Source of the DNA: Campylobacteraceae bacterium
Lineage (GTDB): Bacteria; Campylobacterota; Campylobacteria; Campylobacterales; Arcobacteraceae
Direction of reading: 5' to 3'
NCBI GenBank assembly: GCA_013373175.1
Contig: JABXII010000013.1
Location: 62,001 to 126,000 of the forward strand
Length of the DNA stretch: 64,000 nt
Every line of letters begins with the position of its first letter. Within the stretch, counting starts at the first letter, position 1. Shown here one piece after another: positions 1 through 64,000 of the stretch. The notes beneath the pieces were generated by a model, which worked only from the letters and a program-made list of their open reading frames with translations, did no database searches and had not been told where the DNA came from. The position numbers were made by a program, and so were the translations under genes.

Positions 1-813
1 TTCTAAAAACTTAGCTATTTTTATAGAAATATCTTGATGTTCTTTCATTCTAACTTTAAGAGTTGGAATACCTAAAGAGATTAGATATACATCCATTGGG
101 TTTTGGCTTCTTCCCCCTGCATTAGCATAATAGTGAATTTGCTCTGCTAAATCTTCAGTTTTAGCAACAATTGCACCAGCTACAACAGCTCCATGTCCAG
201 AGATATATTTAGTTGTAGAAAATAGTGAGAAATCAGCTCCTAAATCTAATGGCTTTTGAGAAATAAATGTTGCAAGAGAGTTATCAACTGCAAAAAGAGA
301 ATGATACTTATGTGATAACTTCGCAACTTCTTCTAAATCAATTATTTTTAAACCTGGATTAGTAGGACTTTCACAAAGAACTAAATCAATAGGATTATTT
401 TTTAAAATCTCTTCCATTTCATCAAATTTAGTAAAGTCAGCAAAGTGTACAGTTACGTTGTATTTTTCTTTAAATACTTTTAATAATCTAAATGTTCCAC
501 CATAACAATCCGCTTCAACTAAAATTTGAGAATTTGCTTTTAAAACTGTTTCAAATAGAAGTGCAACAGAAGCAATTCCAGTATGTGTACAAACACAACC
601 AGCTCCATTTTCAACTTGAGTAAAAAGGTTTTCAAGCATTTCTCTTGTTGGGTTATCACTTCTTGTATAGTCATATATTTTATCGCCATCTTGCTTTTTT
701 AAATCAAAAGTTCCTGTGTTATAAATAGGAAAGTGTGAAGCGCCTGCTACATCTTCAAATGGAGCAAATTTAGCTATATGGCTTAGTGAGGTTTCAACAT
801 GCAAATCTTTCAT
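1..813 (-). CDS. Cys/Met-metabolism PLP-dependent enzyme (C-terminus cut off by window edge)
   Basis: Reading the minus strand from the ATG at 813 gives an open frame to the window edge, beginning MKDLHVETSLSHIAK. It matches the cystathionine gamma-synthase/beta-lyase family. An N-terminal substrate segment is followed by a YTRSDNPT motif, a cofactor-ring region with THTGIAS, an AVDNSLAT motif containing the PLP-binding Asp, and the STTKYISGHG motif whose Lys forms the Schiff base. These enzymes do trans-sulfuration or sulfhydrylation in methionine/cysteine metabolism in the cytosol. Which reaction this copy performs cannot be told from the sequence. An AGGA precedes the start by a few bases. 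About 270 of the usual roughly 380-400 residues are present; the rest lies outside the window. Confidence 0.88.
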   Translation of the reverse strand, partial: MKDLHVETSLSHIAKFAPFEDVAGASHFPIYNTGTFDLKKQDGDKIYDYTRSDNPTREMLENLFTQVENGAGCVCTHTGIASVALLFETVLKANSQILVEADCYGGTFRLLKVFKEKYNVTVHFADFTKFDEMEEILKNNPIDLVLCESPTNPGLKIIDLEEVAKLSHKYHSLFAVDNSLATFISQKPLDLGADFSLFSTTKYISGHGAVVAGAIVAKTEDLAEQIHYYANAGGRSQNPMDVYLISLGIPTLKVRMKEHQDISIKIAKFLE

Positions 814-1003
814 AATAGTCCTAATTTTTTGGTGGATTATAGCTAATTTTTTCTAAGAGTAAATGAAGTGTATTAGATAGATTATATATTGTTATAAGTT
901 ATTCTTATAGAAAATTAAATATATTTATAGTTTTTTTATTTGTAATGTAGCTTAATTTTAAAAAGTATTTGAATAGTTAAATAAGGCAGATAATATCTTA
1001 TTT

Positions 1004-1009
1004 TATAAT
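1004..1009 (+). promoter_or_regulatory. candidate -10 element for selO
   Basis: TATAAT lies 24 bases before the selO start in an A/T-rich stretch. No convincing -35 is visible, which is usual for sigma-70 promoters in Campylobacterota. The remaining 814-1003 stretch shows nothing else recognisable. Confidence 0.4.
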
Positions 1010-1032
1010 TGTGAAAATATAAAGAGGTATTA

Positions 1033-2487
1033 ATGAAATTAGATGAACTAAAAGTAAAATGTGATTATTTTGACTTCGATGATAAGTTTTATCAAAAAAT
1101 ACAGCCTCAATCACTTTATGATGCTCATTTAATTAGCTATTCTAAAGAAGCTTGTGATTTAATTGGTTTAGATTATAGTGAGTGTGAAACACAAGATTTT
1201 GTTGACTTTGTAAATGGAAAAAAGAAATTAAAAGGTTCTGTTCCATATTCTCAAGCTTATTCAGGACATCAATTCGGTTTTTATGTTCCCCAATTAGGTG
1301 ATGGAAGAGCTATTAATCTTGGAAGTGTTAATAATTGGCACTTGCAAACAAAAGGCTCAGGACTTACAAGATATTCACGACAAGGTGATGGCAGAGCTGT
1401 TCTAAGGTCTAGTATTAGAGAATATATTATGAGTGAAGCAATGCATGCTTTAGGAATACCTACCACAAGAGCTTTAGCTATTATTGGTTCTAAACATCCT
1501 ATTAATAGGTCATATGAAGAAGAGGAAACAGGTGCAATAGTTCTAAGGATATCTCCTTCTTGGATAAGAATAGGTACATTTGAATATTTTGCTAAACAAA
1601 AAGATAAAAAACATTTAAAACAACTGCTTGATTATGTAATAAAAAATTCATATCCTCATTTAGAAGGGAAAGAATACTCTTATGAGAGATTCTATTTTGA
1701 ACTTGTAGATAAAACAGCAAAGCTAATGTCTCAATGGATGGCGTATGGATTTATACATGGAGTTATGAATACTGATAATATGTCAGTAGCAGGGCTTACA
1801 ATTGATTATGGTCCATTTGCATTTATGGATAATTTTGAGATGATGTGTATTTGTAATCATACAGATGTGGAAGGAAGATACTCTTATAATAATCAACCTC
1901 ACATAGCAAAATGGAATTTAGAAGTTTTAGCTTATGCTTTAAAAGATGTTTGTGATGTAAGCAAATTAATTGAGTATTTAGATACTTTTATGTCCTCTAA
2001 TCAAAAACACTATTTAGAACTTATGAATAAAAGATTAGGCTTAGATGATAATCTAAGTGGTAATTCAAATTTAAATTTAGTAGTTTCCTTACTTGAAGCT
2101 TTAGAAGTATCAAAATGTGATTACAACTCTTTCTTTTGGCAATTAACAAATATTAGTTCACTTAAAGATTTTTCTAATGTTTTAAATATAATTCCAATTA
2201 GAGAGCCTATGGAAGAGTGGATTGAAAAGTATAAAAAGGTTTGTAAAGACCAAGGTCAAGTTTTTGAAGAAATGAAAAAACTAATGAAAAGAACAAATCC
2301 AAAATATATTATTAAAAACTATATGTTACAAGAAGCTATTGAAAAAGCAAAAGAGGGTGACTTTAAATTAGTAAATGATTTATTGAAAATAGCACAAAGC
2401 CCTTTTGAAGAGCACAAAGATTATGAAAGGTATTCAGCTCCAACTGCTGAACAATATTCAAATTTACAGTTAAGTTGTTCATCTTAA
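1033..2487 (+). CDS. selO: SelO/YdiU family protein adenylyltransferase (AMPylase)
   Basis: This 484-residue protein belongs to the pseudokinase-fold SelO family, which transfers AMP from ATP to Ser/Thr/Tyr of target proteins and is linked to redox stress. Visible family motifs are YSGHQFGFYVPQLGDGRA near residue 80, TKGSGLTRYSR with the nucleotide-binding Lys, RALAIIGS, and GVMNTDNM followed by TIDYGPFAFMD, which supply the catalytic and metal Asp/Asn residues. The C-terminus is CSS. The Cys sits where eukaryotic SelO has selenocysteine and is encoded by an ordinary Cys codon. An AGAGG precedes the ATG. It is a single-gene unit bounded by a hairpin. Confidence 0.93.
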   Translation: MKLDELKVKCDYFDFDDKFYQKIQPQSLYDAHLISYSKEACDLIGLDYSECETQDFVDFVNGKKKLKGSVPYSQAYSGHQFGFYVPQLGDGRAINLGSVNNWHLQTKGSGLTRYSRQGDGRAVLRSSIREYIMSEAMHALGIPTTRALAIIGSKHPINRSYEEEETGAIVLRISPSWIRIGTFEYFAKQKDKKHLKQLLDYVIKNSYPHLEGKEYSYERFYFELVDKTAKLMSQWMAYGFIHGVMNTDNMSVAGLTIDYGPFAFMDNFEMMCICNHTDVEGRYSYNNQPHIAKWNLEVLAYALKDVCDVSKLIEYLDTFMSSNQKHYLELMNKRLGLDDNLSGNSNLNLVVSLLEALEVSKCDYNSFFWQLTNISSLKDFSNVLNIIPIREPMEEWIEKYKKVCKDQGQVFEEMKKLMKRTNPKYIIKNYMLQEAIEKAKEGDFKLVNDLLKIAQSPFEEHKDYERYSAPTAEQYSNLQLSCSS

Positions 2488-2505
2488 GGAGAGTTAAATC
2501 TCCTT
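2486..2505 (+). terminator. hairpin after selO
   Basis: A 7-bp perfect stem (AAGGAGA / TCTCCTT, six-base loop) begins at the selO stop codon and is followed by a short T-rich run. A second, stronger hairpin follows about a dozen bases downstream. Confidence 0.55.
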
Positions 2506-2517
2506 TTCATCTTTTAT

Positions 2518-2545
2518 AAAAAGAGTGTTATTGAACACTCTTTTT
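2518..2545. terminator. bidirectional terminator between selO and the lipoprotein gene
   Basis: A 12-bp perfect inverted repeat (AAAAAGAGTGTT / AACACTCTTTTT, loop ATTG) has an A-run on one side and a T-run on the other. It can serve both convergent genes. It overlaps the last codons of the minus-strand lipoprotein gene. Confidence 0.8.
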
Positions 2546-2887
2546 AACTTTTTCATATGAATTTTCTATTCTGTCACCAGCTTCATCAACTAGGTCTTCA
2601 GTTTTATCACCAATGTCTTCAGCTTTATCTTCAGCCTCATCAGCAATATCTTCAGCTTTGTCACCAATATCTTCAGTTTTGTCTTCTGCTTCATCAGCAA
2701 TATCGTCAACTTTATCTTCAGCTTCATCAACAACATCTTCTGATTTATCAGCTACATCTTCAGCTTTATCTTGAATTTCTTCTTTTACATTCTCTATTTT
2801 ATCACTTGTTGTCTTTTCATCTGTACAACCTTGTAATGCAAATATAGCAACAACTAATACTAGTAATAAATTTCTAATGTTTTTCAT
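2528..2887 (-). CDS. repetitive lipoprotein with charged amphipathic helix repeats
   Basis: The 119-residue product begins with a lipoprotein signal (MKNIRNLLLVLVVAIFALQG then Cys, lipobox LQGC near residue 21). The mature part is almost entirely a degenerate repeat alternating 11- and 7-residue units such as EDKTEDIGDKA and EDIADEA, ending in a Ser/Lys-rich tail. The period fits a long amphipathic or coiled-coil helix, similar in style to LEA-like or apolipoprotein-like stress proteins. No enzymatic motif is visible. An AAGGA stands 8 bases before the start. It is divergent from the TetR/RND region and next to a DUF1328 gene, a pair often seen with envelope stress. The role is unknown. Confidence 0.8.
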   Translation of the reverse strand: MKNIRNLLLVLVVAIFALQGCTDEKTTSDKIENVKEEIQDKAEDVADKSEDVVDEAEDKVDDIADEAEDKTEDIGDKAEDIADEAEDKAEDIGDKTEDLVDEAGDRIENSYEKVKKSVQ

Positions 2888-2915
2888 TTAAATATCCTTT
2901 TTTTAATTAATATTT

Positions 2916-3086
2916 TTAGGGTTTTCTGCCTCTTATAATATTTGAAATAACTGAAATAAATAACAATATTAAAAATATAAAAAATATTATTTTTGCAATT
3001 TCAGCTGCAGCACCAGCAATACCTGCGAAACCTAAAACTCCAGCAACAATAGCTATGAGTAAAAATGCAAGTGACCATGATAACAT
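2916..3086 (-). CDS. DUF1328 (YtjA-type) small membrane protein
   Basis: A 56-codon ORF starts at the ATG at 3086, preceded by AAGGAG in the transcript sense, and stops with TAA at 2916. The product begins [20 protein letters not shown] and continues [15 protein letters not shown]. This is the two-helix pattern with a Gly/Ala-rich centre typical of DUF1328 (E. coli YtjA). It ends in a basic RGRKP tail. The function of the family is not established. It lies directly upstream of the lipoprotein gene on the same strand (28-base gap), so the two may be co-transcribed. Confidence 0.87.
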
Positions 3087-3241
3087 AATTTCTCCTTAAA
3101 AGGTAAAAATTACAATTATTATACAAGTTTAAAATATAATAAATCTTTAATAACATTATAAATTTATTATTTAAGGAAAAAATAAAAAAGTAATAATTTT
3201 TTGTCTAATAAGAAAAAAAGATATTAATTAGTTTATTTTCC

Positions 3242-3252
3242 GACCACTGGTC
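3242..3252. promoter_or_regulatory. TetR-type operator dyad 1
   Basis: GACCACTGGTC is a perfect 5-1-5 dyad. Read on the minus strand it becomes TTGACCAGTGGTC, the same half-site as the second dyad 61 bases downstream. It lies between the divergent DUF1328 gene and the TetR/RND operon. Confidence 0.6.
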
Positions 3253-3302
3253 AATTTTAAAAATAGTTTAAGTTTTTTTTCTTTATACTTCCTGCAAGTA
3301 AT

Positions 3303-3315
3303 TGACCGACGGTCA
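3303..3315. promoter_or_regulatory. TetR-type operator dyad 2
   Basis: TGACCGACGGTCA is a perfect 6-1-6 dyad about 50 bases before the TetR start. It is close to a plausible -10 (around 3282, TTATACTT), so binding could block transcription of the operon. TGACC/GGTCA half-sites are common for TetR regulators of RND pumps. Confidence 0.65.
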
Positions 3316-3364
3316 GTCAAAAAGTTAAATTTTTGATTACTTTTTATCTGGAAGGAGATAATTA

Positions 3365-3967
3365 TTGAGTCCTAGAAAAATAAATAAAGAAGAAAAAAGA
3401 AGAGAAATAGCTTTAGCTAGCTGTGATTTAATTTATGAAGTAGGAATGAAAAAACTTACTGTTGCTGAGGTTGCGAGAACTGCAGGAATCGGTAAGGGAA
3501 CTATTTATGAATATTTTGAAAACAAAGAAGACATTATTTTTGAAATAATAAATATGCATATTGAACAACATCATAAAGAGTTTACAGAAAAGGTTGCAAA
3601 ACTAAATACTATTGAAGAAAAATTAGAACTATTTTTTGATTTTTTATTAAATGATACAGAAGAAAATATGAAACATTTCAATGGATATAAAGAGTTTTTA
3701 TCAATTGTTCTTGCTGAAGAAAATCTACCTATGAAAGAGTTTAATTGTGAAAAGAATGAATATTTTGGTGGAGAGCTTATTAAGATTTTAGAAGATTCTA
3801 TTAATAAAGGTGAGATAAAAAAAGAAGCTGTCAATTTATCAAACGGAATTCTTACCTATCAAAAAGGACTTGCTATAAGAAAAATGAGTCAAGCAAATTT
3901 TGATGTAAGAGAAGATTATGAAACATTTATTGGAACAATATTACAACTAGTTGAGATTAAAAAATGA
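3365..3967 (+). CDS. TetR/AcrR family transcriptional regulator of the RND operon
   Basis: The 200-residue protein has an N-terminal TetR helix-turn-helix (residues about 10-55, with VAEVARTAGIGKGTIYEYFENKED) and an all-helical ligand-binding C-terminal domain. The start is TTG. It is chosen because AAGGAG lies 8-9 bases upstream and no ATG precedes the HTH. The gene overlaps the next by 4 bases and heads the efflux operon. By family precedent it should repress the operon from the two dyads upstream and release on binding a pump substrate. The inducer cannot be guessed. Confidence 0.9.
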   Translation: MSPRKINKEEKRREIALASCDLIYEVGMKKLTVAEVARTAGIGKGTIYEYFENKEDIIFEIINMHIEQHHKEFTEKVAKLNTIEEKLELFFDFLLNDTEENMKHFNGYKEFLSIVLAEENLPMKEFNCEKNEYFGGELIKILEDSINKGEIKKEAVNLSNGILTYQKGLAIRKMSQANFDVREDYETFIGTILQLVEIKK

Positions 3968-4194
3968 TAGCCCCAAAATTTAGAAGACTAACTTTTGCTT
4001 TTTTTATGTCTTTGTTTATGAGTTTTATTATGAGTATGGTAATTACATTCATTAATTTAGGATTTATTGATGGATTTATATTAAAGTGGATGGAAGCATT
4101 TGTAAAAGCATTTTTATGTGCTTTCCCAATCGTGTTTTTTGTGGCTCCAATGGTACAAAGAATTACAAATAAGTTAATTAAAGAGGAAAAATAA
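3964..4194 (+). CDS. DUF2798 small two-helix membrane protein
   Basis: The 76-residue protein has two hydrophobic segments (about residues 8-30 and 43-64) and basic ends. It fits DUF2798 (opening MIAPKFRRLTFAFFMSLFMS). It is translationally coupled on both sides: its ATG overlaps the tetR stop by 4 bases, and its stop overlaps the adaptor start by 1 base. The position suggests a role beside the efflux pump, but nothing in the sequence shows the mechanism. Confidence 0.8.
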   Translation: MIAPKFRRLTFAFFMSLFMSFIMSMVITFINLGFIDGFILKWMEAFVKAFLCAFPIVFFVAPMVQRITNKLIKEEK

Positions 4195-5189
4195 TGATAA
4201 AAAAATTGTTAAGTATAACTATTTTTTCTGCTTCACTTTTTGCAGTAGGAGGTCCTTCATTAGTAGAGACTTCAAAAGTTGTAAAATCAGAAGTTAACCC
4301 GTTACAAGAGTTTGTTGGAACAATTAAGTTTGATAAAAAATCAGTATTAGCAGCACAAAATTCAGGTGTTGTAAAATCTATTAATTTTGAAATTGGAGAT
4401 AAAGTTAAAAAAGATAAGACTTTAGTTCAAATAGATGCTGATATTTTAAATGCTCAAATTCAATCAGCAAAAGCATCTGCTACAAGTACAAAAAGAGATT
4501 ATGAAAGATATACAAAGTTACTTGAAAATAAATCTATTTCTCAAAAAGAGTTTGATGATATAAAAGTAAGATATATAGAAGCAAAAAGTACTTTACAAGA
4601 GTTACAAATTCAAGCAATTAAAAAAAGAATTAAAGCTCCTTATGATGCGGTTGTTGTAGAAAGACATGTTGATTTAGGAGAATGGGTAAATGCAGGAAGC
4701 CCTGCTGTAACAGTTGTTGATACTTCAAAAGTAGAGATTACTTTTGATATTCCATTATCAATAATAAATGGATTAAAGAAAAATAGTCTTTATGATATAA
4801 CAGTTGCAAATAACACTTTAAAAGCAAAATTAATTGCAGCAATTCCAGCAGGAGACAAGCTAACAAGAACTTTTCCAGTTAAATTTAAAGCAGATGTAAA
4901 AGATACTTTTGTTTTTGATGGACAAGAAGCAAAAGTTAGTCTTTCTAAAAATGGGAAAACAGAGGCTTTAGTAGTACCAAGAGATGCAGTAATTAAAAGA
5001 TTTGGACAAAATGTAGTCTTTACAATTACTGACAAAATGACTGCTAATATGCTTCCAGTTCAAATTGTAGGATATCTTGGTGATAAAATTGCAATTGAGG
5101 CTCAAGGCTTAAGTGAAGGTATGGATGTAGTTAGTAAAGGGAACGAAAGAGTATTCCCTAACTCACCAGTAAAAGTATTAAATAAATAG
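4194..5189 (+). CDS. RND efflux periplasmic adaptor (membrane fusion protein, HlyD/AcrA type)
   Basis: The 331-residue product starts with a signal peptide (MIKKLLSITIFSASLFAVG). It then shows the AcrA/MexA-like lipoyl half-motif (GVVKSINFEIGDKVKKDKTL, near residue 65), a helical hairpin (residues about 95-140), the second lipoyl half (IKAPYDAVVVERHVDLGEWV), and beta-barrel and membrane-proximal domains. It would bridge the inner-membrane pump and the TolC-like channel encoded downstream. No lipobox Cys is seen. The gene is coupled to the DUF2798 gene upstream and lies 9 bases before the pump gene. Confidence 0.92.
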   Translation: MIKKLLSITIFSASLFAVGGPSLVETSKVVKSEVNPLQEFVGTIKFDKKSVLAAQNSGVVKSINFEIGDKVKKDKTLVQIDADILNAQIQSAKASATSTKRDYERYTKLLENKSISQKEFDDIKVRYIEAKSTLQELQIQAIKKRIKAPYDAVVVERHVDLGEWVNAGSPAVTVVDTSKVEITFDIPLSIINGLKKNSLYDITVANNTLKAKLIAAIPAGDKLTRTFPVKFKADVKDTFVFDGQEAKVSLSKNGKTEALVVPRDAVIKRFGQNVVFTITDKMTANMLPVQIVGYLGDKIAIEAQGLSEGMDVVSKGNERVFPNSPVKVLNK

Positions 5190-5198
5190 AGGTAAATA

Positions 5199-8100
5199 AT
5201 GGATTTAATCAAGTTTTCAATAAAAAACCCCGTTACAATAATAGTTTCAGTACTTATTGTTGTACTTTTTGGTTTTTTATCATTATCAAAACTTCCCTAT
5301 CAATTAACTCCAACTGTTACTAAGCCAGAGATTAAAATCACTACTGTTTGGCCTGGTGCAACTCCCTATGAGATTGAAAGAGAGATAATTGAAGAACAAG
5401 AAGACACTTTAAAAAGTTTAAATAACTTGATTGAGTATGAATCTAGTTCAAATGATGATTATGGTGAAGTTACATTAACTTTCAAATTAGGAACAGATTT
5501 AAGAGCTGCATTACAAGATGTATCAAATAAGTTAAATGAAGTAAGTTCTTATCCTGACAATGTAGAAGAACCAGTAATTGAGACAGCAACAGCTAGTCCA
5601 GTTATCTGGATGATGCTTCAAACCTTAGAAAACAACAAAAGACATATTGATGAATATAAAACATTCTTTGAAGATGAAATAAAACCAGCAATTAGAAGAG
5701 TTGAGGGTGTTTCTGGAACCATGGGTGGTGGTGGAAGAGAACAAGAGATGCAAATTGAGTTTGATGTTAACAAACTTGCTTCTTATGGTTTAACAATTCC
5801 ACAAGTTATAAATATTTTACAAAATGAAAATGTTGATGTTTCTGCAGGGCTTCAAAACTTAGAAAGACGTTCATATAGAATTAGAACAGTTCATAAGTTT
5901 AAGAGTATAAAAGATATTGAAAAAGTTGTTTTAATATCAAATAGAGAACAAAGAGTTAGAGTAAGTGATATTGCTAAGGTTAACTTTGGATATGAAACTC
6001 CAAGTACAGTTGCAATGTTCTTAGGTAAAGATGGTATTTTCTTAGGTGTTCAACCTAGTTCTGATGTAAACGTTGTTGAACTTACAAATGATGTAGAAAA
6101 AGTTGTAAACGATTTAAATGCAGGCATTTTAAAAGAAGAAGGCTTAGAAATACAATGGATATATGATGAAAGACCATATATCGTTGGTTCTGTTGATTTA
6201 GTTCAACAAAATATCATTATTGGTGGTATCTTAGCAGTTATTATTTTAATAATCTTCCTAAGAAGTTTATCTCCAACGGCAGTAGTTTCAGTTGCTATTC
6301 CAATTTCTATTATTGGTACATTTATTATTCTTTCAGTTATGGGAAGAAGTTTAAATACAATTTCATTAGCTGGTATCTCCTTTGCAGTTGGAATGCTCGT
6401 TGATGCTGCTATTGTAGTATTAGAAAATATTGATAGACATAGAAAGTCAGGAGAAGAGATTGGTGAAGCGGCATACAAAGGTGCTAGTGAAGTTTGGGGA
6501 GCATTAATTGCTTCAGCATTAACAACAATTGCTGTTTTCTTACCAATTATTTTCTTAGAAGACGAAGCAGGACAACTATTTAAAGATATTGCAATTGCAG
6601 TAACAGCTGCTGTTTCATTTTCGCTTTTTGTTTCAATTTCAGTTATTCCAATGCTTTGGAAAAAGTTTGCTTCTATTTCAAAAAAAGAGCCTAAAGATGC
6701 AGGAAAAATTGCTCAGTTTGGACATAAAGCAGTAGATTTTATTATGTCGATTGTAGAACTTTCATTAAAAAATACAAAAACAAAAGTTGTTACAATCTTA
6801 TCATTAGCAGTTTTATCAGTGGGAATTATTTATACGCTGTTTCCTAAACTTGATTATTTACCACAAGGTAATAAGAACTTAATTTTTAATATCTTAATTA
6901 CTCCTCCTGGATTATCTTATCAAGAAAGATATGATATGGGTGCATATTTAATGAAAGGTGTAGAACCTCATATTAATAAAGATGTTGGAAATGTACCTGG
7001 AATAAATAGAGCCTTTTATGTTTCTTTTGGAGACTTTAACCTTTTTGGAGCTACATCAGTTCATGAAGATAGAGCAAGGGATTTAATTCCTATGTTTGCT
7101 CCTTTAGTTAACTCTTTACCTTCAGTTTTTGGGGTATCTCTACAATCAGGGGTTTTTGAAGATGGAATTGGTGAAGGAAATGTTGTAAATATTGATATTT
7201 CTGGTGAAAGAATTGAAGATATCGCTTCTGTTGGAGGTCAATTATATGGTGCAACAATGCAAACAATTAAAGGTGCACAAGTAAGACCAGTACCATCAGT
7301 AGAGTTACTTTATCCAGAAGTTAGACTTAAACCAAATCAAGATGCACTAAGAGCTTTAGGACTTACTTCAAGGGATTTAGGTGTTACAGTTGATGTTTTA
7401 ATGGATGGAAGAAAAATTGGTGACTTTGAACAAGAAGGTAAAAAGAAAATTGATTTAATTTTAAAAGCTAGTGATAAACAAATAGCTTCTCCTGAAGATA
7501 TTTTAGCATCACAAATTGCTTTACCAAATGCTTCTTTAGTGCCAGTTTCATCTTTGGCAACTACAGAGTTTACAACTGGTATTTCTGAGATTAGACACTT
7601 AGATGGAAAAAGAACAATTACACTTCAAGTTACACCTCCACAAGGTATGACAGTTGAAGAGTCTATGCAAATGATAGATGGAATGCTTAAAGGAATGAAA
7701 GCAAAAAACATGATTCCACCTACTGTAGAAGTTGGTATGTCTGGAACAGCTGATAAACTTACAGAGACAATTGGTTTACTTTTAGGAAACTTTATTTTAG
7801 CTCTTGTAATTGTTTATTTACTTATGTCTTCGCTATTTGGAAACTTCTTGTATCCAATAGTTATTATGTTTACAGTTCCATTAGCAACTGCTGGTGGGTT
7901 TATAGGATTAGCATTAACAAATGCATTTATTGCTCCACAGACTTTGGATATTTTGACAATGCTTGGGTTTATTATTTTAGTTGGTATTGTTGTAAATAAT
8001 GCAATTTTAATAGTACACCAAAGTCTAAATTATATTAGAACAAAGGGCATGGAACATAAAAAAGCAGTAATTGAAGCAACAAAAACAAGAGTTAGACCTA

Positions 8101-8330
8101 TTTATATGTCTTCAATGACTTCTGTTTTTGGTATGTTACCTTTAGTATTAATTCCAGGACCAGGAAGTGAATTCTATAGAGGATTAGGTTCAGTTATTAC
8201 AGGTGGATTAGCATTCTCAACTATCTTTACAATCTTTGTTACACCAGCACTTTTAATGTTCTTTATTAAATTAGAACAAAGAGTTAAAGGTAAAGAAACA
8301 AGAGAACCAGTTGACGTAAGTAAAGCATAA
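5199..8330 (+). CDS. RND efflux pump permease (AcrB/MdtB superfamily)
   Basis: At 1043 residues the protein has normal RND length. It has 12 predicted membrane helices in two blocks of six, after an N-terminal helix (MDLIKFSIKNPVTIIVSVLI), and two large periplasmic loops. Helix 4 carries GISFAVGMLVDAAIVVLENIDRHR, with the Asp of the proton relay, and the second half has GFIILVGIVVNNAILIVHQ. This is the HAE1-like (drug-type) rather than the heavy-metal type, judged by the missing HME signature. An AGAGG precedes the ATG. It would export amphiphilic compounds with the adaptor and channel flanking it. Confidence 0.93.
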   Translation: MDLIKFSIKNPVTIIVSVLIVVLFGFLSLSKLPYQLTPTVTKPEIKITTVWPGATPYEIEREIIEEQEDTLKSLNNLIEYESSSNDDYGEVTLTFKLGTDLRAALQDVSNKLNEVSSYPDNVEEPVIETATASPVIWMMLQTLENNKRHIDEYKTFFEDEIKPAIRRVEGVSGTMGGGGREQEMQIEFDVNKLASYGLTIPQVINILQNENVDVSAGLQNLERRSYRIRTVHKFKSIKDIEKVVLISNREQRVRVSDIAKVNFGYETPSTVAMFLGKDGIFLGVQPSSDVNVVELTNDVEKVVNDLNAGILKEEGLEIQWIYDERPYIVGSVDLVQQNIIIGGILAVIILIIFLRSLSPTAVVSVAIPISIIGTFIILSVMGRSLNTISLAGISFAVGMLVDAAIVVLENIDRHRKSGEEIGEAAYKGASEVWGALIASALTTIAVFLPIIFLEDEAGQLFKDIAIAVTAAVSFSLFVSISVIPMLWKKFASISKKEPKDAGKIAQFGHKAVDFIMSIVELSLKNTKTKVVTILSLAVLSVGIIYTLFPKLDYLPQGNKNLIFNILITPPGLSYQERYDMGAYLMKGVEPHINKDVGNVPGINRAFYVSFGDFNLFGATSVHEDRARDLIPMFAPLVNSLPSVFGVSLQSGVFEDGIGEGNVVNIDISGERIEDIASVGGQLYGATMQTIKGAQVRPVPSVELLYPEVRLKPNQDALRALGLTSRDLGVTVDVLMDGRKIGDFEQEGKKKIDLILKASDKQIASPEDILASQIALPNASLVPVSSLATTEFTTGISEIRHLDGKRTITLQVTPPQGMTVEESMQMIDGMLKGMKAKNMIPPTVEVGMSGTADKLTETIGLLLGNFILALVIVYLLMSSLFGNFLYPIVIMFTVPLATAGGFIGLALTNAFIAPQTLDILTMLGFIILVGIVVNNAILIVHQSLNYIRTKGMEHKKAVIEATKTRVRPIYMSSMTSVFGMLPLVLIPGPGSEFYRGLGSVITGGLAFSTIFTIFVTPALLMFFIKLEQRVKGKETREPVDVSKA

Positions 8331-8340
8331 AGGAGAGTTG

Positions 8341-9585
8341 ATGAACAAAAAGATATTAAAACTTTTGCCTCTAACATTTTTAGGGGCAAATCTATATGCT
8401 TTAAATATTAATGAAGCTGTAGATAAAGCATTGACTAATAATAATAGTTACATTAAACAACAATATATTTATGATGAAGCAAAAGCTAATGTAACTAAAA
8501 GTCAAGCTGGATTTTTACCAAAGTTAAATACTTCATATACATACAATGCAAATAAGTATGATATAGGAGATGGAAAAGATAATGCAAATGCAAGTGCAGT
8601 TCTTTCATACAATTTATTTAATGGTTTAGGAGATTACTATAATTTAGATGCTGCAAAGAAAAATAAATTTGCATCTAAATATAGTTTAGACGCTGCAAGA
8701 TTTGATTTAATATATGAAGTAAAAGTAAATTACATAAGCTATTTAAAGAGTCTAAAAAATATTGAGACACTAGAAAATGCTTATAAATTATTACAAAAGC
8801 AGTATAAAGATTCTGAAAATAGATTTGATCAAGGCTTATTAGCTAGAAATGATTTATTACAAGTAAATGCACAAATGCTTCAAGCTAAACAAAATCTTGC
8901 ACGTGCAAAAGCTTCTTCAAAAACTGCTTGGTATAGTCTAAAAAATATTTTAGGTGGAAAATTATTAAAAGAAGAAAAAATTGAAGATTTAAAAAGAGAT
9001 ACTCCTTTTATCTTTGATTATAAAGAAGATGAAATTTTTTCAAGAAGTGAAATAAAAGCTTTAAAGAAAACTGTAGAAGCACTTTCAAGTCAAAAAAATG
9101 CAAATACATATGGAACAGCATTACCTTCAGTATCTTTAGATTTAGCTCATACAAAGTATGGACAAGATGCTTCTTTAAACTCTGATGAACTAGCTTTTGA
9201 TGAACAATCAACAGCAACAGTAAATGTAAAGTGGAATTTATATAATGGAGGAGCAGATAGAGCTCAAACAATAATTTTACGAAAAAGATCTTTACAAGCT
9301 AAAGAGAGTTTAGAAGAGTTAAAATTAGATATTAAATTACAGTATGAAAATGCAATTGAAGAGTTTAATGTTGCAAAATTAAACTATGAAACAGCAAAGA
9401 TATCTTTAGAACAATCAAAAGAAAACTATAAAATAGTTAATAATAGATTTAATGAAGGGTTATCTACAAGTACAGATTTAATAAATGCTAACTTTTTACT
9501 AACACAAGCCAAACAAAGTTTTGATGAGGCTTTTTATGATAGATTCTTAGCAAAAGCTTCTTTAGACAGAATTCTAGAAAGGTAG
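8341..9585 (+). CDS. TolC-family outer membrane efflux channel
   Basis: The 414-residue protein opens with a signal peptide ending near ANLYA, followed by two OEP repeats of long helices and short beta segments (LNINEAVDKALTNNNSY; DLIYEVKVNYISYLKSLKN; then a second repeat ending near LLTQAKQSFDEAFYDRF). The ATG at 8341 is preferred over an in-frame TTG three bases earlier, because AAAGGAG then has a normal 5-base spacing. It completes a tripartite pump encoded in one operon; the gap to the pump gene is 10 bases. Confidence 0.92.
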   Translation: MNKKILKLLPLTFLGANLYALNINEAVDKALTNNNSYIKQQYIYDEAKANVTKSQAGFLPKLNTSYTYNANKYDIGDGKDNANASAVLSYNLFNGLGDYYNLDAAKKNKFASKYSLDAARFDLIYEVKVNYISYLKSLKNIETLENAYKLLQKQYKDSENRFDQGLLARNDLLQVNAQMLQAKQNLARAKASSKTAWYSLKNILGGKLLKEEKIEDLKRDTPFIFDYKEDEIFSRSEIKALKKTVEALSSQKNANTYGTALPSVSLDLAHTKYGQDASLNSDELAFDEQSTATVNVKWNLYNGGADRAQTIILRKRSLQAKESLEELKLDIKLQYENAIEEFNVAKLNYETAKISLEQSKENYKIVNNRFNEGLSTSTDLINANFLLTQAKQSFDEAFYDRFLAKASLDRILER

Positions 9586-9590
9586 TTTTA

Positions 9591-9755
9591 TCAATCGAAG
9601 AATTTGAACTCTTTTTCAAGTTCTTCTTTTGTAGCACCTTCTTCTTTTCTTTTTTTGAACTTTCTCATCGTTTTAAAATATTTGAAACTTTGAAAAAGTG
9701 CAAAAAATACAAAAATAAATAAAAATATTGAGAAGATAATAAAAATTATTTCCAT
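9591..9755 (-). CDS. small single-helix membrane protein (54 aa), unknown
   Basis: An ATG at 9755 preceded by AGGAGA opens a 54-codon frame. The product is one membrane helix (MEIIFIIFSIFLFIFVFFAL) followed by a strongly charged cytosolic tail (KFKKRKEEGATKEELEKEF). It is convergent with the TolC-like gene; its stop lies 5 bases beyond that gene's end. It sits 12 bases after the next minus-strand gene, so the two probably form a pair. I do not recognise a family. Confidence 0.65.
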   Translation of the reverse strand: MEIIFIIFSIFLFIFVFFALFQSFKYFKTMRKFKKRKEEGATKEELEKEFKFFD

Positions 9756-9767
9756 GTTATTCTCCTA

Positions 9768-10079
9768 TTAATCTGAACCAAATCCTAGAAAATTACCTTT
9801 CTTTTCATTCTTTTCTTCTTGTTGTTTTTTAGTAGGAACATTCTCTACACCTTTAAAATCATTAAACCATTTTAATTGTTCTGGTGTACGTTTGATATCT
9901 TTATTTTTATTTGACGAACTAAAGTCAAACCCGCCTTTTCCGAAGTCTATTCTATCATAAACAAGTAATGCGAAAATTATAATTGCAATTGCAACTAAGA
10001 TTTTAAACAGTGTTTGTGATACAGTTGTTGCAACTGTTTTCTTTTTTTGTGTTTTATATTCTTTTGCCATAATAACCAT
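9768..10079 (-). CDS. conserved-looking membrane-anchored protein, unknown
   Basis: The 103-residue product has a Lys/Thr-rich N-terminus, one membrane helix (FKILVAIAIIIFALLVY, about residues 26-42) and a hydrophilic tail with FDFSSSNKNKD and a Gly/Phe end. A second in-frame ATG at 10070 (MAKEYKTQKKK) is an equally good start, and neither has a clear Shine-Dalgarno. It is followed at 12 bases by another small membrane protein. No function can be assigned. Confidence 0.6.
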   Translation of the reverse strand: MVIMAKEYKTQKKKTVATTVSQTLFKILVAIAIIIFALLVYDRIDFGKGGFDFSSSNKNKDIKRTPEQLKWFNDFKGVENVPTKKQQEEKNEKKGNFLGFGSD

Positions 10080-10105
10080 TATTACATAAAAATTATTAAA
10101 GTAAC

Positions 10106-10123
10106 TTTTCTACAAGTAGAAAA
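10106..10123. promoter_or_regulatory. 18-bp dyad between divergent genes
   Basis: TTTTCTAC-AA-GTAGAAAA is a perfect 8+8 dyad with a 2-base centre. It lies in the divergent gap between the 9768-10079 gene and the EAL gene. The tiny loop argues for a protein-binding site rather than a terminator. Confidence 0.4.
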
Positions 10124-10205
10124 TAATTTATATGTCTAAAATAATATTGATACTATTTTATTACTTTTAATCTGTAGAATTACAGGATTAATAGTAGGAA
10201 TGAAG

Positions 10206-12476
10206 ATGGATAGAATAAATTATAAATATACTTTTTTAACAATATTTTTTTTAATGGTCTTTGCATTATTATCATTATTAACTTATTCATTTAAAGTTTC
10301 AAATAAAAATGATATTAATACTTTGTCTGCTGATAGAATAAAAGAAAAGATGTTCATAAAAGAGAAAGAGCTTTTATCTACAATTAATAGTTATAAATTA
10401 ACATTAGAAGCTATTTCTCATAATTTCTTTTTAAAAGAGTATATAAATAAAAATGAAAAAAAAGAAGAACTAGAACAACTACTTATTATATTACAAAAGA
10501 CACTTCCTGAAGCAACGCAAATTAGAGTGTTAGATATGCAAGGAAAAGAAAAGATAAGAATAAATAAAGCATTATATGGAAGGTTAAAGCAGAAAGAGTT
10601 TTTTCATGCAGTTGCACAGAACAAACTACAAGATAAATCAAAAAGAGACTATTATCATATGTTTAAAAATTTAGATGCATATGAAATAGGATTTTCAAAT
10701 ATTGATTTACAAACAGAAAATGGGAAAGTTGTAACTCCTAAACAAACTTCATTAAGAATAGCAACTGTTGCAAATAATAGTAAAGGTAAAAAAAGTGCTA
10801 TTATAATTATAAATATAGATATCATAAAGTTTTTTGATAAGTTTAAAAGAAATGTTTTATATGATGTTATGCTTGTAGATAAAGAAGGAAAATTTATACT
10901 ACATTCTAATAAAAAACATGGCATTCTTTCTGATACATTTAATACATTTCTTTTTAAAGATGCCTTCAATAAAAAAGATACTTTATTAGCATTAAAAAAT
11001 GAGGAACACTCTTCAAATGTTTTTTATTCAAAGAAATTAGATGAATTGAATAATAATCAAGATTTGAGACTAGTTTTAGGTTTAAAATATCAAGAGTTAG
11101 CAGCTATTAAACAAAAAGATAGAGATTTAACTTATTTAATATTTATTTTATTGGTTCTATTTCTTTTACCTTTAATTGTGCATTTTTCAAAAATACCTGA
11201 TAACTTAGCAAATAAATTAAAAACTCAAATGGTAACTGATAACTTAACAAACTTATCAAATAAAGAAGGTTTATTAATTGAGTATAAAAATAATAAAGAT
11301 GCAAAAAAAATAGTTATTATCATAAAAGTTGATAACTTCTTAAAAGTTGCAAATGCCTACGGTTATAAAGTTGCAAATCAATTACTTAAATCAATAACAA
11401 GGTTTTTAGAAGAGTATCAATATAGAGATAAGTTTATGGAACTTTATAAATTAGATAGAGACTCTTTTGCTTTTATATATAATTTTGAAAATAAACATAT
11501 TTTAAAACATGACTTAGAAAAGTTATATAAAGATATTGAGAATGAAGAGTATGTTATTAGAAATAATTTTAAAATCTTAGTTGAGTGTACAGTTTCTTCA
11601 AGTAGTATAGAACCTTTTACAAGTATCTCAAGAAAATTACAAGAAGCAGAAATTGCTTTGGAAACTGCTCACCATAAAAGAAGTGACTTTTATATTTATA
11701 ATAAAAATGATAGAAGAGCAGAATTAAATAAAAATAATATACGATTAGCAACTAAAGTAAAAAAAGCTATAGAAAATGATGATGTTCTTGTCTATTTTCA
11801 GCCAATATATAATAATAGAACAGGGATTATTGAAAAATACGAGACTTTAGCAAGATTAAAATATGAAAATGAGATTATTTATCCTGACGATTTTTTACCA
11901 ATTTTAAAAGATATCAAAAAATATAAAAAAGTTACTAAAGTAATAATACAAAAATCATTTGAGTATTTTCAATATCAAAATTGTGAATTCTCTATAAATC
12001 TTAGTGTGGAGGATATCTCTTCTAAAGAGATGAGAAGTTATATTTATAAAAAAATAAGTGAATATAAAATTGGAAATAGACTTGTAATAGAAGTTGTAGA
12101 GTCTGAAGCAATTGAAAATTATGATAATTTTCTAAAGTTTATAAAAGAGGTTAAATCTTTAGGTTGCAAAATTGCAATTGATGATTTTGGAAGTGGGTAT
12201 TCAAATTATCAATATATTATTAATTTAAACGAATATATTGACTATCTTAAAATAGATGGTACTTTAATAAAAGATATTCATATTAATAGAAAAACACAAC
12301 TATTAGTTGGAACATTAAAGTTTCTGTGTGATAATTTAGGTATTAAAACAATTGCAGAATACATAGAAAATGAAGAGATATTTAATTATGTAAAATCAAT
12401 GGGAATAAACTATTCACAAGGCTATTATATAGGTAAACCTTGCGAAGAGATTATTGCTGAAATAGAGGTTAGTTAA
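10206..12476 (+). CDS. membrane sensor with degenerate GGDEF and EAL (c-di-GMP phosphodiesterase) domains
   Basis: The protein has an N-terminal membrane helix (about residues 8-26), a roughly 280-residue periplasmic sensor region, and a second helix (TYLIFILLVLFLLPLIVHF). A GGDEF-like domain follows in which the signature is replaced by LDRDSFAF, so it should not make c-di-GMP. A C-terminal EAL domain comes last. The EAL motif reads ETLAR. The other catalytic positions look intact (NLSVEDI, VIEVVESEAI, AIDDFGSGYSN, LKIDG, IAEYIEN), so phosphodiesterase activity is plausible. The ATG at 10206 fits AGGAA at 5 bases; an ATG at 10200 has no spacing. Its end overlaps the convergent MFS gene by 8 bases. 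Confidence 0.85.
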   Translation: MDRINYKYTFLTIFFLMVFALLSLLTYSFKVSNKNDINTLSADRIKEKMFIKEKELLSTINSYKLTLEAISHNFFLKEYINKNEKKEELEQLLIILQKTLPEATQIRVLDMQGKEKIRINKALYGRLKQKEFFHAVAQNKLQDKSKRDYYHMFKNLDAYEIGFSNIDLQTENGKVVTPKQTSLRIATVANNSKGKKSAIIIINIDIIKFFDKFKRNVLYDVMLVDKEGKFILHSNKKHGILSDTFNTFLFKDAFNKKDTLLALKNEEHSSNVFYSKKLDELNNNQDLRLVLGLKYQELAAIKQKDRDLTYLIFILLVLFLLPLIVHFSKIPDNLANKLKTQMVTDNLTNLSNKEGLLIEYKNNKDAKKIVIIIKVDNFLKVANAYGYKVANQLLKSITRFLEEYQYRDKFMELYKLDRDSFAFIYNFENKHILKHDLEKLYKDIENEEYVIRNNFKILVECTVSSSSIEPFTSISRKLQEAEIALETAHHKRSDFYIYNKNDRRAELNKNNIRLATKVKKAIENDDVLVYFQPIYNNRTGIIEKYETLARLKYENEIIYPDDFLPILKDIKKYKKVTKVIIQKSFEYFQYQNCEFSINLSVEDISSKEMRSYIYKKISEYKIGNRLVIEVVESEAIENYDNFLKFIKEVKSLGCKIAIDDFGSGYSNYQYIINLNEYIDYLKIDGTLIKDIHINRKTQLLVGTLKFLCDNLGIKTIAEYIENEEIFNYVKSMGINYSQGYYIGKPCEEIIAEIEVS

Positions 12477-13614
12477 AGTTTTTAAAAAGAGCTCTATTTG
12501 AAAATACAAATAGGAAGATTCCTACTAACATTGAAATAAATACTAACATAGTAATATTCCAACCAAAGTTTGCATAAACAAATGATGGTGCAAAAGAACC
12601 AATTGCACCACCTAAATAATAGAAACTAAGATACATACCTGATGTTAAAGCTTTTTGATTTTGCTTTAAAGAGTTTGCAATTCTTGTTGAAACGGTATGG
12701 ATAATAAACATACCTAAACAGAATAAAAATACTAAAGAAAATAAGAATAGGGCATTTGAACTAAAAAATCCTATAGTTGCAATAAAGAATATAATAATTC
12801 CTGCTAAAACTGTTGGAAGTTCTGTTTTAAACAGTGCAATAATCTTATGAATAGTAAGTGAAACTACAATTCCAACACCATATCCAAGATAAAGTAAACC
12901 AATTTGTGTTTCTGTTATATCTGGAACTTGTTCTTTAATTCTAAATGGCAGAATATTTAATATTCCTCCAAAAATAAAGAAAATAACGAACATTAATGAA
13001 TATATTACAACAAACCTTTTATCCCTTAGAATATTTGCAATATCAACTAGTTTGGGTTTTGCTAATTGGGTATCACCTTCAAAAGATAGCTTTCTAATTA
13101 ATAGTAATCCAAATAAAAGTGCTAAGGATAGTGAGAAGAAAACTGCTCTCCACCCAAACTCTGTAGCAATGAATCCAGAGAAAACCCTTCCTACAAGTCC
13201 TCCAAAAACTGTTGCAGCTACATAAATAGACATATTTACTTTTGTTTTTTCTCTATCATTTGCCAAAATAGTCATACATGCAGTTAAAATAGCTGGAACT
13301 ATCATGGCTTCAATTGTTCTAATAGTTAAAAATATTTCATATGAGTTTGAAAAACTAAGTGCTAGATTTGTTATAAATAGGGTGATTGAAGCAACTGTTA
13401 AAACAGTTTTTGTTTTTACTGATTCTAAAATATATCCATAAATAATAGGAGAGATTGCTAAAAAAAGCATGATAACAGCCGTAAAAGATGAAGCTTTTAC
13501 AACTGATACATCAAATTCTTTTGCTAATAGGGGTTGAATAGGTTGTGTAGCATACATTACTGATAATAATACAGTAATTGTATATATTATAATTAGTAGC
13601 TCGTTTCTTTTCAT
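12469..13614 (-). CDS. MFS transporter (YnfM-like, 12 helices)
   Basis: The 381-residue protein has about twelve membrane helices and the MFS pattern (YATQPIQPLLAKEFDVS at the start, GGLVGRVFSGFIATEFGWR after helix 4). It resembles YnfM/arabinose-efflux-like exporters; the substrate is unknown. It starts only 3 bases after the DUF59 gene, without its own good Shine-Dalgarno, so it looks like the last gene of the suf operon. Confidence 0.85.
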   Translation of the reverse strand: MKRNELLIIIYTITVLLSVMYATQPIQPLLAKEFDVSVVKASSFTAVIMLFLAISPIIYGYILESVKTKTVLTVASITLFITNLALSFSNSYEIFLTIRTIEAMIVPAILTACMTILANDREKTKVNMSIYVAATVFGGLVGRVFSGFIATEFGWRAVFFSLSLALLFGLLLIRKLSFEGDTQLAKPKLVDIANILRDKRFVVIYSLMFVIFFIFGGILNILPFRIKEQVPDITETQIGLLYLGYGVGIVVSLTIHKIIALFKTELPTVLAGIIIFFIATIGFFSSNALFLFSLVFLFCLGMFIIHTVSTRIANSLKQNQKALTSGMYLSFYYLGGAIGSFAPSFVYANFGWNITMLVFISMLVGIFLFVFSNRALFKNFN

Positions 13615-13617
13615 TTT

Positions 13618-13962
13618 TTAAATGTGAGCCCCTGAAGCCGCCATAATATCCTTTCCATCATCACTAATCATTGAAGGATCCCAAGGTGGATCAAAAACTA
13701 AATGCACATAAGCCTCATCAATAATATCAGCTGTTTGTGTTACATATTTAACTTGCTCAACTAAGCTTTCTGCAACTGGACAAGCAGGAGAAGTTAAAGT
13801 CATCTCAATTGTTGCATATACATAGTTGTTTTTTTCTTCAAAATCTATTTTATATATTAACCCTAAATCATAAATATTTACTGGTATTTCTGGGTCATAT
13901 ACAGACTTTAATCTTTTAATTACGTCTTCTTTTAAAGCGTCTGTACTTTCTATAATTGACAT
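13618..13962 (-). CDS. DUF59/MIP18-family Fe-S assembly factor (SufT-like)
   Basis: The 114-residue protein shows the DUF59 core: KRLKSVYDPEIPVNIYDLGLIY, the TLTSPACPVAE motif with the conserved Cys, and VHLVFDPPWDPSMIS near the C-terminus. Members help mature or carry Fe-S clusters. Its place directly after sufE in a suf operon agrees. The gap to sufE is 20 bases. Confidence 0.9.
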   Translation of the reverse strand: MSIIESTDALKEDVIKRLKSVYDPEIPVNIYDLGLIYKIDFEEKNNYVYATIEMTLTSPACPVAESLVEQVKYVTQTADIIDEAYVHLVFDPPWDPSMISDDGKDIMAASGAHI

Positions 13963-13982
13963 CTATAATCCTTTATTTATCC

Positions 13983-14396
13983 CTAATTTATAGTTAGGGC
14001 ATACTCTTTAATTTTTTTAATCATGCCAATTACTCCACTTTGTCTGTTTGGAGTAATAACTTCACTAAGACCTAGTTCGTAAACTATATCCATATCAACT
14101 TCTTTTAACTCTTCAACTGTTGAGTCAGAAAAAATATTTAGAATAATATAAACTAAACCTTTTACAATAACTGCGTCAGAAGTTCCTTTAAAATAAAGCT
14201 TACCATCTTTTTTTTGGGCTATAAGCCAAACTTGTGAAGTACAGCCATGTACTATATTTTCAGGAACTTTATATTCCTCTTCTAGTTGGGGAAGTTTTTT
14301 CCCTAAATCAATAATATATTCATATTTTTGTAATTCATCATCAAAAAAGTCTAAATCTTCTTTTATATCTTGAACTCTTTTTTCAATAGTGTTCAT
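13983..14396 (-). CDS. sufE: SufE sulfur acceptor
   Basis: The 137-residue protein matches SufE: an N-terminal helix pair, then the active-site segment VHGCTSQVWL, whose Cys takes persulfide sulfur from SufS. It stimulates the cysteine desulfurase and passes sulfur to the SufBCD scaffold in the cytosol. It starts 8 bases after sufS with its own AAGGA-like site. Confidence 0.93.
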   Translation of the reverse strand: MNTIEKRVQDIKEDLDFFDDELQKYEYIIDLGKKLPQLEEEYKVPENIVHGCTSQVWLIAQKKDGKLYFKGTSDAVIVKGLVYIILNIFSDSTVEELKEVDMDIVYELGLSEVITPNRQSGVIGMIKKIKEYALTIN

Positions 14397-14404
14397 ATTA
14401 ATCC

Positions 14405-15586
14405 TTAACTTAGCATATCAAGCGCTTTTCTCAAAGCTTGTATTAATTTATCTACATCTTCTTTTGTATTATAAAAAGCTATAGAAACTCTTATAGTACC
14501 TTTGATATTTAATTGTTTCATAATTGGTTGAGCACAGTGGTGACCCACTCTTAAGGCAATTTTCATTTTGTCAAGTAAAATTCCAATATCATCATGCATA
14601 ATATCTTTGAAGTTAAAACTTTTACTTCCAATTGAGTCTTCTAAATTATTATAGAAAATTATATTTGGCAATTGGCTTAACTGATTAGTCAAATACTCAT
14701 AAACCTCATGCTCTTGTTTCATTATTACATCATAACCAATTTCATCTAGGTATTCTAGGGCTTTTGCGAAACCTATTACACCTGCAATATTTTGAGTTCC
14801 AGCCTCAAATTTATATGGAGCATCAAGCATAGTTGATTTTGAAAAATCTACTTGGTCAATAGTTGCTCCACCTGTTTGATATGTTTGTACTTCTTTTAGA
14901 TATTCCTCTTTTATATAAATAGCTCCAACTCCTGTTGGTCCAAATGTTTTATGGGCAGAAATTGCAAAAAAGTCTACATCAAGTTCTTGCATATCAACTT
15001 TCATATGTGCTAAACTCTGGGCTCCATCAATCATAACAACACAATCATACTTATGTGCTAACTTTATAATTGTTTTTATATCATGTATTTTTCCAAAGGC
15101 ATTTGAAATATGAGTAACACTTACAAAAGAGTTTGGATTTGCTTTTAAAATATTTTCATAATCTTCAAAATCAAAATCTAAATTTTCATTGCAAGATACT
15201 ACTTCAAGTCCATCACCTAAAGTTCTTCCTTGCATATGCCATGGAACAATATTTGAGTGATGTTCAAGTGAAGAGATGATTATAGTTTTAAACTTTTTTG
15301 CATAAGAAGAAGCAATAAAGTTCATTGATTCTGTAACACCTTTTGTGAATATTATTTGCTCTTTACTTGGTGCATTAATAAACTTTTGTAAAGTTTTTCT
15401 TGCATTTTCATACAGTGTTGTTGCTTTATTTGCATCACCAAAAGAGCTTCTATGTGTATTTGCACAATAGTTTTCATAATACTCAACTTGTGAAGTAATA
15501 ACCTCTTTTGGTTTTTGAGTAGTTGCAGCATTATCTAAATATACAATATCACTATTTGAAAAATAGGGAAAATCTTCTTTAAACAT
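14405..15586 (-). CDS. sufS: SufS cysteine desulfurase
   Basis: A class V PLP-dependent enzyme that takes sulfur from cysteine. Visible are YLDNAATTQKP near the start, HHSNIVPW, FAISAHKTFGPTGVG with the PLP Lys, and RVGHHCAQP with the persulfide Cys on a short SufS-type loop. I chose the ATG at 15586 (MFKEDFPYF) because AAAGGAA stands 6 bases before it. The longer frame from 15601 adds five residues and would place that site inside the gene. The start overlaps the sufD end by 8 bases. Confidence 0.94.
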   Translation of the reverse strand: MFKEDFPYFSNSDIVYLDNAATTQKPKEVITSQVEYYENYCANTHRSSFGDANKATTLYENARKTLQKFINAPSKEQIIFTKGVTESMNFIASSYAKKFKTIIISSLEHHSNIVPWHMQGRTLGDGLEVVSCNENLDFDFEDYENILKANPNSFVSVTHISNAFGKIHDIKTIIKLAHKYDCVVMIDGAQSLAHMKVDMQELDVDFFAISAHKTFGPTGVGAIYIKEEYLKEVQTYQTGGATIDQVDFSKSTMLDAPYKFEAGTQNIAGVIGFAKALEYLDEIGYDVIMKQEHEVYEYLTNQLSQLPNIIFYNNLEDSIGSKSFNFKDIMHDDIGILLDKMKIALRVGHHCAQPIMKQLNIKGTIRVSIAFYNTKEDVDKLIQALRKALDMLS

Positions 15587-16610
15587 AGCTGTTCCTTTCA
15601 TAATTTATCGCATAATCTTTTACTTTTGAGTCTTGTATAGTATCTAAAATCTCATTTTCAATGGCTTTTAAAAGCATTTTTTTAGCCAATGCTTCATCAA
15701 TACCTCTTGATTGAAGATATAGAAGTTGGTCTTTATCTAAAGAACCAGTTGTTGCTCCATGACTAGCTTCTAATTCATCAATATTTATCTCTAAGTGAGG
15801 TTTAGCAAAAATGGTTGCATCATCACTTAATAAAATAGTGTCAGTATTTTGATGAACCTTTGAATATAGTGCTTTTTCATTTACTTTTGACATAGCTTCA
15901 AATACTGCTTTAGAATCATCATGTAAAATATGTTTATACTTTATATTACTTGAATTATTCTTTTCTATATGTGTTGTATTAAAAATAGAAGAAGAGTTTG
16001 CTTTTTCAAAAAGATTTACATAACCATTTATATTTAAAGTTGTATTCTCTTTTTCTAAATTAGAATCATAAATACAAAGAGCAAAACCTTTTCCTAATTC
16101 AAAGTTTGTATGGTTTATAGAAGAGTTATCTTCTAAATTATTTATATAATTAAGTATTAAAGATGTTTTTTCACTCATATCTTGTATTTTTAGATACTCT
16201 AAGTGGGCATTTTCATTTATATTAAACTCTCTATTTACACTATAAAAGTTATTGTCTTTTTCATTTATAAAAACTTCTATAAGAGAAGCTTTTATACCTT
16301 CAGATACATTTACTTTTAAAGAGTTAGTGTTGATACTATTTTCATCTTTTAGTTTGTGAACAATAACAATCGGTTCTTTTGTATCTTCACTTATATTTAG
16401 TTCGTAAGTTTTAGTTTCTAATCTTTCGTTTATTTTAATTAACTCATTTGATGAATCTATAACTTCACTACTTTCTTGAACTTTTAAATCAATTTTATAC
16501 TCATTGAAAGATTCAAACTCTTTTTCTAATAAAGGATTTAAATTTATTTTTCTAAAATCTTCGTCTTTTTTTGTTGGAAATTTTATATTTTCTAATTCAA
16601 TTAATTTCAT
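15579..16610 (-). CDS. sufD: SufD Fe-S scaffold subunit
   Basis: The 343-residue protein has the SufB/D beta-helix core, with the late motif HLEINIDELEASHGATTGSLDKDQLLYL near residue 275 and the YLQSRGIDEALAKKML C-terminal helices. It pairs with SufB and SufC. The N-terminal third is diverged and lower in recognisable motifs, as usual for SufD. It begins 2 bases after sufC and overlaps sufS. Confidence 0.9.
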   Translation of the reverse strand: MKLIELENIKFPTKKDEDFRKINLNPLLEKEFESFNEYKIDLKVQESSEVIDSSNELIKINERLETKTYELNISEDTKEPIVIVHKLKDENSINTNSLKVNVSEGIKASLIEVFINEKDNNFYSVNREFNINENAHLEYLKIQDMSEKTSLILNYINNLEDNSSINHTNFELGKGFALCIYDSNLEKENTTLNINGYVNLFEKANSSSIFNTTHIEKNNSSNIKYKHILHDDSKAVFEAMSKVNEKALYSKVHQNTDTILLSDDATIFAKPHLEINIDELEASHGATTGSLDKDQLLYLQSRGIDEALAKKMLLKAIENEILDTIQDSKVKDYAINYERNSYV

Positions 16611-16612
16611 AA

Positions 16613-17353
16613 TTACTCCAATCCTTGAAACCCAACACTATCAAGTTGTTGAGCTAGTTTATAATCTCCTGTTTTAACTATCTTTCCATCTTTTAAAATA
16701 TGAACAAAATCAGGTTTTACAAGATTTAATAGTTTATCATAGTGAGTAATCATTAATAATGATCTACTTTTATCTTCTAATAGACTATTTATAACTTTTG
16801 CAACAGTTTTAATAGCATCTACGTCAAGCCCTGAATCTATTTCATCTAACATAATTAAGTCAGGTTTTAATAAAAGTAGTTGAATTAACTCATTTCTTTT
16901 TTTCTCACCACCAGAAAAACCATCATTTAAATCTCTTTGTAAAAGTGATTTATCAATATCGAATTTTGCTAACTCACCTTTTGAGTATTTTAAGAAGTCC
17001 ATTGCATCTAACTCTTCTTCTTTGTGGTATTTTCTTTTTTCATTTACAATAGTTTTTAAAAAGTAACTATTATTTACACCAGGAACTTCAACTGGGTTTT
17101 GGAAACTTAAAAATATACCTTCTTTAGCACGTTGTGAAACATCTAATTCTAAAAGGTCTTTATCTTTATATTTGATTCCTCCACTTGTAACTTCACAGTC
17201 ATAGTGGTCACTAATAGTCTTTACAAGTGTTGATTTACCTGCACCATTTTGTCCCATAAGCACGTGAATCTCACCTGGCTTTATGTCTAAATTTAAACCT
17301 TTTAAAATCTCTTTATTTTCTATATTTACTTTTAAATCTTTAATATTTAACAT
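16613..17353 (-). CDS. sufC: SufC ATPase
   Basis: The 246-residue ABC ATPase has Walker A GQNGAGKST, the SufC-type signature FSGGEKKRNE, and Walker B LIMLDEIDSGLDVDA. It powers the SufBCD scaffold. The ATG at 17353 has AAAGGA 7 bases upstream. That Shine-Dalgarno is the 3' arm of the structured intergenic element described separately. Confidence 0.96.
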   Translation of the reverse strand: MLNIKDLKVNIENKEILKGLNLDIKPGEIHVLMGQNGAGKSTLVKTISDHYDCEVTSGGIKYKDKDLLELDVSQRAKEGIFLSFQNPVEVPGVNNSYFLKTIVNEKRKYHKEEELDAMDFLKYSKGELAKFDIDKSLLQRDLNDGFSGGEKKRNELIQLLLLKPDLIMLDEIDSGLDVDAIKTVAKVINSLLEDKSRSLLMITHYDKLLNLVKPDFVHILKDGKIVKTGDYKLAQQLDSVGFQGLE

Positions 17354-17491
17354 TATTTATTCCTTTAAAAATGTTCCATTTTTCAAGGGAACCTTTTTAT
17401 TTATTAACACTTTTTTGTCATGATTTATAAAAAATCATTAAAAAGTGACCAAAAACTCTAAAGGAGATAACGAGTTATCTCTTTTTTTGTT
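17354..17491 (-). promoter_or_regulatory. structured intergenic RNA element, copy A (sufB-sufC)
   Basis: Read on the transcribed (minus) strand, the 138-base gap folds into three parts. Hairpin 1 is at 17464-17481 (GAGATAA stems, CUCG loop), and a conserved UCCUUUAG follows. Hairpin 2 is at 17408-17447 (outer CACUUUUU pairing, inner AUGAUUU/AAAUCAU, 3' bulge GAC). Hairpin 3 is GGUUCC/GGAAC (17373-17377 with 17388-17392). Its loop is complementary over 10 of 11 bases to the segment holding the sufC Shine-Dalgarno (17362-17372). The doeD-doeC gap carries the same layout and conserved single-stranded blocks. Hairpin 1 plus T-rich flanks could also act as a partial terminator. This may be a cis-regulatory RNA or a dispersed repeat. 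Confidence 0.65.
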
Positions 17492-18928
17492 TTATCCCAC
17501 ACTTCCTTCTAAAGAGATACTAAGTAACTCTTTAGCTTCCGCTGCAAACTCCATTGGTAACTCTTTTAATACCTCTTTACAGAATCCATTTACAATCATT
17601 GCAATTGCATCTTCTTCATCAATACCTCTTTGAGATAAATAAAATAGTTGTTCTTCAGATATCTTTGAAGTAGTTGCTTCATGCTCAATATGTGCACTTG
17701 AGTTTTTAATCTCATGATATGGATAAGTATGAGCTTTACATTTGTGTCCAATTAAAAGTGAATCACACTCAGAAATATTTCTTGCATTTTTTGCATTTTT
17801 ACCTACACTTACTAAACCTCTATAAGCATTTACCCCAGTCATAGCTGAGATACCTTTTGAGATAATAGTTGATTTTGTATTTTCACCTAAGTGAATCATT
17901 TTACTACCAGTATCTGCTTGTTGGGCACGACTTGAAATAGCTACAGAGTAGAATTCACCAACTGAGTTATTTCCTTTTAAAACACATGAAGGGTATTTCC
18001 ATGTTAAACTAGAACCTGTCTCAACTTGTGTCCAAGAGATTTTTGAGTTTTCACCTTTACATAAACCTCTTTTAGTAACAAAGTTTAAAATACCACCTTT
18101 ACCCTCATCATCACCTGGATACCAGTTTTGAATAGTCGAATATTTTATTTGTGCATTATCTAAAGCGACTAATTCTACAACTGCAGCATGAAGTTGTCTT
18201 TCATCTCTCATTGGAGCTGAACATCCTTCATTATAAGAAACATAAGAGTTTTCATCACAGATTATTAGTGTTCTTTCAAACTGTCCTGTATCTAAAGCAT
18301 TTATTCTAAAGTAAGTAGAAAGTTCCATTGGACATTTAGTATTAGGTGGAATATAAACAAAGCTTCCATCTGTAAATACTGCACTATTTAGTGTTGAAAA
18401 ATAGTTATCGTTTTTACTTACAACTGAAGCTAAATATTTTTTTAAAATTTCTGGATGAGAATGGGCTGCTTCTGAAATAGAACAGAAGATAATACCTAGT
18501 TTCTCTAACTCTTCTTGATAAGTCGTTTTTACAGAAACTGAATCAAATACAGCATCAACTGCAACACCTGCAAGCATTTTTTGCTCTTCTAATGGAATCC
18601 CTAATTTTTCGTATGTTTTTAAAATCTCTGGATCTACTTCATCTAAAGAATCCAATGCTTTTTTAGGTGCACTATAATATGCAATATCTTGATAATCTAT
18701 TTTTGGATAATTTAGATGCGCCCAATCAGGCTCTTCCATTTTTAACCAAATCTTGTATGCTTTTAATCTAAAGTCAAGTAACCACTCTGGCTCTTCTTTC
18801 TTTTTTGAGATGGCTTTTATTACATCTTCATTTAAGCCTTTAGGAAATGTATCACTTTCTACAAGTGTTTCAAAACCTAATTTGTAGTCTTGTTTCAAAA
18901 TCTCTTTTAAATGGTTGTTTTCACTCAT
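17492..18928 (-). CDS. sufB: SufB Fe-S scaffold subunit
   Basis: The 478-residue protein is full-length SufB. Recognisable pieces are YYSAPKKA near residue 90, [37 protein letters not shown], and the C-terminal core with [20 protein letters not shown] and [21 protein letters not shown]. It forms the scaffold with SufC and SufD, on which clusters are built. It is the first gene of the operon and is preceded by a dyad operator. After it comes the structured element, not a short gap. Confidence 0.96.
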
Positions 18929-18946
18929 TTTAAAACCTTTTTCTAA

Positions 18947-18969
18947 TTAGGACTAAAATTGTCCTATTT
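18947..18969. promoter_or_regulatory. candidate Fe-S/Rrf2-type operator of the suf operon
   Basis: TAGGAC-N7-GTCCTA is a perfect inverted repeat 20-40 bases before the sufB start. The 23-base window (TTAGGACT...TTGTCCTATTT on the plus strand) matches a site in front of nifS at 17 positions. Half-sites of this look are known for IscR/RirA-like Rrf2 regulators. No Rrf2 gene lies in the window. Confidence 0.55.
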
Positions 18970-19110
18970 GAGTAAATTTAACATATGTTCATTAAAAAAG
19001 TGTATAAAAGTTCAACTAATATATAACTTTAAATTAAATTTTAAGTTTAATTAAACTGCTTTATAAGTGCTTTTGAGTAGATTTGAAAAGAATTTTAAAT
19101 TGGAGAAGAT

Positions 19111-19644
19111 ATGAAACTTGTATTTATTGAGAGTATAAATAATAAATATTTCAACAAAGCATGGCAATTGTATTTAAACTCTTTTCCTGAAATTGAAAGA
19201 AGAACTTTAAAAGAACAAGAAGAAATTTTAAATGACAAGAATTTTAAAATGTCTTGTTATATAAAAGATGAGCTTATTATTTCTATTGTATTTTTTTGGA
19301 AAATTAATGTAAAAAATAAAATATATACTTTTTTAGAACATTTTGCTGTAAATAAGCAATTAAGAGGTCAATCTTTTGGTACAAAAATTTTACAAGAGTT
19401 TATTGAAAAAAATAAAAATATAGTTTTAGAAATAGAACCAATCGTAGATGAAATCACAAAGAAAAGGCTAAGATTTTATGAAAGGTTTGGTTTTGTTGTC
19501 AACTCTCATGAACATTTCCAAATACCTTTTAGAAAAGATGCAATAGAGTTAAAACTTTTATTAATGAGTCAAAAAAATACTCTTTCAAAACAAGAGTATA
19601 AAGAGCTTTATGAAAGTATGAAAAAATCTCTTAAAAGATTTTGA
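19111..19644 (+). CDS. GNAT-family N-acetyltransferase
   Basis: The 177-residue protein has the GNAT fold signature: FLEHFAVNKQLRGQSFGTKIL, where the acetyl-CoA loop R-G-Q-S-F-G is visible around residue 88, then RLRFYERFGF. The substrate is unknown. It is preceded by GGAG at 7 bases. It is convergent with the ABC permease gene; the intervening 12 bases hold no hairpin. Confidence 0.82.
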   Translation: MKLVFIESINNKYFNKAWQLYLNSFPEIERRTLKEQEEILNDKNFKMSCYIKDELIISIVFFWKINVKNKIYTFLEHFAVNKQLRGQSFGTKILQEFIEKNKNIVLEIEPIVDEITKKRLRFYERFGFVVNSHEHFQIPFRKDAIELKLLLMSQKNTLSKQEYKELYESMKKSLKRF

Positions 19645-19656
19645 CATACAATTATT

Positions 19657-20448
19657 TTACATTTTTATTTTTGCTTCTAATCTATTTGTATAGTATGAAA
19701 TAGGGTAGGTTAATAGTAAATATCCAACGGCAAGGGGAATATAACTCTCCAATGTAGAATATGTATAAGCATTTACCTCTTGAGCATTCATTGTAAATTC
19801 ACTAATAGATATAATTGAAAGTAAAGAAGAGTCTTTTATGATACTTGCAAATTGCCCTGTTAAAGCAGGTAGCATTCTTCTAAAAGCTTGAGGAAAAATC
19901 ACATATCTATACATTTGATAGTTTGTCATTCCAAGACTTAAACTTGTTTCAAACTGTTCTACTTCAACTGATTCAATTGCACCTCTAATAATCTCACTTA
20001 CATATGCTCCTGCAAAAAGTGCTAAGATGACAGTTCCTACAACATATCTATTTTCAAAACCTAAGTTATTTGCAAATACATAAAAGAAAATAAGTATTTG
20101 TACTAAAAGTGGAGTTCCACGTATTAATTCAATATAGAATCTAGAAAAAAATCTAAGAAGTATAAATTTTGAGTTTTGCCCATAGGCAAAAAATAAACCA
20201 ATAATAAAGCTTAGAATAAGCGCAAAAAATGAAATGTAGATAGTCATAAGAAAACCATCAATAAACTTTTCTCTATATTCATAAACACTATGCCAATTAA
20301 AGTTATAAGAGATGTTTTTAAACATAAAATAGAATGTAATAAAAACAGTTAAAATTAGAAGAAGAAAATTAAAAAGGTAAATAGCTTTTGAAAGCTTTTT
20401 ACCTTTTTTAAATCCTAGTTCATTAATAAATAAATTTTTTAGTTTAAT
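19657..20448 (-). CDS. amino-acid ABC transporter permease (HisM/GlnP type), probable ATT start
   Basis: The core (GFLMTIYISFFALILSFIIG onward) has five helices and the permease EAA region (SLSLGMTNYQMYRYVIFPQAFRRMLP). It imports amino acids with the binding protein encoded upstream. The first ATG (20325) has no Shine-Dalgarno and follows an open 44-codon extension that encodes a further membrane helix (YLFNFLLLILTVFITFYF). The only placed start is ATT at 20448, 7 bases after AGGA. This extended frame is the same frame as the upstream binding-protein gene, separated from it by that gene's TAG and three codons. Readthrough is the alternative. No ATPase gene is adjacent. Confidence 0.8.
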   Translation of the reverse strand: MKLKNLFINELGFKKGKKLSKAIYLFNFLLLILTVFITFYFMFKNISYNFNWHSVYEYREKFIDGFLMTIYISFFALILSFIIGLFFAYGQNSKFILLRFFSRFYIELIRGTPLLVQILIFFYVFANNLGFENRYVVGTVILALFAGAYVSEIIRGAIESVEVEQFETSLSLGMTNYQMYRYVIFPQAFRRMLPALTGQFASIIKDSSLLSIISISEFTMNAQEVNAYTYSTLESYIPLAVGYLLLTYPISYYTNRLEAKIKM

Positions 20449-20457
20449 TTTTAAGTC

Positions 20458-21267
20458 CTAGAAGAAGAATGGAATGCCAAGATCATCAAATGTTTTTTTA
20501 GCATCAGTTAAATATTTGTTTGCAAAAGAATCAAATGTTCCATCTTTTTTTGCTTTTTTGATGAAAGCATCAACATCTTTTTTAAGTGGACTATTCTTTT
20601 TAAGAGCAACTCCCCAGTATTCAAAATCTTCTTGGAAAGATTGAAGAAGTGCTACAGTTGTATCTTTATGCTTTGCATAGTTTTTATAAATTGTTAGTTG
20701 GTCATATAAAAATCCGTCTGCTTTTCCTTGAACAACTTCTAAAACACAAGCAGCTTCTTTATCAAATACAAGTATTTCTGCATTTTTTAAATTATCTTTT
20801 GCATAAACATGTCCAGTTGAACCTTTTTTTACTGCAACTTTTTTTCCAGCTTGGTCTAAGTCTTTAATTGACTTAACTTCTGAATCTTTATTTGCTAAGA
20901 TTGCTAATGAAGATTGAGCATAAGGAACTGAAAAGTCAATAGACTTTTTTCTTTCTTCAGTAATTGTCATAGAAGAGATGATTAAATCAATCTTTCCTGT
21001 TTTAAGTGAAGGAATAAGACCATCCCAAGCGATATTTTCAATTACAACTTCTCTTCCTAAATAATCACCTAATGCTTTAGCAAAATCAACAGATACCCCT
21101 GAAGGAGTTCCATCTTTTTCACTCATTTCAAATGGAGGATAAGCAAGTTCCATTCCAACTTTTAATACTTCTTTTTCTTCTTTTTTTTGTGAAGAATCAT
21201 CATTACAACCAGAAATGAATACCATTAAAAATGGTATAACAAGTGTTAATAAGAGTTTTTTTAACAT
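20458..21267 (-). CDS. amino-acid ABC transporter substrate-binding lipoprotein
   Basis: The 269-residue family 3 solute-binding protein has a lipoprotein signal (LLLTLVIPFLMVFISGC, Cys near residue 21), the ligand-site opening VGMELAYPPFEMSEKDG, FAKALGDYLGR, WDGLIPSLKTGKIDLIISSMTIT and KVAVKKGSTGH. It would bind polar amino acids in the periplasm. The length is complete, so the TAG at 20458 is a natural end. The downstream permease frame continues in the same phase. Confidence 0.92.
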   Translation of the reverse strand: MLKKLLLTLVIPFLMVFISGCNDDSSQKKEEKEVLKVGMELAYPPFEMSEKDGTPSGVSVDFAKALGDYLGREVVIENIAWDGLIPSLKTGKIDLIISSMTITEERKKSIDFSVPYAQSSLAILANKDSEVKSIKDLDQAGKKVAVKKGSTGHVYAKDNLKNAEILVFDKEAACVLEVVQGKADGFLYDQLTIYKNYAKHKDTTVALLQSFQEDFEYWGVALKKNSPLKKDVDAFIKKAKKDGTFDSFANKYLTDAKKTFDDLGIPFFF

Positions 21268-21354
21268 AAATAATAACCTTTAAAGTTTTTTATATTATCT
21301 CATAAGAAGCTTATTTTTTTATTAGAATTAATTAAAATCATCTAAATTTTTTAA

Positions 21355-21377
21355 TTAAGACTGTTTTTATCCTATTT
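21355..21377. promoter_or_regulatory. candidate operator before nifS, like the suf operator
   Basis: The 23-base window TTAAGACT...TTATCCTATTT aligns without gaps to the suf operator at 18947-18969, with 17 matches. It sits immediately upstream of the -10 (21382), where a repressor or activator would act. Confidence 0.5.
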
Positions 21378-21381
21378 AAAA

Positions 21382-21387
21382 TATAAT
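21382..21387 (+). promoter_or_regulatory. candidate -10 of the nifS-nifU operon
   Basis: TATAAT lies about 75 bases before the nifS ATG, directly after the putative operator. No standard -35 is visible; the operator occupies that region. Confidence 0.5.
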
Positions 21388-21444
21388 TACGCGATTTAAT
21401 TAAAAACAACGCATATTTTTGGAATAATATAGTGTTAAATGTAA

Positions 21445-22659
<1,215 letters not shown>

Positions 22660-22677
22660 AAACTAAGGAATATTTAA

Positions 22678-23658
22678 ATGGCAAAAAATGATTTAATTAG
22701 TGGATCAATTTGGGACGAATACTCAAATCAAGTTATTAGAAGAATGGATGACCCAACTCACCAAGGTGAAATTACTGAAGAAAGAGCAAAAGAGTTAGGT
22801 GGAAAACTAATCATTGCTGACTTTGGTGCAGAATCATGTGGTGATGCAGTAAGACTTTACTGGTGTATTGAAGAAGGAACAAACAAAATTTTAGAATCAA
22901 AATTCAAATCTTTTGGTTGTGGTACTGCAATTGCTTCTTCTGATGCTATGGCTGAGTTATGTGAAGGTAAAACAGTTGATGAAGCTGTTAAGATTACAAA
23001 TATTGATGTTGAAAAAGCGTTAAGAGACCATCCAGATGTTCCTGCTGTTCCACCTCAAAAAATGCACTGTTCTGTAATGGCTTATGATGTTATCAAAAAA
23101 GCTGCTGCTACATATAAAGGTGTAGATATGGAATCTTTTGAGACTGAAGTAATTATTTGTGAGTGTGCAAGGGTAACTTTAGGAACTATTCAAGAAGTAA
23201 TTAAATTAAATGATTTAAAAAGTGTTGAAGAGATTACAGATTATACAAAAGCAGGTGCATTTTGTAAATCATGTATTAAACCAGGTGGACATGAAGAAAA
23301 AGATATTTATTTAGTAGATATTTTAAATGATGTTAGAGCTGAAATGGAACAAGATAAATTAAAAGAAGCTGCTGATGCAAGTGCTGCAGGTTCTTCAACT
23401 TTTGATAAAATGACTATTGTTCAAAGAATCAAAACAATTGATGAAGTATTAGATGCAGATATTAGACCAATGTTAATGATGGACGGTGGTAACATGGAAA
23501 TCATTGATATTAAAGAAAATATTCCATTCTATGATTTATATATTAGATATTTAGGTGCTTGTAATGGTTGTGCTTCAGGTGATACTGGTACTTTATATGC
23601 AATTGAATCAGTACTTAAACAAAAAGTTGATGAAAATATTAGAGTTTTACCAATTTAA
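22678..23658 (+). CDS. nifU: NifU three-domain Fe-S scaffold
   Basis: The 326-residue protein has all three NifU parts. These are an IscU-like N-domain (ESCGDAV, FGCGTAIASSDAM, KMHCSVMA give the three cluster cysteines), a central permanent [2Fe-2S] BFD-like domain (ICECARVTLG and GAFCKSCIKPGG), and a C-terminal Nfu domain with LGACNGCASGDTGT. It assembles clusters using sulfur from NifS. It is followed by a strong terminator. Confidence 0.95.
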   Translation: MAKNDLISGSIWDEYSNQVIRRMDDPTHQGEITEERAKELGGKLIIADFGAESCGDAVRLYWCIEEGTNKILESKFKSFGCGTAIASSDAMAELCEGKTVDEAVKITNIDVEKALRDHPDVPAVPPQKMHCSVMAYDVIKKAAATYKGVDMESFETEVIICECARVTLGTIQEVIKLNDLKSVEEITDYTKAGAFCKSCIKPGGHEEKDIYLVDILNDVRAEMEQDKLKEAADASAAGSSTFDKMTIVQRIKTIDEVLDADIRPMLMMDGGNMEIIDIKENIPFYDLYIRYLGACNGCASGDTGTLYAIESVLKQKVDENIRVLPI

Positions 23659-23685
23659 TTAATATCATAAATTAAACAGATTATT

Positions 23686-23715
23686 AAAACCCAAGTTGAA
23701 AACAACTTGGGTTTT
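23686..23715 (+). terminator. intrinsic terminator after nifU
   Basis: A 13-bp perfect stem (AAAACCCAAGTTG / CAACTTGGGTTTT) with an AAAA loop is followed by a T-run. It closes the nifS-nifU operon. Confidence 0.92.
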
Positions 23716-23740
23716 TTTATTTTTAATGAATTGTTATTCA

Positions 23741-23800
23741 ATAAAAAGTAAAAAGAAAGTAAAAAGAAAGTAAATAAAAAGTAGATTAAAAGTAAAATTT
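23741..23800 (+). repeat. 11-bp phased A-tract repeat upstream of the chemoreceptor gene
   Basis: Five GT dinucleotides recur at 23748, 23759, 23770, 23781 and 23792, exactly 11 bases apart, separated by A-rich tracts (AAAAAGAAAGT units, degenerating downstream). The period equals about one helical turn, so the DNA should be intrinsically curved. It ends just before a plausible -10 (GATAAAATA at about 23802). This is likely part of the promoter. Confidence 0.65.
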
Positions 23801-23835
23801 AGATAAAATACTTAAATTTTTTTGGGGAGTATATT

Positions 23836-25293
23836 ATGTTTAGTTTCGGTAAAACAGAAGAAGAAGTAGGTAGATTACAGGCATTAGAAGAAAATTATGC
23901 AATTATTTCTTTTAAGCCAGATGGAACAATTATACATGCAAATGAGAATTTTTTAAATGCACTTGGATATAAATTAAATGAAGTTATAGGAAAACATCAT
24001 AGAATATTTTGTGAAAAAGCATATGTAAATTCTTCAGCATATACAGAATTTTGGAAAGAATTGGGTAATGGTAAATCTCATATAGATGAGTTCGAAAGAT
24101 TTAGAAAAGATGGTAATTCTATTTGGATTCAAGCTTCATATACTCCCGTAAAAGACAAAAATGGAAAAGTAACAAGAGTAGTTAAATTTGCACAAGATAT
24201 AACAGATGCAAAGAGAGTTATTCATTGTGTAAATGATGCTATAGATGTAGCAAAAACAGGTTTAATGAATCAAACAATTACTGAAAAAACAAAGAATGAT
24301 GGTATCGAAGAGTTAAAAAATGGTATTAATGATTTATTTAAAATAGTCTCTTCTAAAGTTAATGGAGATTTAAATAGTATCTCTGATGCATTAAATTCTT
24401 ATCAAAAACTAGACTTTAGATTTAGAATTGAAGGTAATGATTTAGGAGACACAGCAAATGGTTTAAACAGTCTTGCTGAAGTTATTAATAAAATGTTAGT
24501 GGACAATAAAGAGAATGGTTTAACTTTAGATGAAAGTTCAAATATTTTACTTAAAAATGTAGATATGTTAAATGTAAATACTAACGAAGCAGCAGCTTCT
24601 TTAGAAGAAACAGCAGCAGCATTAGAAGAAATTACAAGTAATATCTCTTCAAATACTAAAAATGTATTAAAAATGGCAGAATTTGCAAATCAAGTAACTA
24701 GTTCAACAAACGAAGGTAAAACATTAGCTCAAGAAACTACAAATGCAATGAATGATATTGATGCTGAAGTAAATGCAATTAATGAAGCAATTACAGTAAT
24801 TGACCAAATAGCCTTCCAAACAAATATTCTGTCTTTAAATGCAGCAGTAGAAGCAGCAACAGCAGGTGAAGCAGGTAAAGGTTTTGCAGTAGTTGCACAA
24901 GAAGTTAGAAACTTAGCTTCAAGATCAGCGGAAGCAGCAAAAGAGATTAAAACTCTTGTGGAAAAAGCTACAATTAAAGCTAATAATGGAAAAACAATCT
25001 CTTCAAAAATGATTGAAGGTTATAATGGACTTAGTGAGAATATTACAAAAACTATTGACTTAATTTCTGATATTGAAAGTTCTACTAAAGAACAACAAAC
25101 TGGTATTGAGCAAATAAATGATGCAATCAATAGTCTTGATTCACAAACACAACAAAATGCTTCTATTGCAAATCAAACTCATGATATAACTGTACAAACT
25201 GATACAATAGCGAAACTTATTGTTTCAGATGCAAATGAAAAAGAGTTTATTGGTAAAGAAAGTGTAAAAGCAAAAAATTTGAATTCTAAATAG
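23836..25293 (+). CDS. cytosolic PAS-containing methyl-accepting chemotaxis protein
   Basis: The 485-residue protein has no membrane helix. A PAS domain (residues about 18-130, [18 protein letters not shown], ending [13 protein letters not shown]) is followed by a linker and the MCP signalling hairpin. The highly conserved tip is [17 protein letters not shown], then [15 protein letters not shown]. It resembles Aer-like redox or energy sensors, but cofactor-binding residues cannot be settled by eye. It acts on CheA/CheW; a CheV is encoded 2 kb downstream. The start follows a GGGGAG site. Confidence 0.92.
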
Positions 25294-25302
25294 TTAGTAT
25301 TT

Positions 25303-25330
25303 AAGGTTAATGTAGTTTTACATTGGCCTT
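25303..25330 (+). terminator. terminator after the chemoreceptor gene
   Basis: A 12-bp stem (AAGGTTAATGTA / TACATTGGCCTT, with two G-U wobbles) and GTTT loop are followed by TTT. It lies between convergent genes. Confidence 0.7.
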
Positions 25331-25345
25331 TTTACTTTAGATTAA

Positions 25346-25627
25346 TTAATTATCTTTATTGTTAATTCCATTATAGGCTAAGTATAGATTCTTAAGAAGT
25401 TGTAGATATTTTTCATTGAAATCAATCCAATAATTTAAAGCATATTTGTATTTTTCATCATCTTCTTTATTTATTTCATAATAAGAGATAAATTCATCAA
25501 TTGTTTTTAAAAGTTTTTCAACTTCTTTACTATTTTCAAAATCTTCATTCATTTCAAAACATTTTTTATACTCTTTTAAATCATGTTCCCAAACTGATAA
25601 CTTTTTTATTAATTCAAGTGTATTCAA
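25346..25627 (-). CDS. hypothetical helical protein (93 aa)
   Basis: The product (MNTLELIKKLSVWEHDLKEY start) is rich in Glu, Lys, Asn and Tyr and looks entirely alpha-helical, with no signal peptide or membrane segment. It is divergent from argH and convergent with the chemoreceptor gene. I recognise no family; codon use fits its neighbours. Confidence 0.6.
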   Translation of the reverse strand: MNTLELIKKLSVWEHDLKEYKKCFEMNEDFENSKEVEKLLKTIDEFISYYEINKEDDEKYKYALNYWIDFNEKYLQLLKNLYLAYNGINNKDN

Positions 25628-25701
25628 TATTGTCCTTTAGCTGAATATATCCTAATTTTGATATAATCCCATTTAATTAGTCCAAAAGAGGAATTGTATA
25701 C

Positions 25702-27093
25702 ATGTCAAATCAAAATGAACAAATACTAAAAAACACAAATGCACAAATTTTAGATGAGTTTAATGCTTCAATAATGTTTGATAAAGAGTTATACTCTCAA
25801 GATATAAGAGGAAGTATTGCTCATTCACAAATGCTTTGTGAGCAAGGTGTTTTAACAAAAGAAGAACAAGAGTCTATTGAAAAAGGTTTATTACAAGTAA
25901 AAGAAGAAATAGAATCTGGAAATTTTCAATTCACTTTAGCAACTGAAGATATTCATATGGCTGTTGAGTCAAGACTTACTGAAATCATAGGAGAACCTGG
26001 GAAAAAACTTCATACTGCAAGAAGTAGAAATGACCAAGTTGCTACTGATTTTAGACTTTATGTTCAAGAAAAATCACTTTCTATAAAAGCACAACTAAAA
26101 GAGTTAGTAGATACTTTTGTAAATGTTGCAAGTAAACATACAGAAACTTTAATTCCTGGAATGACTCATTTACAACATGCTCAACCATTAAATTTTGGTT
26201 ATCATCTACTTGCTTATGCAAATATGTTTAAAAGAGATTTTGAAAGATTTGAAAGTTCATATGAAAGAAACAATTATTCTCCACTAGGAAGTGCAGCATT
26301 AGCTGGAACACCCCATAATATTGATAGAAATTCAACTTGTGAGAAGTTAGGTTTCAAAGCGCCAACAGCTCATGCAATGGATACAGTTTCAGATAGAGAC
26401 TTTGCATTAGAGATTTTATTTAATATCTCTACTTGTATGATGCATATTTCAAGAATTTCAGAAGAGTTAATTACATGGTCGTCTTATGAATTCCAATTTG
26501 TAAGAATGAGTGACGAGTATGCTACAACATCTTCAATTATGCCTCAAAAGAAAAACCCTGATGTACCTGAACTTCTAAGAGGAAAAACAGGACGTGTATA
26601 TGGGAATCTTATTTCACTTCTTACAGTAATGAAAGGTTTACCTTTAGCATATAACAAAGATACTCAAGAAGATAAAGAGGGTGTTTTTGATTCTGTTAAA
26701 ACAGTTGAAATTTCATTATCAATTTTAAATGAAGTTATTAAAACAATGATTGTAAATGTAGATAAAATGCAAGCAGCTTGTAAAATTGGACACTTAAGTG
26801 CTACAGATTTAGCAGACTTTTTAGTTCAAAAACAAAATATGCCATTTAGAACAGCTTATTATATTACAAAAGATGTAGTTGCATGTGCTAACTCTTTAAA
26901 TAAAGATATCTCTGAGCTTACAATTGATGAAATTAGAAGTTCAAATGATGAATTAAAAGATATAGATGAAGAGATTATTATGTATTTAGATTTAAGAAAT
27001 TCTATGAATGCTAGAACTTCATTAGGTGGAACATCAACACAACAAACTAAAAATCAAATTGAAGCTTTTGAAAACTGGTTAGAAAATAAATAA
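25702..27093 (+). CDS. argH: argininosuccinate lyase
   Basis: The 463-residue fumarase/aspartase-superfamily enzyme cleaves argininosuccinate to arginine and fumarate. The family signature [17 protein letters not shown] is near residue 280, with [17 protein letters not shown] near 108 and [16 protein letters not shown] near 155. Length is normal. It is a single gene between two hairpins; argC lies 2 kb further on. Confidence 0.96.
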
Positions 27094-27113
27094 AAGTAAT
27101 TAAAGAAAAGAAT

Positions 27114-27140
27114 AAAAAAGACTAAAATTTAGTCTTTTTT
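27114..27140. terminator. bidirectional terminator between argH and cheV
   Basis: A perfect 27-base palindrome (AAAAAAGACTAAA-A-TTTAGTCTTTTTT) has A- and T-runs in the arms. It lies between convergent argH and cheV. Confidence 0.85.
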
Positions 27141-27142
27141 AT

Positions 27143-28048
27143 TTAGTAAGCTAAATGCTGTTTAGCAGCTTCATATAGAGCTTGAATATCAGTTTTTCCA
27201 ATAAAACCATCAACTCCAATATTATTCATTTTATTTTTAACTGCATCAGTAGTCATTGATGAGTTTACAATAATTGGAATATGTGCATATTTACTGTTTT
27301 GTTTTACAAATGAAGCAACTTGGAAACCATCAGTTTCTGGCATTTCAATATCTGTAATTATTAATGCAACAGTAGAAGGATCAATCTCTGAAAGTCTTTC
27401 AAGTAGTAATGCACCATTATTATAGATTTCATAATTAATACCTGCTTTTTTGAAGAACTTAGTTAATACTTCTCTTGCTACACCAGAATCTTCAGCTGCT
27501 AATACAATTTTATTAGTGTCAAATTTAGATTCAACATATTTATTTAATGTATCTTCTCCATCTTCAACCCAACCTAAGTCTTGTAATAACTGCTCTGCAT
27601 TAAATACAGTACATAACTCATCTTTATCATGTACTTTTACATATGTAGTATATGTAACTTTTGAGTTTGTTTCTTCTGTATGTCTTAGTTCATCTGTTGT
27701 TTTTTCAACGATATCAAGCATATCTCTGATTAAAAAACCAACTTTTTTGTGGTTGAATTCACAATAGATGATTAGTTTGTAATCTTCTTGATTTAGCTTT
27801 GGAATACCAAGCCATGCATCAAGGTTGATTAATGTAACAGGTTCCCCTCTAATTGTTGCAATACCAGCAACAACATCGCTATCTGCAGGAGTATCGTTTA
27901 TAGTTACTTCTTCTGCAATAACAAATGCCTTAACCTTTGCAATATTAATTGCATAAATGTTATTATGACCAGTATAGAAAACAGCTAATTGCTGTACATT
28001 TCTTAAATGTCCTTGTGTCATTTGTTCAACACTATTGATACCACTCAT
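27143..28048 (-). CDS. cheV: CheV chemotaxis coupling protein (CheW-REC)
   Basis: The 301-residue protein has an N-terminal CheW-like domain (residues about 15-160, FYTGHNNIYAINIAKVKAF, VAGIATIRGEPVTLINLDAWLG). A response-regulator receiver follows (AAEDSGVAREVL, phospho-acceptor Asp in LIITDIEMPETDGF, Lys in GFIGKTDI). It couples chemoreceptors to CheA and probably tunes adaptation through phosphorylation. Confidence 0.95.
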   Translation of the reverse strand: MSGINSVEQMTQGHLRNVQQLAVFYTGHNNIYAINIAKVKAFVIAEEVTINDTPADSDVVAGIATIRGEPVTLINLDAWLGIPKLNQEDYKLIIYCEFNHKKVGFLIRDMLDIVEKTTDELRHTEETNSKVTYTTYVKVHDKDELCTVFNAEQLLQDLGWVEDGEDTLNKYVESKFDTNKIVLAAEDSGVAREVLTKFFKKAGINYEIYNNGALLLERLSEIDPSTVALIITDIEMPETDGFQVASFVKQNSKYAHIPIIVNSSMTTDAVKNKMNNIGVDGFIGKTDIQALYEAAKQHLAY

Positions 28049-28129
28049 GTATGCCCTTTTTGACTAATATACTAGATTATATTCGTTTTTTTCTTATAAT
28101 AAACTTTAAAATATTACTAAAATATTACT

Positions 28130-28780
28130 TTATTTGTTCCTACTTAGTAACTTATTTATGGTAATTGCAGCCATCATAAAGCCAAATGAACCAGTTACTG
28201 CTTCAAAACTACCTTTTTCTATGCAGTTAGGATTTTCTCCAGAAAAGACAACTTTAAACTTCTTTTTGAAACCTCTTTTTTTAAGTTCAGTTCTTATTTT
28301 TCTAATAAAAGGGTCATTATAAGTATCCCAAATTGATTTATATTCAATTTTACTTGGGTCTAATCTTTTTGCTCCACCACTTGTACTAATTATCTTTGTA
28401 AAATATCTTTGGATTAGATGAACTTTTGGAGTTACATCATCAATTGCATCTAAAATATAATCATATGATGAGAAGTCAAAATCGTCTATCCATTGAGGAG
28501 TTATCTTTGCATGGATTGCTTCAACTTTTGGATATCTTTCTTTTAACGCATCTACTTTAACTTTTCCAACATTACCATGACTTCCTAATTGTCTGTTCAT
28601 ATTTGATTCTTCATAAGTATCAAAATCAACAATTGTAATGTTTGTTAGTCCAGTATTATATAAAGAATCTAAAGCAAAGCTTCCAACTCCACCCACACCT
28701 AATAAAATAACTTTTGCATTTTTAATTTTTTCAAAATTTTCTTCACCAAATAACTTAATGGTTCTATCGTATTCTTGCAT
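28130..28780 (-). CDS. tcdA: tRNA threonylcarbamoyladenosine dehydratase (ThiF/E1-like)
   Basis: The 216-residue protein has the E1-like adenylation fold: VILLGVGGVGSFALDSLYNTG (nucleotide loop), IVDFDTYEESNMNRQ, DYILDAIDDVTPK and STSGGAKRLDPSKI. This is the TcdA/CsdL type that cyclises t6A to ct6A at tRNA position 37. It is somewhat shorter than E. coli TcdA because the C-terminal extension is missing. Confidence 0.85.
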   Translation of the reverse strand: MQEYDRTIKLFGEENFEKIKNAKVILLGVGGVGSFALDSLYNTGLTNITIVDFDTYEESNMNRQLGSHGNVGKVKVDALKERYPKVEAIHAKITPQWIDDFDFSSYDYILDAIDDVTPKVHLIQRYFTKIISTSGGAKRLDPSKIEYKSIWDTYNDPFIRKIRTELKKRGFKKKFKVVFSGENPNCIEKGSFEAVTGSFGFMMAAITINKLLSRNK

Positions 28781-28863
28781 ATCTACTCTTTTATAAAAAT
28801 TTCGATATTATATCAAATTAATACATAATGAAAATAAAACAATAATATAATAGGAGCCTTATC

Positions 28864-29349
28864 ATGGAAAAAGAACCAATGACAAGAGTTGGGTATCAAA
28901 AAATAACAGGTGAATTAGAATTTTTAAAAAATACAGAAAGACCTGAAACAGTAATTGCATTAGATGAGGCAAGACAATTAGGTGACTTAAAAGAAAATGC
29001 TGAATATCATGCAGCAAAAGATAAATTAGCCTTAATAGATTCTCAAATTGCTGAGTTAGGTTCAATCATTTCTAAGGCCGTAATTATAGACCCAGAAACA
29101 TTACCTCACGATAGAGTAAGCTTTGGTTCAACAGTAGAGTTAGTAGATGTGGAAACAGATGAAGAATTTACATATGCAATTGTTGGTGGAGTAGAGTCAA
29201 ATGCCGAAAAAGGTTTTATCTCTTTTAATTCACCCTTAGCAAAACAACTTTTAGGAAAACAAGAAGGTGATGAACTTACTGCTACTTTACCAGGCGGTCA
29301 AACATCTTTTGAAATTTTAAGTGTAGGATACAAGGAGTTAGAACTATAA
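28864..29349 (+). CDS. greA: transcription elongation factor GreA
   Basis: The 161-residue protein has an N-terminal antiparallel coiled coil (MTRVGYQKITGELEFLKNTERP, with the tip region LGDLKENAEYHAAKDK) and a C-terminal FKBP-like domain ending TSFEILSVGY. It rescues backtracked RNA polymerase. AGGAG precedes the start by 7 bases. The stop overlaps the argC start by one base, so the two are translationally coupled. Confidence 0.96.
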   Translation: MEKEPMTRVGYQKITGELEFLKNTERPETVIALDEARQLGDLKENAEYHAAKDKLALIDSQIAELGSIISKAVIIDPETLPHDRVSFGSTVELVDVETDEEFTYAIVGGVESNAEKGFISFNSPLAKQLLGKQEGDELTATLPGGQTSFEILSVGYKELEL

Positions 29350-30353
29350 TGAATGTAGCAATTATTGGAGCAAGTGGTTATACAGGACTAGAGTTAATTA
29401 AGATTCTTATTAATCATCCAACTTTTAATATATCTTATATTGCAAACTCTACAGGTGAAGAAAATGTACAAGACTTACATCCTTGTTTAAAAGATGTTAT
29501 TGATGTTGAAGTTTCAAAAGCAGATGCAAAGGAAGTAGCAAAAGTTGCAGATTTAGCATTTTTAGCACTTCCTCATAAAACTTCAATGTCTTTTGCTAAA
29601 GAGCTTTTAGATTTAGGGGTAAAAGTAGTTGATTTAAGTGCAGATTATAGATTAGAACTTGAAACATATGAAAAACATTATTGTCCACATGAAGATAAAG
29701 AGCATATAAAAGATGCAGTATATGGACTTCCTGAATACTATAAAGAAGAGTTAAAATCTTCAAAACTAGTAGCTAATCCAGGATGTTTTCCTACAGCAGC
29801 ACTTTTAGCACTTTTCCCTTTTGTTGATTATATTGATACAAATGCACAAATTTTCATTGATGCAAAAACAGGTATGAGTGGAGCAGGGAAAGGTTTAAAA
29901 GAGGTTACTCACTTTGGTCATTTAAATGAAAATTGCCATGCTTATAATCCTTTTAAACATAGACATATGCCAGAAATTCAAGAGAAAGTAAAACTAGTGA
30001 AAGGTGTTGATTGCCAAATTAATTTTGTACCACATTTATTACCTATTACTAGAGGAATGTTAGTTTCTGTATTCGCAACACTAAAAGAGGATGTTGATGT
30101 AAATAAAGTCCTTGAGGAAACTTACAAAGATTCTCCTTTTGTTAGAATTAGAAATAATCCAGTTGATTTAAAATCAACAGCAGGGACAAACTTTTGTGAT
30201 ATCTTTGTAGAGACAAATGGAAAAGCTTTATTTATAAACTCTTCTATTGATAATTTATTAAGAGGTGCTTCATCTCAAGCAGTTGTAAATGCAAATTTAA
30301 TGTGTGGATTAGATGAAGAAGAAGGAATCCCTAAAATAGCCTATGTTCCATAG
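29349..30353 (+). CDS. argC: N-acetyl-gamma-glutamyl-phosphate reductase
   Basis: The 334-residue enzyme reduces N-acetylglutamyl phosphate in arginine synthesis. It has the N-terminal Rossmann motif (IIGASGYTGLELI), LALPHKTS, the catalytic Cys in VANPGCFPTAALL, and THFGHLNENCHAYNPFKHRH. It overlaps the next gene by 11 bases in another frame. Confidence 0.95.
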   Translation: MNVAIIGASGYTGLELIKILINHPTFNISYIANSTGEENVQDLHPCLKDVIDVEVSKADAKEVAKVADLAFLALPHKTSMSFAKELLDLGVKVVDLSADYRLELETYEKHYCPHEDKEHIKDAVYGLPEYYKEELKSSKLVANPGCFPTAALLALFPFVDYIDTNAQIFIDAKTGMSGAGKGLKEVTHFGHLNENCHAYNPFKHRHMPEIQEKVKLVKGVDCQINFVPHLLPITRGMLVSVFATLKEDVDVNKVLEETYKDSPFVRIRNNPVDLKSTAGTNFCDIFVETNGKALFINSSIDNLLRGASSQAVVNANLMCGLDEEEGIPKIAYVP

Positions 30354-31038
30354 TATAAAAAAAGATTCTCTCTTTATAGCAGATTCTCATTTTAATGAGA
30401 AAAATCAAGAACTATTAGCTCTTTTAGAAAAAATAGTAAATAAACAATTGAACCCATCTCAACTTTTTTTGATGGGGGATATTATTGACTTTATTTCTGG
30501 CGAAAGTAAATATTTTATAAAAACAAATGAAAAAGTAATCAATCTGATAAATGAGATTTCAAACAATATTGAAGTTTTTTATTTAGAAGGAAACCATGAT
30601 TATAATTTACAAAATCTATTTCCAAATATAAAAGTATTTAAAAGAGAAAATCAGCCAGTGAAATTTATTTATGAAAATAGAATTATAGCTATGGCACATG
30701 GAGATATATTTACTCCTTGGCATTATAATTTATATTGCAAAATTATCAGAAATAAACCACTTCTTATATTTTTAAATCTAATTGATTTTGGTAATTTTAT
30801 TTCAAAAAGAATAGAGAGTGCTTTACTTAAAAAAAATATTTGTGGCTTAATTGATGATTTTGAGTCTTTTGCTAAACAAAGACTTTCAAACTATAAAGAA
30901 GAAATAGTAATTGAAGGACATTTTCATCAAGGTAAAACTTTTAAAAATGAAAAGCAAACTTATGTAAATGTTCCATCTTTGTGTTGTTGCAAAGAGTATA
31001 TGGTTTTTGATGGAGATTTTAAAGGAGTAAATATATGA
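30343..31038 (+). CDS. metallophosphoesterase, LpxH-like UDP-2,3-diacylglucosamine diphosphatase
   Basis: The 231-residue calcineurin-type phosphoesterase shows all five metal-ligand blocks: IADSHF, MGDIIDFI, LEGNHDYNL, MAHGDIFTPW and EGHFHQG. The arrangement fits LpxH-type enzymes that act on a lipid A precursor at the membrane, but a different phosphoesterase role is possible. It overlaps argC by 11 bases and the next gene by 4 bases, so it is tightly coupled. Confidence 0.8.
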   Translation: MFHSIKKDSLFIADSHFNEKNQELLALLEKIVNKQLNPSQLFLMGDIIDFISGESKYFIKTNEKVINLINEISNNIEVFYLEGNHDYNLQNLFPNIKVFKRENQPVKFIYENRIIAMAHGDIFTPWHYNLYCKIIRNKPLLIFLNLIDFGNFISKRIESALLKKNICGLIDDFESFAKQRLSNYKEEIVIEGHFHQGKTFKNEKQTYVNVPSLCCCKEYMVFDGDFKGVNI

Positions 31039-31604
31039 TTAATGAAAGTACAATTATGACTTTTCTTATGATTATTGCAGTAATTATTGTAGTCTTATTA
31101 GTTATTATTATCATGCTAATAACACAGAAAAAACCTAATAAAAAACCTAAAAAAAGGCATAAAATGAGTACCTCGTACCATAAAATAAATATGCCAAATA
31201 CAATGAAACTTTATTTGCCTAAAACAATTGAAAAAATGTCAAAAAAAGAAATTTTAGGAATTACAAAAAAAGTATATGAGTCTTATAAAATTTTTGATTA
31301 TAAAAAAATGGATTTATTTGAGTTAGATAAAAAAGAGTGGCATACTTGGCAAATCTCTTTTTTATTTATGATGTATAAACAAGACCAGGAGTTTTTTATA
31401 CCAAATCAAAGTGAAGTATTTCATCCTTTTTTAATCAAAGCCTCTTCAAATGATATGAAGAGTTTTGTAAAAGGTTTAATAAAAAAATATGAAAACCATG
31501 TTGATATCTCTTTAGATAAAGACACTTTATGTAAAGAGTATCTCTGGTCAAATAAAGATATTTCTATACTTTTTTACTTTTTGGCAAATTATAAAAACTA
31601 TTAA
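31035..31604 (+). CDS. membrane-anchored hypothetical protein (189 aa)
   Basis: A single N-terminal membrane helix (residues about 8-32, [20 protein letters not shown]) is followed by a very basic stretch ([13 protein letters not shown]) and a soluble Lys-rich domain with [13 protein letters not shown]. No family is recognised. AAAGGAG precedes the start. It lies in a compact greA-to-nth run, 11 bases before uvrB. Confidence 0.75.
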
Positions 31605-31615
31605 AAGGATATATT

Positions 31616-33589
31616 ATCGCACAATTTAAAGTTAATAGTGAATATGAACCAGCAGGTGACCAACCAGTAGCAATTGATGCAATTAGTAAATCAATCCTAG
31701 ATGGTAATAGATATACTACTTTAGAAGGTGTTACAGGTTCTGGTAAAACCTATACTATGGCTAAGGTTATTGAAAAGACTCAAAAACCAACTCTTATTAT
31801 GACCCACAATAAAACCTTAGCTGCACAACTTTATTCAGAGTTTAAACAGTTTTTTCCAAACAATCATGTTGAGTATTTTATCTCTTATTATGACTATTAC
31901 CAACCTGAAGCATATATTCCAAGAACTGATCTTTTTATTGAAAAAGATTCATCGATTAATAGTGAACTTGAAAGACTAAGACTTAGTGCAACAGCATCAC
32001 TTCTTAGTTTTGATGATGTAATTGTTATTGCTTCAGTATCTGCAAACTATGGTTTAGGTAATCCAAATGAATATAAGGCAATGGTTCAAAGAATCGAAGT
32101 TGGCTTTGAATATTCACAAAGAGAGTTTTTACTTAAACTAGTAGAGATGGGATATAGAAGAAATGATTCATTTTTTGATAGAGCAGACTTTAGAGTAAAT
32201 GGTGATGTAATTGATATTTACCCAGCTTATTATGAAGATGAGTATATTAGAGTTGAGTTCTTTGGTGATGAAGTAGAGACTATTACAAAACATGAGTATT
32301 TAACAAATGAGAAAACAAAAGAGTTAGAAGAAGCTATTATTTATTCTGTTAATCCCTTTGTTGTTACAAGTGAAAATTTAGGGCGAGCTGTAAAGCAAAT
32401 AGAAGAAGAGTTAGATGAAAGACTTGATTACTTTACAAAAGAAGATAAGTTAGTAGAGTATCAAAGATTAAAGCAAAGAGTAGAGTTTGATTTAGAAATG
32501 ATTGAAGGTACAGGTATGTGTAAAGGAATTGAAAACTATGCACGTCACTTAACAGGACTTGAACCTGGACAAACTCCTTATTCTCTTATGGACTATTTTG
32601 AACAAATAGGGAAAGACTTTTTACTTATAGTTGATGAGTCTCACGTTTCTTTACCACAATTTAGAGGAATGCATGCAGCAGATAGAAGTAGAAAAGAAGT
32701 ACTTGTGGATTATGGCTTTAGACTGCCTAGTGCTTTAGATAATAGACCTTTAAAATTTGATGAGTTTATAAATAAAGCACCTTCGTATCTTTTTGTATCT
32801 GCAACACCAGCTGATTTAGAAATTGAAAAAAGTGCAGTTGTAGCAAAACAGATTATTAGACCAACAGGACTTTTAGACCCAATTATACAAATAGAAGATA
32901 GTGAATATCAAGTAGAAAAACTACATGATGAAATCAAAAAAGTAGTTTCAAAGAATGAAAGAGTTTTAGTAACGGTATTAACTAAAAAAATGGCAGAAGA
33001 ATTAACTTCTTATTATTCTGATTTAGGAATGAAAGTTAAATATATGCACTCTGATATTGATGCAATTGAGAGAAATCAAATTATCAGAGAGCTTAGAGTT
33101 GGAGAGTTTGATGTTTTAGTAGGAATTAACCTTCTTAGGGAAGGGCTTGATATCCCTGAAACTTCTTTAGTCGCTATTTTAGATGCAGATAAAGAAGGTT
33201 TCTTAAGATCTAGAACTTCACTAGTTCAAACTATGGGAAGAGCTGCAAGAAATCAAAATGGTAGAGTAATACTTTTTGCTAAAAAGATTACTGATTCTAT
33301 GCAGTATGCTATTGATTTAACAAATAAAAGAAGGGCTATACAAGAAGAGTTTAATAAAGAACATGGAATAACTCCAACAACAACAAAAAGATCAATAGAT
33401 GAAAATCTAAAGCTTGAAGAGTATGATGACTTAGCTTGGAAAAAAGAGAAGTTACAAAAAATGCCAGCAGCAGAGAGAAAAAAGATTTTAATTGAGTTAA
33501 ATAAAAAGATGCAAAAAGCTGCAAAAGATTTAAACTTTGAAGAAGCAATTAGATTGCGTGATGAAATAGAAAAACTAAAAAAAGCATAG
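31616..33589 (+). CDS. uvrB: UvrB excinuclease subunit, apparent ATC start
   Basis: The 657-residue helicase-like damage-verification subunit of nucleotide excision repair. The N-terminus reads [19 protein letters not shown], then Walker A GVTGSGKT, the beta-hairpin [12 protein letters not shown], Walker B-like LIVDESHVS, motif VI MGRAARN and the C-terminal UVR domain. The usual starting Met falls on an ATC at 31616, 6 bases after AAAAGGA; no ATG, GTG or TTG exists upstream in frame. The first ATG (31757) would remove the Walker A motif, so it cannot be the real start. Confidence 0.93.
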
Positions 33590-33599
33590 GGGAGATACT

Positions 33600-34253
33600 T
33601 TGCCAAGACTTAAAAAAGCAACAAAAGAAGAGATTCAAATTATAAAAGAAGCATTTACTGAAAAATATTCAGGTGCTGTTACTGAATTAAATTATAAAAA
33701 TGATTATGAGTTATTAATAGCAATTATTTTATCTGCTCAATGTACAGATAAAAGGGTAAATATTATTACTCCAGCTTTATTTGAAAAGTATCCTGATGTT
33801 TTTTCTCTTGCAGAGGCTTCTTTAGATGATGTAAAAGAACTGCTTAAAACCTGTTCATTTTTTAATAATAAAGCAAAAAATATTATAAAAATGGCACAAA
33901 GTGTTATTGCAAACTATGATGGAGATATTCCACACAATCAAAAAGAACTTATCAAACTTGCAGGTGTTGGAAATAAAACTGCAAATGTTTTTATGATTGA
34001 GTTTGAAGGTGCGAATTTAATGGCTGTAGATACTCATGTATTTAGAGTTTCCCATAGACTTGGACTTTCTTATGAAAAAACAGTTGAAAAAACAGAAGCA
34101 GAGTTAGTAAAAAAATTAAAAGATGATTTACATATTTTTCATCAAGCAATGGTATTATTTGGAAGATATACATGCAAGGCATTAAACCCAGATTGTGACT
34201 CTTGCCATTTCCCCCATGTTTGTAAAACAAAAAAATCTTTTAAACCACAATAA
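33600..34253 (+). CDS. nth: endonuclease III (DNA glycosylase/AP lyase)
   Basis: The 217-residue base-excision-repair enzyme starts at TTG, preceded by GGGGAG at 5 bases. Visible are SAQCTDKRVNIITPALF, the helix-hairpin-helix LAGVGNKTANV with the catalytic Lys, AVDTHVFRVSHRLGL with the catalytic Asp, and the [4Fe-4S] cluster ligands CKALNPDCDSCHFPHVC. It sits 10 bases after uvrB, so two DNA-repair genes are together. Confidence 0.95.
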   Translation: MPRLKKATKEEIQIIKEAFTEKYSGAVTELNYKNDYELLIAIILSAQCTDKRVNIITPALFEKYPDVFSLAEASLDDVKELLKTCSFFNNKAKNIIKMAQSVIANYDGDIPHNQKELIKLAGVGNKTANVFMIEFEGANLMAVDTHVFRVSHRLGLSYEKTVEKTEAELVKKLKDDLHIFHQAMVLFGRYTCKALNPDCDSCHFPHVCKTKKSFKPQ

Positions 34254-34304
34254 TAAAAGAAAAAATTAGTTTTTTAATTTTATTTACAAACTTTATTATT
34301 GTGG
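34245..34304. repeat. long inverted repeat at the nth 3' end
   Basis: CCACAATAATAAAAG (34245-34259) pairs with CTTTATTATTGTGG (34291-34304), 14 pairs with one bulge, around a 31-base spacer that can form its own A/T stem. It includes the nth stop codon. It is probably an inefficient terminator or an mRNA 3'-end structure. Confidence 0.5.
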
Positions 34305-34337
34305 ATATTATTAAATAATTAAATAAAGGAGTTGATA

Positions 34338-34622
34338 ATGAAAACAGTTACAAAAGTTGATTCAATTAGATTAGCTCATCATTTCAAAAAAGATTCAATT
34401 AATATCTATTATGTTGATAAACCACATGGAGAGTTTAGTGATTCTATTGTTAAAATTGAGATTTTAGAAAATGATAGAATAACTGGAGAGGTTGAGGTTC
34501 CATATGAAAACATTGACAGTATAATTGATAACTTAACAAAAGTAAAAGAAAATTTTGATAGAAATCCAAAAATTGAAGATTTACATGATGAATTAGCTGC
34601 AAATGTTGGTGGAGGTCAATAG
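34338..34622 (+). CDS. hypothetical protein (94 aa)
   Basis: The ATG at 34338 has AAAGGAG 6 bases upstream and is preferred to an in-frame TTG six bases earlier. The product (MKTVTKVDSIRLAHHFKKDS start) is acidic, without signal or membrane segment, and ends in Gly-Gly-Gly-Gln. It looks like a small mixed alpha/beta cytosolic protein. I do not recognise it. Confidence 0.65.
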   Translation: MKTVTKVDSIRLAHHFKKDSINIYYVDKPHGEFSDSIVKIEILENDRITGEVEVPYENIDSIIDNLTKVKENFDRNPKIEDLHDELAANVGGGQ

Positions 34623-34656
34623 TCTATTTTTAGATAAATTTTTCTAAAAATAGACT
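34621..34656. terminator. bidirectional terminator
   Basis: A 14-bp perfect stem (AGTCTATTTTTAGA / TCTAAAAATAGACT) with T-rich flanks lies between the convergent 94-aa gene and the acyl-CoA-dehydrogenase-like gene. Confidence 0.85.
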
Positions 34657-35601
34657 TTTGATATGAGTGTTTAATCCATTTGAATTAAACATTATAATTT
34701 CTCTATAAAATCTTTGTAAATTTTTTTCTATTAGGATGGATTTACCACCATTTAAAATCATTGCAGTTGTAATAATATCTTGTATTGTAGTAAATAAGTC
34801 TATTCTTATTTGATCTAAAAAGGCTCCATTCTGCGTTTTAATAAAAGTATTTTTTAATTTATTTATTCTTTTTTTAGACTCTTTTTTTAGTTTCTCATTT
34901 TCAATATTTTCTATTGCACCTAAAGCAATTCCATAAAGGGCATAATGAATAGTTTTTGAAGCTGATTTATTTTTTGTATAGTGTCCTATCTCATGTGATG
35001 AAACAATATTCTCTTCTTTTACAAAAAAGTTATCTAATTGTATATTTACAGTATTTAAAGAATATCCTACAAAAGTTTCTGGAGTTTCAAGAATATTAAA
35101 ACCTTTTTTCTTTTTAAAACTAGCAATAACCTCATACTCTTTATTATCATAATGAAAACCGATTAAAAGTTTATCAAAGATTTTATAACCACTTGCCCAT
35201 GTTAGATGTCCACTTAATACATAACCACCTTTGCGTTTTTTAGCACTTATTACAGTTTTATTGTCTCTTAAATGATTTATTGAAATCCCACATTTTTTAT
35301 TAAAGAAATATTCTTTTCTTTTAAAATTATTTTTTGTCATAATTGAATTTGCAGCAAGTATTTGAATTGCTAAAAAAGATAAAGAACCAGAGTAGGGTGT
35401 TATTTTTCTAAATAACCTAAACTTTAGTAGTTCAGGGTTTTCAGTTGAATATTTATGGAAAGAAAAAAGTTCATTTTCATAAGCTATATCAAATGCTTTT
35501 TTTAAAGTTCTATAGTCATTATCCATTTTATGTAAAGAGATGTTTTTAAGTTTATTTGTTGTCTTTTTTATATTTCTTAAAAACTTTTTCTCTAAGAACA
35601 T
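34630..35601 (-). CDS. acyl-CoA dehydrogenase-like protein (short, diverged)
   Basis: The 323-residue protein has patterns of the flavin acyl-CoA dehydrogenase fold. These are a middle-domain-like GGYVLSGHLTWASGYKIFD near residue 125, and a C-terminal ILNGGKSILIEKNLQRFYREI resembling the end of the helical domain. It is shorter than the usual roughly 380 residues, and I cannot place the catalytic Glu. It is Lys-rich. It follows the 136-aa gene by 3 bases, without a clear Shine-Dalgarno. Enzyme activity is uncertain. Confidence 0.65.
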   Translation of the reverse strand: MFLEKKFLRNIKKTTNKLKNISLHKMDNDYRTLKKAFDIAYENELFSFHKYSTENPELLKFRLFRKITPYSGSLSFLAIQILAANSIMTKNNFKRKEYFFNKKCGISINHLRDNKTVISAKKRKGGYVLSGHLTWASGYKIFDKLLIGFHYDNKEYEVIASFKKKKGFNILETPETFVGYSLNTVNIQLDNFFVKEENIVSSHEIGHYTKNKSASKTIHYALYGIALGAIENIENEKLKKESKKRINKLKNTFIKTQNGAFLDQIRIDLFTTIQDIITTAMILNGGKSILIEKNLQRFYREIIMFNSNGLNTHIKSLFLEKFI

Positions 35602-35604
35602 TTT

Positions 35605-36015
35605 CTATTTCTTCGTACAATTTTCATTAAGATTATCAAAGTTTTCAAAAACAAATTCATCTTCTATTTTTACTGCTTTTACCTTTTTTACACTACAAAG
35701 GTATTCTTCGCCATCTTTTAAAGTAATAAAATCAAAATCATAGATAAAGTTAGTTTTTGAAGAAACCATTTTATTATTTAATCTTTCAAAAGTAAATTTT
35801 GAAATTTTAACATTGTGTGTCTTTTCATATTTTGTTTTGAAAATTTCTGGTACTTCTTGTTTTTTATCTTCAATAAAAACATAAGTTAAAATGCCACTTA
35901 AAACTAAAATAGCAATCAATATAATAAACTCTTTTGTCTCAAATTTACCATTTACTTTGTATATTATATAAGCTACTAAAACAATAAATAAAATTGCTAT
36001 TAACATTATTTGCAT
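35605..36015 (-). CDS. membrane protein of unknown function (136 aa)
   Basis: Two closely spaced membrane helices (residues about 3-20 and 30-50) precede a soluble domain that contains two Cys residues (EYLCSV and ENCTKK). An AGGA stands 8 bases before the first ATG. It is 2 bases downstream of the 73-aa gene and 3 bases upstream of the acyl-CoA-dehydrogenase-like gene. No family is recognised. Confidence 0.65.
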   Translation of the reverse strand: MQIMLIAILFIVLVAYIIYKVNGKFETKEFIILIAILVLSGILTYVFIEDKKQEVPEIFKTKYEKTHNVKISKFTFERLNNKMVSSKTNFIYDFDFITLKDGEEYLCSVKKVKAVKIEDEFVFENFDNLNENCTKK

Positions 36016-36017
36016 AG

Positions 36018-36239
36018 TTAGTTTCCTTTTAGTCTTTTTTTATATTCATCAGGACTTAAATATTTACTTGTAGAAGGTGTTGTATTAGCTTTTTTATCTA
36101 TAGAACTAGATATTGGCTTAGCTACGTTATATTGCCTATTTGTTGAGATATTATTAATAAGTCCATCTTTTAAATTATCTAAAATATTCATTACAGTTTT
36201 TAAGTTTTTTTCATCAATATCAAGTGTAATTTTAGCCAT
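36018..36239 (-). CDS. hypothetical protein (73 aa)
   Basis: The start (MAKITLDIDEKNLKTVMNIL) is preceded by AGGA at 5 bases. After a short alpha/beta N-terminus it is Ser/Thr/Lys-rich and likely disordered, ending SPDEYKKRLKGN. It is first in a three-gene minus-strand run of unknowns and divergent from the first TonB receptor. Function unknown. Confidence 0.6.
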   Translation of the reverse strand: MAKITLDIDEKNLKTVMNILDNLKDGLINNISTNRQYNVAKPISSSIDKKANTTPSTSKYLSPDEYKKRLKGN

Positions 36240-36315
36240 AAAAATCCTTTGTGGAAGTATATCATAAATAAAAATAAAAAAAGTTTTTAATTCTTTTCTT
36301 AAAGTTATATAAAGT

Positions 36316-36334
36316 TTAACAATTAATTAACAAT
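36316..36334 (+). promoter_or_regulatory. direct repeat in the promoter of TonB receptor 1
   Basis: TTAACAAT is repeated exactly, with starts 11 bases apart, ending about 37 bases before the gene. The repeat lies where a -35 would be, ahead of a TTAAAAT -10 candidate. Direct repeats with 11-bp period are typical sites of OmpR-type response regulators; the regulator here is unknown. Confidence 0.5.
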
Positions 36335-36370
36335 GGCTTATTAAAATAATAAAAATTATAAGGACGTTTA

Positions 36371-38314
36371 ATGAAAAAGATTATTTCTTTATCTATGGCT
36401 TGCACATTATCTTTATTAGCTAGTGAAACAATTGATTTACCAACACTTGAAGTTTCTGAAAAAGTAAACAAAAAAGTTGTAAACAATATTAGTAGTGAGC
36501 AAATAAAATCAGCAGACTTAGCAGAGACTTTAGCTAAAAAAGTTCCTTCTATTAGTTTAGTAAGAAGAAGTGGTATTGCAAATGATATTATTTTAAGGGG
36601 AGCAAAAAAAGATAATATCAATGTTTTAATAGATGATAGTAAAATCTATGGTGCTTGTCCTAATAGAATGGATCCAGCAACTTCTCATGTTTTAACAAAT
36701 AATATAGAAAGTGTTGAAGTTATTGAAGGACCTTATGATATTGAAAACTTTGGTACTTTAAGCGGTCTTGTAAAAGTTAAAACAAAGCAACCAAGTGAAA
36801 AACTTACTGGTGATATTAATCTAGGGGTAGGTAGTTATGGTTATAAAAAGGGTTCATTTACTGTAAGTGGAGGAAATGAACATATAAAATTATTGTTATC
36901 TGCTTCAAAAGAAGAGTCTGATCAGTACAAAGATGGCAATGGGAATGACTTTTTAGATCAACAAATCGAAAAAAATGTTCCAAATGCAAATAGATATAAA
37001 AGTGAAGATATTGAAGCTTATGAAAAAGAGACTATTCTTACAAAGGCAATTTTTAATATAGATGATTCTTCTGAAATAACAGTATCATATACAGCAAATA
37101 GAAGTGATAATGTTTTATATCCTAATACTCCAATGGATGCAGATTATGACGATTCTGATATTTATACATTTGATTATACAAAAAGAAATTTAGGAGAATA
37201 TTCAAAAGAGTTAAACTTAGAATATTATTACTCAAAAGTTGATCATCCAATGAGTATTAGATTAAGAAATAATGCAAACAATATTATGCATCCTAATAAT
37301 ACTAACCATATGAAATCTTCAATTTGGGGAGCAAAACTAAAAAACAAACTTGATATTGCAAATGGTGAATTATTAGTTGGACTTGATACAAGTACAAGAA
37401 ACTGGCGAGGTAGAATGATAGATGATAATGGAGCATATTCTACATCATTATCATCAACTGATACAAGAAATATCGCGATGTTCTCTTCTTACAAAAAAAC
37501 ATTTGGAGCACTTGATTTAGAAGTAGGTGCAAGATATGATGATACTGAAATTGATGTTACTGATTCAGCGAAGACAGATAGAGATTATAATGAATTAAAT
37601 GGACATATCTTCTCTATATATAATTTAGATAAAGATACTAAAATTTTTGCAGGTATTGGTAAATCTTCAAGGGTTCCAGATGCAAGAGAGTTATACTATG
37701 GTTCAACAAACCATGATTTAGAAGCTACAAAAAACTATGAGATTGACTTAGGTTTTGAGAAAACTATTGGTGATTTCAATGTAAAAAGTAAACTTTTCTA
37801 TTCAAAACTTGATGATTATATTTATAATATGGGAGCAGGAAATTTTGAAAATATTGATGCTAAGATTTATGGTGCAAGTGTAAATGGGTATTATTTATTA
37901 AATGATGAATTTATTTTAGATTATGGGTTAGCTTATCAAAGAGGTAAAAAAGATGGAAATTATGCAGATAAAGATTTAGCAGAAATTCCACCATTAAAAA
38001 TGAATTTAAGCTTAACATATCAAAAAGATGTATCTAAATTTACTACAGAACTTGCTGCAGTTGATAATTGGAATGAGTATGACAGTACAGCAAGTGAGCA
38101 AGAATTAGATGGATACGCAGTTGTAAATATGAAATATGATAGAGAATTAAATAAGAACTTTAATCTAACACTTGGTGTTGATAACTTATTTGATAAAACA
38201 TATGCTTCTACAAATACTTATCAGGATATTAAATATATTCCTACAGCAGGTGAACAAACTCTTATTAACGATCCAGGTAGATATTTCTACGTAAATTTAA
38301 AATATACTTTTTAA
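36371..38314 (+). CDS. TonB-dependent receptor, OprC/NosA-like copper type (copy 1)
   Basis: The 647-residue outer-membrane receptor has a signal peptide (MKKIISLSMACTLSLLASE), a plug domain (SADLAETLAKKVPSISLV, DIILRGAKKDNINVLIDDS) and a 22-strand barrel ending in the Phe of VNLKYTF. In the plug, YGACPNRMDP puts Cys96 and Met100 in the CxxxM arrangement that binds copper in OprC. The likely substrate is therefore copper; this is inference from that motif. A close paralogue follows directly. Confidence 0.9.
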   Translation: MKKIISLSMACTLSLLASETIDLPTLEVSEKVNKKVVNNISSEQIKSADLAETLAKKVPSISLVRRSGIANDIILRGAKKDNINVLIDDSKIYGACPNRMDPATSHVLTNNIESVEVIEGPYDIENFGTLSGLVKVKTKQPSEKLTGDINLGVGSYGYKKGSFTVSGGNEHIKLLLSASKEESDQYKDGNGNDFLDQQIEKNVPNANRYKSEDIEAYEKETILTKAIFNIDDSSEITVSYTANRSDNVLYPNTPMDADYDDSDIYTFDYTKRNLGEYSKELNLEYYYSKVDHPMSIRLRNNANNIMHPNNTNHMKSSIWGAKLKNKLDIANGELLVGLDTSTRNWRGRMIDDNGAYSTSLSSTDTRNIAMFSSYKKTFGALDLEVGARYDDTEIDVTDSAKTDRDYNELNGHIFSIYNLDKDTKIFAGIGKSSRVPDARELYYGSTNHDLEATKNYEIDLGFEKTIGDFNVKSKLFYSKLDDYIYNMGAGNFENIDAKIYGASVNGYYLLNDEFILDYGLAYQRGKKDGNYADKDLAEIPPLKMNLSLTYQKDVSKFTTELAAVDNWNEYDSTASEQELDGYAVVNMKYDRELNKNFNLTLGVDNLFDKTYASTNTYQDIKYIPTAGEQTLINDPGRYFYVNLKYTF

Positions 38315-38340
38315 ACTAAGAAGTTTTCTTCTTAGTTTAA
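38311..38340. terminator. hairpin after TonB receptor 1
   Basis: A 13-bp perfect stem (TTAAACTAAGAAG / CTTCTTAGTTTAA, loop TTTT) overlaps the stop codon. It is repeated identically after receptor 2. There is no long T-run after it, so termination strength is unclear. Confidence 0.6.
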
Positions 38341-38376
38341 TCAAAACCCATTCATATTCTTAAAAATATATAAACT

Positions 38377-38395
38377 TTAACAATTAATTAACATT
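38377..38395 (+). promoter_or_regulatory. direct repeat in the promoter of TonB receptor 2
   Basis: TTAACAAT and TTAACATT, again 11 bases apart, are followed by a TTAGAAT -10 candidate. The site is equivalent in sequence and position to the one before receptor 1, so the two genes are probably co-regulated. Confidence 0.5.
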
Positions 38396-38432
38396 ACAAG
38401 ATTAGAATAAGCAAAAATTCTAAGGACAATTA

Positions 38433-40385
38433 ATGAAAAAGGTTATTTCTTTATCTATGACTTGTGCTTTATCTTTATTCGCAAATGAAACTATTGATTT
38501 ACCAACACTTGAAGTTTCTGAAAAAATAAATACACAAGTAGTAAAAGATATAAGTTCTGAACAGATAAAATCTGCTGATTTAGCAGAAGCTTTAACAAAA
38601 AATGTACCTTCTATTTCTATTGTGAGAAGAAATGGAATTGCTAATGATATTATCTTAAGAGGACAAAAAAAAGATAATATTAACATCTTGATAGATAATG
38701 CTAAAATATATGGCGCATGCCCTATGCGAATGGATCCAACTATTTCACATATATTAACTAATAATGTAGAAAATGTAGAGATAATAGAAGGACCTTATGA
38801 TGTTGAGAATTTTGGTACTTTAAGTGGTAAAGTTAGTGTTCATACAAAACAACCAAGTAAAAAGCTTAGTGGTGATATTAATCTTGGCGTAGGTAGTTAT
38901 GGATATAAAAAAGGTTCCTTTACTGTTAGTGGTGGAAATGATTATGTAAAAGTATTATTATCTGCATCAAAAGAAGAGTCTGATCAATATAAAGATGGTG
39001 ATGGAAATGACTTTTTAGCTCAACAAAAACAAAGAGGTTTCCCTACTAAAAATGAATATGTAAGTGATGACTTAAAAGCATATGAGAAAAAAACTGTCTT
39101 AGCAAAAGTTTTTTTTAATCTCACAGATAATCAAGAGTTAAAATTATCTTATAATGCCAATAGAAGTGATAATATCTTATATCCAATGGGAGGAATGGAT
39201 GCAGATAGTGATGATTCAAATATATATACTATTGGATATACAGCTAAAAACTTATCTAGTTTTTCAAAAGAGTTAAATCTAGATTATTACTATTCTGATG
39301 TAGACCATCCTATGAGTACAAACCTTAGAAATAGTGGAAAAATGATGTTCATGACTAGCCATATGAAAACATCAATTTGGGGTGCAAAAATTAAAAATAG
39401 TATGGAATTAAAAGATTCTTTATTAACTTATGGATTAGATACTAGTACAAGAAACTGGAAAAGTGATAACTACATGACAAATAGAAACACAGGGGCTAAA
39501 ACTCCTATGTCTGATTCTTTTCCTTCAACAGACACAAAAAATAAAGCAATATTTATGAAGCTAGAGAAAAGTATTGGTAAGTTTAATATTGATATTGGTA
39601 CAAGATATGATAATACAACTATTGAAAATAATTTAAGAGAGAATAAATATGTTGCATTAAGTGGGAATATTTTTGCTTCTTATAATGCAAATGACACAAC
39701 GAAATATTTTGTAGGTTTTGGTAAATCATCAAGAGTTCCTGATGCAAGGGAGTTATTCTATGGAAATATGGGAATGACACCTAGTTTAGATTTAGAGGAT
39801 ACAAAAAATTATGAATTAGATTTAGGGTTTGATAAAGTAATTGGTGATTTTAATATAAAAACAAAACTTTTTTATTCAAAACTTGAAGATTATATTTATA
39901 ACTTTGGAACTGAATTTGAAAATATTGATGCAAAAATTTATGGTATAGATATTAGTGGTTCATATTTAATAAATGAAAGTTTATTTTTAGATTATGGCTT
40001 TGCTTATCAAAGAGGTAAAAAAGATGGAAAATATGCAGATAAAGATTTAGCAGAAATACCACCTTTTAAAATGAATTTAGCACTAAACTATGAAGAGGGT
40101 AAATCAAAATTTACAACTGAAATTCTTGCAGTTGATAAATGGAATGAATATGATTCAAATGCAGATGAACAAGAACTTGCAGGGTACGCAGTACTTAATA
40201 CAAAATATAATTATGCTATAAATAAAAATTTTGATGTAACTTTGGGTGTAGATAATATTTTTGATAAAACATATACTTCAACAAATACATATCAAGATGT
40301 TAGTTATGTTGTATCAGGAGGAAGCAAGTCTTTATTAAATGACCCAGGTAGGTATATGTATTTAAATTTAAAATATACTTTTTAA
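38433..40385 (+). CDS. TonB-dependent receptor, OprC/NosA-like copper type (copy 2)
   Basis: This 650-residue receptor is a clear paralogue of the gene just upstream: near-identical plug, FGTLSGKVSVHTKQPS, RVPDARELFYGN and the same C-terminal barrel end. The plug motif is YGACPMRMDP, with Cys96, Met98 and Met100, one Met more than copy 1. Differences concentrate in presumed extracellular loops, for example residues about 205-230 and 330-350. A signal peptide is present (MKKVISLSMTCALSLFANE). Copper uptake is inferred from the CxxxM motif. Confidence 0.9.
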   Translation: MKKVISLSMTCALSLFANETIDLPTLEVSEKINTQVVKDISSEQIKSADLAEALTKNVPSISIVRRNGIANDIILRGQKKDNINILIDNAKIYGACPMRMDPTISHILTNNVENVEIIEGPYDVENFGTLSGKVSVHTKQPSKKLSGDINLGVGSYGYKKGSFTVSGGNDYVKVLLSASKEESDQYKDGDGNDFLAQQKQRGFPTKNEYVSDDLKAYEKKTVLAKVFFNLTDNQELKLSYNANRSDNILYPMGGMDADSDDSNIYTIGYTAKNLSSFSKELNLDYYYSDVDHPMSTNLRNSGKMMFMTSHMKTSIWGAKIKNSMELKDSLLTYGLDTSTRNWKSDNYMTNRNTGAKTPMSDSFPSTDTKNKAIFMKLEKSIGKFNIDIGTRYDNTTIENNLRENKYVALSGNIFASYNANDTTKYFVGFGKSSRVPDARELFYGNMGMTPSLDLEDTKNYELDLGFDKVIGDFNIKTKLFYSKLEDYIYNFGTEFENIDAKIYGIDISGSYLINESLFLDYGFAYQRGKKDGKYADKDLAEIPPFKMNLALNYEEGKSKFTTEILAVDKWNEYDSNADEQELAGYAVLNTKYNYAINKNFDVTLGVDNIFDKTYTSTNTYQDVSYVVSGGSKSLLNDPGRYMYLNLKYTF

Positions 40386-40411
40386 ACTAAGAAGTTTTCT
40401 TCTTAGTTTAA
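40382..40411. terminator. hairpin after TonB receptor 2
   Basis: The same 13-bp stem as after receptor 1, with the same loop. Here it also overlaps the end of the convergent doeB2 gene by four bases and may serve both. Confidence 0.6.
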
Positions 40412-41565
40412 TCAAAATCAAAATTAGCTAGTTTCATAAGTGTTGTACTAGCTGGTTTTATTAGCTTGTCATTAAAGTCATAATATACATTATGACAAGG
40501 TTTTTGATGTTTTTCTACTCCATCATTACTTCCAATAAGTGCAAAGGCTCCTGGAATCGTATTTAAATAATAGCTAAAATCTTCACTTGCCATAATAGGT
40601 GTAGGAATACTACTTTGCCAATTTTCACCAAGAGTTTGTTTTAATGCTTCTCTCATCATAGAAGCTTGTTCTTCATGATTTATTGTTGCTTGGTATCTAT
40701 CTCTTAATTCAATTTCTACTTCTACATTATAAGATTTTGCAACATCTTTTGTGATTTTTTCTATTTGTTCAAAAACAAATTGTTTTAACTCAATTGTAGG
40801 AACTCTAATACTTCCTTCAATCCTTGCACTATCAGGAATAGTAGTTAGTTCACCTCTTGCATCTATAGATGTAACTGACACAACTACACTATCTTGAGGT
40901 GCAATCTGTCTTGCTACAATTTGTTGTAATGCCATAGTAATTGCACTTGAAGCTAAAACTGGGTCTTTACATATTTCAGGTTGAGAAGAGTGTCCTCCTC
41001 TTCCTTTAACATCAATATGAAAAGTACCATTTCCTGCCATGACAGTCCCATTTGGGCAGACTGCTTGACCAAATTCTATAGCTGGCCAATTGTGCCATCC
41101 AAATATCATATCAACATCTTTTAAGCAACCTTCTTCAATCATTTTTTTAGCTCCATGTCCTCCTTCTTCAGCAGGTTGGAAAACTAAAGAAACAGGATTT
41201 GGAAGTTTGTCTTCATTTTGTTTTAACCAAATAGCAGTAGCAATCAGTGTTGCAGTATGTCCATCATGCCCACAAGCATGCATACATTGTGGCTTTTGTG
41301 ATTTATAAGCTACATCAGTTTTCTCTTCTAAAGGTAAGGCATCAATATCTCCTCTTAAGGCAATATGAGGTCCTTTTTTATCTTGGGCAAGTAAACCAAC
41401 TGTTCCAGTATTTGCATAGGTTTTATAAGGAATTTCATGTTGTTCTAAAATTTCTCTAATACTTTTTGCAGTATTGGTTTCTTCCCATTTTAATTCAGGG
41501 TTTTTATGTAAATTATGTCTAAAATTTATTGCATAATCTATTACTTCATCAAAACTTGCATACAT
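40408..41565 (-). CDS. doeB2: M20-family deacetylase, probable N-acetyl-diaminobutyrate deacetylase DoeB2
   Basis: The 385-residue M20 amidohydrolase has metal-site motifs ALRGDIDALPLEE, QCMHACGHDGHTA, FQPAEEGGHGAKKM and the late ASEDFSYYL. M20 proteins cover many amide substrates. The role is assigned from its place as last gene of an operon with ectoine hydrolase, where it would remove acetate from N-alpha-acetyl-diaminobutyrate. It is not of the aspartoacylase type found in Halomonas DoeB. Gap to doeA is 29 bases. Confidence 0.85.
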   Translation of the reverse strand: MYASFDEVIDYAINFRHNLHKNPELKWEETNTAKSIREILEQHEIPYKTYANTGTVGLLAQDKKGPHIALRGDIDALPLEEKTDVAYKSQKPQCMHACGHDGHTATLIATAIWLKQNEDKLPNPVSLVFQPAEEGGHGAKKMIEEGCLKDVDMIFGWHNWPAIEFGQAVCPNGTVMAGNGTFHIDVKGRGGHSSQPEICKDPVLASSAITMALQQIVARQIAPQDSVVVSVTSIDARGELTTIPDSARIEGSIRVPTIELKQFVFEQIEKITKDVAKSYNVEVEIELRDRYQATINHEEQASMMREALKQTLGENWQSSIPTPIMASEDFSYYLNTIPGAFALIGSNDGVEKHQKPCHNVYYDFNDKLIKPASTTLMKLANFDFD

Positions 41566-41594
41566 AATAACTCCTTTTTACTAATCAAATTATA

Positions 41595-42779
41595 TCATTT
41601 TAAAAACAGTCTTCTTGGAAAATCAGAGAGAGTTTCTACTCCATCATCTGTAATTAAAATACTTTCAGTAATCTCCATTCCCCAATCATCTTGCCAAATA
41701 CCTGGCATAAAGTGAAATGTCATACCTGCTTCTAAAACTGTTAAATCTGAAGCTCTTAAACTACAAGTTCTCTCACCCCAATCAGGAGGATAACTAACTC
41801 CAATAGGATAACCACATCTTGCATCATTTCTATCTATGCCATATTTTTTCATTACTCTATCAACTGCATTTGATATGTCACATGTTCTATTTCCTGGTTT
41901 TGCTTCTTCAAGTCCTGCATGAATAGCTTCTTGTAAAGCTTTTTCTGCATCAAGGAATTTTTGTTCAGGTTTCCCCATAAAAATAGTCCTTGACATTGGA
42001 GCATGGTATCTTTTATAACAACCTGATATTTCAAAAAATGTTGCTTCCTTTTTTTTGAAAGGTCTATCATCCCACGTAATATGAGAAGCTGAAGCATCAG
42101 GTCCTGATGGAAGTAGTGGAACAATTGATGGGTAATCCCCTCCAAATCCATCAACACCTTCAATTGCAGTCTCATAAATTTGTGATACAACATGACTTTT
42201 AGGAATACCAACTCTTACAATATCAAGTACTCTTTGATGAATCTTTTGCGTAATTCTTCCAGCAATTTTCATATATTCAATCTCTTTTTTGCTTTTTATA
42301 CCCCTTGCCCAGTTTACTAAATTGTTTGCATTTATAAAACTTGCATTTGGAAGAGTTGCAATTAATCTAAAGTGTGCTTCTGCTGAATAATAATAGTTAT
42401 CTCTTTCAGTAGCAATATTTAGTTTTCCCCAACCTTTTTTATTGATTATATTTTCTCCAATCCATGTCATTGGGTGTTCATCTAAATTTTGCACATATTT
42501 TTCAGGATAACCATATAGATTATCCTCTTTCATATAACATTTAATTAATGCTGCATTTCTATCCATAAGTCTTCCAAACCAAATAGGTTCTTCCTCATCA
42601 AGGGAGATTATAACTCCTTGATGAACATAAAAAGACCAACCATCATATCCTGTAAGCCAATTCATATTACCAGGATCAGTAGCAAGTAAAACATCAATTC
42701 TTCTTTGTTGCATCATAGCTTTTACTTTTCTGATTCTTTGAATATACTCTTTTTTAGTAAAAGGTAATTTCGCTTGCAT
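41595..42779 (-). CDS. doeA: ectoine hydrolase
   Basis: The 394-residue M24 'pita-bread' protein resembles ectoine hydrolase DoeA/EutD. It has the N-terminal VLLATDPGNMNWLTGYDGWSFYVHQGV, then GRITQKIHQRVLDIVRVG, PSGPDASASHITWDDRPFK, CYKRYHAPMSRTIFMG and GYPIGVSYPPDWGERT. It opens the ectoine ring to N-acetyl-diaminobutyrate in the cytosol. It is the diagnostic gene for the pathway call in this operon. The gap to doeC is 25 bases. Confidence 0.9.
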   Translation of the reverse strand: MQAKLPFTKKEYIQRIRKVKAMMQQRRIDVLLATDPGNMNWLTGYDGWSFYVHQGVIISLDEEEPIWFGRLMDRNAALIKCYMKEDNLYGYPEKYVQNLDEHPMTWIGENIINKKGWGKLNIATERDNYYYSAEAHFRLIATLPNASFINANNLVNWARGIKSKKEIEYMKIAGRITQKIHQRVLDIVRVGIPKSHVVSQIYETAIEGVDGFGGDYPSIVPLLPSGPDASASHITWDDRPFKKKEATFFEISGCYKRYHAPMSRTIFMGKPEQKFLDAEKALQEAIHAGLEEAKPGNRTCDISNAVDRVMKKYGIDRNDARCGYPIGVSYPPDWGERTCSLRASDLTVLEAGMTFHFMPGIWQDDWGMEITESILITDDGVETLSDFPRRLFLK

Positions 42780-42804
42780 ATTTTTTCCTTTTATTATAAG
42801 CAGC

Positions 42805-44199
42805 CTATTTAGCTGGTCCTACCCATACTTGTTGAGTATTCACAAACATCTTAATACCATGTGGTCCTAACTCTTTTCCAAGTCCAGATTTTTTTACACC
42901 ACCACTTGGAAGCCTAGGGTCTGATTTAACAATTCCATTTACAGAAACTTGCCCAGTAACAATTTTACCTGCTAATTTTTTCCCTTTTTCAACATCTCCT
43001 GTCCAGATTGAACCACCCAGACCATACTCTGTATCATTTGCAATTTTAATTGCATCTTTTTCATCTTTTGCTTTTATAACTGCTGCAATTGGTCCAAATG
43101 TTTCTTGGCATGATACTACCATTCCAGGATTTACATCTGCAAGCATTGTTACAGGGAAGAAGAAGCCTTGACCTTCATGTCTTTGTCCACCTAAAACAAG
43201 TCTAGCACCAGCTTGTACTGATCTATCTACTTGATTATGCATCTCTTCAACTAATTCTTCTCTTGCAATTGGTCCAATAGTAGTAGAGTCATCTTTTGGG
43301 TCACCTAGTTTTAATTTTTCAAATCTTGACTTTAATAATTCAATAAACTCTTCATAAATTGGCTCTTCTACAATTATTCTTTTTGCTGCAATACAAGATT
43401 GACCAGCATTGATATATCTAGAAAGAACAATAGTATCAGCAGCTTTTTCTAAATCTGAAGTATCTGCTAATACAATAGCAGGATCACTTCCTCCTAATTC
43501 TAAAACTACAGGTTTTATTTCATTTCCTGCAATTGCCCCAACACTTGCACCTGCTTTTGAAGACCCTGTTAAAGATACTCCTTTTACAATAGGGTTTCTA
43601 ATAACAGACTCTAAGCTTTCATGTCCAATCACTAAGTTTTGAACTAAGTTCTTTGGAGCTCCAGCTTTTTCAAAAGCTTCTACAATTCTTACTGCACAAA
43701 GTGGAGTGTGGGAATCATGCTTCATAACGCAAGCATTTCCAGACATCAGTGCAGGTGCTAGATATCTAAATGCTAACCAAAATGGAGCATTCCAAGGTAA
43801 AATTCCTAAGGTTACTCCTAAAGGAAGATATTGCACATAACTTTCACTTGCATCTGATTCAAGATATTCAGTTTTTAAATAATCTTCTCCAAACTGTGCG
43901 TAATGTTCTGCTGCCCATGCAGCTTTATTTACTTCGCCCCTTGCTTCATTGATAGGTTTTCCCATCTCTTCAGTCATAGGAAGTGCATAGTAATCAAGAT
44001 TATCTTTCATCTCTTTAGCTACACTATTTAAAAGTTCTGCTCTTTTTTCATAACTTGTATCTTCCCATGTTGTTTCAAAAACATCTTGGGCTTTTTCTAT
44101 AATTTCTCTTGCTTCTTGCTGTGTATGCATTTTTATTTCATATACTACTTCTTGTGTATATGGATTAATTGATTTAAAGTGTGTATTGCTATATCCCAT
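42805..44199 (-). CDS. doeC: NAD(P)-dependent aldehyde dehydrogenase, probable aspartate-semialdehyde oxidising DoeC
   Basis: The 464-residue ALDH has ILPWNAPFWLAFR, VSLTGSSKAG, the catalytic Glu in VVLELGGSDPAIV and Cys in NAGQSCIAAKR, plus ETFGPIAAVI near the C-terminus. It resembles succinate-semialdehyde dehydrogenases. In the doe context it should oxidise aspartate semialdehyde to aspartate. Its Shine-Dalgarno AAGGA is the 3' arm of the structured element that separates it from doeD. Confidence 0.87.
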   Translation of the reverse strand: MGYSNTHFKSINPYTQEVVYEIKMHTQQEAREIIEKAQDVFETTWEDTSYEKRAELLNSVAKEMKDNLDYYALPMTEEMGKPINEARGEVNKAAWAAEHYAQFGEDYLKTEYLESDASESYVQYLPLGVTLGILPWNAPFWLAFRYLAPALMSGNACVMKHDSHTPLCAVRIVEAFEKAGAPKNLVQNLVIGHESLESVIRNPIVKGVSLTGSSKAGASVGAIAGNEIKPVVLELGGSDPAIVLADTSDLEKAADTIVLSRYINAGQSCIAAKRIIVEEPIYEEFIELLKSRFEKLKLGDPKDDSTTIGPIAREELVEEMHNQVDRSVQAGARLVLGGQRHEGQGFFFPVTMLADVNPGMVVSCQETFGPIAAVIKAKDEKDAIKIANDTEYGLGGSIWTGDVEKGKKLAGKIVTGQVSVNGIVKSDPRLPSGGVKKSGLGKELGPHGIKMFVNTQQVWVGPAK

Positions 44200-44319
44200 T
44201 TTTCTATCCTTAAAAAATGTCCCAGTTTTTAAGGGACCTAAATTTATTTATATTTTCTTTTAGCGATGAGAATAATCTCATCTAAAGAAACAAATCCTAA
44301 AGGAAGCAACGAGTTGCTT
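44200..44319 (-). promoter_or_regulatory. structured intergenic RNA element, copy B (doeD-doeC)
   Basis: The 120-base gap has the same architecture as the sufB-sufC gap. Hairpin 1 is at 44304-44319 (AAGCAA/UUGCUU, CUCG loop), then UCCUUUAG. Hairpin 2 spans 44254-44290 (outer UUUCUUU/AAAGAAA, inner GAUGAGA/UCUCAUC, 3' bulge GCU), then AAUAAAU. Hairpin 3 is GUCCC/GGGAC (44219-44223 with 44233-44237), whose loop side CCUUAAAAA is complementary to UUUUUAAGG holding the doeC Shine-Dalgarno. Stem sequences differ from copy A but pairing is kept, while loop and linker blocks are identical. The element begins right at the doeD stop codon. Confidence 0.65.
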
Positions 44320-45564
44320 TTATCCTAAAACTGCTTCTACTGAAGCCACAAATCTATTTAGGCCCTCATTTAAAACATCATCTTCAATTGTTAAAGGAGG
44401 AATAAATTTAATAATTTCACCCGTTGAGCAAGCACCAATGATTAAACCATTTTCATAACATTTACCAGTTATTTCTTTAACTGTACTTGCATTATCAAAC
44501 TCAATTGCTAACATCATTCCTTTTTGTCTAATTTCAATAACTTGTGAGTATTTAGAATTAAGTTCATCTAAAACTTTTCTAATAATGTCACCTTTTCTTT
44601 TTGTTTCATTATTAAACTCTTCATCTTTAAAATATTCAATACCAATTTTTCCTGCTACAAAAGATAAACCTTGTCCTCTGAATGTTCCTGTATGTTGTCC
44701 TGGACTCCAAGCTTTATCAAATTCAGGTTTATTTATTAACATTGCAATTGGTGTTCCAACACCACCTAAACCTTTTGCTAAAATAATAATATCTGGGTCA
44801 ACATCTAAATCATCAAAACTAAAGTAACTTCCACATCTTCCACTACCACACTGAATACTATCTAGTATAAATAGTGCTCCTGTGTCATTTGCTAATTTTT
44901 GAACTCCTTGTAGCCACTCTTTTGTTGCAGGTCTAACTCCACCTTCTGCTTGAACAGGCTCAACAATAAATGCTGCAGGAGGTAACATACCAGAACCTAA
45001 ATCAAACATTTTTTGTCTAAGGTTTTCTAAGGCTTCCAGGTCATTAAATGTATCTCTAATTACATTTGTTAAAGGAACACCTGAACTACTTCTAAATGCA
45101 TTATTAGCAGTACAAGCTAATGCTCCAAGAGTCATTCCATGGAATCCTCTATTAAAAGCAACTACTTCTGTTCTTCCTGTAACTTTTCTAGCTAGTTTTA
45201 AAGCTGCTTCAACTGCATTTGTTCCAGTTGGTCCAGTAAACTGAAGTTTTCTATCTTCCCATCCTCGTGGTTTTAACACTGTTTCAACAAAAGTGTCAAT
45301 AAACTCTCTTTTTACATCAGTAAACATATCTAAAGAGTGAATAACACCATCTCTTTGAATAAAATCAACAATTGCTTCTTTCATCTTAGGATTATTGTGA
45401 CCAAAGTTTAAAACACCAGCACCAGCAAAGAAGTCAACAAACTCTTTGTCATTTTCATCTGTCATAACAGCATTTTTAGATTTTTTAAATACTGTTGGAA
45501 CTGCTCTACAATATGCTCTTATTTCTGATTCGTTTCTTTCGAATGTTGTAATTTCATTTGTCAT
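44320..45564 (-). CDS. doeD: diaminobutyrate aminotransferase, probable DoeD (EctB-like)
   Basis: The 414-residue class III PLP aminotransferase resembles EctB/DoeD: FFAGAGVLNFGHNNP, TGPTGTNAVEAALKLAR, AFNRGFHGMTLGALA and IIILAKGLGGVGTPIAML with the PLP Lys. DoeD converts diaminobutyrate to aspartate semialdehyde. EctB runs the reverse for ectoine synthesis, but ectA and ectC are absent here while doeA and doeC follow. The start at 45564 (MTNEITTFE) is chosen because AAAGGA lies 6 bases upstream; the longer frame to 45615 has no such site. Confidence 0.88.
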   Translation of the reverse strand: MTNEITTFERNESEIRAYCRAVPTVFKKSKNAVMTDENDKEFVDFFAGAGVLNFGHNNPKMKEAIVDFIQRDGVIHSLDMFTDVKREFIDTFVETVLKPRGWEDRKLQFTGPTGTNAVEAALKLARKVTGRTEVVAFNRGFHGMTLGALACTANNAFRSSSGVPLTNVIRDTFNDLEALENLRQKMFDLGSGMLPPAAFIVEPVQAEGGVRPATKEWLQGVQKLANDTGALFILDSIQCGSGRCGSYFSFDDLDVDPDIIILAKGLGGVGTPIAMLINKPEFDKAWSPGQHTGTFRGQGLSFVAGKIGIEYFKDEEFNNETKRKGDIIRKVLDELNSKYSQVIEIRQKGMMLAIEFDNASTVKEITGKCYENGLIIGACSTGEIIKFIPPLTIEDDVLNEGLNRFVASVEAVLG

Positions 45565-45607
45565 TTTAGATCCTTTTTTTATTTTTGATTTGTAATAGTA
45601 TGTGAAA

Positions 45608-45696
45608 AGACCCATCCTAATTTGAATAATTAATGTACAAATTAGTTATTCCTTGAAACAATTAATATTTTATTGTATTAATTGTTGGAAGGGTCT
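45608..45696 (-). promoter_or_regulatory. three-way-junction leader RNA candidate upstream of the ectoine operon
   Basis: On the minus strand the segment can fold into a closing stem of 9 pairs with one mismatch (AGACCCTTCC at 45696-45687 with GGATGGGTCT at 45617-45608). It encloses an 11-bp hairpin (AACAATTAATA type, 45657-45667/45676-45686) and an 8-bp hairpin (CTAATTTG type, 45617-45624/45638-45645), joined by UCAAGGAAUAA. A UCUUUUC run follows the closing stem, so it could work as an attenuator. I could not match it to a known riboswitch class. Confidence 0.5.
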
Positions 45697-45847
45697 ATCT
45701 GGCGATAAGAATAAAGCTTTTTTCTTGAATTAATAAGTTTTGAATATACTTAATAGGGTGATTACTTATATAAATATTTTTACATAAGTTTAGAGCAAAA
45801 CAAATTGTAGGATTGATTTTTAAAATTAAGTAGTTGAAAAATCTCAT
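45695..45847 (-). CDS. possible 50-codon leader ORF before the ectoine operon
   Basis: The ATG at 45847 has AAGGAG 7 bases upstream, one of the better ribosome binding sites in the window. The frame (MRFFNYLILKINPTICFALN start) ends at TAG inside the 5' strand of the three-way-junction stem. The product is rich in Ile, Asn and Leu, has a weak hydrophobic N-terminal stretch, and matches no family I know. It may be a regulatory leader peptide, a gene remnant, or chance in A/T-rich DNA. The rest of the 45565-45934 gap shows only A/T-rich promoter-like sequence. Confidence 0.4.
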   Translation of the reverse strand: MRFFNYLILKINPTICFALNLCKNIYISNHPIKYIQNLLIQEKSFILIAR

Positions 45848-45934
45848 TTGAAAGCTCCTTGTAAAAATATATAGTAAATGGTAACTAATATTTTAAAAAG
45901 AGTCAATCAATTTTTGAATTTTTTTGTATAAAAA

Positions 45935-47164
45935 CTAATCAAAATCCATTCTAACTTGAGTTTGTCCCGTAGTACAGAACTCTTCATCTATGTTTTTAGC
46001 AATTTCTTCAAAGTCTACACCTTGAACTTTTTTAAAGGATTTCATAATTTGTTTCTTTCCATTTACTAACTCTTTTGATTTTATACCATGGGAGATAGAA
46101 AGTGAGGCTTCAACAAAAGCTGAAAGTTTATCACACTGCTTAAGAGCAATACCATCAATAGCATTGTATTTATCCATGTTATATTTAGATACATCATCAA
46201 CAAGCTTTGTATTGCCATCTTCGTAGATTCTATTTTCAAATTCATCTTTATGCTCTTCAAACATTCCAAGTATGTAACAAAACTCATCATGGATAAAGTC
46301 TGGGATATTTGGTAAGATTTCATCATTTATTTTTTTGATTTCATATTCAGCAATAATATTCGATAAATCATCAACTGAATATTTAACGGGAGTTATAATA
46401 TCTCTTGTCAAAGCTTCAGGTAAATCATGAAAAAGTGAAACAAAGAAATTGTTTTCTAATCTTTTGTTGCAAGCATTTACTTCTATTGAATAAAAATAAG
46501 AGAAAATAGCAACAGTAAGCATATGGCCTAATACAGAAGTTTCTGGAACTCTTGGAGTTTGTGCCCATCTTTTTTGAAATCTAAGTCTTCCACTTAAGTC
46601 AACTATTTTTGCTAGTTTTTTATTTAAAGCAATTTTTCTAACACCAATTAATTCATAATAATCTTCTATCTCTTCTTCTACACTTTTTTTAACATCTTCA
46701 ATATCTGAAAGAAATTGTGATGTTTGATATACAATAGAAAACTCCCATTTAGTAGAAAGATATGAAGCTGCTTTAAGTATGAATCTCTCTTTTTTATACA
46801 TATTAGGATTGTTTAAATAATCTTCAAATTTTTGAAGAAATATACCATTATCAATATTTTGTAAAGACTCTTTTAAATTTGCAATTACCCAAGAGTTAAT
46901 CTCTTTTGCTCTTTTTTGTAAGGCATTTCTAAAAACATCAGGTCTAATATCAGTAACAACTACACGTCTAAGAAATTCAAAAACACCAGCTTCTATTAAG
47001 TGAGTATAGTTTATGTCTTTTTCAAACTTTGCAATAAAGTAAGCGATAATAAATTTGTGGGCTTGTTTGTCAAGCTCTACAAGCTCAACCATTCTTGGGT
47101 AGTCATTCCATCTTTGAATAGATGCAGAAGAGAAAATATAATCTATTATTTTAGGATTAATCAT
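45935..47164 (-). CDS. HD-domain phosphohydrolase (409 aa)
   Basis: The HD metal site is seen as RVPETSVLGHMLTVAIFSYF, FVSLFHDLPEALTRDIITPV and a later LVDDVSKYN, in the style of YfbR-like/HD_3 nucleotidases. The N-terminal 200 residues are helical and unassigned. It probably hydrolyses a nucleotide or other phosphoester. The upstream 38-aa gene overlaps its start by 4 bases (ATGA), so the pair is coupled. Confidence 0.8.
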   Translation of the reverse strand: MINPKIIDYIFSSASIQRWNDYPRMVELVELDKQAHKFIIAYFIAKFEKDINYTHLIEAGVFEFLRRVVVTDIRPDVFRNALQKRAKEINSWVIANLKESLQNIDNGIFLQKFEDYLNNPNMYKKERFILKAASYLSTKWEFSIVYQTSQFLSDIEDVKKSVEEEIEDYYELIGVRKIALNKKLAKIVDLSGRLRFQKRWAQTPRVPETSVLGHMLTVAIFSYFYSIEVNACNKRLENNFFVSLFHDLPEALTRDIITPVKYSVDDLSNIIAEYEIKKINDEILPNIPDFIHDEFCYILGMFEEHKDEFENRIYEDGNTKLVDDVSKYNMDKYNAIDGIALKQCDKLSAFVEASLSISHGIKSKELVNGKKQIMKSFKKVQGVDFEEIAKNIDEEFCTTGQTQVRMDFD

Positions 47165-47277
47165 TTATCATCCTTTTTATCTTTTGTATCGTCAGTAAAA
47201 AACATCATTTTTTTACCTAATAACATTAAAGCAACAACTGTTAAAACTACTAAATATGCAACCCAATCTTCTCTCAT
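47161..47277 (-). CDS. very small membrane protein (38 aa)
   Basis: An ORF from ATG at 47277 to TGA at 47161 encodes one membrane helix (VAYLVVLTVVALMLLG) and a charged tail (TKDKKDDK). Its stop overlaps the start of the HD gene in an ATGA, which supports real translation. The Shine-Dalgarno is weak (AAAGAG). Function unknown. Confidence 0.6.
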   Translation of the reverse strand: MREDWVAYLVVLTVVALMLLGKKMMFFTDDTKDKKDDK

Positions 47278-47413
47278 TTTTAGCTCTTTTTTTGCTGTCG
47301 ATTATCACATAATAATGATAAATGGGTGCTTAGAAATATTTTTTTTAATTTTTGATGCAAATTTAAGAATTAGGTGTATAATTTCGCAAAATTAATCTAA
47401 GGATAAATATTAA

Positions 47414-48394
47414 ATGTCAACTTTGACAATAAACAATTATAAGCTTAAACATTTTGATTTAAGAGCAAAAGAAGAGATGGAACACTATTTGAAACAAGTT
47501 AATGTAAACCTAAGTGATTATACTTTTTCAGGTAATTATGTTTGGTTATCAACAGCAACTGGTTTTTATACTATTGTGAATGATACTTTTTGTCTTTTTA
47601 TTTTAAATTCGGGAGAAATGTCTATGCTTCTTCCTCCTTTAGGAAAAAAAGATAATACATATAAAGCGATATTAGAGTGCTTTGAAATAATGAACACTCA
47701 TAATAGTAATAGAAACTATTCTAAAATTGAATATGTTCATGAAAACATTCTTGAAGGTTTTGTTGATTATTTAGAAGAGGGCACTTTAATTTATGAAATG
47801 TTAAAGGATTTTATAATTGAGAAAAAACTTGTTGATTATATCTATAAAGTTGAAGATTTAATTGAGTTAAAAGGTGATTCATATAAATCAAAAAGAAATG
47901 AGATTAATAAATTCAAAAAAATATATCCTAACTATAAATTAGAGATTTTAAATAAACAAAAACATGGAACTGATATTTTAAATCTATTTAATAAATGGGT
48001 AAAAGATAGAACAACTTATATGCCAAAAGAAGAAGTTGAATTATTTTTAGATGGTATTTATTTTGAAAGATTTGCAATTAAAAGATTAATAAATGATTAT
48101 GAAAATCTTGATTTAATAGGTTTAGTAATTTATATTGATGACGAATTAAAAGGTTTCACTGTAGGTGAAAATATAAATGATGATACTGCAAGTATAATTA
48201 TAGAAAAAACTGATTTTGAGATTTTAGGTTGTGCTCAATTTATATTTAGAGAGTTTACAAAATTGTTAAAAGATAAATATGAAGTTACTTATATAAATGT
48301 TGGTGATGATATGGGCTTTGAAAACTTAAAAAAAGTGAAAATGTCATATAGACCTAATATGTTAATTCCTAAATATACAATTTATCAAAAATGA
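47414..48394 (+). CDS. DUF2156 (phosphatidylglycerol lysyltransferase C-domain-like) protein
   Basis: The 326-residue protein matches the DUF2156 double-GNAT fold: FSGNYVWLSTATGFYTIVND early, KGDSYKSKRNEINKFKKIYP centrally (the YKSKRNEIN pattern is typical) and YINVGDDMGFENLKKVKMSY near the end. There are no membrane helices, so it is the soluble aminoacyl-transferase-like form. Its substrate is unknown. It overlaps the next gene by 4 bases. Confidence 0.85.
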   Translation: MSTLTINNYKLKHFDLRAKEEMEHYLKQVNVNLSDYTFSGNYVWLSTATGFYTIVNDTFCLFILNSGEMSMLLPPLGKKDNTYKAILECFEIMNTHNSNRNYSKIEYVHENILEGFVDYLEEGTLIYEMLKDFIIEKKLVDYIYKVEDLIELKGDSYKSKRNEINKFKKIYPNYKLEILNKQKHGTDILNLFNKWVKDRTTYMPKEEVELFLDGIYFERFAIKRLINDYENLDLIGLVIYIDDELKGFTVGENINDDTASIIIEKTDFEILGCAQFIFREFTKLLKDKYEVTYINVGDDMGFENLKKVKMSYRPNMLIPKYTIYQK

Positions 48395-48810
48395 GAATAT
48401 CTGTAGCTACTAAAAATGATATAAAAAAGCTTTATGAAATTGAAAGTACTGTCTTCAAAGATGATATTTTTGCTTTGAAATTTCATTGTTTTTATTATCA
48501 TATAAAAAATAGTATTGTGTATAAAGTTAAAATTGGTGAAGTAGTTGGCTATATTTTATGGCTAAAAAGAAAAAGTTTCTTTCGCCTTTATTCTCTTGCT
48601 ATATTAGATAAATATCAAGGACTAGGTTTAGCTAGTTCTTTAATAAAATATAGTTTGAAAAATTTAGAAAAAAAGTCTTTGCAACTTGAAGTTAGAGTCT
48701 CAAATAAAAAAGCAAGAATATTGTATAAAAAGTTTGGTTTTGAGGAAGTGAAGATTTTAAAAAAATATTATAAAAATGAAGATGGTGTATTAATGAGACT
48801 TGAAAGATAA
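48391..48810 (+). CDS. GNAT-family N-acetyltransferase (RimI-like)
   Basis: The 139-residue protein has the acetyl-CoA motif YSLAILDKYQGLGLASSLIKYSL and the C-terminal NKKARILYKKFGFEEV. The length and layout fit RimI-type single-domain acetyltransferases. Coupling by a 4-base overlap to the DUF2156 gene, itself a GNAT-related fold, suggests joint action; the target is unknown. Confidence 0.85.
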   Translation: MRISVATKNDIKKLYEIESTVFKDDIFALKFHCFYYHIKNSIVYKVKIGEVVGYILWLKRKSFFRLYSLAILDKYQGLGLASSLIKYSLKNLEKKSLQLEVRVSNKKARILYKKFGFEEVKILKKYYKNEDGVLMRLER

Positions 48811-48822
48811 ACTTTCAAGTCT
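48796..48822. terminator. bidirectional terminator between the GNAT gene and rpiB
   Basis: An 11-bp perfect stem (AGACTTGAAAG / CTTTCAAGTCT) with ATAAA loop overlaps the end of the GNAT gene and is followed by TATTTTAT. It separates convergent genes. Confidence 0.75.
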
Positions 48823-48826
48823 TATT

Positions 48827-49276
48827 TTATGCTCTACAGCTTTTAAGTAGGTTGTTTATTTTTTCAACTCTACCTTCATGTCTTCCACCTTCAAAAGAAG
48901 CAGAATCCCATGCATCAATTATAGATTCAATCATTCCAGGACCAGAAACTCTCTCTCCTAAACATAATACATTTGCATCATTATGTTCCCTAGACATTTT
49001 TGCAGAGTATTCATTATGACAAAGTGCAGCTCTAATTCCATCAAATTTATTTGCTGCCATAGACATTCCAATTCCAGAACCACAAATTAGAACACCTTTA
49101 CTACCGTCATTAGCTAATACTTCTTTACATAGTTTTGCTGCAAAATCTGGGTAATCAACTCTATCTTTTGTGTTTGGTCCTAAGTCAATTACTTCGTGTC
49201 CTCTTGCTTCAAATAATTCTTTTACGAAAGCTTTAAAATCAATACCAGCGTGGTCTGCTGCAATAAAATATTTCAT
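48827..49276 (-). CDS. rpiB: ribose-5-phosphate isomerase B
   Basis: The 149-residue RpiB/LacA-type enzyme has AADHAGIDFKAF, LGPNTKDRVDYPD, the catalytic Cys in LICGSGIGMSMAANK and REHNDANVLCLGERV. It interconverts ribose-5-phosphate and ribulose-5-phosphate. It begins 1 base after lepB, in a folD-lepB-rpiB operon. Confidence 0.95.
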   Translation of the reverse strand: MKYFIAADHAGIDFKAFVKELFEARGHEVIDLGPNTKDRVDYPDFAAKLCKEVLANDGSKGVLICGSGIGMSMAANKFDGIRAALCHNEYSAKMSREHNDANVLCLGERVSGPGMIESIIDAWDSASFEGGRHEGRVEKINNLLKSCRA

Positions 49277-49277
49277 T

Positions 49278-50063
49278 TTAATATATTCCTTTTTTATGAT
49301 TAATTTCTATTTCTTTTCCATGCATATCTTCTTCAATTGAATCAACAGTTCTAAATACTCTTTCCCATCTAACTTCTTTGTTTTCATCCCAAGAGAAATA
49401 TATAAACCAAGGTTTTCCAACTATATATTTATAGTTAACTGTTCCCCAAAATCTAGAATCATTTGAGTGGTCTCTGTTATCTCCCATCATGAAGAACTCA
49501 TCTTCAGGAATCTTTATAGGCATCATATCAAATAATTGGTATGGTTGTAAACCATCTCTTACTACAGATGAATCATTGTGAATTCCTGGGTGCTCATCTC
49601 TATATGGATCTACTACAAAAAGTTTTCCACCTGTTTCAATGATTTTTTCTTTTGGATAGTTTTCTTTTACAAACTGATTCCCCTCTTTAGGGTGTAAAAA
49701 TAGATGTTTTTCTTTTAATGCAATAATATCACCAGGAAGTGCAACACATCTTTTTACATAATGAATATTATCATTATTTGGATATCTAAATACTACAATA
49801 TCACCTCTTTTTGGTCTATCACCTTCTATTAAGTGACCGTTACCATTAAAATCAGGTAATACTTGTACTTCAATCCATGGAATTCTAGGAACTGGAACAC
49901 CATATGAAAACTTTTTAACAAAAAGCATATCTCCAATAAGTAGAGTATTTTTCATACTTCCACTTGGAATAACAAAGGCTTGTGCAACAAAAAATATAAT
50001 TGTTAAAACAATTACAACTGTACCAGTCCAAGAAGAGGACCAGTTATATAGTTTTCTTAGCAT
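49278..50063 (-). CDS. lepB: signal peptidase I
   Basis: The 261-residue inner-membrane protease has one N-terminal helix (TVVIVLTIIFFVAQAFVI), the nucleophile Ser in IPSGSMKNTLLIGD, the general-base Lys in NIHYVKRCVALPGD, and the C-terminal box MGDNRDHSNDSRFWG. It removes signal peptides from exported proteins. The start overlaps the folD stop by one base. Confidence 0.96.
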   Translation of the reverse strand: MLRKLYNWSSSWTGTVVIVLTIIFFVAQAFVIPSGSMKNTLLIGDMLFVKKFSYGVPVPRIPWIEVQVLPDFNGNGHLIEGDRPKRGDIVVFRYPNNDNIHYVKRCVALPGDIIALKEKHLFLHPKEGNQFVKENYPKEKIIETGGKLFVVDPYRDEHPGIHNDSSVVRDGLQPYQLFDMMPIKIPEDEFFMMGDNRDHSNDSRFWGTVNYKYIVGKPWFIYFSWDENKEVRWERVFRTVDSIEEDMHGKEIEINHKKGIY

Positions 50064-50923
50064 TATTTACTTTCTCTTTTGTCTCTTAAATATGCAGCTT
50101 TAAGTGTATTTTTTAGAAGCATACCAATGGTCATTGGTCCAACTCCACCTGGAACAGGTGTAATATGAGAACATTTCTCTTTACAATCTTCAAAGTCTGC
50201 GTCACCTGTAAGTTTTCCAGTATCAAGTCTATTGATACCAACATCAATAACAACTGCACCTTCTTTTAACATATCACCTTTTAATAAATGAGGAACACCA
50301 ACTGCAATAATTACAATATCAGCAGCTTTTGTGTGAGCACTTAAATCTTTTGTTCTTGAGTTACAAACTGTAACTGTAGCTTTTGCATTGATTAAAAGTG
50401 ATGCCATTGGTTTTCCAACAATATCAGATGAACCAATAACAACTGCATTTTTACCAGATAATTCAATACCATACTCTTCAAACATTCTCATTACACCAAA
50501 TGGTGTTGCAGGTAAAAATGAATCTAAATTAGAAACCATTCTTCCTACATTGTATGGGTGAAATCCATCTACGTCTTTTAAAGGATTAATTGCTTCTAAA
50601 ACAGTAGTTGTATCAATATGTTTTGGTAGTGGTAATTGAACTAAAATACCGTCTAGTTTAGGGTCGTTGTTCATTTTTTCTATTAATTCTAATAACTCTT
50701 CTTGAGTCGTTGAAGAATCTCTTGTGTGAACTTCTGAATAAATTCCTGCCGCTTCACATGATTTATGCTTACTATTTACATAAGTTGCACTAGCTGCGTC
50801 ATCACCTACTAAAACTACTGCTAGTCCTGGAGTGATATTTTGTTCATCTTTAAGTTTTTCAACTTCAACTCTTACTTCTTCTTTGATTTTATTTGATAAT
50901 GCTTTTCCATCAAGTAGTGTCAT
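50063..50923 (-). CDS. folD: bifunctional methylene-THF dehydrogenase/cyclohydrolase
   Basis: The 286-residue FolD has TYVNSKHKSCEAAGI with the catalytic Lys, GILVQLPLPKHID, the Rossmann VVIGSSDIVGKPMASLL and the C-terminal PVPGGVGPMTIGMLL. It interconverts one-carbon folates. First gene of the folD-lepB-rpiB operon. Confidence 0.96.
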   Translation of the reverse strand: MTLLDGKALSNKIKEEVRVEVEKLKDEQNITPGLAVVLVGDDAASATYVNSKHKSCEAAGIYSEVHTRDSSTTQEELLELIEKMNNDPKLDGILVQLPLPKHIDTTTVLEAINPLKDVDGFHPYNVGRMVSNLDSFLPATPFGVMRMFEEYGIELSGKNAVVIGSSDIVGKPMASLLINAKATVTVCNSRTKDLSAHTKAADIVIIAVGVPHLLKGDMLKEGAVVIDVGINRLDTGKLTGDADFEDCKEKCSHITPVPGGVGPMTIGMLLKNTLKAAYLRDKRESK

Positions 50924-51010
50924 TGGGTTATAGCCTCATATCTATTTAATTTTAAGGTAGTATAATATCTAAAATCTTTTTAATATAGAATTACATAAAA
51001 AAGGCTTATA

Positions 51011-51376
51011 TTGAAGTTTATATGTTTTGTTTTAGTTATTACAAGTTTTGTCTTTGCAAATAGTTCAGATAATTCCTTCATAACTAAGTTTGAATATGGT
51101 GCAATGTTATATGAAAATCCAAGGGGAGTAGGGTGTGTAAAATGTCATGGGAAAGGTGACAAACCTGTTATTATTGCAAAATATAAACAAAGAGATAAAA
51201 AAACAAAAAAGTTAGTAGAAAAAAAGATTATTGCTCCAGCTATAAATAATGTAAGTTTTGAAGTTTTTTTAGATAAATTAAGATCTGATAAAACAGAATC
51301 AAAAGTTATGCCAACATATTTTATGACAAATGAAGAGTTAAAAACTTTATATTATTATATTCGAAATATAAAATAG
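51011..51376 (+). CDS. small periplasmic cytochrome c-like protein
   Basis: The 121-residue protein starts at TTG, with AAGG 6 bases before. It has a signal peptide (MKFICFVLVITSFVFA), one haem motif (GCVKCHGKG, near residue 42), then a Lys-rich segment and a C-terminal helix with MPTYFMTNEELKTLYYYIR, where a Met could be the second haem ligand. It is probably a single-haem electron carrier. The partner is unknown. Confidence 0.85.
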   Translation: MKFICFVLVITSFVFANSSDNSFITKFEYGAMLYENPRGVGCVKCHGKGDKPVIIAKYKQRDKKTKKLVEKKIIAPAINNVSFEVFLDKLRSDKTESKVMPTYFMTNEELKTLYYYIRNIK

Positions 51377-51445
51377 TCTTCTTAAACAAATCTTAATATA
51401 AATTTAAGTAAAATTCGCGTTCAAATTTAAAACAAAGGAAATGTT

Positions 51446-51982
51446 ATGTTAGAGGGTATCGTAAGAGATAGTATGACAAAACAAGCAACTAAAACTTTAA
51501 GAAGAGATGGTTACTTAATTGCAAATATCTATGGAAAAGGTTTAGAAAACGTTAATGCAGCATTCAAAAAGAATGATTTCATTAAATATTTAAGAAACAA
51601 AACAACACTTGCATTTGATGTAAATGTTGATGGAAACCAAATTAAAGTAGTAGTACAAGAGTATCAAAAAGATCCTATTACTTCTGATTTAGTTCACGTT
51701 GACTTAATGGTTGCACAACCAGGTGTAAAAACTACTTATAAAGTTCCAGTAACTGTAGAAGGTACACCAAAAGGTCTTAAAAATAAAGGTCTATTTGTTT
51801 ATCACAAGAAAAGAGTTCCAGTTAAAACTACATTAGAAAACTTACCAGAGTCTTTCCATTTAGAAATTTCTGATCTTGATACTGGTGATAATATTCTAGT
51901 TAGAAACTTAGAATTACCAGAAGGTGTTGAATGTTTCTTAGACCCAAGAGTACCAATCGTAGGTGTAATTAAAGCTAAGTAA
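51446..51982 (+). CDS. rplY: 50S ribosomal protein L25 (long CTC form)
   Basis: The 178-residue protein has the L25 5S-rRNA-binding domain ([39 protein letters not shown]) and the C-terminal TL5/CTC beta domain ([18 protein letters not shown]). It heads an rplY-pth operon common in Campylobacterota. AAAGGAAA precedes the ATG. Confidence 0.95.
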
Positions 51983-51995
51983 TCTTAGGTTAATA

Positions 51996-52547
51996 ATGCA
52001 CTTAATAGTAGGTCTTGGCAATATTGGTGAAAAATACCAATTAACTAGACACAATGTAGGTTTTTTAGTCATTGATGAAATGACTAAAAACCTACACTCT
52101 TCAAATATAAATAAATCAAACTTCAAAGCTGATGTTTTAAAATCTGGTTATAACTTATTTGTTAAACCAACTACTTATATGAACAACTCAGGACAAGCAG
52201 TTGTTGCTATCAAAGATTATTATAAAATTGATATAGAAGATATAATTGTAATTCATGATGATTTAGATTTACCATTTGGAACTGTGAAGTTCAAAGTAGG
52301 TGGTGGTCACGGTGGTCATAATGGCTTAAGATCATTAGATTCTCATATTGGAAAAGAATATATTCGAGTAAGAATTGGTATAGGAAAGCCAGAAGATAAA
52401 TCTGAGGTTGCAAATTATGTATTATCAAACTTTTCAAAAGAGGAATTAAATAAATTAGAAGGTATAATCACTCATACTATAAAGGCAATTGAAGCACTAA
52501 AAAGTGAAGAAATTGACGAAGTAAAATCTAAATTTACATTGAAATAA
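51996..52547 (+). CDS. pth: peptidyl-tRNA hydrolase
   Basis: The 183-residue enzyme has GLGNIGEKYQLTRHNVGF with the catalytic His, KPTTYMNNSG, VIHDDLDLPFG and GGGHGGHNGLRSL. It recycles peptidyl-tRNA. It lies 13 bases after rplY and 4 bases before the LptF/G gene. Confidence 0.96.
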   Translation: MHLIVGLGNIGEKYQLTRHNVGFLVIDEMTKNLHSSNINKSNFKADVLKSGYNLFVKPTTYMNNSGQAVVAIKDYYKIDIEDIIVIHDDLDLPFGTVKFKVGGGHGGHNGLRSLDSHIGKEYIRVRIGIGKPEDKSEVANYVLSNFSKEELNKLEGIITHTIKAIEALKSEEIDEVKSKFTLK

Positions 52548-52551
52548 TAAT

Positions 52552-53622
52552 ATGAGCATAATAACAAAATATATTTTAAAAAAATACCTAATTAATTTTA
52601 TTATTGTATTAATGTCCTTACAACTATTTTTTGTAGGAATGGACTTTTTACAAAATTCAAAAGATTTACCTGATTCTGCCAATTTACAACTTTTATATCT
52701 TATGTATAATAGTTTTTTTACATTAACATTAACATTACCCTTATCGTTGGTTTTTGGTTGGATTGTTACTTTAGTAATTTTTGTTAGAAACAATGAGTTA
52801 GTTGCTTTTTCTTCTTTAGGGGCAAAAAGAATTAATATCTATTTACCAGTAGCTATAATCTCTTTTATTTTATTAACTATATTAATTGCTATTCAAACAA
52901 CACCTCTAGCATACTCTTATGAACAAAAGAAAAAGATACTTGATGGAAACTATTTCTCAAGTACAAAGTCTGATATTTTCTTAAAATATGATAATAATTT
53001 TATCTACTTTAAAAAACTACATCCTTTAAGAAAAGAAGCTGAAGATATTCATATTTATAAAGTAAAAGATAGAGATTTAGTTGAGACTATTATTGCAAAA
53101 AGAGCATATTTTCAAAATAATAAATGGTATGTAGTTGATGCAAAGATAGTTAAAAAACCAAAAGAGATGAATTTTGAATCTTCTAAACTAGAAGTTAGAT
53201 ATGAAAAGTTTTTAAATACCCTTGAAGGTTTTAAACCTAAAATTCTTGATAATGTTTATGAAGAAAAATCTAATTTTTCCATAATGGATGCATTTTCTGC
53301 CTTGTCTTTACTTGATAAACAAGGAGTAAATACCGATAAAATTAGAGCAGCAATCTATTATGAGATTTTTGTACCATTTTTTATTTTACCTTTAATTATG
53401 ATAATATTTAGCTATACTTCTTTAAATCGAAGATTTTTTAATGTGGGTAGTTATACATCATTAACGATATTTGGGACACTAGTTATTTGGGGAATCTTTT
53501 TTATGCTATATAAGTTCTCTAATAGTGGTGTGATTAAGCCTGAATTATCATTGTTATTACCTTTATTCTTATGGTTTAGTAGTACATATATTATTTATAA
53601 GATGAGAAAGAAGAATGGGTAA
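52552..53622 (+). CDS. LptF/LptG family permease (YjgP/YjgQ)
   Basis: The 356-residue membrane protein has the LptF/G pattern: an N-terminal helix (KYILKKYLINFIIVLMSLQLFF), three helices before residue about 120 (including ELVAFSSLGAKRINI), a periplasmic jellyroll-like region, and three C-terminal helices. It belongs to the LPS transport ABC complex. LptF or LptG cannot be told apart by eye; the second partner is not in this window. It overlaps the NUDIX gene by 8 bases. Confidence 0.88.
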   Translation: MSIITKYILKKYLINFIIVLMSLQLFFVGMDFLQNSKDLPDSANLQLLYLMYNSFFTLTLTLPLSLVFGWIVTLVIFVRNNELVAFSSLGAKRINIYLPVAIISFILLTILIAIQTTPLAYSYEQKKKILDGNYFSSTKSDIFLKYDNNFIYFKKLHPLRKEAEDIHIYKVKDRDLVETIIAKRAYFQNNKWYVVDAKIVKKPKEMNFESSKLEVRYEKFLNTLEGFKPKILDNVYEEKSNFSIMDAFSALSLLDKQGVNTDKIRAAIYYEIFVPFFILPLIMIIFSYTSLNRRFFNVGSYTSLTIFGTLVIWGIFFMLYKFSNSGVIKPELSLLLPLFLWFSSTYIIYKMRKKNG

Positions 53623-54058
53623 AATTAAAGCATATGGAATTTTATTATATAAAATACAGAACGAAAGTACAAAAGTTTTACTTTGTAAGTCTGTTAAGAG
53701 TCTTGATAGATGGGGATGTCTAAAAGGTGTTATATTAAAAGGCGAAAGCTCAAAAGAGTGTGCAAAAAGAGAGTTTAAAGAAGAATGCGGAATAACTGTT
53801 CCTACTTATCTTTTTGAGAAGTACTTTTCTCAAGAGAATGATGAAAAAGATATTGGTATTTGGATTGTAAATGCAAATAAAATAGATAAGTTAGATTCTT
53901 TCTTTGCAAAAGATAAACTTCTTGAAAACAATCTTTCATGGGAAAACTCAAAGGTTAAGTTTTTTGATATAAAAGATTTACCAAAGATAAAAAAGAAACA
54001 ATCCCAATTAATTAGTAAGATTAAGGATTTTTTGCAAAATATGAATCAACACCATTAG
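53615..54058 (+). CDS. NUDIX hydrolase
   Basis: The 147-residue protein has a complete Nudix box (G-x5-E-x7-REFKEECGI, in GVILKGESSKECAKREF). The N-terminal YGILLYKIQNESTKVLLC fits the fold. It hydrolyses a nucleoside diphosphate derivative of unknown identity. Its last 38 bases overlap the end of the convergent amidase gene. Confidence 0.88.
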   Translation: MGKIKAYGILLYKIQNESTKVLLCKSVKSLDRWGCLKGVILKGESSKECAKREFKEECGITVPTYLFEKYFSQENDEKDIGIWIVNANKIDKLDSFFAKDKLLENNLSWENSKVKFFDIKDLPKIKKKQSQLISKIKDFLQNMNQHH

Positions 54059-55424
54059 CAATACCTTTTGCTAATGCTTTTTGATATTTAGTTTGATATA
54101 ATCTTCTTGATTCTTCAGGATGTGTAATATATCCAACTTCAATTAAAACTGAAGGCATTTGTGCTCCAACTAAAACCCAAAATGGACCTTCTCTAACTCC
54201 ACCATCAACTACTTTTTTATAAATCTTTCTTGCATTAAATAACATATTTCTTTGAATATCAATTGATAGTTTATGTGATGCTGTAATTCTTGGTCTATTT
54301 AAAGATTCTAAAAAGGCTCTTTTTGTTGAACCACTCATTTTTCTTACATCAGAACCATTCTCTTTTGCTGCAACTCTTTTAGCTCTTTCACTTCTTGCTG
54401 GACTTAAAAAGAAAGTTTCTATTCCTTCTAGTTTATGTGCTTTTGCTTTCCCTATGGCATTCGCATGAATTGAGATAAATATATCTGCACTCTTTTTATT
54501 AGCTAGGACTGTTCTATTTCTCACTTTTATAAAGTTATCTCTATTTCTTGTAAGATATACTTTATATCCTCTTTTCTTTAAGTGAGATTCTAAATATTTT
54601 GCCACTTTAAATACTACAACTTTTTCGTATCTTTTTCTTGGACCAATTCCACCTGGGTCTTTACCCCCATGTCCTGCATCAATAACTACAACTTTATTAA
54701 GACCTGGTCTGTATTGAACTTTTTTAGGTTTTTTAGAAATAGTCTTTGAACTATTTGAAGAACTATTTTTTGCATCAAGAACTTTTAAAATTAATCTTTT
54801 ATTATTAACAAAGAAGTAGACAGTTTTTAAGTTATATCTATCTTCAAAAAGTATTCTTAGGGTATTTGGTGTTTCTTGCTTAATAACTATTTGTTTTACA
54901 CCATTGATTTTTAGTTTAGTAGGGTAGGCATCTTTAAAACTTCCCTTTATATCATATACATCTTGGAACCCAGACTTTACTTTTTGCTCAAAAAACTTTA
55001 TATAGCTTTTTGAAACTTTTGTTTTAAAATCTATAATTACCATATTTTTTCTTGATTCAACTGATTTAATAGTATATTTATAATCTTCTGCTTTTTTTTC
55101 TATTTCTTTTGAAATTTTTGCTTTAGTTGTTTTTTGTATTTTTTTAGTTTTTTCAACTTTTATAGGTTCTATTTTAATATGTTTTTTTGATTTTTTATTA
55201 TATTTATCTAATTCACTTTGGTATTTATCAATATCTTTATTTAATTTTTTTCCAGATTTAATAAGTGTTTTTAAGCTTTTTATTTCTTTATCTTTGTCAC
55301 TGTTAAGTACAGCTTTTAGATAATCCATTCTTGCATCATTGTACTCATCTAAAGTACTAGCAAAAATGGAATTTGTAGTTAAGGTTAATAAGAGAAAGGT
55401 TTGAAGAAAAAATCTTTTAAGAAT
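54021..55424 (-). CDS. N-acetylmuramoyl-L-alanine amidase (AmiC type), apparent ATT start
   Basis: The C-terminal zinc amidase domain has VVIDAGHGGKDPGG, FISIHANA and VLIEVGYITHPEE with its catalytic Glu. A Lys-rich coiled N-region and an AMIN-like middle part precede it. The first ATG (55328) lies inside the mature protein. The in-frame extension encodes a signal peptide (FFLQTFLLLLTLTTNSIFA), as expected for a periplasmic enzyme. The only usable start there is ATT at 55424, 7 bases after AAAAGGAG and 2 bases after the upstream stop. It cleaves peptidoglycan stem peptides at division. Confidence 0.9.
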   Translation of the reverse strand: MLKRFFLQTFLLLTLTTNSIFASTLDEYNDARMDYLKAVLNSDKDKEIKSLKTLIKSGKKLNKDIDKYQSELDKYNKKSKKHIKIEPIKVEKTKKIQKTTKAKISKEIEKKAEDYKYTIKSVESRKNMVIIDFKTKVSKSYIKFFEQKVKSGFQDVYDIKGSFKDAYPTKLKINGVKQIVIKQETPNTLRILFEDRYNLKTVYFFVNNKRLILKVLDAKNSSSNSSKTISKKPKKVQYRPGLNKVVVIDAGHGGKDPGGIGPRKRYEKVVVFKVAKYLESHLKKRGYKVYLTRNRDNFIKVRNRTVLANKKSADIFISIHANAIGKAKAHKLEGIETFFLSPARSERAKRVAAKENGSDVRKMSGSTKRAFLESLNRPRITASHKLSIDIQRNMLFNARKIYKKVVDGGVREGPFWVLVGAQMPSVLIEVGYITHPEESRRLYQTKYQKALAKGIANGVDSYFAKNP

Positions 55425-55426
55425 TT

Positions 55427-56509
55427 CTATTCTCCTTTTGTAAGTTTTTCCATTAATTCATGAACTGAAATTAATCTATCAACTTTATATCCATTTGATC
55501 CTGTAAAGAATAATCCTGTATCTAAATCACCTTGATATGCTGCCCCAAGTCTATCTGCAATACAATATCCAACTGCTCTTGCTTCAACACCTCTATGGCA
55601 CGGAGCAACACAGTTAGAAATACAAACTACTTTTGGTGCAGTTTTTTCTTCTAACGATTTTTGAAGGTTTGTCATAACTCCTCTAGCTGGAAGACCAACA
55701 GGAGATTTCATAAGTTTAATATCATCTTCTTTTGAATCAATTAATACTTTTTTTAAATTTGTATCTGCATCACATTCATGAGTTCCAATGAATCTTGTTG
55801 CCATTTGAACACCAGAACAACCCATTGCAATGAATTTATCAATATCATTTTTATCCCAAATTCCACCAGCAGCAATAATAGGAATATCTTCTCCCCAGTT
55901 TTTTGCTTCTTCAATTACAGGAGGAACGATATTTTCTAATTTAGATTCTTCTTTAAAGCAATCTTCATATTTAAATCCCTGATGTCCACCACTTAAAGGT
56001 CCTTCAACAATAATTGCATCTGGAACTTTGTTATATTTTTTCCATTTTTTACAAATTAGTTTTAAAGCTCTTGCAGAACTTACAATTGGAACAAGTGCAA
56101 CATCTGGATAGTCTTGCGTAAACTGTGGCATATTTGTAGGAAGCCCAGCACCAGTGATGATGATATTAATACCAGCTTCACAAGCATCTTTTACCATTCT
56201 TCCATAGTCATTACAAGCATGAAGAATATTACATCCAAGTGGTTCATCTCCACAGATTTTTCTTGCATTTTCTACTATTTCAAAGAAGGCATCTCTTGAG
56301 TAGAAGTTCATTACATCTTTAGGTTTATCTTTTCTTAAAATGATATTTACATTTTCACTAGCTTTTTTGTAATAACCAGTTCCTACTGATGATATAACTC
56401 CAAGACCACCTTCTTTACTTACATTTCCTGCTAATTGGTCCCAGCTGATTCCAACACCCATTCCCCCTTGGATAATCGGGTGTTTTATCTCATATTTCCC
56501 TATTTTCAA
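55427..56509 (-). CDS. nitronate monooxygenase/FabK-like FMN enzyme
   Basis: The 360-residue TIM-barrel FMN protein has PIIQGGMGVGISWDQLAG, IITGAGLPT, VEGPLSGGHQGF, IIAAGGIWDKNDIDKFIAMG and CSGVQMATRF. This is the 2-nitropropane dioxygenase family. In this group the physiological role is often unclear (nitronate detoxification or another FMN reaction). It lies between tyrS and the amidase; its C-terminal codons hold the Shine-Dalgarno of the amidase gene. Confidence 0.88.
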   Translation of the reverse strand: MKIGKYEIKHPIIQGGMGVGISWDQLAGNVSKEGGLGVISSVGTGYYKKASENVNIILRKDKPKDVMNFYSRDAFFEIVENARKICGDEPLGCNILHACNDYGRMVKDACEAGINIIITGAGLPTNMPQFTQDYPDVALVPIVSSARALKLICKKWKKYNKVPDAIIVEGPLSGGHQGFKYEDCFKEESKLENIVPPVIEEAKNWGEDIPIIAAGGIWDKNDIDKFIAMGCSGVQMATRFIGTHECDADTNLKKVLIDSKEDDIKLMKSPVGLPARGVMTNLQKSLEEKTAPKVVCISNCVAPCHRGVEARAVGYCIADRLGAAYQGDLDTGLFFTGSNGYKVDRLISVHELMEKLTKGE

Positions 56510-56521
56510 AATTAACCTTCT

Positions 56522-57730
56522 TTATTTTATTGTTATCTTAGCGAAACTTTTTTTACCTTTTTGTAAAATATATTCTCCCGCTTCTAAATTTAATTTTTCA
56601 TCTTGCACTTTTTCTTGATTTATTGAAACAGCATTTGCTTTAATATCTCTTCTTGCTTGTGAAGTAGACTTAACTAATTGTGCATCTACAAGTGCTTGAC
56701 AAATCCAAATCCCTGCTTCTAATTCAAACTCTGGCATATCACTTGGAATATCTTTTTTAGCAAATACTTTTTCAAACTCTTGCTTTGCTCTTTCTCCAGC
56801 ACCAGTACCATGGTATCTGTCAACAATTTCCATAGCTAAGTTTTCTTTCACTTTTTTAGGATGTAAAGAACCATCTTTTACATCTATTTGCATTTGTTCA
56901 ATCTCTTTTAATGATCTTGAAGAAATTAGTTCAAAATATCTCCACATTAATTCATCTGAAATAGATAAAACTTTCCCAAACATATCATTTGCTTCATCTG
57001 TAACACCAATGTAGTTACCTAATGATTTAGACATTTTTTGAACTCCATCTAAACCTTCTAGAATAGGCATCATTAAAACAGCTTGTTGTTTTTTACACTC
57101 ATATGCTTTTTGTAAAGTTCTTCCCATAAGTAAATTAAACTTTTGGTCAGTTCCTCCCATCTCAATATCAGTATCCATTGCAACAGAATCATATCCTTGT
57201 AGTAGTGGGTATGTAAACTCACTTACTGCAATAGGAGTATTACTTGCATATCTTTTAGAAAAGTCATCTCTTTCAAGCATTCTTGCAACTGTTAAATTTG
57301 ATGCTAAGTTAATAATCCCAGCAGTTCCTAGTTCATTTAACCATTTTGAATTAAACATTACTTTTGTTTTTTCTGGGTCTAAAATTTTAAATACTTGCTC
57401 TTTATATGTTTCTGCATTATCTAATACTTGCTGTGCACTTAAAACTTTTCTTGTTTCACTTTTTCCAGTTGGATCACCAATAGTTGCAGTAAAATCTCCA
57501 ATTAAAAATTGAATAATTCCACCATGCTTTTGGAATGTTGCCATTTTTTGAATAAGAACAGTATGTCCTAAGTGTAAATCAGGAGCAGTTGGATCAAATC
57601 CAGCTTTTACATTAAAAGTCTCACCGTTTTCATAATAGTTTCTAATAAGTTTTTCAATTCTTTCAATATCAATTATTTCTGCAGTTCCTCTTTGAATTTC
57701 TGCTAAAGCTTCTTTAATTTGTTCTTCCAT
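56522..57730 (-). CDS. tyrS: tyrosyl-tRNA synthetase (TyrZ type)
   Basis: The 402-residue class I synthetase has the HIGH-like [25 protein letters not shown], the KMSKS loop ([14 protein letters not shown]) and a C-terminal S4-like RNA-binding domain ending [11 protein letters not shown]. It charges tRNA-Tyr. Gap to spoT is 19 bases. Confidence 0.95.
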
Positions 57731-57749
57731 AAATCCTCTTTTATAAAAT

Positions 57750-59888
57750 TTATTTGTTATATGCGTCTTTTTTAGAAAAGAATTCTATAACTTTTGCTTT
57801 TTTTTCAATTAATTTTCTTACTTCTTCAATGTTTGATTTATTTACTTCAAACTCAATATCACAATATTGTCTATATGAGTGTTTTTCTCTTCCATATTCA
57901 ACAGATAAAATATAACCCTCAAATTGACTCATATATATTAGAAGTCGTGCTAGCTCACCCTTTGTATTCGGTAGGCTAACCACCATTTTATATTGGTAAA
58001 GTGTATCTTTCGTCCATTTACAAAAAAGCATTTCATCATTACTCATAATCTTCTTATATGCTTTATCACACATTTTATGATGAATTATTGCTTTGTGACC
58101 TTCTTTGAAGGCTACGATTTCGTCACCAAATTTAGGGTGACAACAGTGGTCAAATGATACAGAATTAATGCTAAAATTCGAATATATAATTATATTGTCA
58201 AATTTATATCTTTTGATTTTACTAGCATACATTTTAAATCTAGCTACAAAACCTTGTTTTTCTATTACTTTTTTCTCAATTTCATGTTTTAAGTGTTTTA
58301 AGTAATCAAGATTGTGTGGTACTTTTTGTAAAGGCTCTTTTTTTACAAAAGGTGTAATACTATCAAAATATTTTGTGAAGAAAGAGTTTAGGATATTTCT
58401 TCCTGTTAATTCATCTATTTCTCTCAATCTTTGAGAACATAAAAACTTTATTTGTTTTTTTGCTCTTGTAGTTTTTACTAAATCTGCCCATGAACATCTT
58501 GGAATTGCATAATCAACAGTTTTAATTGAAATAATATCAGAACTTTTTAGTTCTGTTAAAAGTGGTTTCTTAACTTTATTTATAAAACATTCAACTGCAT
58601 TTCTTCCAACATCTGTATGTACTGAATATGCATAATCTAAAGCTGTTGAGCCTCTTGGTAAGTTGAATGTATCACCTTGTGGTGAATAAACAACTATATC
58701 TTCTGAGAAAAGGTTATCTTTTGTATCTTGATAAAACTCTTCTATATTTTCATTAGAGTATTCTAATGATTTTAGCCAATTTAGATTTGGTTGATTTTTT
58801 GCACCAGTTTTATATTTCCAGTGTGCTGCAATACCATATTCTGCAACTTTATTCATTTCAAAAGTTCTAATTTGAACTTCATAGATTTTAGAATTATAAA
58901 ATACTGTAGTATGAATTGTTCTATAACCATTTTCTTTTGGTGTAGAAACGTAATCTTTAAATCTAGAAATTAAAGGTTTATACTCTAAGTGTAAAAAACC
59001 AAGAACTTTATAACAATCTATTTCATCTTCAACTAAAACTCTAATTGCAAGTAAATCAAGTACTTCATCAATACTTACACCTTTTCTTTGCATTTTTAAA
59101 TAGATTGAATAATAGTGTTTTATTCTACTATTTATTTGAATTTTACTTAAGTCATAGCCATTTTTTTCTAATAACTTTTTTGTTGAAGAAATAAACTTAT
59201 TAAAAGTTAATTGAATTGCATGTTGATGTTCTTTAATAAAGTCATCAATTTTTTTGTACTCTTGTGGATAAATATAAAAAAATGCCAAGTCTTCTAAAGT
59301 ATTTTTAATAGTAGAAATACCAAGTCTATGGGCAATAGGAACATATACAACAAGGGTTTCTTCTGCAATTCTTTGCTGTTTTTTGTGAGGTAGTGCATCT
59401 AGTGTTAACATATTGTGTAGCCTATCACAAAGTTTCACAACTAAAACTCTAACATCATCAATTGATGCAATTAACATTTTTCTAAATGTAAGAGCAGAAG
59501 CAATAAGTTTTTTATCTGAATCAGATGGTGCTAATTCAAGCTCTCTTATTGCATCAATTTTTGTAAGTCCATCAACCATGTGAGCAACTTCATCACCCCA
59601 GTTACTTCTAATATAGTTGATATCATATTTTGTATCTTCTACTACATCATGAAGTAAAGCTGTAGCAATTACATCCTCTTCTTTAGAGAAGTGAGAAGCA
59701 ATTGAAGCAACTAATAATGGGTGCACAGAATATGGTTCACCACTTTTTCTGAATTGTCCTTTGTGAGCCTCAATAACAAAGTCAATAATTTCTTGAAGTT
59801 TCGGGGTGATTTTTGCTTCTGTATGAAGTAAGTGGATAGCGTCATCAAGAGTATTTATACTCTCTATTTTTTCAATAAATGGATCCAT
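57750..59888 (-). CDS. spoT: bifunctional (p)ppGpp synthetase/hydrolase
   Basis: The 712-residue RSH protein has an intact HD hydrolase domain ([28 protein letters not shown]), a synthetase domain with [22 protein letters not shown] (RFKD type, as in bifunctional enzymes), a TGS domain ([20 protein letters not shown]), a zinc-finger-like segment and a C-terminal ACT domain. Both alarmone activities should be present, and it is the only RSH gene in the window. It sits between rpoZ and tyrS. Confidence 0.95.
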
Positions 59889-59929
59889 AATGATCTTTTA
59901 ATCAACTATAAAAGCCTAAGCTTTTATAA

Positions 59930-60145
59930 TTAATCTTTATCTACTAAACCTTCTATTACAAGTAGGCCATCAGCAATCTCATCAATTGCAATATCAGTAT
60001 ATTTCATATTTTGAGTATTTTTCTCTAGTAATGGTTTAGCACCTTTACTTAATTCATCTGCTCTTTGACCAACTGCAATTGATAGAATATATCTATCATT
60101 GTTTACTCTTTCTAAGGCTTTAGCCATTCTTTCTTCTAATCTCAT
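59930..60145 (-). CDS. rpoZ: RNA polymerase omega subunit
   Basis: The 71-residue protein matches omega: MRLEERMAKALERVNNDRYILSIAVGQRADEL, where the RADEL motif contacts beta-prime. It lies 41 bases before spoT, the classical rpoZ-spoT arrangement, with pyrH just upstream. Confidence 0.93.
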   Translation of the reverse strand: MRLEERMAKALERVNNDRYILSIAVGQRADELSKGAKPLLEKNTQNMKYTDIAIDEIADGLLVIEGLVDKD

Positions 60146-60171
60146 CGGGTTTTCCTTTTGCCTATAATTTT

Positions 60172-60888
<717 letters not shown>

Positions 60889-60940
60889 TTAATAATTACG
60901 GGATTATACCTAAAAATTTCTAAAAAAAAAGTTAATAAAA

Positions 60941-62008
60941 TTAACTTAATGCCCATTCATAAAATGGTAAGACGTTTATTTCACTATTATCTTTTTTAAT
61001 TGTTTCATTATTAGAAACAGTAATTATGTAAATTTCTTTGATATTATATTCATTTGCAGATTTGATAATTTTCTTTAATTGAGAGCTCATAAGCATTGAA
61101 TTAAAAAAAGGAATTGAACAAATAGCAATATTATCTTTTGGAAGATAAAAATCAATGTAGTCAATATAAAAAATAGCCTGCTTTTTATTTATTAGTTCTT
61201 GGAAAACAATGTTTGTAAGTTCATTTTTAAACTTCTTCTTATGGGTTATTGCGTTTAAAAATGCAGAGTTATAAGAGTATATTTTTTTTGGTGCTTTATC
61301 TTGTTTATATTTTTTTATAAAATAGATGATTTTTTTATCTTCATACTCTTTGCACTTTGCATAAAATTTGTCTTTCGAAATTTTGATATCTTGTTTAAGG
61401 GTTAAAAAAAGTTGATTCAAAGACTTTTTTTCATCAATGTTTTCAAATAGTATTTTTAATATTTTTTCACTAGTTTCATCTTGTGTGAATAGTTTTAAAA
61501 TATGTTGAAGTTGGTAATATACCTTGTATTCAGATAAGTTTACTGATTGGGGAAGGTTCCCATGTTTTAAAAAAGTATTGAAACTTTGGGTAATATTTTG
61601 GTTTTTATTCTCATGTAACAAATATTCTTCAAAGTCTAAGGGACTTAAAAATAAATTTTTATATCCTTTTAGTTCCTTTATATCATATGTAGAGATTATT
61701 ACACTATCACAATAAGGTATCTTAATTGAAAAATCAAAGTTTTCAAGAACTAGTACTTTTATATTATTTCTAAAAATATATTCTTCAAGATTTTCTTTTA
61801 TGACTTCATAAGAATTTCTAATATCTTTAAAATCAATGTATAGGTAATCTTTTGTATCAAAATTTGATAAGTAATCAAAAATTAAAAAGGTTTTTCCTGA
61901 TCCCATTGGACCAGAAAGTATTGTCTTTGGATGAGTGATTCTTGTCTTTCTTTCAATAAAGTTTATCTTAGAAAGTTCAAACTCATGACAATACTCTAAA
62001 GTATTCAT
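60941..62008 (-). CDS. AAA-type ATP-binding protein of unknown role
   Basis: The 355-residue protein has Walker A GPMGSGKTFLIF near residue 36 and hydrophobic strands such as VLVLENFDFSI that could hold Walker B. There is an ATPase-like region and a Lys-rich C-terminal half in the style of AAA_14-type proteins. No nuclease or membrane segment is visible. Its ATG overlaps the pdxA stop by 4 bases, so it is coupled to pyridoxine synthesis genes, without an evident link in function. Confidence 0.75.
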   Translation of the reverse strand: MNTLEYCHEFELSKINFIERKTRITHPKTILSGPMGSGKTFLIFDYLSNFDTKDYLYIDFKDIRNSYEVIKENLEEYIFRNNIKVLVLENFDFSIKIPYCDSVIISTYDIKELKGYKNLFLSPLDFEEYLLHENKNQNITQSFNTFLKHGNLPQSVNLSEYKVYYQLQHILKLFTQDETSEKILKILFENIDEKKSLNQLFLTLKQDIKISKDKFYAKCKEYEDKKIIYFIKKYKQDKAPKKIYSYNSAFLNAITHKKKFKNELTNIVFQELINKKQAIFYIDYIDFYLPKDNIAICSIPFFNSMLMSSQLKKIIKSANEYNIKEIYIITVSNNETIKKDNSEINVLPFYEWALS

Positions 62009-62943
62009 TTTCTTTTTTCGTGAAGAATTACAGCTTCTTTTACTGCGTTTACATAACTTTTTATATTTATTTTTCTATTTTTTTTGTAGGCAATGTCAAA
62101 TGCAGTTCCATGGTCAACTGATGTTCTAATAATTGGAAGATTCAAACTAACATTAATACTTTGATCAAAGTATAAAGCTTTTAGTGGAGCTAAACCTTGG
62201 TCATGATACATGGATACAAAGTATTTGTAGTTTTTTCTTGACATTGGTGAAAAAGCAGTATCTGGAACTAATGGGCCTTTGAAAATTTCTTTATCTAGTT
62301 CTTTATTTGCATTTTTTATAGCTTTAAAGATTTCTACTTCTTCATCTCCTAAAACACCATTATCACTAGCATGAGGATTTAACCCTAAAACACCTATTTT
62401 TTTAGCATTTACACTTTTTTGAAAATCTAAAAGAAAAGTTGTTAAATCTTTTTCATTTATTTTTTTAGGAACTTTTTTTAAAGCACAATGTTCAGTAAAA
62501 AGACCTACAAACATCTTTTTACATCCAAGCATCATAATTGCATTTTTACCAAAAAAATCTCTTAGAACCTCTGTATGTCCTTTATATTTTATTCCTGCTT
62601 TATTCCAAGACTCTTTATTAACAGGAAGTGTTACAATAGAAGTAACTTTTTTGTTTTTTGCAAGGTTAATTGCTTCACAAAATGAGTCATATGAAAATTT
62701 ACCACTTTTTTTTGTAACTTGTCCAGGCTTAATTTCAAAGTCAGCTTTTACACTATGTGTTTTAAAACTTTTTGGAATAGATAAATCTAAAAGTTCAGAA
62801 GCACTTTTTAGCATAGATTTATTTATACAATAAATAGGCTCACAGTATTCAGATATTTTTTCATGGGCACTAAGAGCTATTTCTATACCAATACCATTTA
62901 AATCACCTACAGAAATTGCAATTTTAGGTTTCTTTACACTCAT
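62005..62943 (-). CDS. pdxA: 4-hydroxythreonine-4-phosphate dehydrogenase
   Basis: The 312-residue enzyme has AISVGDLNGIGIEI, YKGHTEVLRDFFGK, GLNPHASDNGVLGDEE with metal His, SMYHDQGLAPLKAL and RTSVDHGTAFDIAYK. It oxidises 4-phosphohydroxy-threonine for pyridoxal phosphate synthesis (DXP-dependent route) together with PdxJ encoded upstream. It overlaps pdxJ by 4 bases. Confidence 0.95.
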   Translation of the reverse strand: MSVKKPKIAISVGDLNGIGIEIALSAHEKISEYCEPIYCINKSMLKSASELLDLSIPKSFKTHSVKADFEIKPGQVTKKSGKFSYDSFCEAINLAKNKKVTSIVTLPVNKESWNKAGIKYKGHTEVLRDFFGKNAIMMLGCKKMFVGLFTEHCALKKVPKKINEKDLTTFLLDFQKSVNAKKIGVLGLNPHASDNGVLGDEEVEIFKAIKNANKELDKEIFKGPLVPDTAFSPMSRKNYKYFVSMYHDQGLAPLKALYFDQSINVSLNLPIIRTSVDHGTAFDIAYKKNRKINIKSYVNAVKEAVILHEKRK

Positions 62944-63716
62944 ACTAAGTCTTTCATATCTTTAATAGCTTTTTCTAATCCTGTAAAAACAGACCTAGCA
63001 ATAATACTTTGTCCAATATTTAATTCTTCAATTGTTTTAATACATGAAATAAGACCTACATTTTGGTAGTTTAATCCATGTCCTGCAGCAACTTTTAAAT
63101 TAAGTTCTTGTGCTAAAGCAGCAGATTTTTTAATATCTTTTCTACTTTTATGAAGCAAGTCTTTTAATACTTTTTTAGGCAATTCTAACTCTTCAATTGA
63201 GTGGTGTGTTTGACTTAAGTTACTATTTAACATTGCATAAACATTTGCAAAAGTTCCTGTATGTAGTTCTACCCATTCAACTTTTAGTTTTGAACTTAAT
63301 TCAATCATCTCTTTAGTTGGGTCAATAAATAGTGAAACCTCAATTTCATTGTCATGTAGTTTTTTAACGGCTTTTTTAATCTTAGTGTAATAAGTATTTA
63401 AATTAAGTCCACCTTCTGTTGTAACTTCTTCTCTTTTTTCTGGAACTAATGTTGCTCTACTTGGTTTTAGCTTACAAACTATATCAATGATTTCTTCATC
63501 AATTGCACACTCTAAATTAACTGGAAGAGGGCTTTGCTCTATAATTGCTTTTGCATCATTATCATGAATATGTCTTCTGTCTTCCCTTAAGTGAATAGTA
63601 ATTTGATCTGCACCTGCAAATTTACAAATTCCTAAAGCATCAAGTGGGTTTGGGTCATTTATTTGTCTTGCTTCTCTTAAAACAGCAATGTGATCAATAT
63701 TTACTCCAAGTAACAT
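62940..63716 (-). CDS. pdxJ: pyridoxine 5'-phosphate synthase
   Basis: The 258-residue TIM-barrel enzyme has LGVNIDHIAVLREARQ, ADQITIHLREDRRHI, VTTEGGLNL, EWVELHTGTFAN and KVAAGHGLNYQNV. It condenses the PdxA product with deoxyxylulose phosphate to PNP. The pdxJ-pdxA order is the usual one in Campylobacterota. An AAGGAAAA precedes it. Confidence 0.96.
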   Translation of the reverse strand: MLLGVNIDHIAVLREARQINDPNPLDALGICKFAGADQITIHLREDRRHIHDNDAKAIIEQSPLPVNLECAIDEEIIDIVCKLKPSRATLVPEKREEVTTEGGLNLNTYYTKIKKAVKKLHDNEIEVSLFIDPTKEMIELSSKLKVEWVELHTGTFANVYAMLNSNLSQTHHSIEELELPKKVLKDLLHKSRKDIKKSAALAQELNLKVAAGHGLNYQNVGLISCIKTIEELNIGQSIIARSVFTGLEKAIKDMKDLV

Positions 63717-63727
63717 AGTTTTCCTTT

Positions 63728-64000
63728 TTATGATAAATCTTTTAATGTTGCAATATTAGCTGCAAGTTTATTTTGAACTTCTAAATATTCTAATTCAGGT
63801 TTAGAGTCAGCTACAACTCCAGCTCCTGCTTGGAAAATAACTTTATCTTCTGTAAGCATAGTTGTTCTAATAGTAATACAACTATCCATATTTCCATCAA
63901 AACCAAAATAAGCAATACTTCCTGAATAGAAATTTCTTTTTATACCTTCAAACTGGGCAATTAGTTCCATAGCTCTAATTTTAGGAGCTCCTGTCATAGT
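63728..64000 (-). CDS. trpE: anthranilate synthase component I, C-terminal part (cut by window edge)
   Basis: The visible 89 or so residues end the chorismate-binding fold: TGAPKIRAMELIAQFE, SGSIAYFGFDGNMDSCITIRT, FQAGAGVVADSKPELEYLE. The FDGNMDSCI pattern is typical of TrpE rather than PabB. The N-terminal part lies beyond the window, so the ATG seen inside the window is internal. It ends 11 bases before pdxJ. Confidence 0.85.
   Translation of the reverse strand, partial: TMTGAPKIRAMELIAQFEGIKRNFYSGSIAYFGFDGNMDSCITIRTTMLTEDKVIFQAGAGVVADSKPELEYLEVQNKLAANIATLKDLS

Follow-up and report, generated by a model that had tools for sequence, protein, structure and literature searches.

An apparently undescribed structured RNA element with mutually exclusive 3' hairpins at the start codons of unrelated Arcobacteraceae genes

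The gap between sufB and sufC in a genome of the Arcobacteraceae holds a structured RNA element, apparently undescribed so far, that recurs in sense at the start codons of unrelated genes across the family. Its helices covary, two pairings at its 3' end are mutually exclusive, and it has been gained and lost at individual loci. With about even confidence, we regard the element as a cis-acting RNA leader cassette, mostly intercistronic and dispersing, which governs translation initiation of the next cistron by means of a two-state 3' switch and a sensing 5' core. Judging by this anatomy, the switch would alter translation and the core would sense something.

The window, that is the whole stretch of 64,000 nucleotides analysed here (Campylobacteraceae bacterium, contig JABXII010000013.1, positions 62,001 to 126,000), contains two copies, A and B (Table 1). 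With the end of sufB at 17492 and the start of sufC at 17353, the gap coincides exactly with copy A; the identities of both proteins were confirmed by NCBIfam. A preliminary description had held that this gap is not a plain spacer, and the parts it named are all found on the transcribed (-) strand: a CUCG-capped hairpin, the block UCCUUUAG, a bulged hairpin, a GUUCC/GGAAC hairpin and, within 17361-17389, a hairpin loop complementary to the Shine-Dalgarno (SD) segment. The duplication it reported is equally real. Copy B fills the space between a diaminobutyrate transaminase-like gene on its 5' side and an aldehyde dehydrogenase (SSADH-like) gene on its 3' side, for which the earlier labels doeD and doeC are plausible, and its 3' end sits just ahead of the aldehyde dehydrogenase ATG. 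Compared within the window, copies A and B match at E ~4e-6, with only the 3' half covered.

Table 1. Positions of the two element copies, their parts and the adjoining cistrons in the window
Feature	Position	Strand	Basis or remark
Copy A, whole element	17354..17491	-	between sufB and sufC; covariance model R1 72.3 bits, R2 86.5 bits
sufC, cistron adjoining copy A	16613..17353	-	TIGR01978, 328 bits
P1 hairpin of copy A, GAGAUAA-CUCG-UUAUCUC	17464..17481	-	sequence
Joining segment of copy A, CUUUAG-AG-UUUUUG, conserved	17450..17463	-	family consensus CUUUAG-NN-UUUG
P2 hairpin of copy A, internal loop and variable apical helix	17408..17447	-	basal and apical helices covary
P3a hairpin of copy A, GUUCC/GGAAC	17373..17392	-	anti-anti-SD arm is GGAAC; SD free in P3a form
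P3b alternative hairpin of copy A, CCCUUGAAAAAU/AUUUUUAAAGG	17362..17389	-	SD covered in P3b form
SD of sufC, AAAGGA, 3' end of copy A	17361..17366	-	sequence
Copy B, whole element	44200..44319	-	begins right behind the upstream stop codon; covariance model R1 121.3 bits
Aldehyde dehydrogenase (succinate-semialdehyde-dehydrogenase-like), cistron adjoining copy B	42805..44199	-	
P1 of copy B, AAGCAA-CUCG-UUGCUU	44304..44319	-	
Joining segment of copy B, CUUUAG-GA-UUUG	44291..44302	-	
P2 of copy B, UUUCUUU/AAAGAAA, A/GCUA internal loop	44254..44290	-	
P3a of copy B, GUCCC/GGGAC	44219..44237	-	
P3b of copy B, CCUUAAAAA/UUUUUUAAGG	44208..44234	-	

The two copies belong to a large family. A BLAST comparison of copy B with the whole genome returned four more strong copies, preceding genes that we take from their sequence to be dnaJ/cbpA, a gene for a HIT-family protein, cysK and mnmG/gidA. 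Five copies align cleanly, with strong covariation, and a covariance model built from five copies of this genome (R1) found 11 copies there, detected the element in each of the 16 genomes of the genus, and gave hits in 81 of 104 Arcobacteraceae genomes, representing 16 of 20 genera. Positive Arcobacteraceae genomes carry 1-26 copies each, about 500 in total when the table is summed. When 84,980 named species were scanned by pattern, the matches were almost exclusively Arcobacteraceae (Arcobacter, Aliarcobacter, Halarcobacter and Poseidonibacter), the few records with other taxon labels probably being mis-binned assemblies. Plasmid and phage collections gave no match to Arcobacter and Campylobacter-type queries, and a pattern scan of IMG/VR gave a single contig, which bears a core-only repeat. 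The preliminary description had expected an RNA class to reveal itself in such a family-wide search, and many homologues with compensatory changes, next to varied genes, were indeed obtained.

Its statement that no described RNA family has this layout also holds: Rfam 15 yielded no match in the window at the gathering threshold and nothing relevant at E<=1 for eight copy-bearing loci. A literature search, with subscription papers and supplements outside its reach, found no account of the element. Structured intergenic motifs have been described from the same bacterial group, namely HRC-4 and unnamed motifs of Arcobacter sp. L (PMC6429828). HRC-4 is presented there as a small, sig70-like motif, which sets it apart from the element. 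Because most Arcobacter intergenic motifs were left without names in that source, and its supplements were not covered by our search, an earlier notice of a single copy in those supplements is possible (Stav et al., 2019, PMC6429828).

The consensus reads UA(R)-P1-CUUUAG-NN-UUUG-P2-AU linker-GGUCCC(N9)GGGAC-A/U tail-AAGGA-start codon. P1 may be any hairpin of 6-7 bp, with CUCG as the commonest loop; in P2, a conserved basal stem (YUWCUUU/AAAGWAR) leads through an A/GNUA internal loop to an apical helix whose sequence is free to vary. Support for these helices comes from an independent MAFFT alignment of 68 copies (A5), which was built without structure information. With P3b as the 3' helix, 95.6% of its cells are paired, compared with 73.6% in shuffles, changes on both sides occur in 23 of 30 pairs, and every helix covaries; the covariation score is 0.591, against 0.167 for shuffled and at most 0.159 for slid versions. 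When P3a is substituted for P3b, pairing amounts to 97.7%, and P1 taken by itself is 99.5% paired, with double changes in six of six pairs. Nine further copies in the same genome, together with covariation beyond shuffle and slide controls, exclude chance, and the earlier claim of selection on RNA structure is supported. Wobble counts, small as they are, point to the strand: on the sense strand G-U exceeds A-C by 27 to 11 over P1, P2 and the apical helix, and by 16 to 1 in the apical helix (again small counts), which fits expectation if selection acts on the sense-strand RNA. A further pairing, between CUUUAG and the SD, could form in most copies (85% of cells) and dominates 29 of 138 folds; we rejected it as a supported helix, since CUUUAG is invariant and is found even where P3 is absent, which leaves no covariation evidence for it.

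How might such an element act on translation? The CCC of GUCCC can pair either with GGGAC, giving P3a, or, extended by the UU and the A/U bases that come after it, with the SD-containing tail, giving P3b. We envision that the CCCUU segment, when engaged with GGGAC, would leave the SD free, and that it would cover the SD when engaged with the AAGG tail and flanking A/U pairs. The 5' core, consisting of P1, CUUUAG-NN-UUUG and P2 with its A/GNUA loop, would be the likely receptor that shifts the balance between both forms, and its input might be a general cellular signal or an RNA-binding factor. Both pairings are maintained across the family: the two anti-SD C's are paired with SD G in 59/64 and 64/64 distinct sequences, and with G of GGGAC in 64/64 and 62/64. 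Moreover, the loop changes together with the tail, as in the cysK copy, which has CCUUUAUAUUUG/CAAAUUGAAAGG where most copies have CCUUAAAAA/UUUUUAAGG. Calculated mean energies are -6.3 kcal/mol for P3a and -5.9 kcal/mol for P3b, and the two lie within 3 kcal of each other in 30 of 68 copies; P3a is strongly favoured in 26 of 68, so that not all copies need be bistable. Folding of whole leaders predicts a mostly paired SD in 100 of 150 copies versus 10 of 36 control genes taken from elsewhere in the window, the latter proportion showing that paired SDs are also predicted for some control genes of this AT-rich genome.

The SD-masking pairing of the preliminary description is therefore upheld, in that P3b covers the SD and covaries, and its H-type pseudoknot is not. 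Both helices covary, but the loop/tail helix uses nearly every loop nucleotide, shares CC with the GUCCC/GGGAC stem and leaves almost no linker. Given these shared bases and near-absent linkers, a full pseudoknot is improbable; the two pairings are more naturally read as exclusive, and a pair of near-isoenergetic hairpins that rule each other out is the better fit.

For position and targets we studied 164 distinct copies from many genera, a sample that leans to complete, high-scoring copies. A sense ORF starts behind 152 of them, mostly 0-6 nt past the end of the model; the other 12 precede genes that are short or truncated (rubredoxin among them, read by eye), are upstream tandem members, or in one case are a repeat on a viral contig. 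The 152 downstream ORFs fall into 89 gene families, among which no shared pathway or single metabolite was found. Going by sequence, the targets presumably include sufC, dnaK, dnaJ, P-II, thrC, transaldolase, hisA, hisH, gatC, ispH, ferredoxin, rubredoxin, guaA, aroA, ddl, urease, nitrogenase and hydrogenase genes. The original suggestion of a control dedicated to the Fe-S ATPase, or to its ligand, is at odds with these unrelated target families and with the many relatives whose sufC lacks the element; without a common pathway among the targets, an Fe-S-specific ligand is not supported and no ligand can be named.

Occupancy of individual loci changes readily. Among 30 relatives whose sufB-sufC gap was examined, the full element is found in six, in one of which the P3 loop contains a foreign hairpin. 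Another relative has just P2-P3, in the close relative G003 an internal deletion has kept both ends and the SD, and in many the gap is a plain one of 20-35 nt. The junction of ruvA and ddl is ancestrally tight, and the element was gained in a clade including this genome, in which P1-P2 were lost afterwards and P3 was retained. At dnaJ the element sits in the leader, behind a promoter-like sequence, and more than half of the readable genomes of the genus either lack it or have it in decayed form. Non-orthologous copies reach 92% identity compared with a mean of 84.7% for orthologous pairs, which points to dispersal that is recent relative to the divergence of species. Tandem arrays of two or three adjoining copies also occur, with a period of ~112 nt in Arcobacteraceae and of 79 and 172 nt in genome G573. 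No clear target-site duplication was seen, the left flank ending in TAA/TAG; an AAAG duplication beside the SD, suspected by eye, dissolved into TAA/TAG plus one extra P1 pair.

Several other arrangements were noted in passing. In this genome, nfo is preceded by a P3 module alone and ddl by a P3 remnant; a lone P3 module also precedes rpmA in another family. Several genomes have a second small hairpin repeat, CTTCATAGCG..GTCTTGTGACGAACG..GTGAAG, that interrupts the element either in the P3 loop or in P2, and in two dnaJ copies the P2 stem harbours a different palindromic insert of ~40 nt. The dnaJ leaders of the genus contain a strongly conserved TTGATTGACNTTGACTCAAGTTT box that overlaps the promoter region, with or without the element.

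In the reading we favour, the cassette has spread to many genes and been lost again from some, and dispersal would take the gene's own SD as its right-hand junction. A tentative extension is a mobile translational switch, dispersing through the Campylobacterales and docking sense-only at SDs with a self-adjusting anti-SD hairpin, that might put dozens of unrelated genes under one global signal read by P1-P2.

Alternatively, the element may be a selfish interspersed structured repeat of the BOX, REP or MITE kind, whose structure is kept for propagation and of which only sense copies supplying a working SD at start codons survive. We think this somewhat improbable, and a serious competitor nonetheless. 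Its unrelated target genes, its polymorphic presence (sufC, ddl, dnaJ), decay, tandem copies and the high identity of non-orthologous copies are all as expected of such a repeat. The pneumococcal BOX, RUP and SPRITE repeats, described as probably parasitic, are likewise short, interspersed, structured, lineage-limited and co-transcribed with genes (PMC3049150); unlike them, the Arcobacteraceae copies are all in sense, and the gene's own SD lies inside a covarying hairpin. Against this view, not one antisense copy was seen among the 164, and terminal inverted repeats are lacking, P1 and the 3' end being free to vary in sequence. From copy to copy, moreover, the SD-complementary arm changes in step with the tail, and G-U pairs are in excess on the sense strand. 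The MITE-like repeat raised in the preliminary description as the alternative to an RNA class thus fails within Arcobacteraceae, being contradicted by orientation and ends; what survives of it is that the element disperses and that core-only relatives elsewhere resemble interspersed repeats.

These relatives, a P1-CUUUAG-UUUG-P2 core without the switch, occur in other Campylobacterales; with Arcobacteraceae included, the core is present in at least 67 of 399 Campylobacterales genomes and at least 18 of 87 genera. In G114 and G119 its copies are intergenic repeats on both strands and away from start codons, as a selfish repeat would have it. At four loci from several genera the core is oriented in sense and directly precedes mature 16S rRNA, one of these having another in the 16S-23S spacer, upstream of 23S. 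At four others it lies antisense directly after the 23S rRNA 3' end, its conserved parts being complementary to the sense cores before 16S; this, too, sits well with a selfish repeat. A prophage-like region (G430:C1:371000-411500) contains at least eight copies, all in sense and shortly before start codons; one gene of this region encodes a protein of more than 4200 aa. Nothing argues more strongly for the core having started out as a mobile repeat, or being one still, than these placements of its switchless relatives as repeats, next to rRNA genes and within a prophage-like region. Since the relatives are frequently found at a distance from start codons, the core may have a function of its own outside translation.

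Conceivably, this might be mRNA processing or stability, the hairpins separating cistrons or shielding the next cistron from 5'-3' decay, and the same core helping to trim the 16S 5' leader in relatives. A same-strand ORF ends within 400 nt upstream of 151 of 164 copies compared with 37 of 48 control genes (p 0.008), and this mostly intercistronic placement agrees with such a role, as do the cores directly ahead of mature 16S and the one in a 16S-23S spacer. We nevertheless judge it unlikely, because it leaves the exact CCCUU/GGGAC/AAGG exclusivity unexplained and does not accommodate the dnaJ copies in an apparently monocistronic leader or the antisense copies after 23S. Antitermination RNAs of the rrn boxA and put type likewise have a CUUUA-rich core and two hairpins, and cores of the element are found in rRNA leaders and a prophage-like region; in contrast, the CUUUA of its P2 covaries as a stem, and start-codon docking would stay unexplained. 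Nor is the core the boxA of the rRNA leaders, since a boxA-like sequence, CAATCTTTGAAATCTAAA, lies elsewhere in the same leaders (read by eye).

Could one defined ligand or temperature be the signal, which would make the element a classical riboswitch or an RNA thermometer? Conserved joining and internal-loop nucleotides combined with an SD-control platform, and the AU-rich P3b, would suit this reading. Like anti-SD/anti-anti-SD expression platforms of riboswitches, the element has exclusive helices that cover or free the SD, a conserved 5' domain and tandem copies; unlike them, it has no gene-function theme, known aptamer or Rfam match, is always docked at start codons, and is highly polymorphic between close species. 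PreQ1-II is a small H-type pseudoknot riboswitch that occludes the SD. The same is described for SAM-V (PMC6061858). In both, as here, a hairpin loop is complementary to the SD segment just downstream, but the helices of our element share bases with almost no linkers, so that they look exclusive rather than co-folded, and an additional P1-P2 domain stands upstream. With 89 target families lacking a common pathway and no Rfam class at E<=1, we regard a riboswitch as very unlikely, and equally a thermometer, for which the conserved P1-P2 core would be needless; covariation and an upstream position alone do not make a metabolite riboswitch. CsrA-type translational repression at the GGA motifs, which are present in both conserved 3' segments (GGGAC and AAGGA), can be dismissed almost entirely, given that a CsrA homologue was found in none of the 104 Arcobacteraceae genomes at the search sensitivity used, which recovered the positive controls.

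Should the switch function in the way that its anatomy implies, a single dispersed RNA module would set the translation of scores of unrelated operon genes family-wide without CsrA, in a system that would be easily testable. The element would then count among the rare dispersing repeats that double as a uniform regulatory device.

Follow-up and report, generated by a model that had tools for sequence, protein, structure and literature searches.

A dispersed structured RNA cassette ending in the Shine-Dalgarno sequence of the next gene: a candidate translational attenuator of Arcobacteraceae

INTRODUCTION

In the 64,000-nucleotide stretch of DNA from a member of the Arcobacteraceae that was analyzed here (the window), the gap between the ectoine-degradation genes doeD and doeC is filled by a structured element, and a second copy of it lies between sufB and sufC. 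This raises the question of what one and the same element does directly upstream of unrelated genes: whether it is a mobile sequence, a regulator of the initiation of the second gene, or a partial transcription terminator, as had variously been proposed for it. We addressed this question by comparing the two copies with each other and with their counterparts in related genomes.

RESULTS

The doeD-doeC and sufB-sufC gaps contain the same element

On the minus strand, the doeD ORF ends at 44320 and the doeC ORF begins at 44199, so that positions 44200–44319 represent the exact intercistronic gap. DoeC is followed by the ectoine-degradation genes DoeA and DoeB2 (NCBIfam). The element in this gap (copy B, read from 44319 to 44200) is ~113 nt long and contains three hairpins (Table 1). 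The original prediction had placed it between the doeD stop codon and the doeC Shine-Dalgarno sequence (SD); the gap is exact, but the SD lies inside the element and not after it. The doe gap aligned with the sufB-sufC gap (copy A) at a mean column identity of about 79%. A covariance model, whose 19 training sequences included both copies, scored copy B with 114.9 bits (E 5.5e-20) and copy A with 83.4 bits (E 1.5e-13). The alignment of both gaps and the covariance model thus confirmed that the same structured element recurs at different sites; the model detected these two copies and no others in the window.

The window also holds repeats of other kinds. Two adjacent ORFs of ~650 aa (36371–38314 and 38433–40385) share long stretches of 72%–83% DNA identity and represent a tandem gene duplication, and short tandem-like repeats with a spacing of 12, 21, and 33 nt were observed inside an ORF at 2540–2788.

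Table 1. Positions of the element copies, their parts and their neighbors. Coordinates are those of the window; locus handles are given for the copies at rRNA genes.
Feature	Position	Strand	Basis or remark
doeD, diaminobutyrate--2-oxoglutarate transaminase, upstream of copy B	44320..45615	(-)	ORF call + NCBIfam
Copy B, hairpin P1	44304..44319	(-)	AAGCAACTCGTTGCTT; double changes in 5/7 P1 pairs
Copy B, linker J12	44291..44303	(-)	CCTTTAGGATTTG; CTTTAG invariant in 19 training copies
Copy B, hairpin P2	44254..44290	(-)	TTTCTTTA...TAAAAGAAA, variable inner hairpin; also recovered by independent RNAalifold consensus
Copy B, hairpin P3 (SD-free alternative)	44219..44237	(-)	GTCCC/GGGAC; covariation + RNAalifold consensus
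Copy B, hairpin P4 (P3 loop + SD arm)	44208..44234	(-)	CCTTAAAAA...TTTTTTAAGG; covariation + energies
doeC SD AAGGA, last bases of copy B	44207..44211	(-)	sequence; ATG start at 44199
doeC-like aldehyde (semialdehyde) dehydrogenase, downstream of copy B	42805..44199	(-)	ORF call + NCBIfam
Copy A, between sufB and sufC	17354..17491	(-)	alignment + covariance model; flanks NCBIfam
Copy A, P1	17464-17481	(-)	
Copy A, J12	17449-17463	(-)	
Copy A, P2	17408-17447	(-)	
Copy A, P3	17373-17392	(-)	
Copy A, P4	17362-17388	(-)	
Copy A, SD	17361-17365	(-)	
Antisense core after 23S rRNA	L334, L335, L344 (G247); L339 (G250); L368-L370 (G218)		

Covariation supports every helix of the element

The common structure of 19 copies from several genomes comprises P1, J12, P2, P3, and P4. 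Across these copies the P1 loop is mostly CUCG or CUUG, and the J12 linker, which may be boxA-like, contains an invariant CUUUAG. The outer stem of P2 is conserved and its inner hairpin varies. P3 is formed by GUCCC/GGGAC, and in P4 the loop of P3 pairs with the SD arm. RNAalifold recovered P1, P2, and P3 unaided.

In the 19 copies, pairing was intact in 94.7% of cells, with double changes in 22 of the 36 pairs. None of 500 shuffles reached the observed covariation, and sliding the structure by 1–3 columns lowered pairing to 47%–60%. When 102 copies were analyzed, the top 17 column pairs by mutual information all corresponded to predicted pairs, including those of P4. As judged from these sequence comparisons, every helix is backed by covariation, and compensatory change conserves the structure. 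The folding energies of the two gaps were modestly below those of shuffled sequences (z −1.7 and −1.5), and because single-sequence folding barely beats shuffles, the case rests on comparison.

The inner stem of P2 contained G-U and A-C cells at a ratio of 20:2, as predicted for a sense RNA; in P4 both were equally rare (17:17). Among the pair cells that had changed between orthologous loci, 409 were still paired and 108 unpaired, compared with 42 and 475, respectively, in two-sequence chimeras, and this difference favors in-place selection on structure. Repeated independent insertion at one site could mimic such in-place compensation. The proportion of changed cells that were still paired at orthologous sites was 195/210 for the inner part of P2 and 80/143 for P4, where part of the complementarity stems from A/T-rich runs.

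A search of Rfam 15 yielded no family above the gathering threshold and no match within the window, and copy B and four other loci gave chance-level Rfam matches only. Of note, extra hairpin modules, e.g., TCTCAAAGAGAGT...ACAAG and CTTCTTCATAGCGTCGTAG..., were inserted in J12 or the P3 loop region at some loci (L004, L175, L215, L216; L176, L178), which suggests a modular repeat family. Decayed copies that had lost P1 or P2 and kept P3 and the SD were observed at L212, L213, L214, and L216.

The element directly precedes the start codons of unrelated genes

In 109 of 112 copies a start codon followed the 3' end within 0–10 nt, in 106 of them within 5–9 nt, and all were in sense orientation. 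The model that defines the copies contains AAGGA, in which 99 of them end, and excludes the start codon; as a background, such a start follows 22.5% of the AAGGA sites in the window and 2.6% of its random positions. A same-strand ORF (≥70 codons) ended ≤150 nt upstream of 95 copies; it was ≤10 nt away in 49, and its stop codon overlapped the element in 21. The downstream genes were unrelated, with 72 protein clusters among the copies. Those recognized by eye encode glnB/PII, rubredoxin, IspH, CysK, HisA, SufC, and DnaJ, as well as urease alpha, nitrogenase, and hydrogenase-maturation proteins. Reading the proteins downstream of the 112 copies revealed no shared function or pathway that would point to a ligand. 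A single metabolite signal is doubtful because the downstream genes share no evident pathway.

The element had been thought to control the initiation of the second gene of an operon. Initiation control is the natural reading because the following gene takes its SD from the 3' end of the element, but the operon position did not generalize, as the remaining copies do not closely follow a same-strand ORF.

The SD is predicted to be shared by two alternative hairpins

As judged from structure prediction and covariation, the SD is part of the structure of the element and is released in an alternative fold. Compared with control genes, the SD was predicted to be less accessible (mean unpaired 0.30 vs 0.52, Mann-Whitney p 4e-8), the predicted local energy gap between P3 and P4 was about 0–3 kcal/mol, and the complementarity of the loop to the SD covaries. 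P3 and P4 were handled as mutually exclusive hairpins, as we infer them to be. A full H-type pseudoknot between the SD arm and the loop of P3 was discarded as a candidate; it appears sterically unlikely because the entire loop would be paired.

Based on this, the cassette would be read in sense as part of the mRNA and would supply its own SD. P1-J12-P2 would form a conserved upstream domain, and the last ~35 nt could fold in two ways, either into P3 (GUCCC/GGGAC), which would leave the SD free, or into P4 (CCUUNAAAAN.../...NUUUUNAAGG), which would pair it. Because these two states are near in energy, the cassette should lower and set the translation of the next gene, by attenuation or by tuning of expression ratios within an operon. 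Switching would be possible if a ligand, a protein, upstream translation, or temperature stabilized P3. The low SD accessibility, the near-isoenergetic P3 and P4, and the G-U bias of P2 favor this two-form attenuator. The poorer retention of P4 at orthologous sites, its lack of a G-U bias, and a close relative in which the cassette is dispensable at suf and doe speak against it. We lean, with little more than even confidence, toward an old dispersed cis-acting RNA cassette that carries its own SD and attenuates or tunes the translation of the next gene. We infer its function from sequence and modeling, as we do the folding of the transcripts in the cell, whether and how strongly translation is lowered or raised, and any signal.

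The original prediction had also suggested that the first hairpin partly terminates transcription and so lowers the downstream gene; several hairpins do lie between the genes, but such a partial terminator is hardly credible, since no terminator-like site was detected (0 sites by the criterion of a G+C-rich hairpin followed by a U-run), P1 is followed by CUUUAGGRUUUG and P2 likewise by no U-run, and P3/P4 leads into the SD and start codon.

The family is dispersed, and its sites are occupied or empty in close relatives

A census built on covariance-model searches (model R1, E up to 0.1) gave 12 copies in the source genome, the last two of them weak and short, and 0–26 copies per genome among 60 relatives, nearly all of them Arcobacteraceae. 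The core-only model R2 found ten loci in the source genome, all within R1 loci, and no extras. BLAST with copy B and its flanks hit 22 of 41 relatives. Many of these hits covered just the repeat and lay at other loci; where the element was missing, the flanks matched separately. Hosts found by pattern scan were Arcobacter, Halarcobacter, Aliarcobacter, Poseidonibacter, and relatives.

In the proposed comparison of the gaps in relatives with and without the element, the doe site was occupied in G008 and empty in G010 (TTAGGTT-AAGGAGAAATTATG) and G009. The suf site was occupied in seven genomes, empty in six, and reduced to the SD-bearing 3' arm in two, and its occupied and empty states were interleaved on the sufB tree. 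In one close relative, the cassette is dispensable, since its suf and doe remnants keep the SD arm only. Near-identical units were arranged in tandem arrays at three loci, with AAG at two of the three junctions, and the element ends displayed no clear inverted repeats.

Mean identity was 0.704 between copies of the same genome, 0.708 between copies of different genomes, and 0.787 between orthologous copies. Since copies resemble each other no more within a genome than between genomes, we take the family to be old and reject a recent transposition burst; the pattern fits ancient dispersal plus gains and losses. The idea of a mobile regulatory RNA is therefore upheld as far as dispersal and the presence or absence of sites in close relatives are concerned, but not with respect to recent mobility.

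A wider core family occurs at rRNA borders and in proviruses

In Campylobacter-family and Sulfurospirillum genomes, the P1-J12-P2 core was detected on its own, with the SD module lacking. Provirus-type IMG/VR contigs (L283-L304) contained one to several core copies as matched by a degenerate core pattern, some of them directly 5' of AAAAGGAG and a start codon. A blastn search of plasmid and phage records with a best copy gave no match. Outside Arcobacteraceae, 13 of 61 core copies preceded an SD and start codon by the criteria of the script.

The core adjoins the 16S rRNA 5' end in sense in Sulfurospirillum and G347 (L337 and L338 in G347, L376 in G250), and two Sulfurospirillum operons differ within P2. 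It is antisense in the 23S-5S spacer, directly past the 23S 3' end, in G247, Sulfurospirillum, and G218. Of the rRNA operons of G218, two carry the core and one lacks it. The placements at rRNA borders, in proviruses, and in occupied and empty operons argue that the core moves or has moved, and that the Arcobacteraceae form is a derivative with an SD module.

A MITE-like or REP-like DNA element, mobile but non-autonomous, also has to be considered here. Its hairpins would serve its own transposition, any effect on translation would be incidental, and insertions 5' of AAGGA would survive because they leave the SD intact. Such an element would account for the core in provirus contigs and in two but not the third rRNA operon of one genome, for the scarcity of SD and start codons after core copies outside Arcobacteraceae, for the near-clean occupied and empty doe sites, for the interleaved suf states, and for the tandem units. 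It accounts poorly for the nearly universal sense orientation in Arcobacteraceae and for the lack of a recent burst, and the excess of G-U over A-C in P2 together with in-place compensation points to selection at the RNA level. An autonomous partner was not found either: an IS200/IS605-type Y1 transposase was rejected as the mobilizer, as its presence is uncorrelated with copy number and PF01797 was not found in the source genome, in G005 (22 copies), or in G021 (18 copies). We regard this explanation as unlikely, albeit worth serious consideration.

The core beside rRNA genes could alternatively reflect a portable signal for RNA processing or 5'-end stabilization. P1-J12-P2 would be cut or trimmed at its 3' side so that the mRNA begins just before the SD, and the same trimming would yield the 16S 5' end. 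This would explain the sense core right before 16S in Sulfurospirillum and one Campylobacter-family genome, but no clear core was found in the 16S leader of an Arcobacter relative or in those of other Campylobacter-family genomes. The antisense core past the 23S 3' end in other genomes again adjoins an rRNA end, but its orientation is unfit for a strand-specific signal. Since the P3/P4 module is also left unexplained, we consider a processing signal distinctly improbable.

DISCUSSION

The attenuating cassette toward which we lean would join two things that are each known, dispersed repeats and translational RNA switches. The joining features are the SD that it supplies with its final bases, its single orientation, the start codons at 109/112 sites, and the compensation of every helix. 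If true, one RNA module rewires the translation of many genes by moving. Cultivable Arcobacter would offer a natural experimental system, with the same module before many genes and empty sites in close relatives, and the origin of the module might be traced through the core copies at rRNA genes and in proviruses. A bolder version is conceivable, though rather improbable: a Campylobacterales-wide cassette would spread among rRNA borders and SD sites and would have turned, in Arcobacteraceae, into a plug-in translation switch that puts dozens of unrelated genes under one common signal via the shared RNA structure.

The cassette resembles translational riboswitches and SD-sequestering leaders in its pair of alternative hairpins with the SD concealed in one of them, in its conserved upstream domain, and in its sense orientation. 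It differs from riboswitches in its unrelated downstream genes, many copies per genome, and often intra-operon position, and in having no Rfam match and no known ligand. With REP/BIME, ERIC, BOX, and MITE sequences it shares the short, hairpin-rich, intergenic, and multicopy character and the empty sites between relatives. In contrast to these, it carries an SD, has one orientation in Arcobacteraceae, and is strongly compensated at fixed sites, and no partner transposase was found.

A genome-wide study of Arcobacter sp. L described unnamed structured intergenic motifs and HRC-4, mostly confined to the genus (PMC6429828). By these descriptions they are structured intergenic candidates like the cassette and may be the same family. 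In anatomy or placement, the nearest analogues found are the TIGR03647 riboswitch candidate and the TAACTGA repeats. In the TIGR03647 candidate, as described, a stem encloses the ribosome-binding site, and the stretch separating two hairpins contains a conserved CUUU, which might pair with this site; the motif is reported to precede a single symporter gene in all cases (Stav et al. 2019, PMC6429828). The enclosing stem and the inter-hairpin CUUU resemble the cassette, which differs from this description in being dispersed upstream of unrelated genes. In Beggiatoaceae, the TAACTGA repeats lie just before the start codons of unrelated genes, and translational control is suspected (PMC4679880); unlike the cassette, they are heptamer direct repeats, mostly without an SD.
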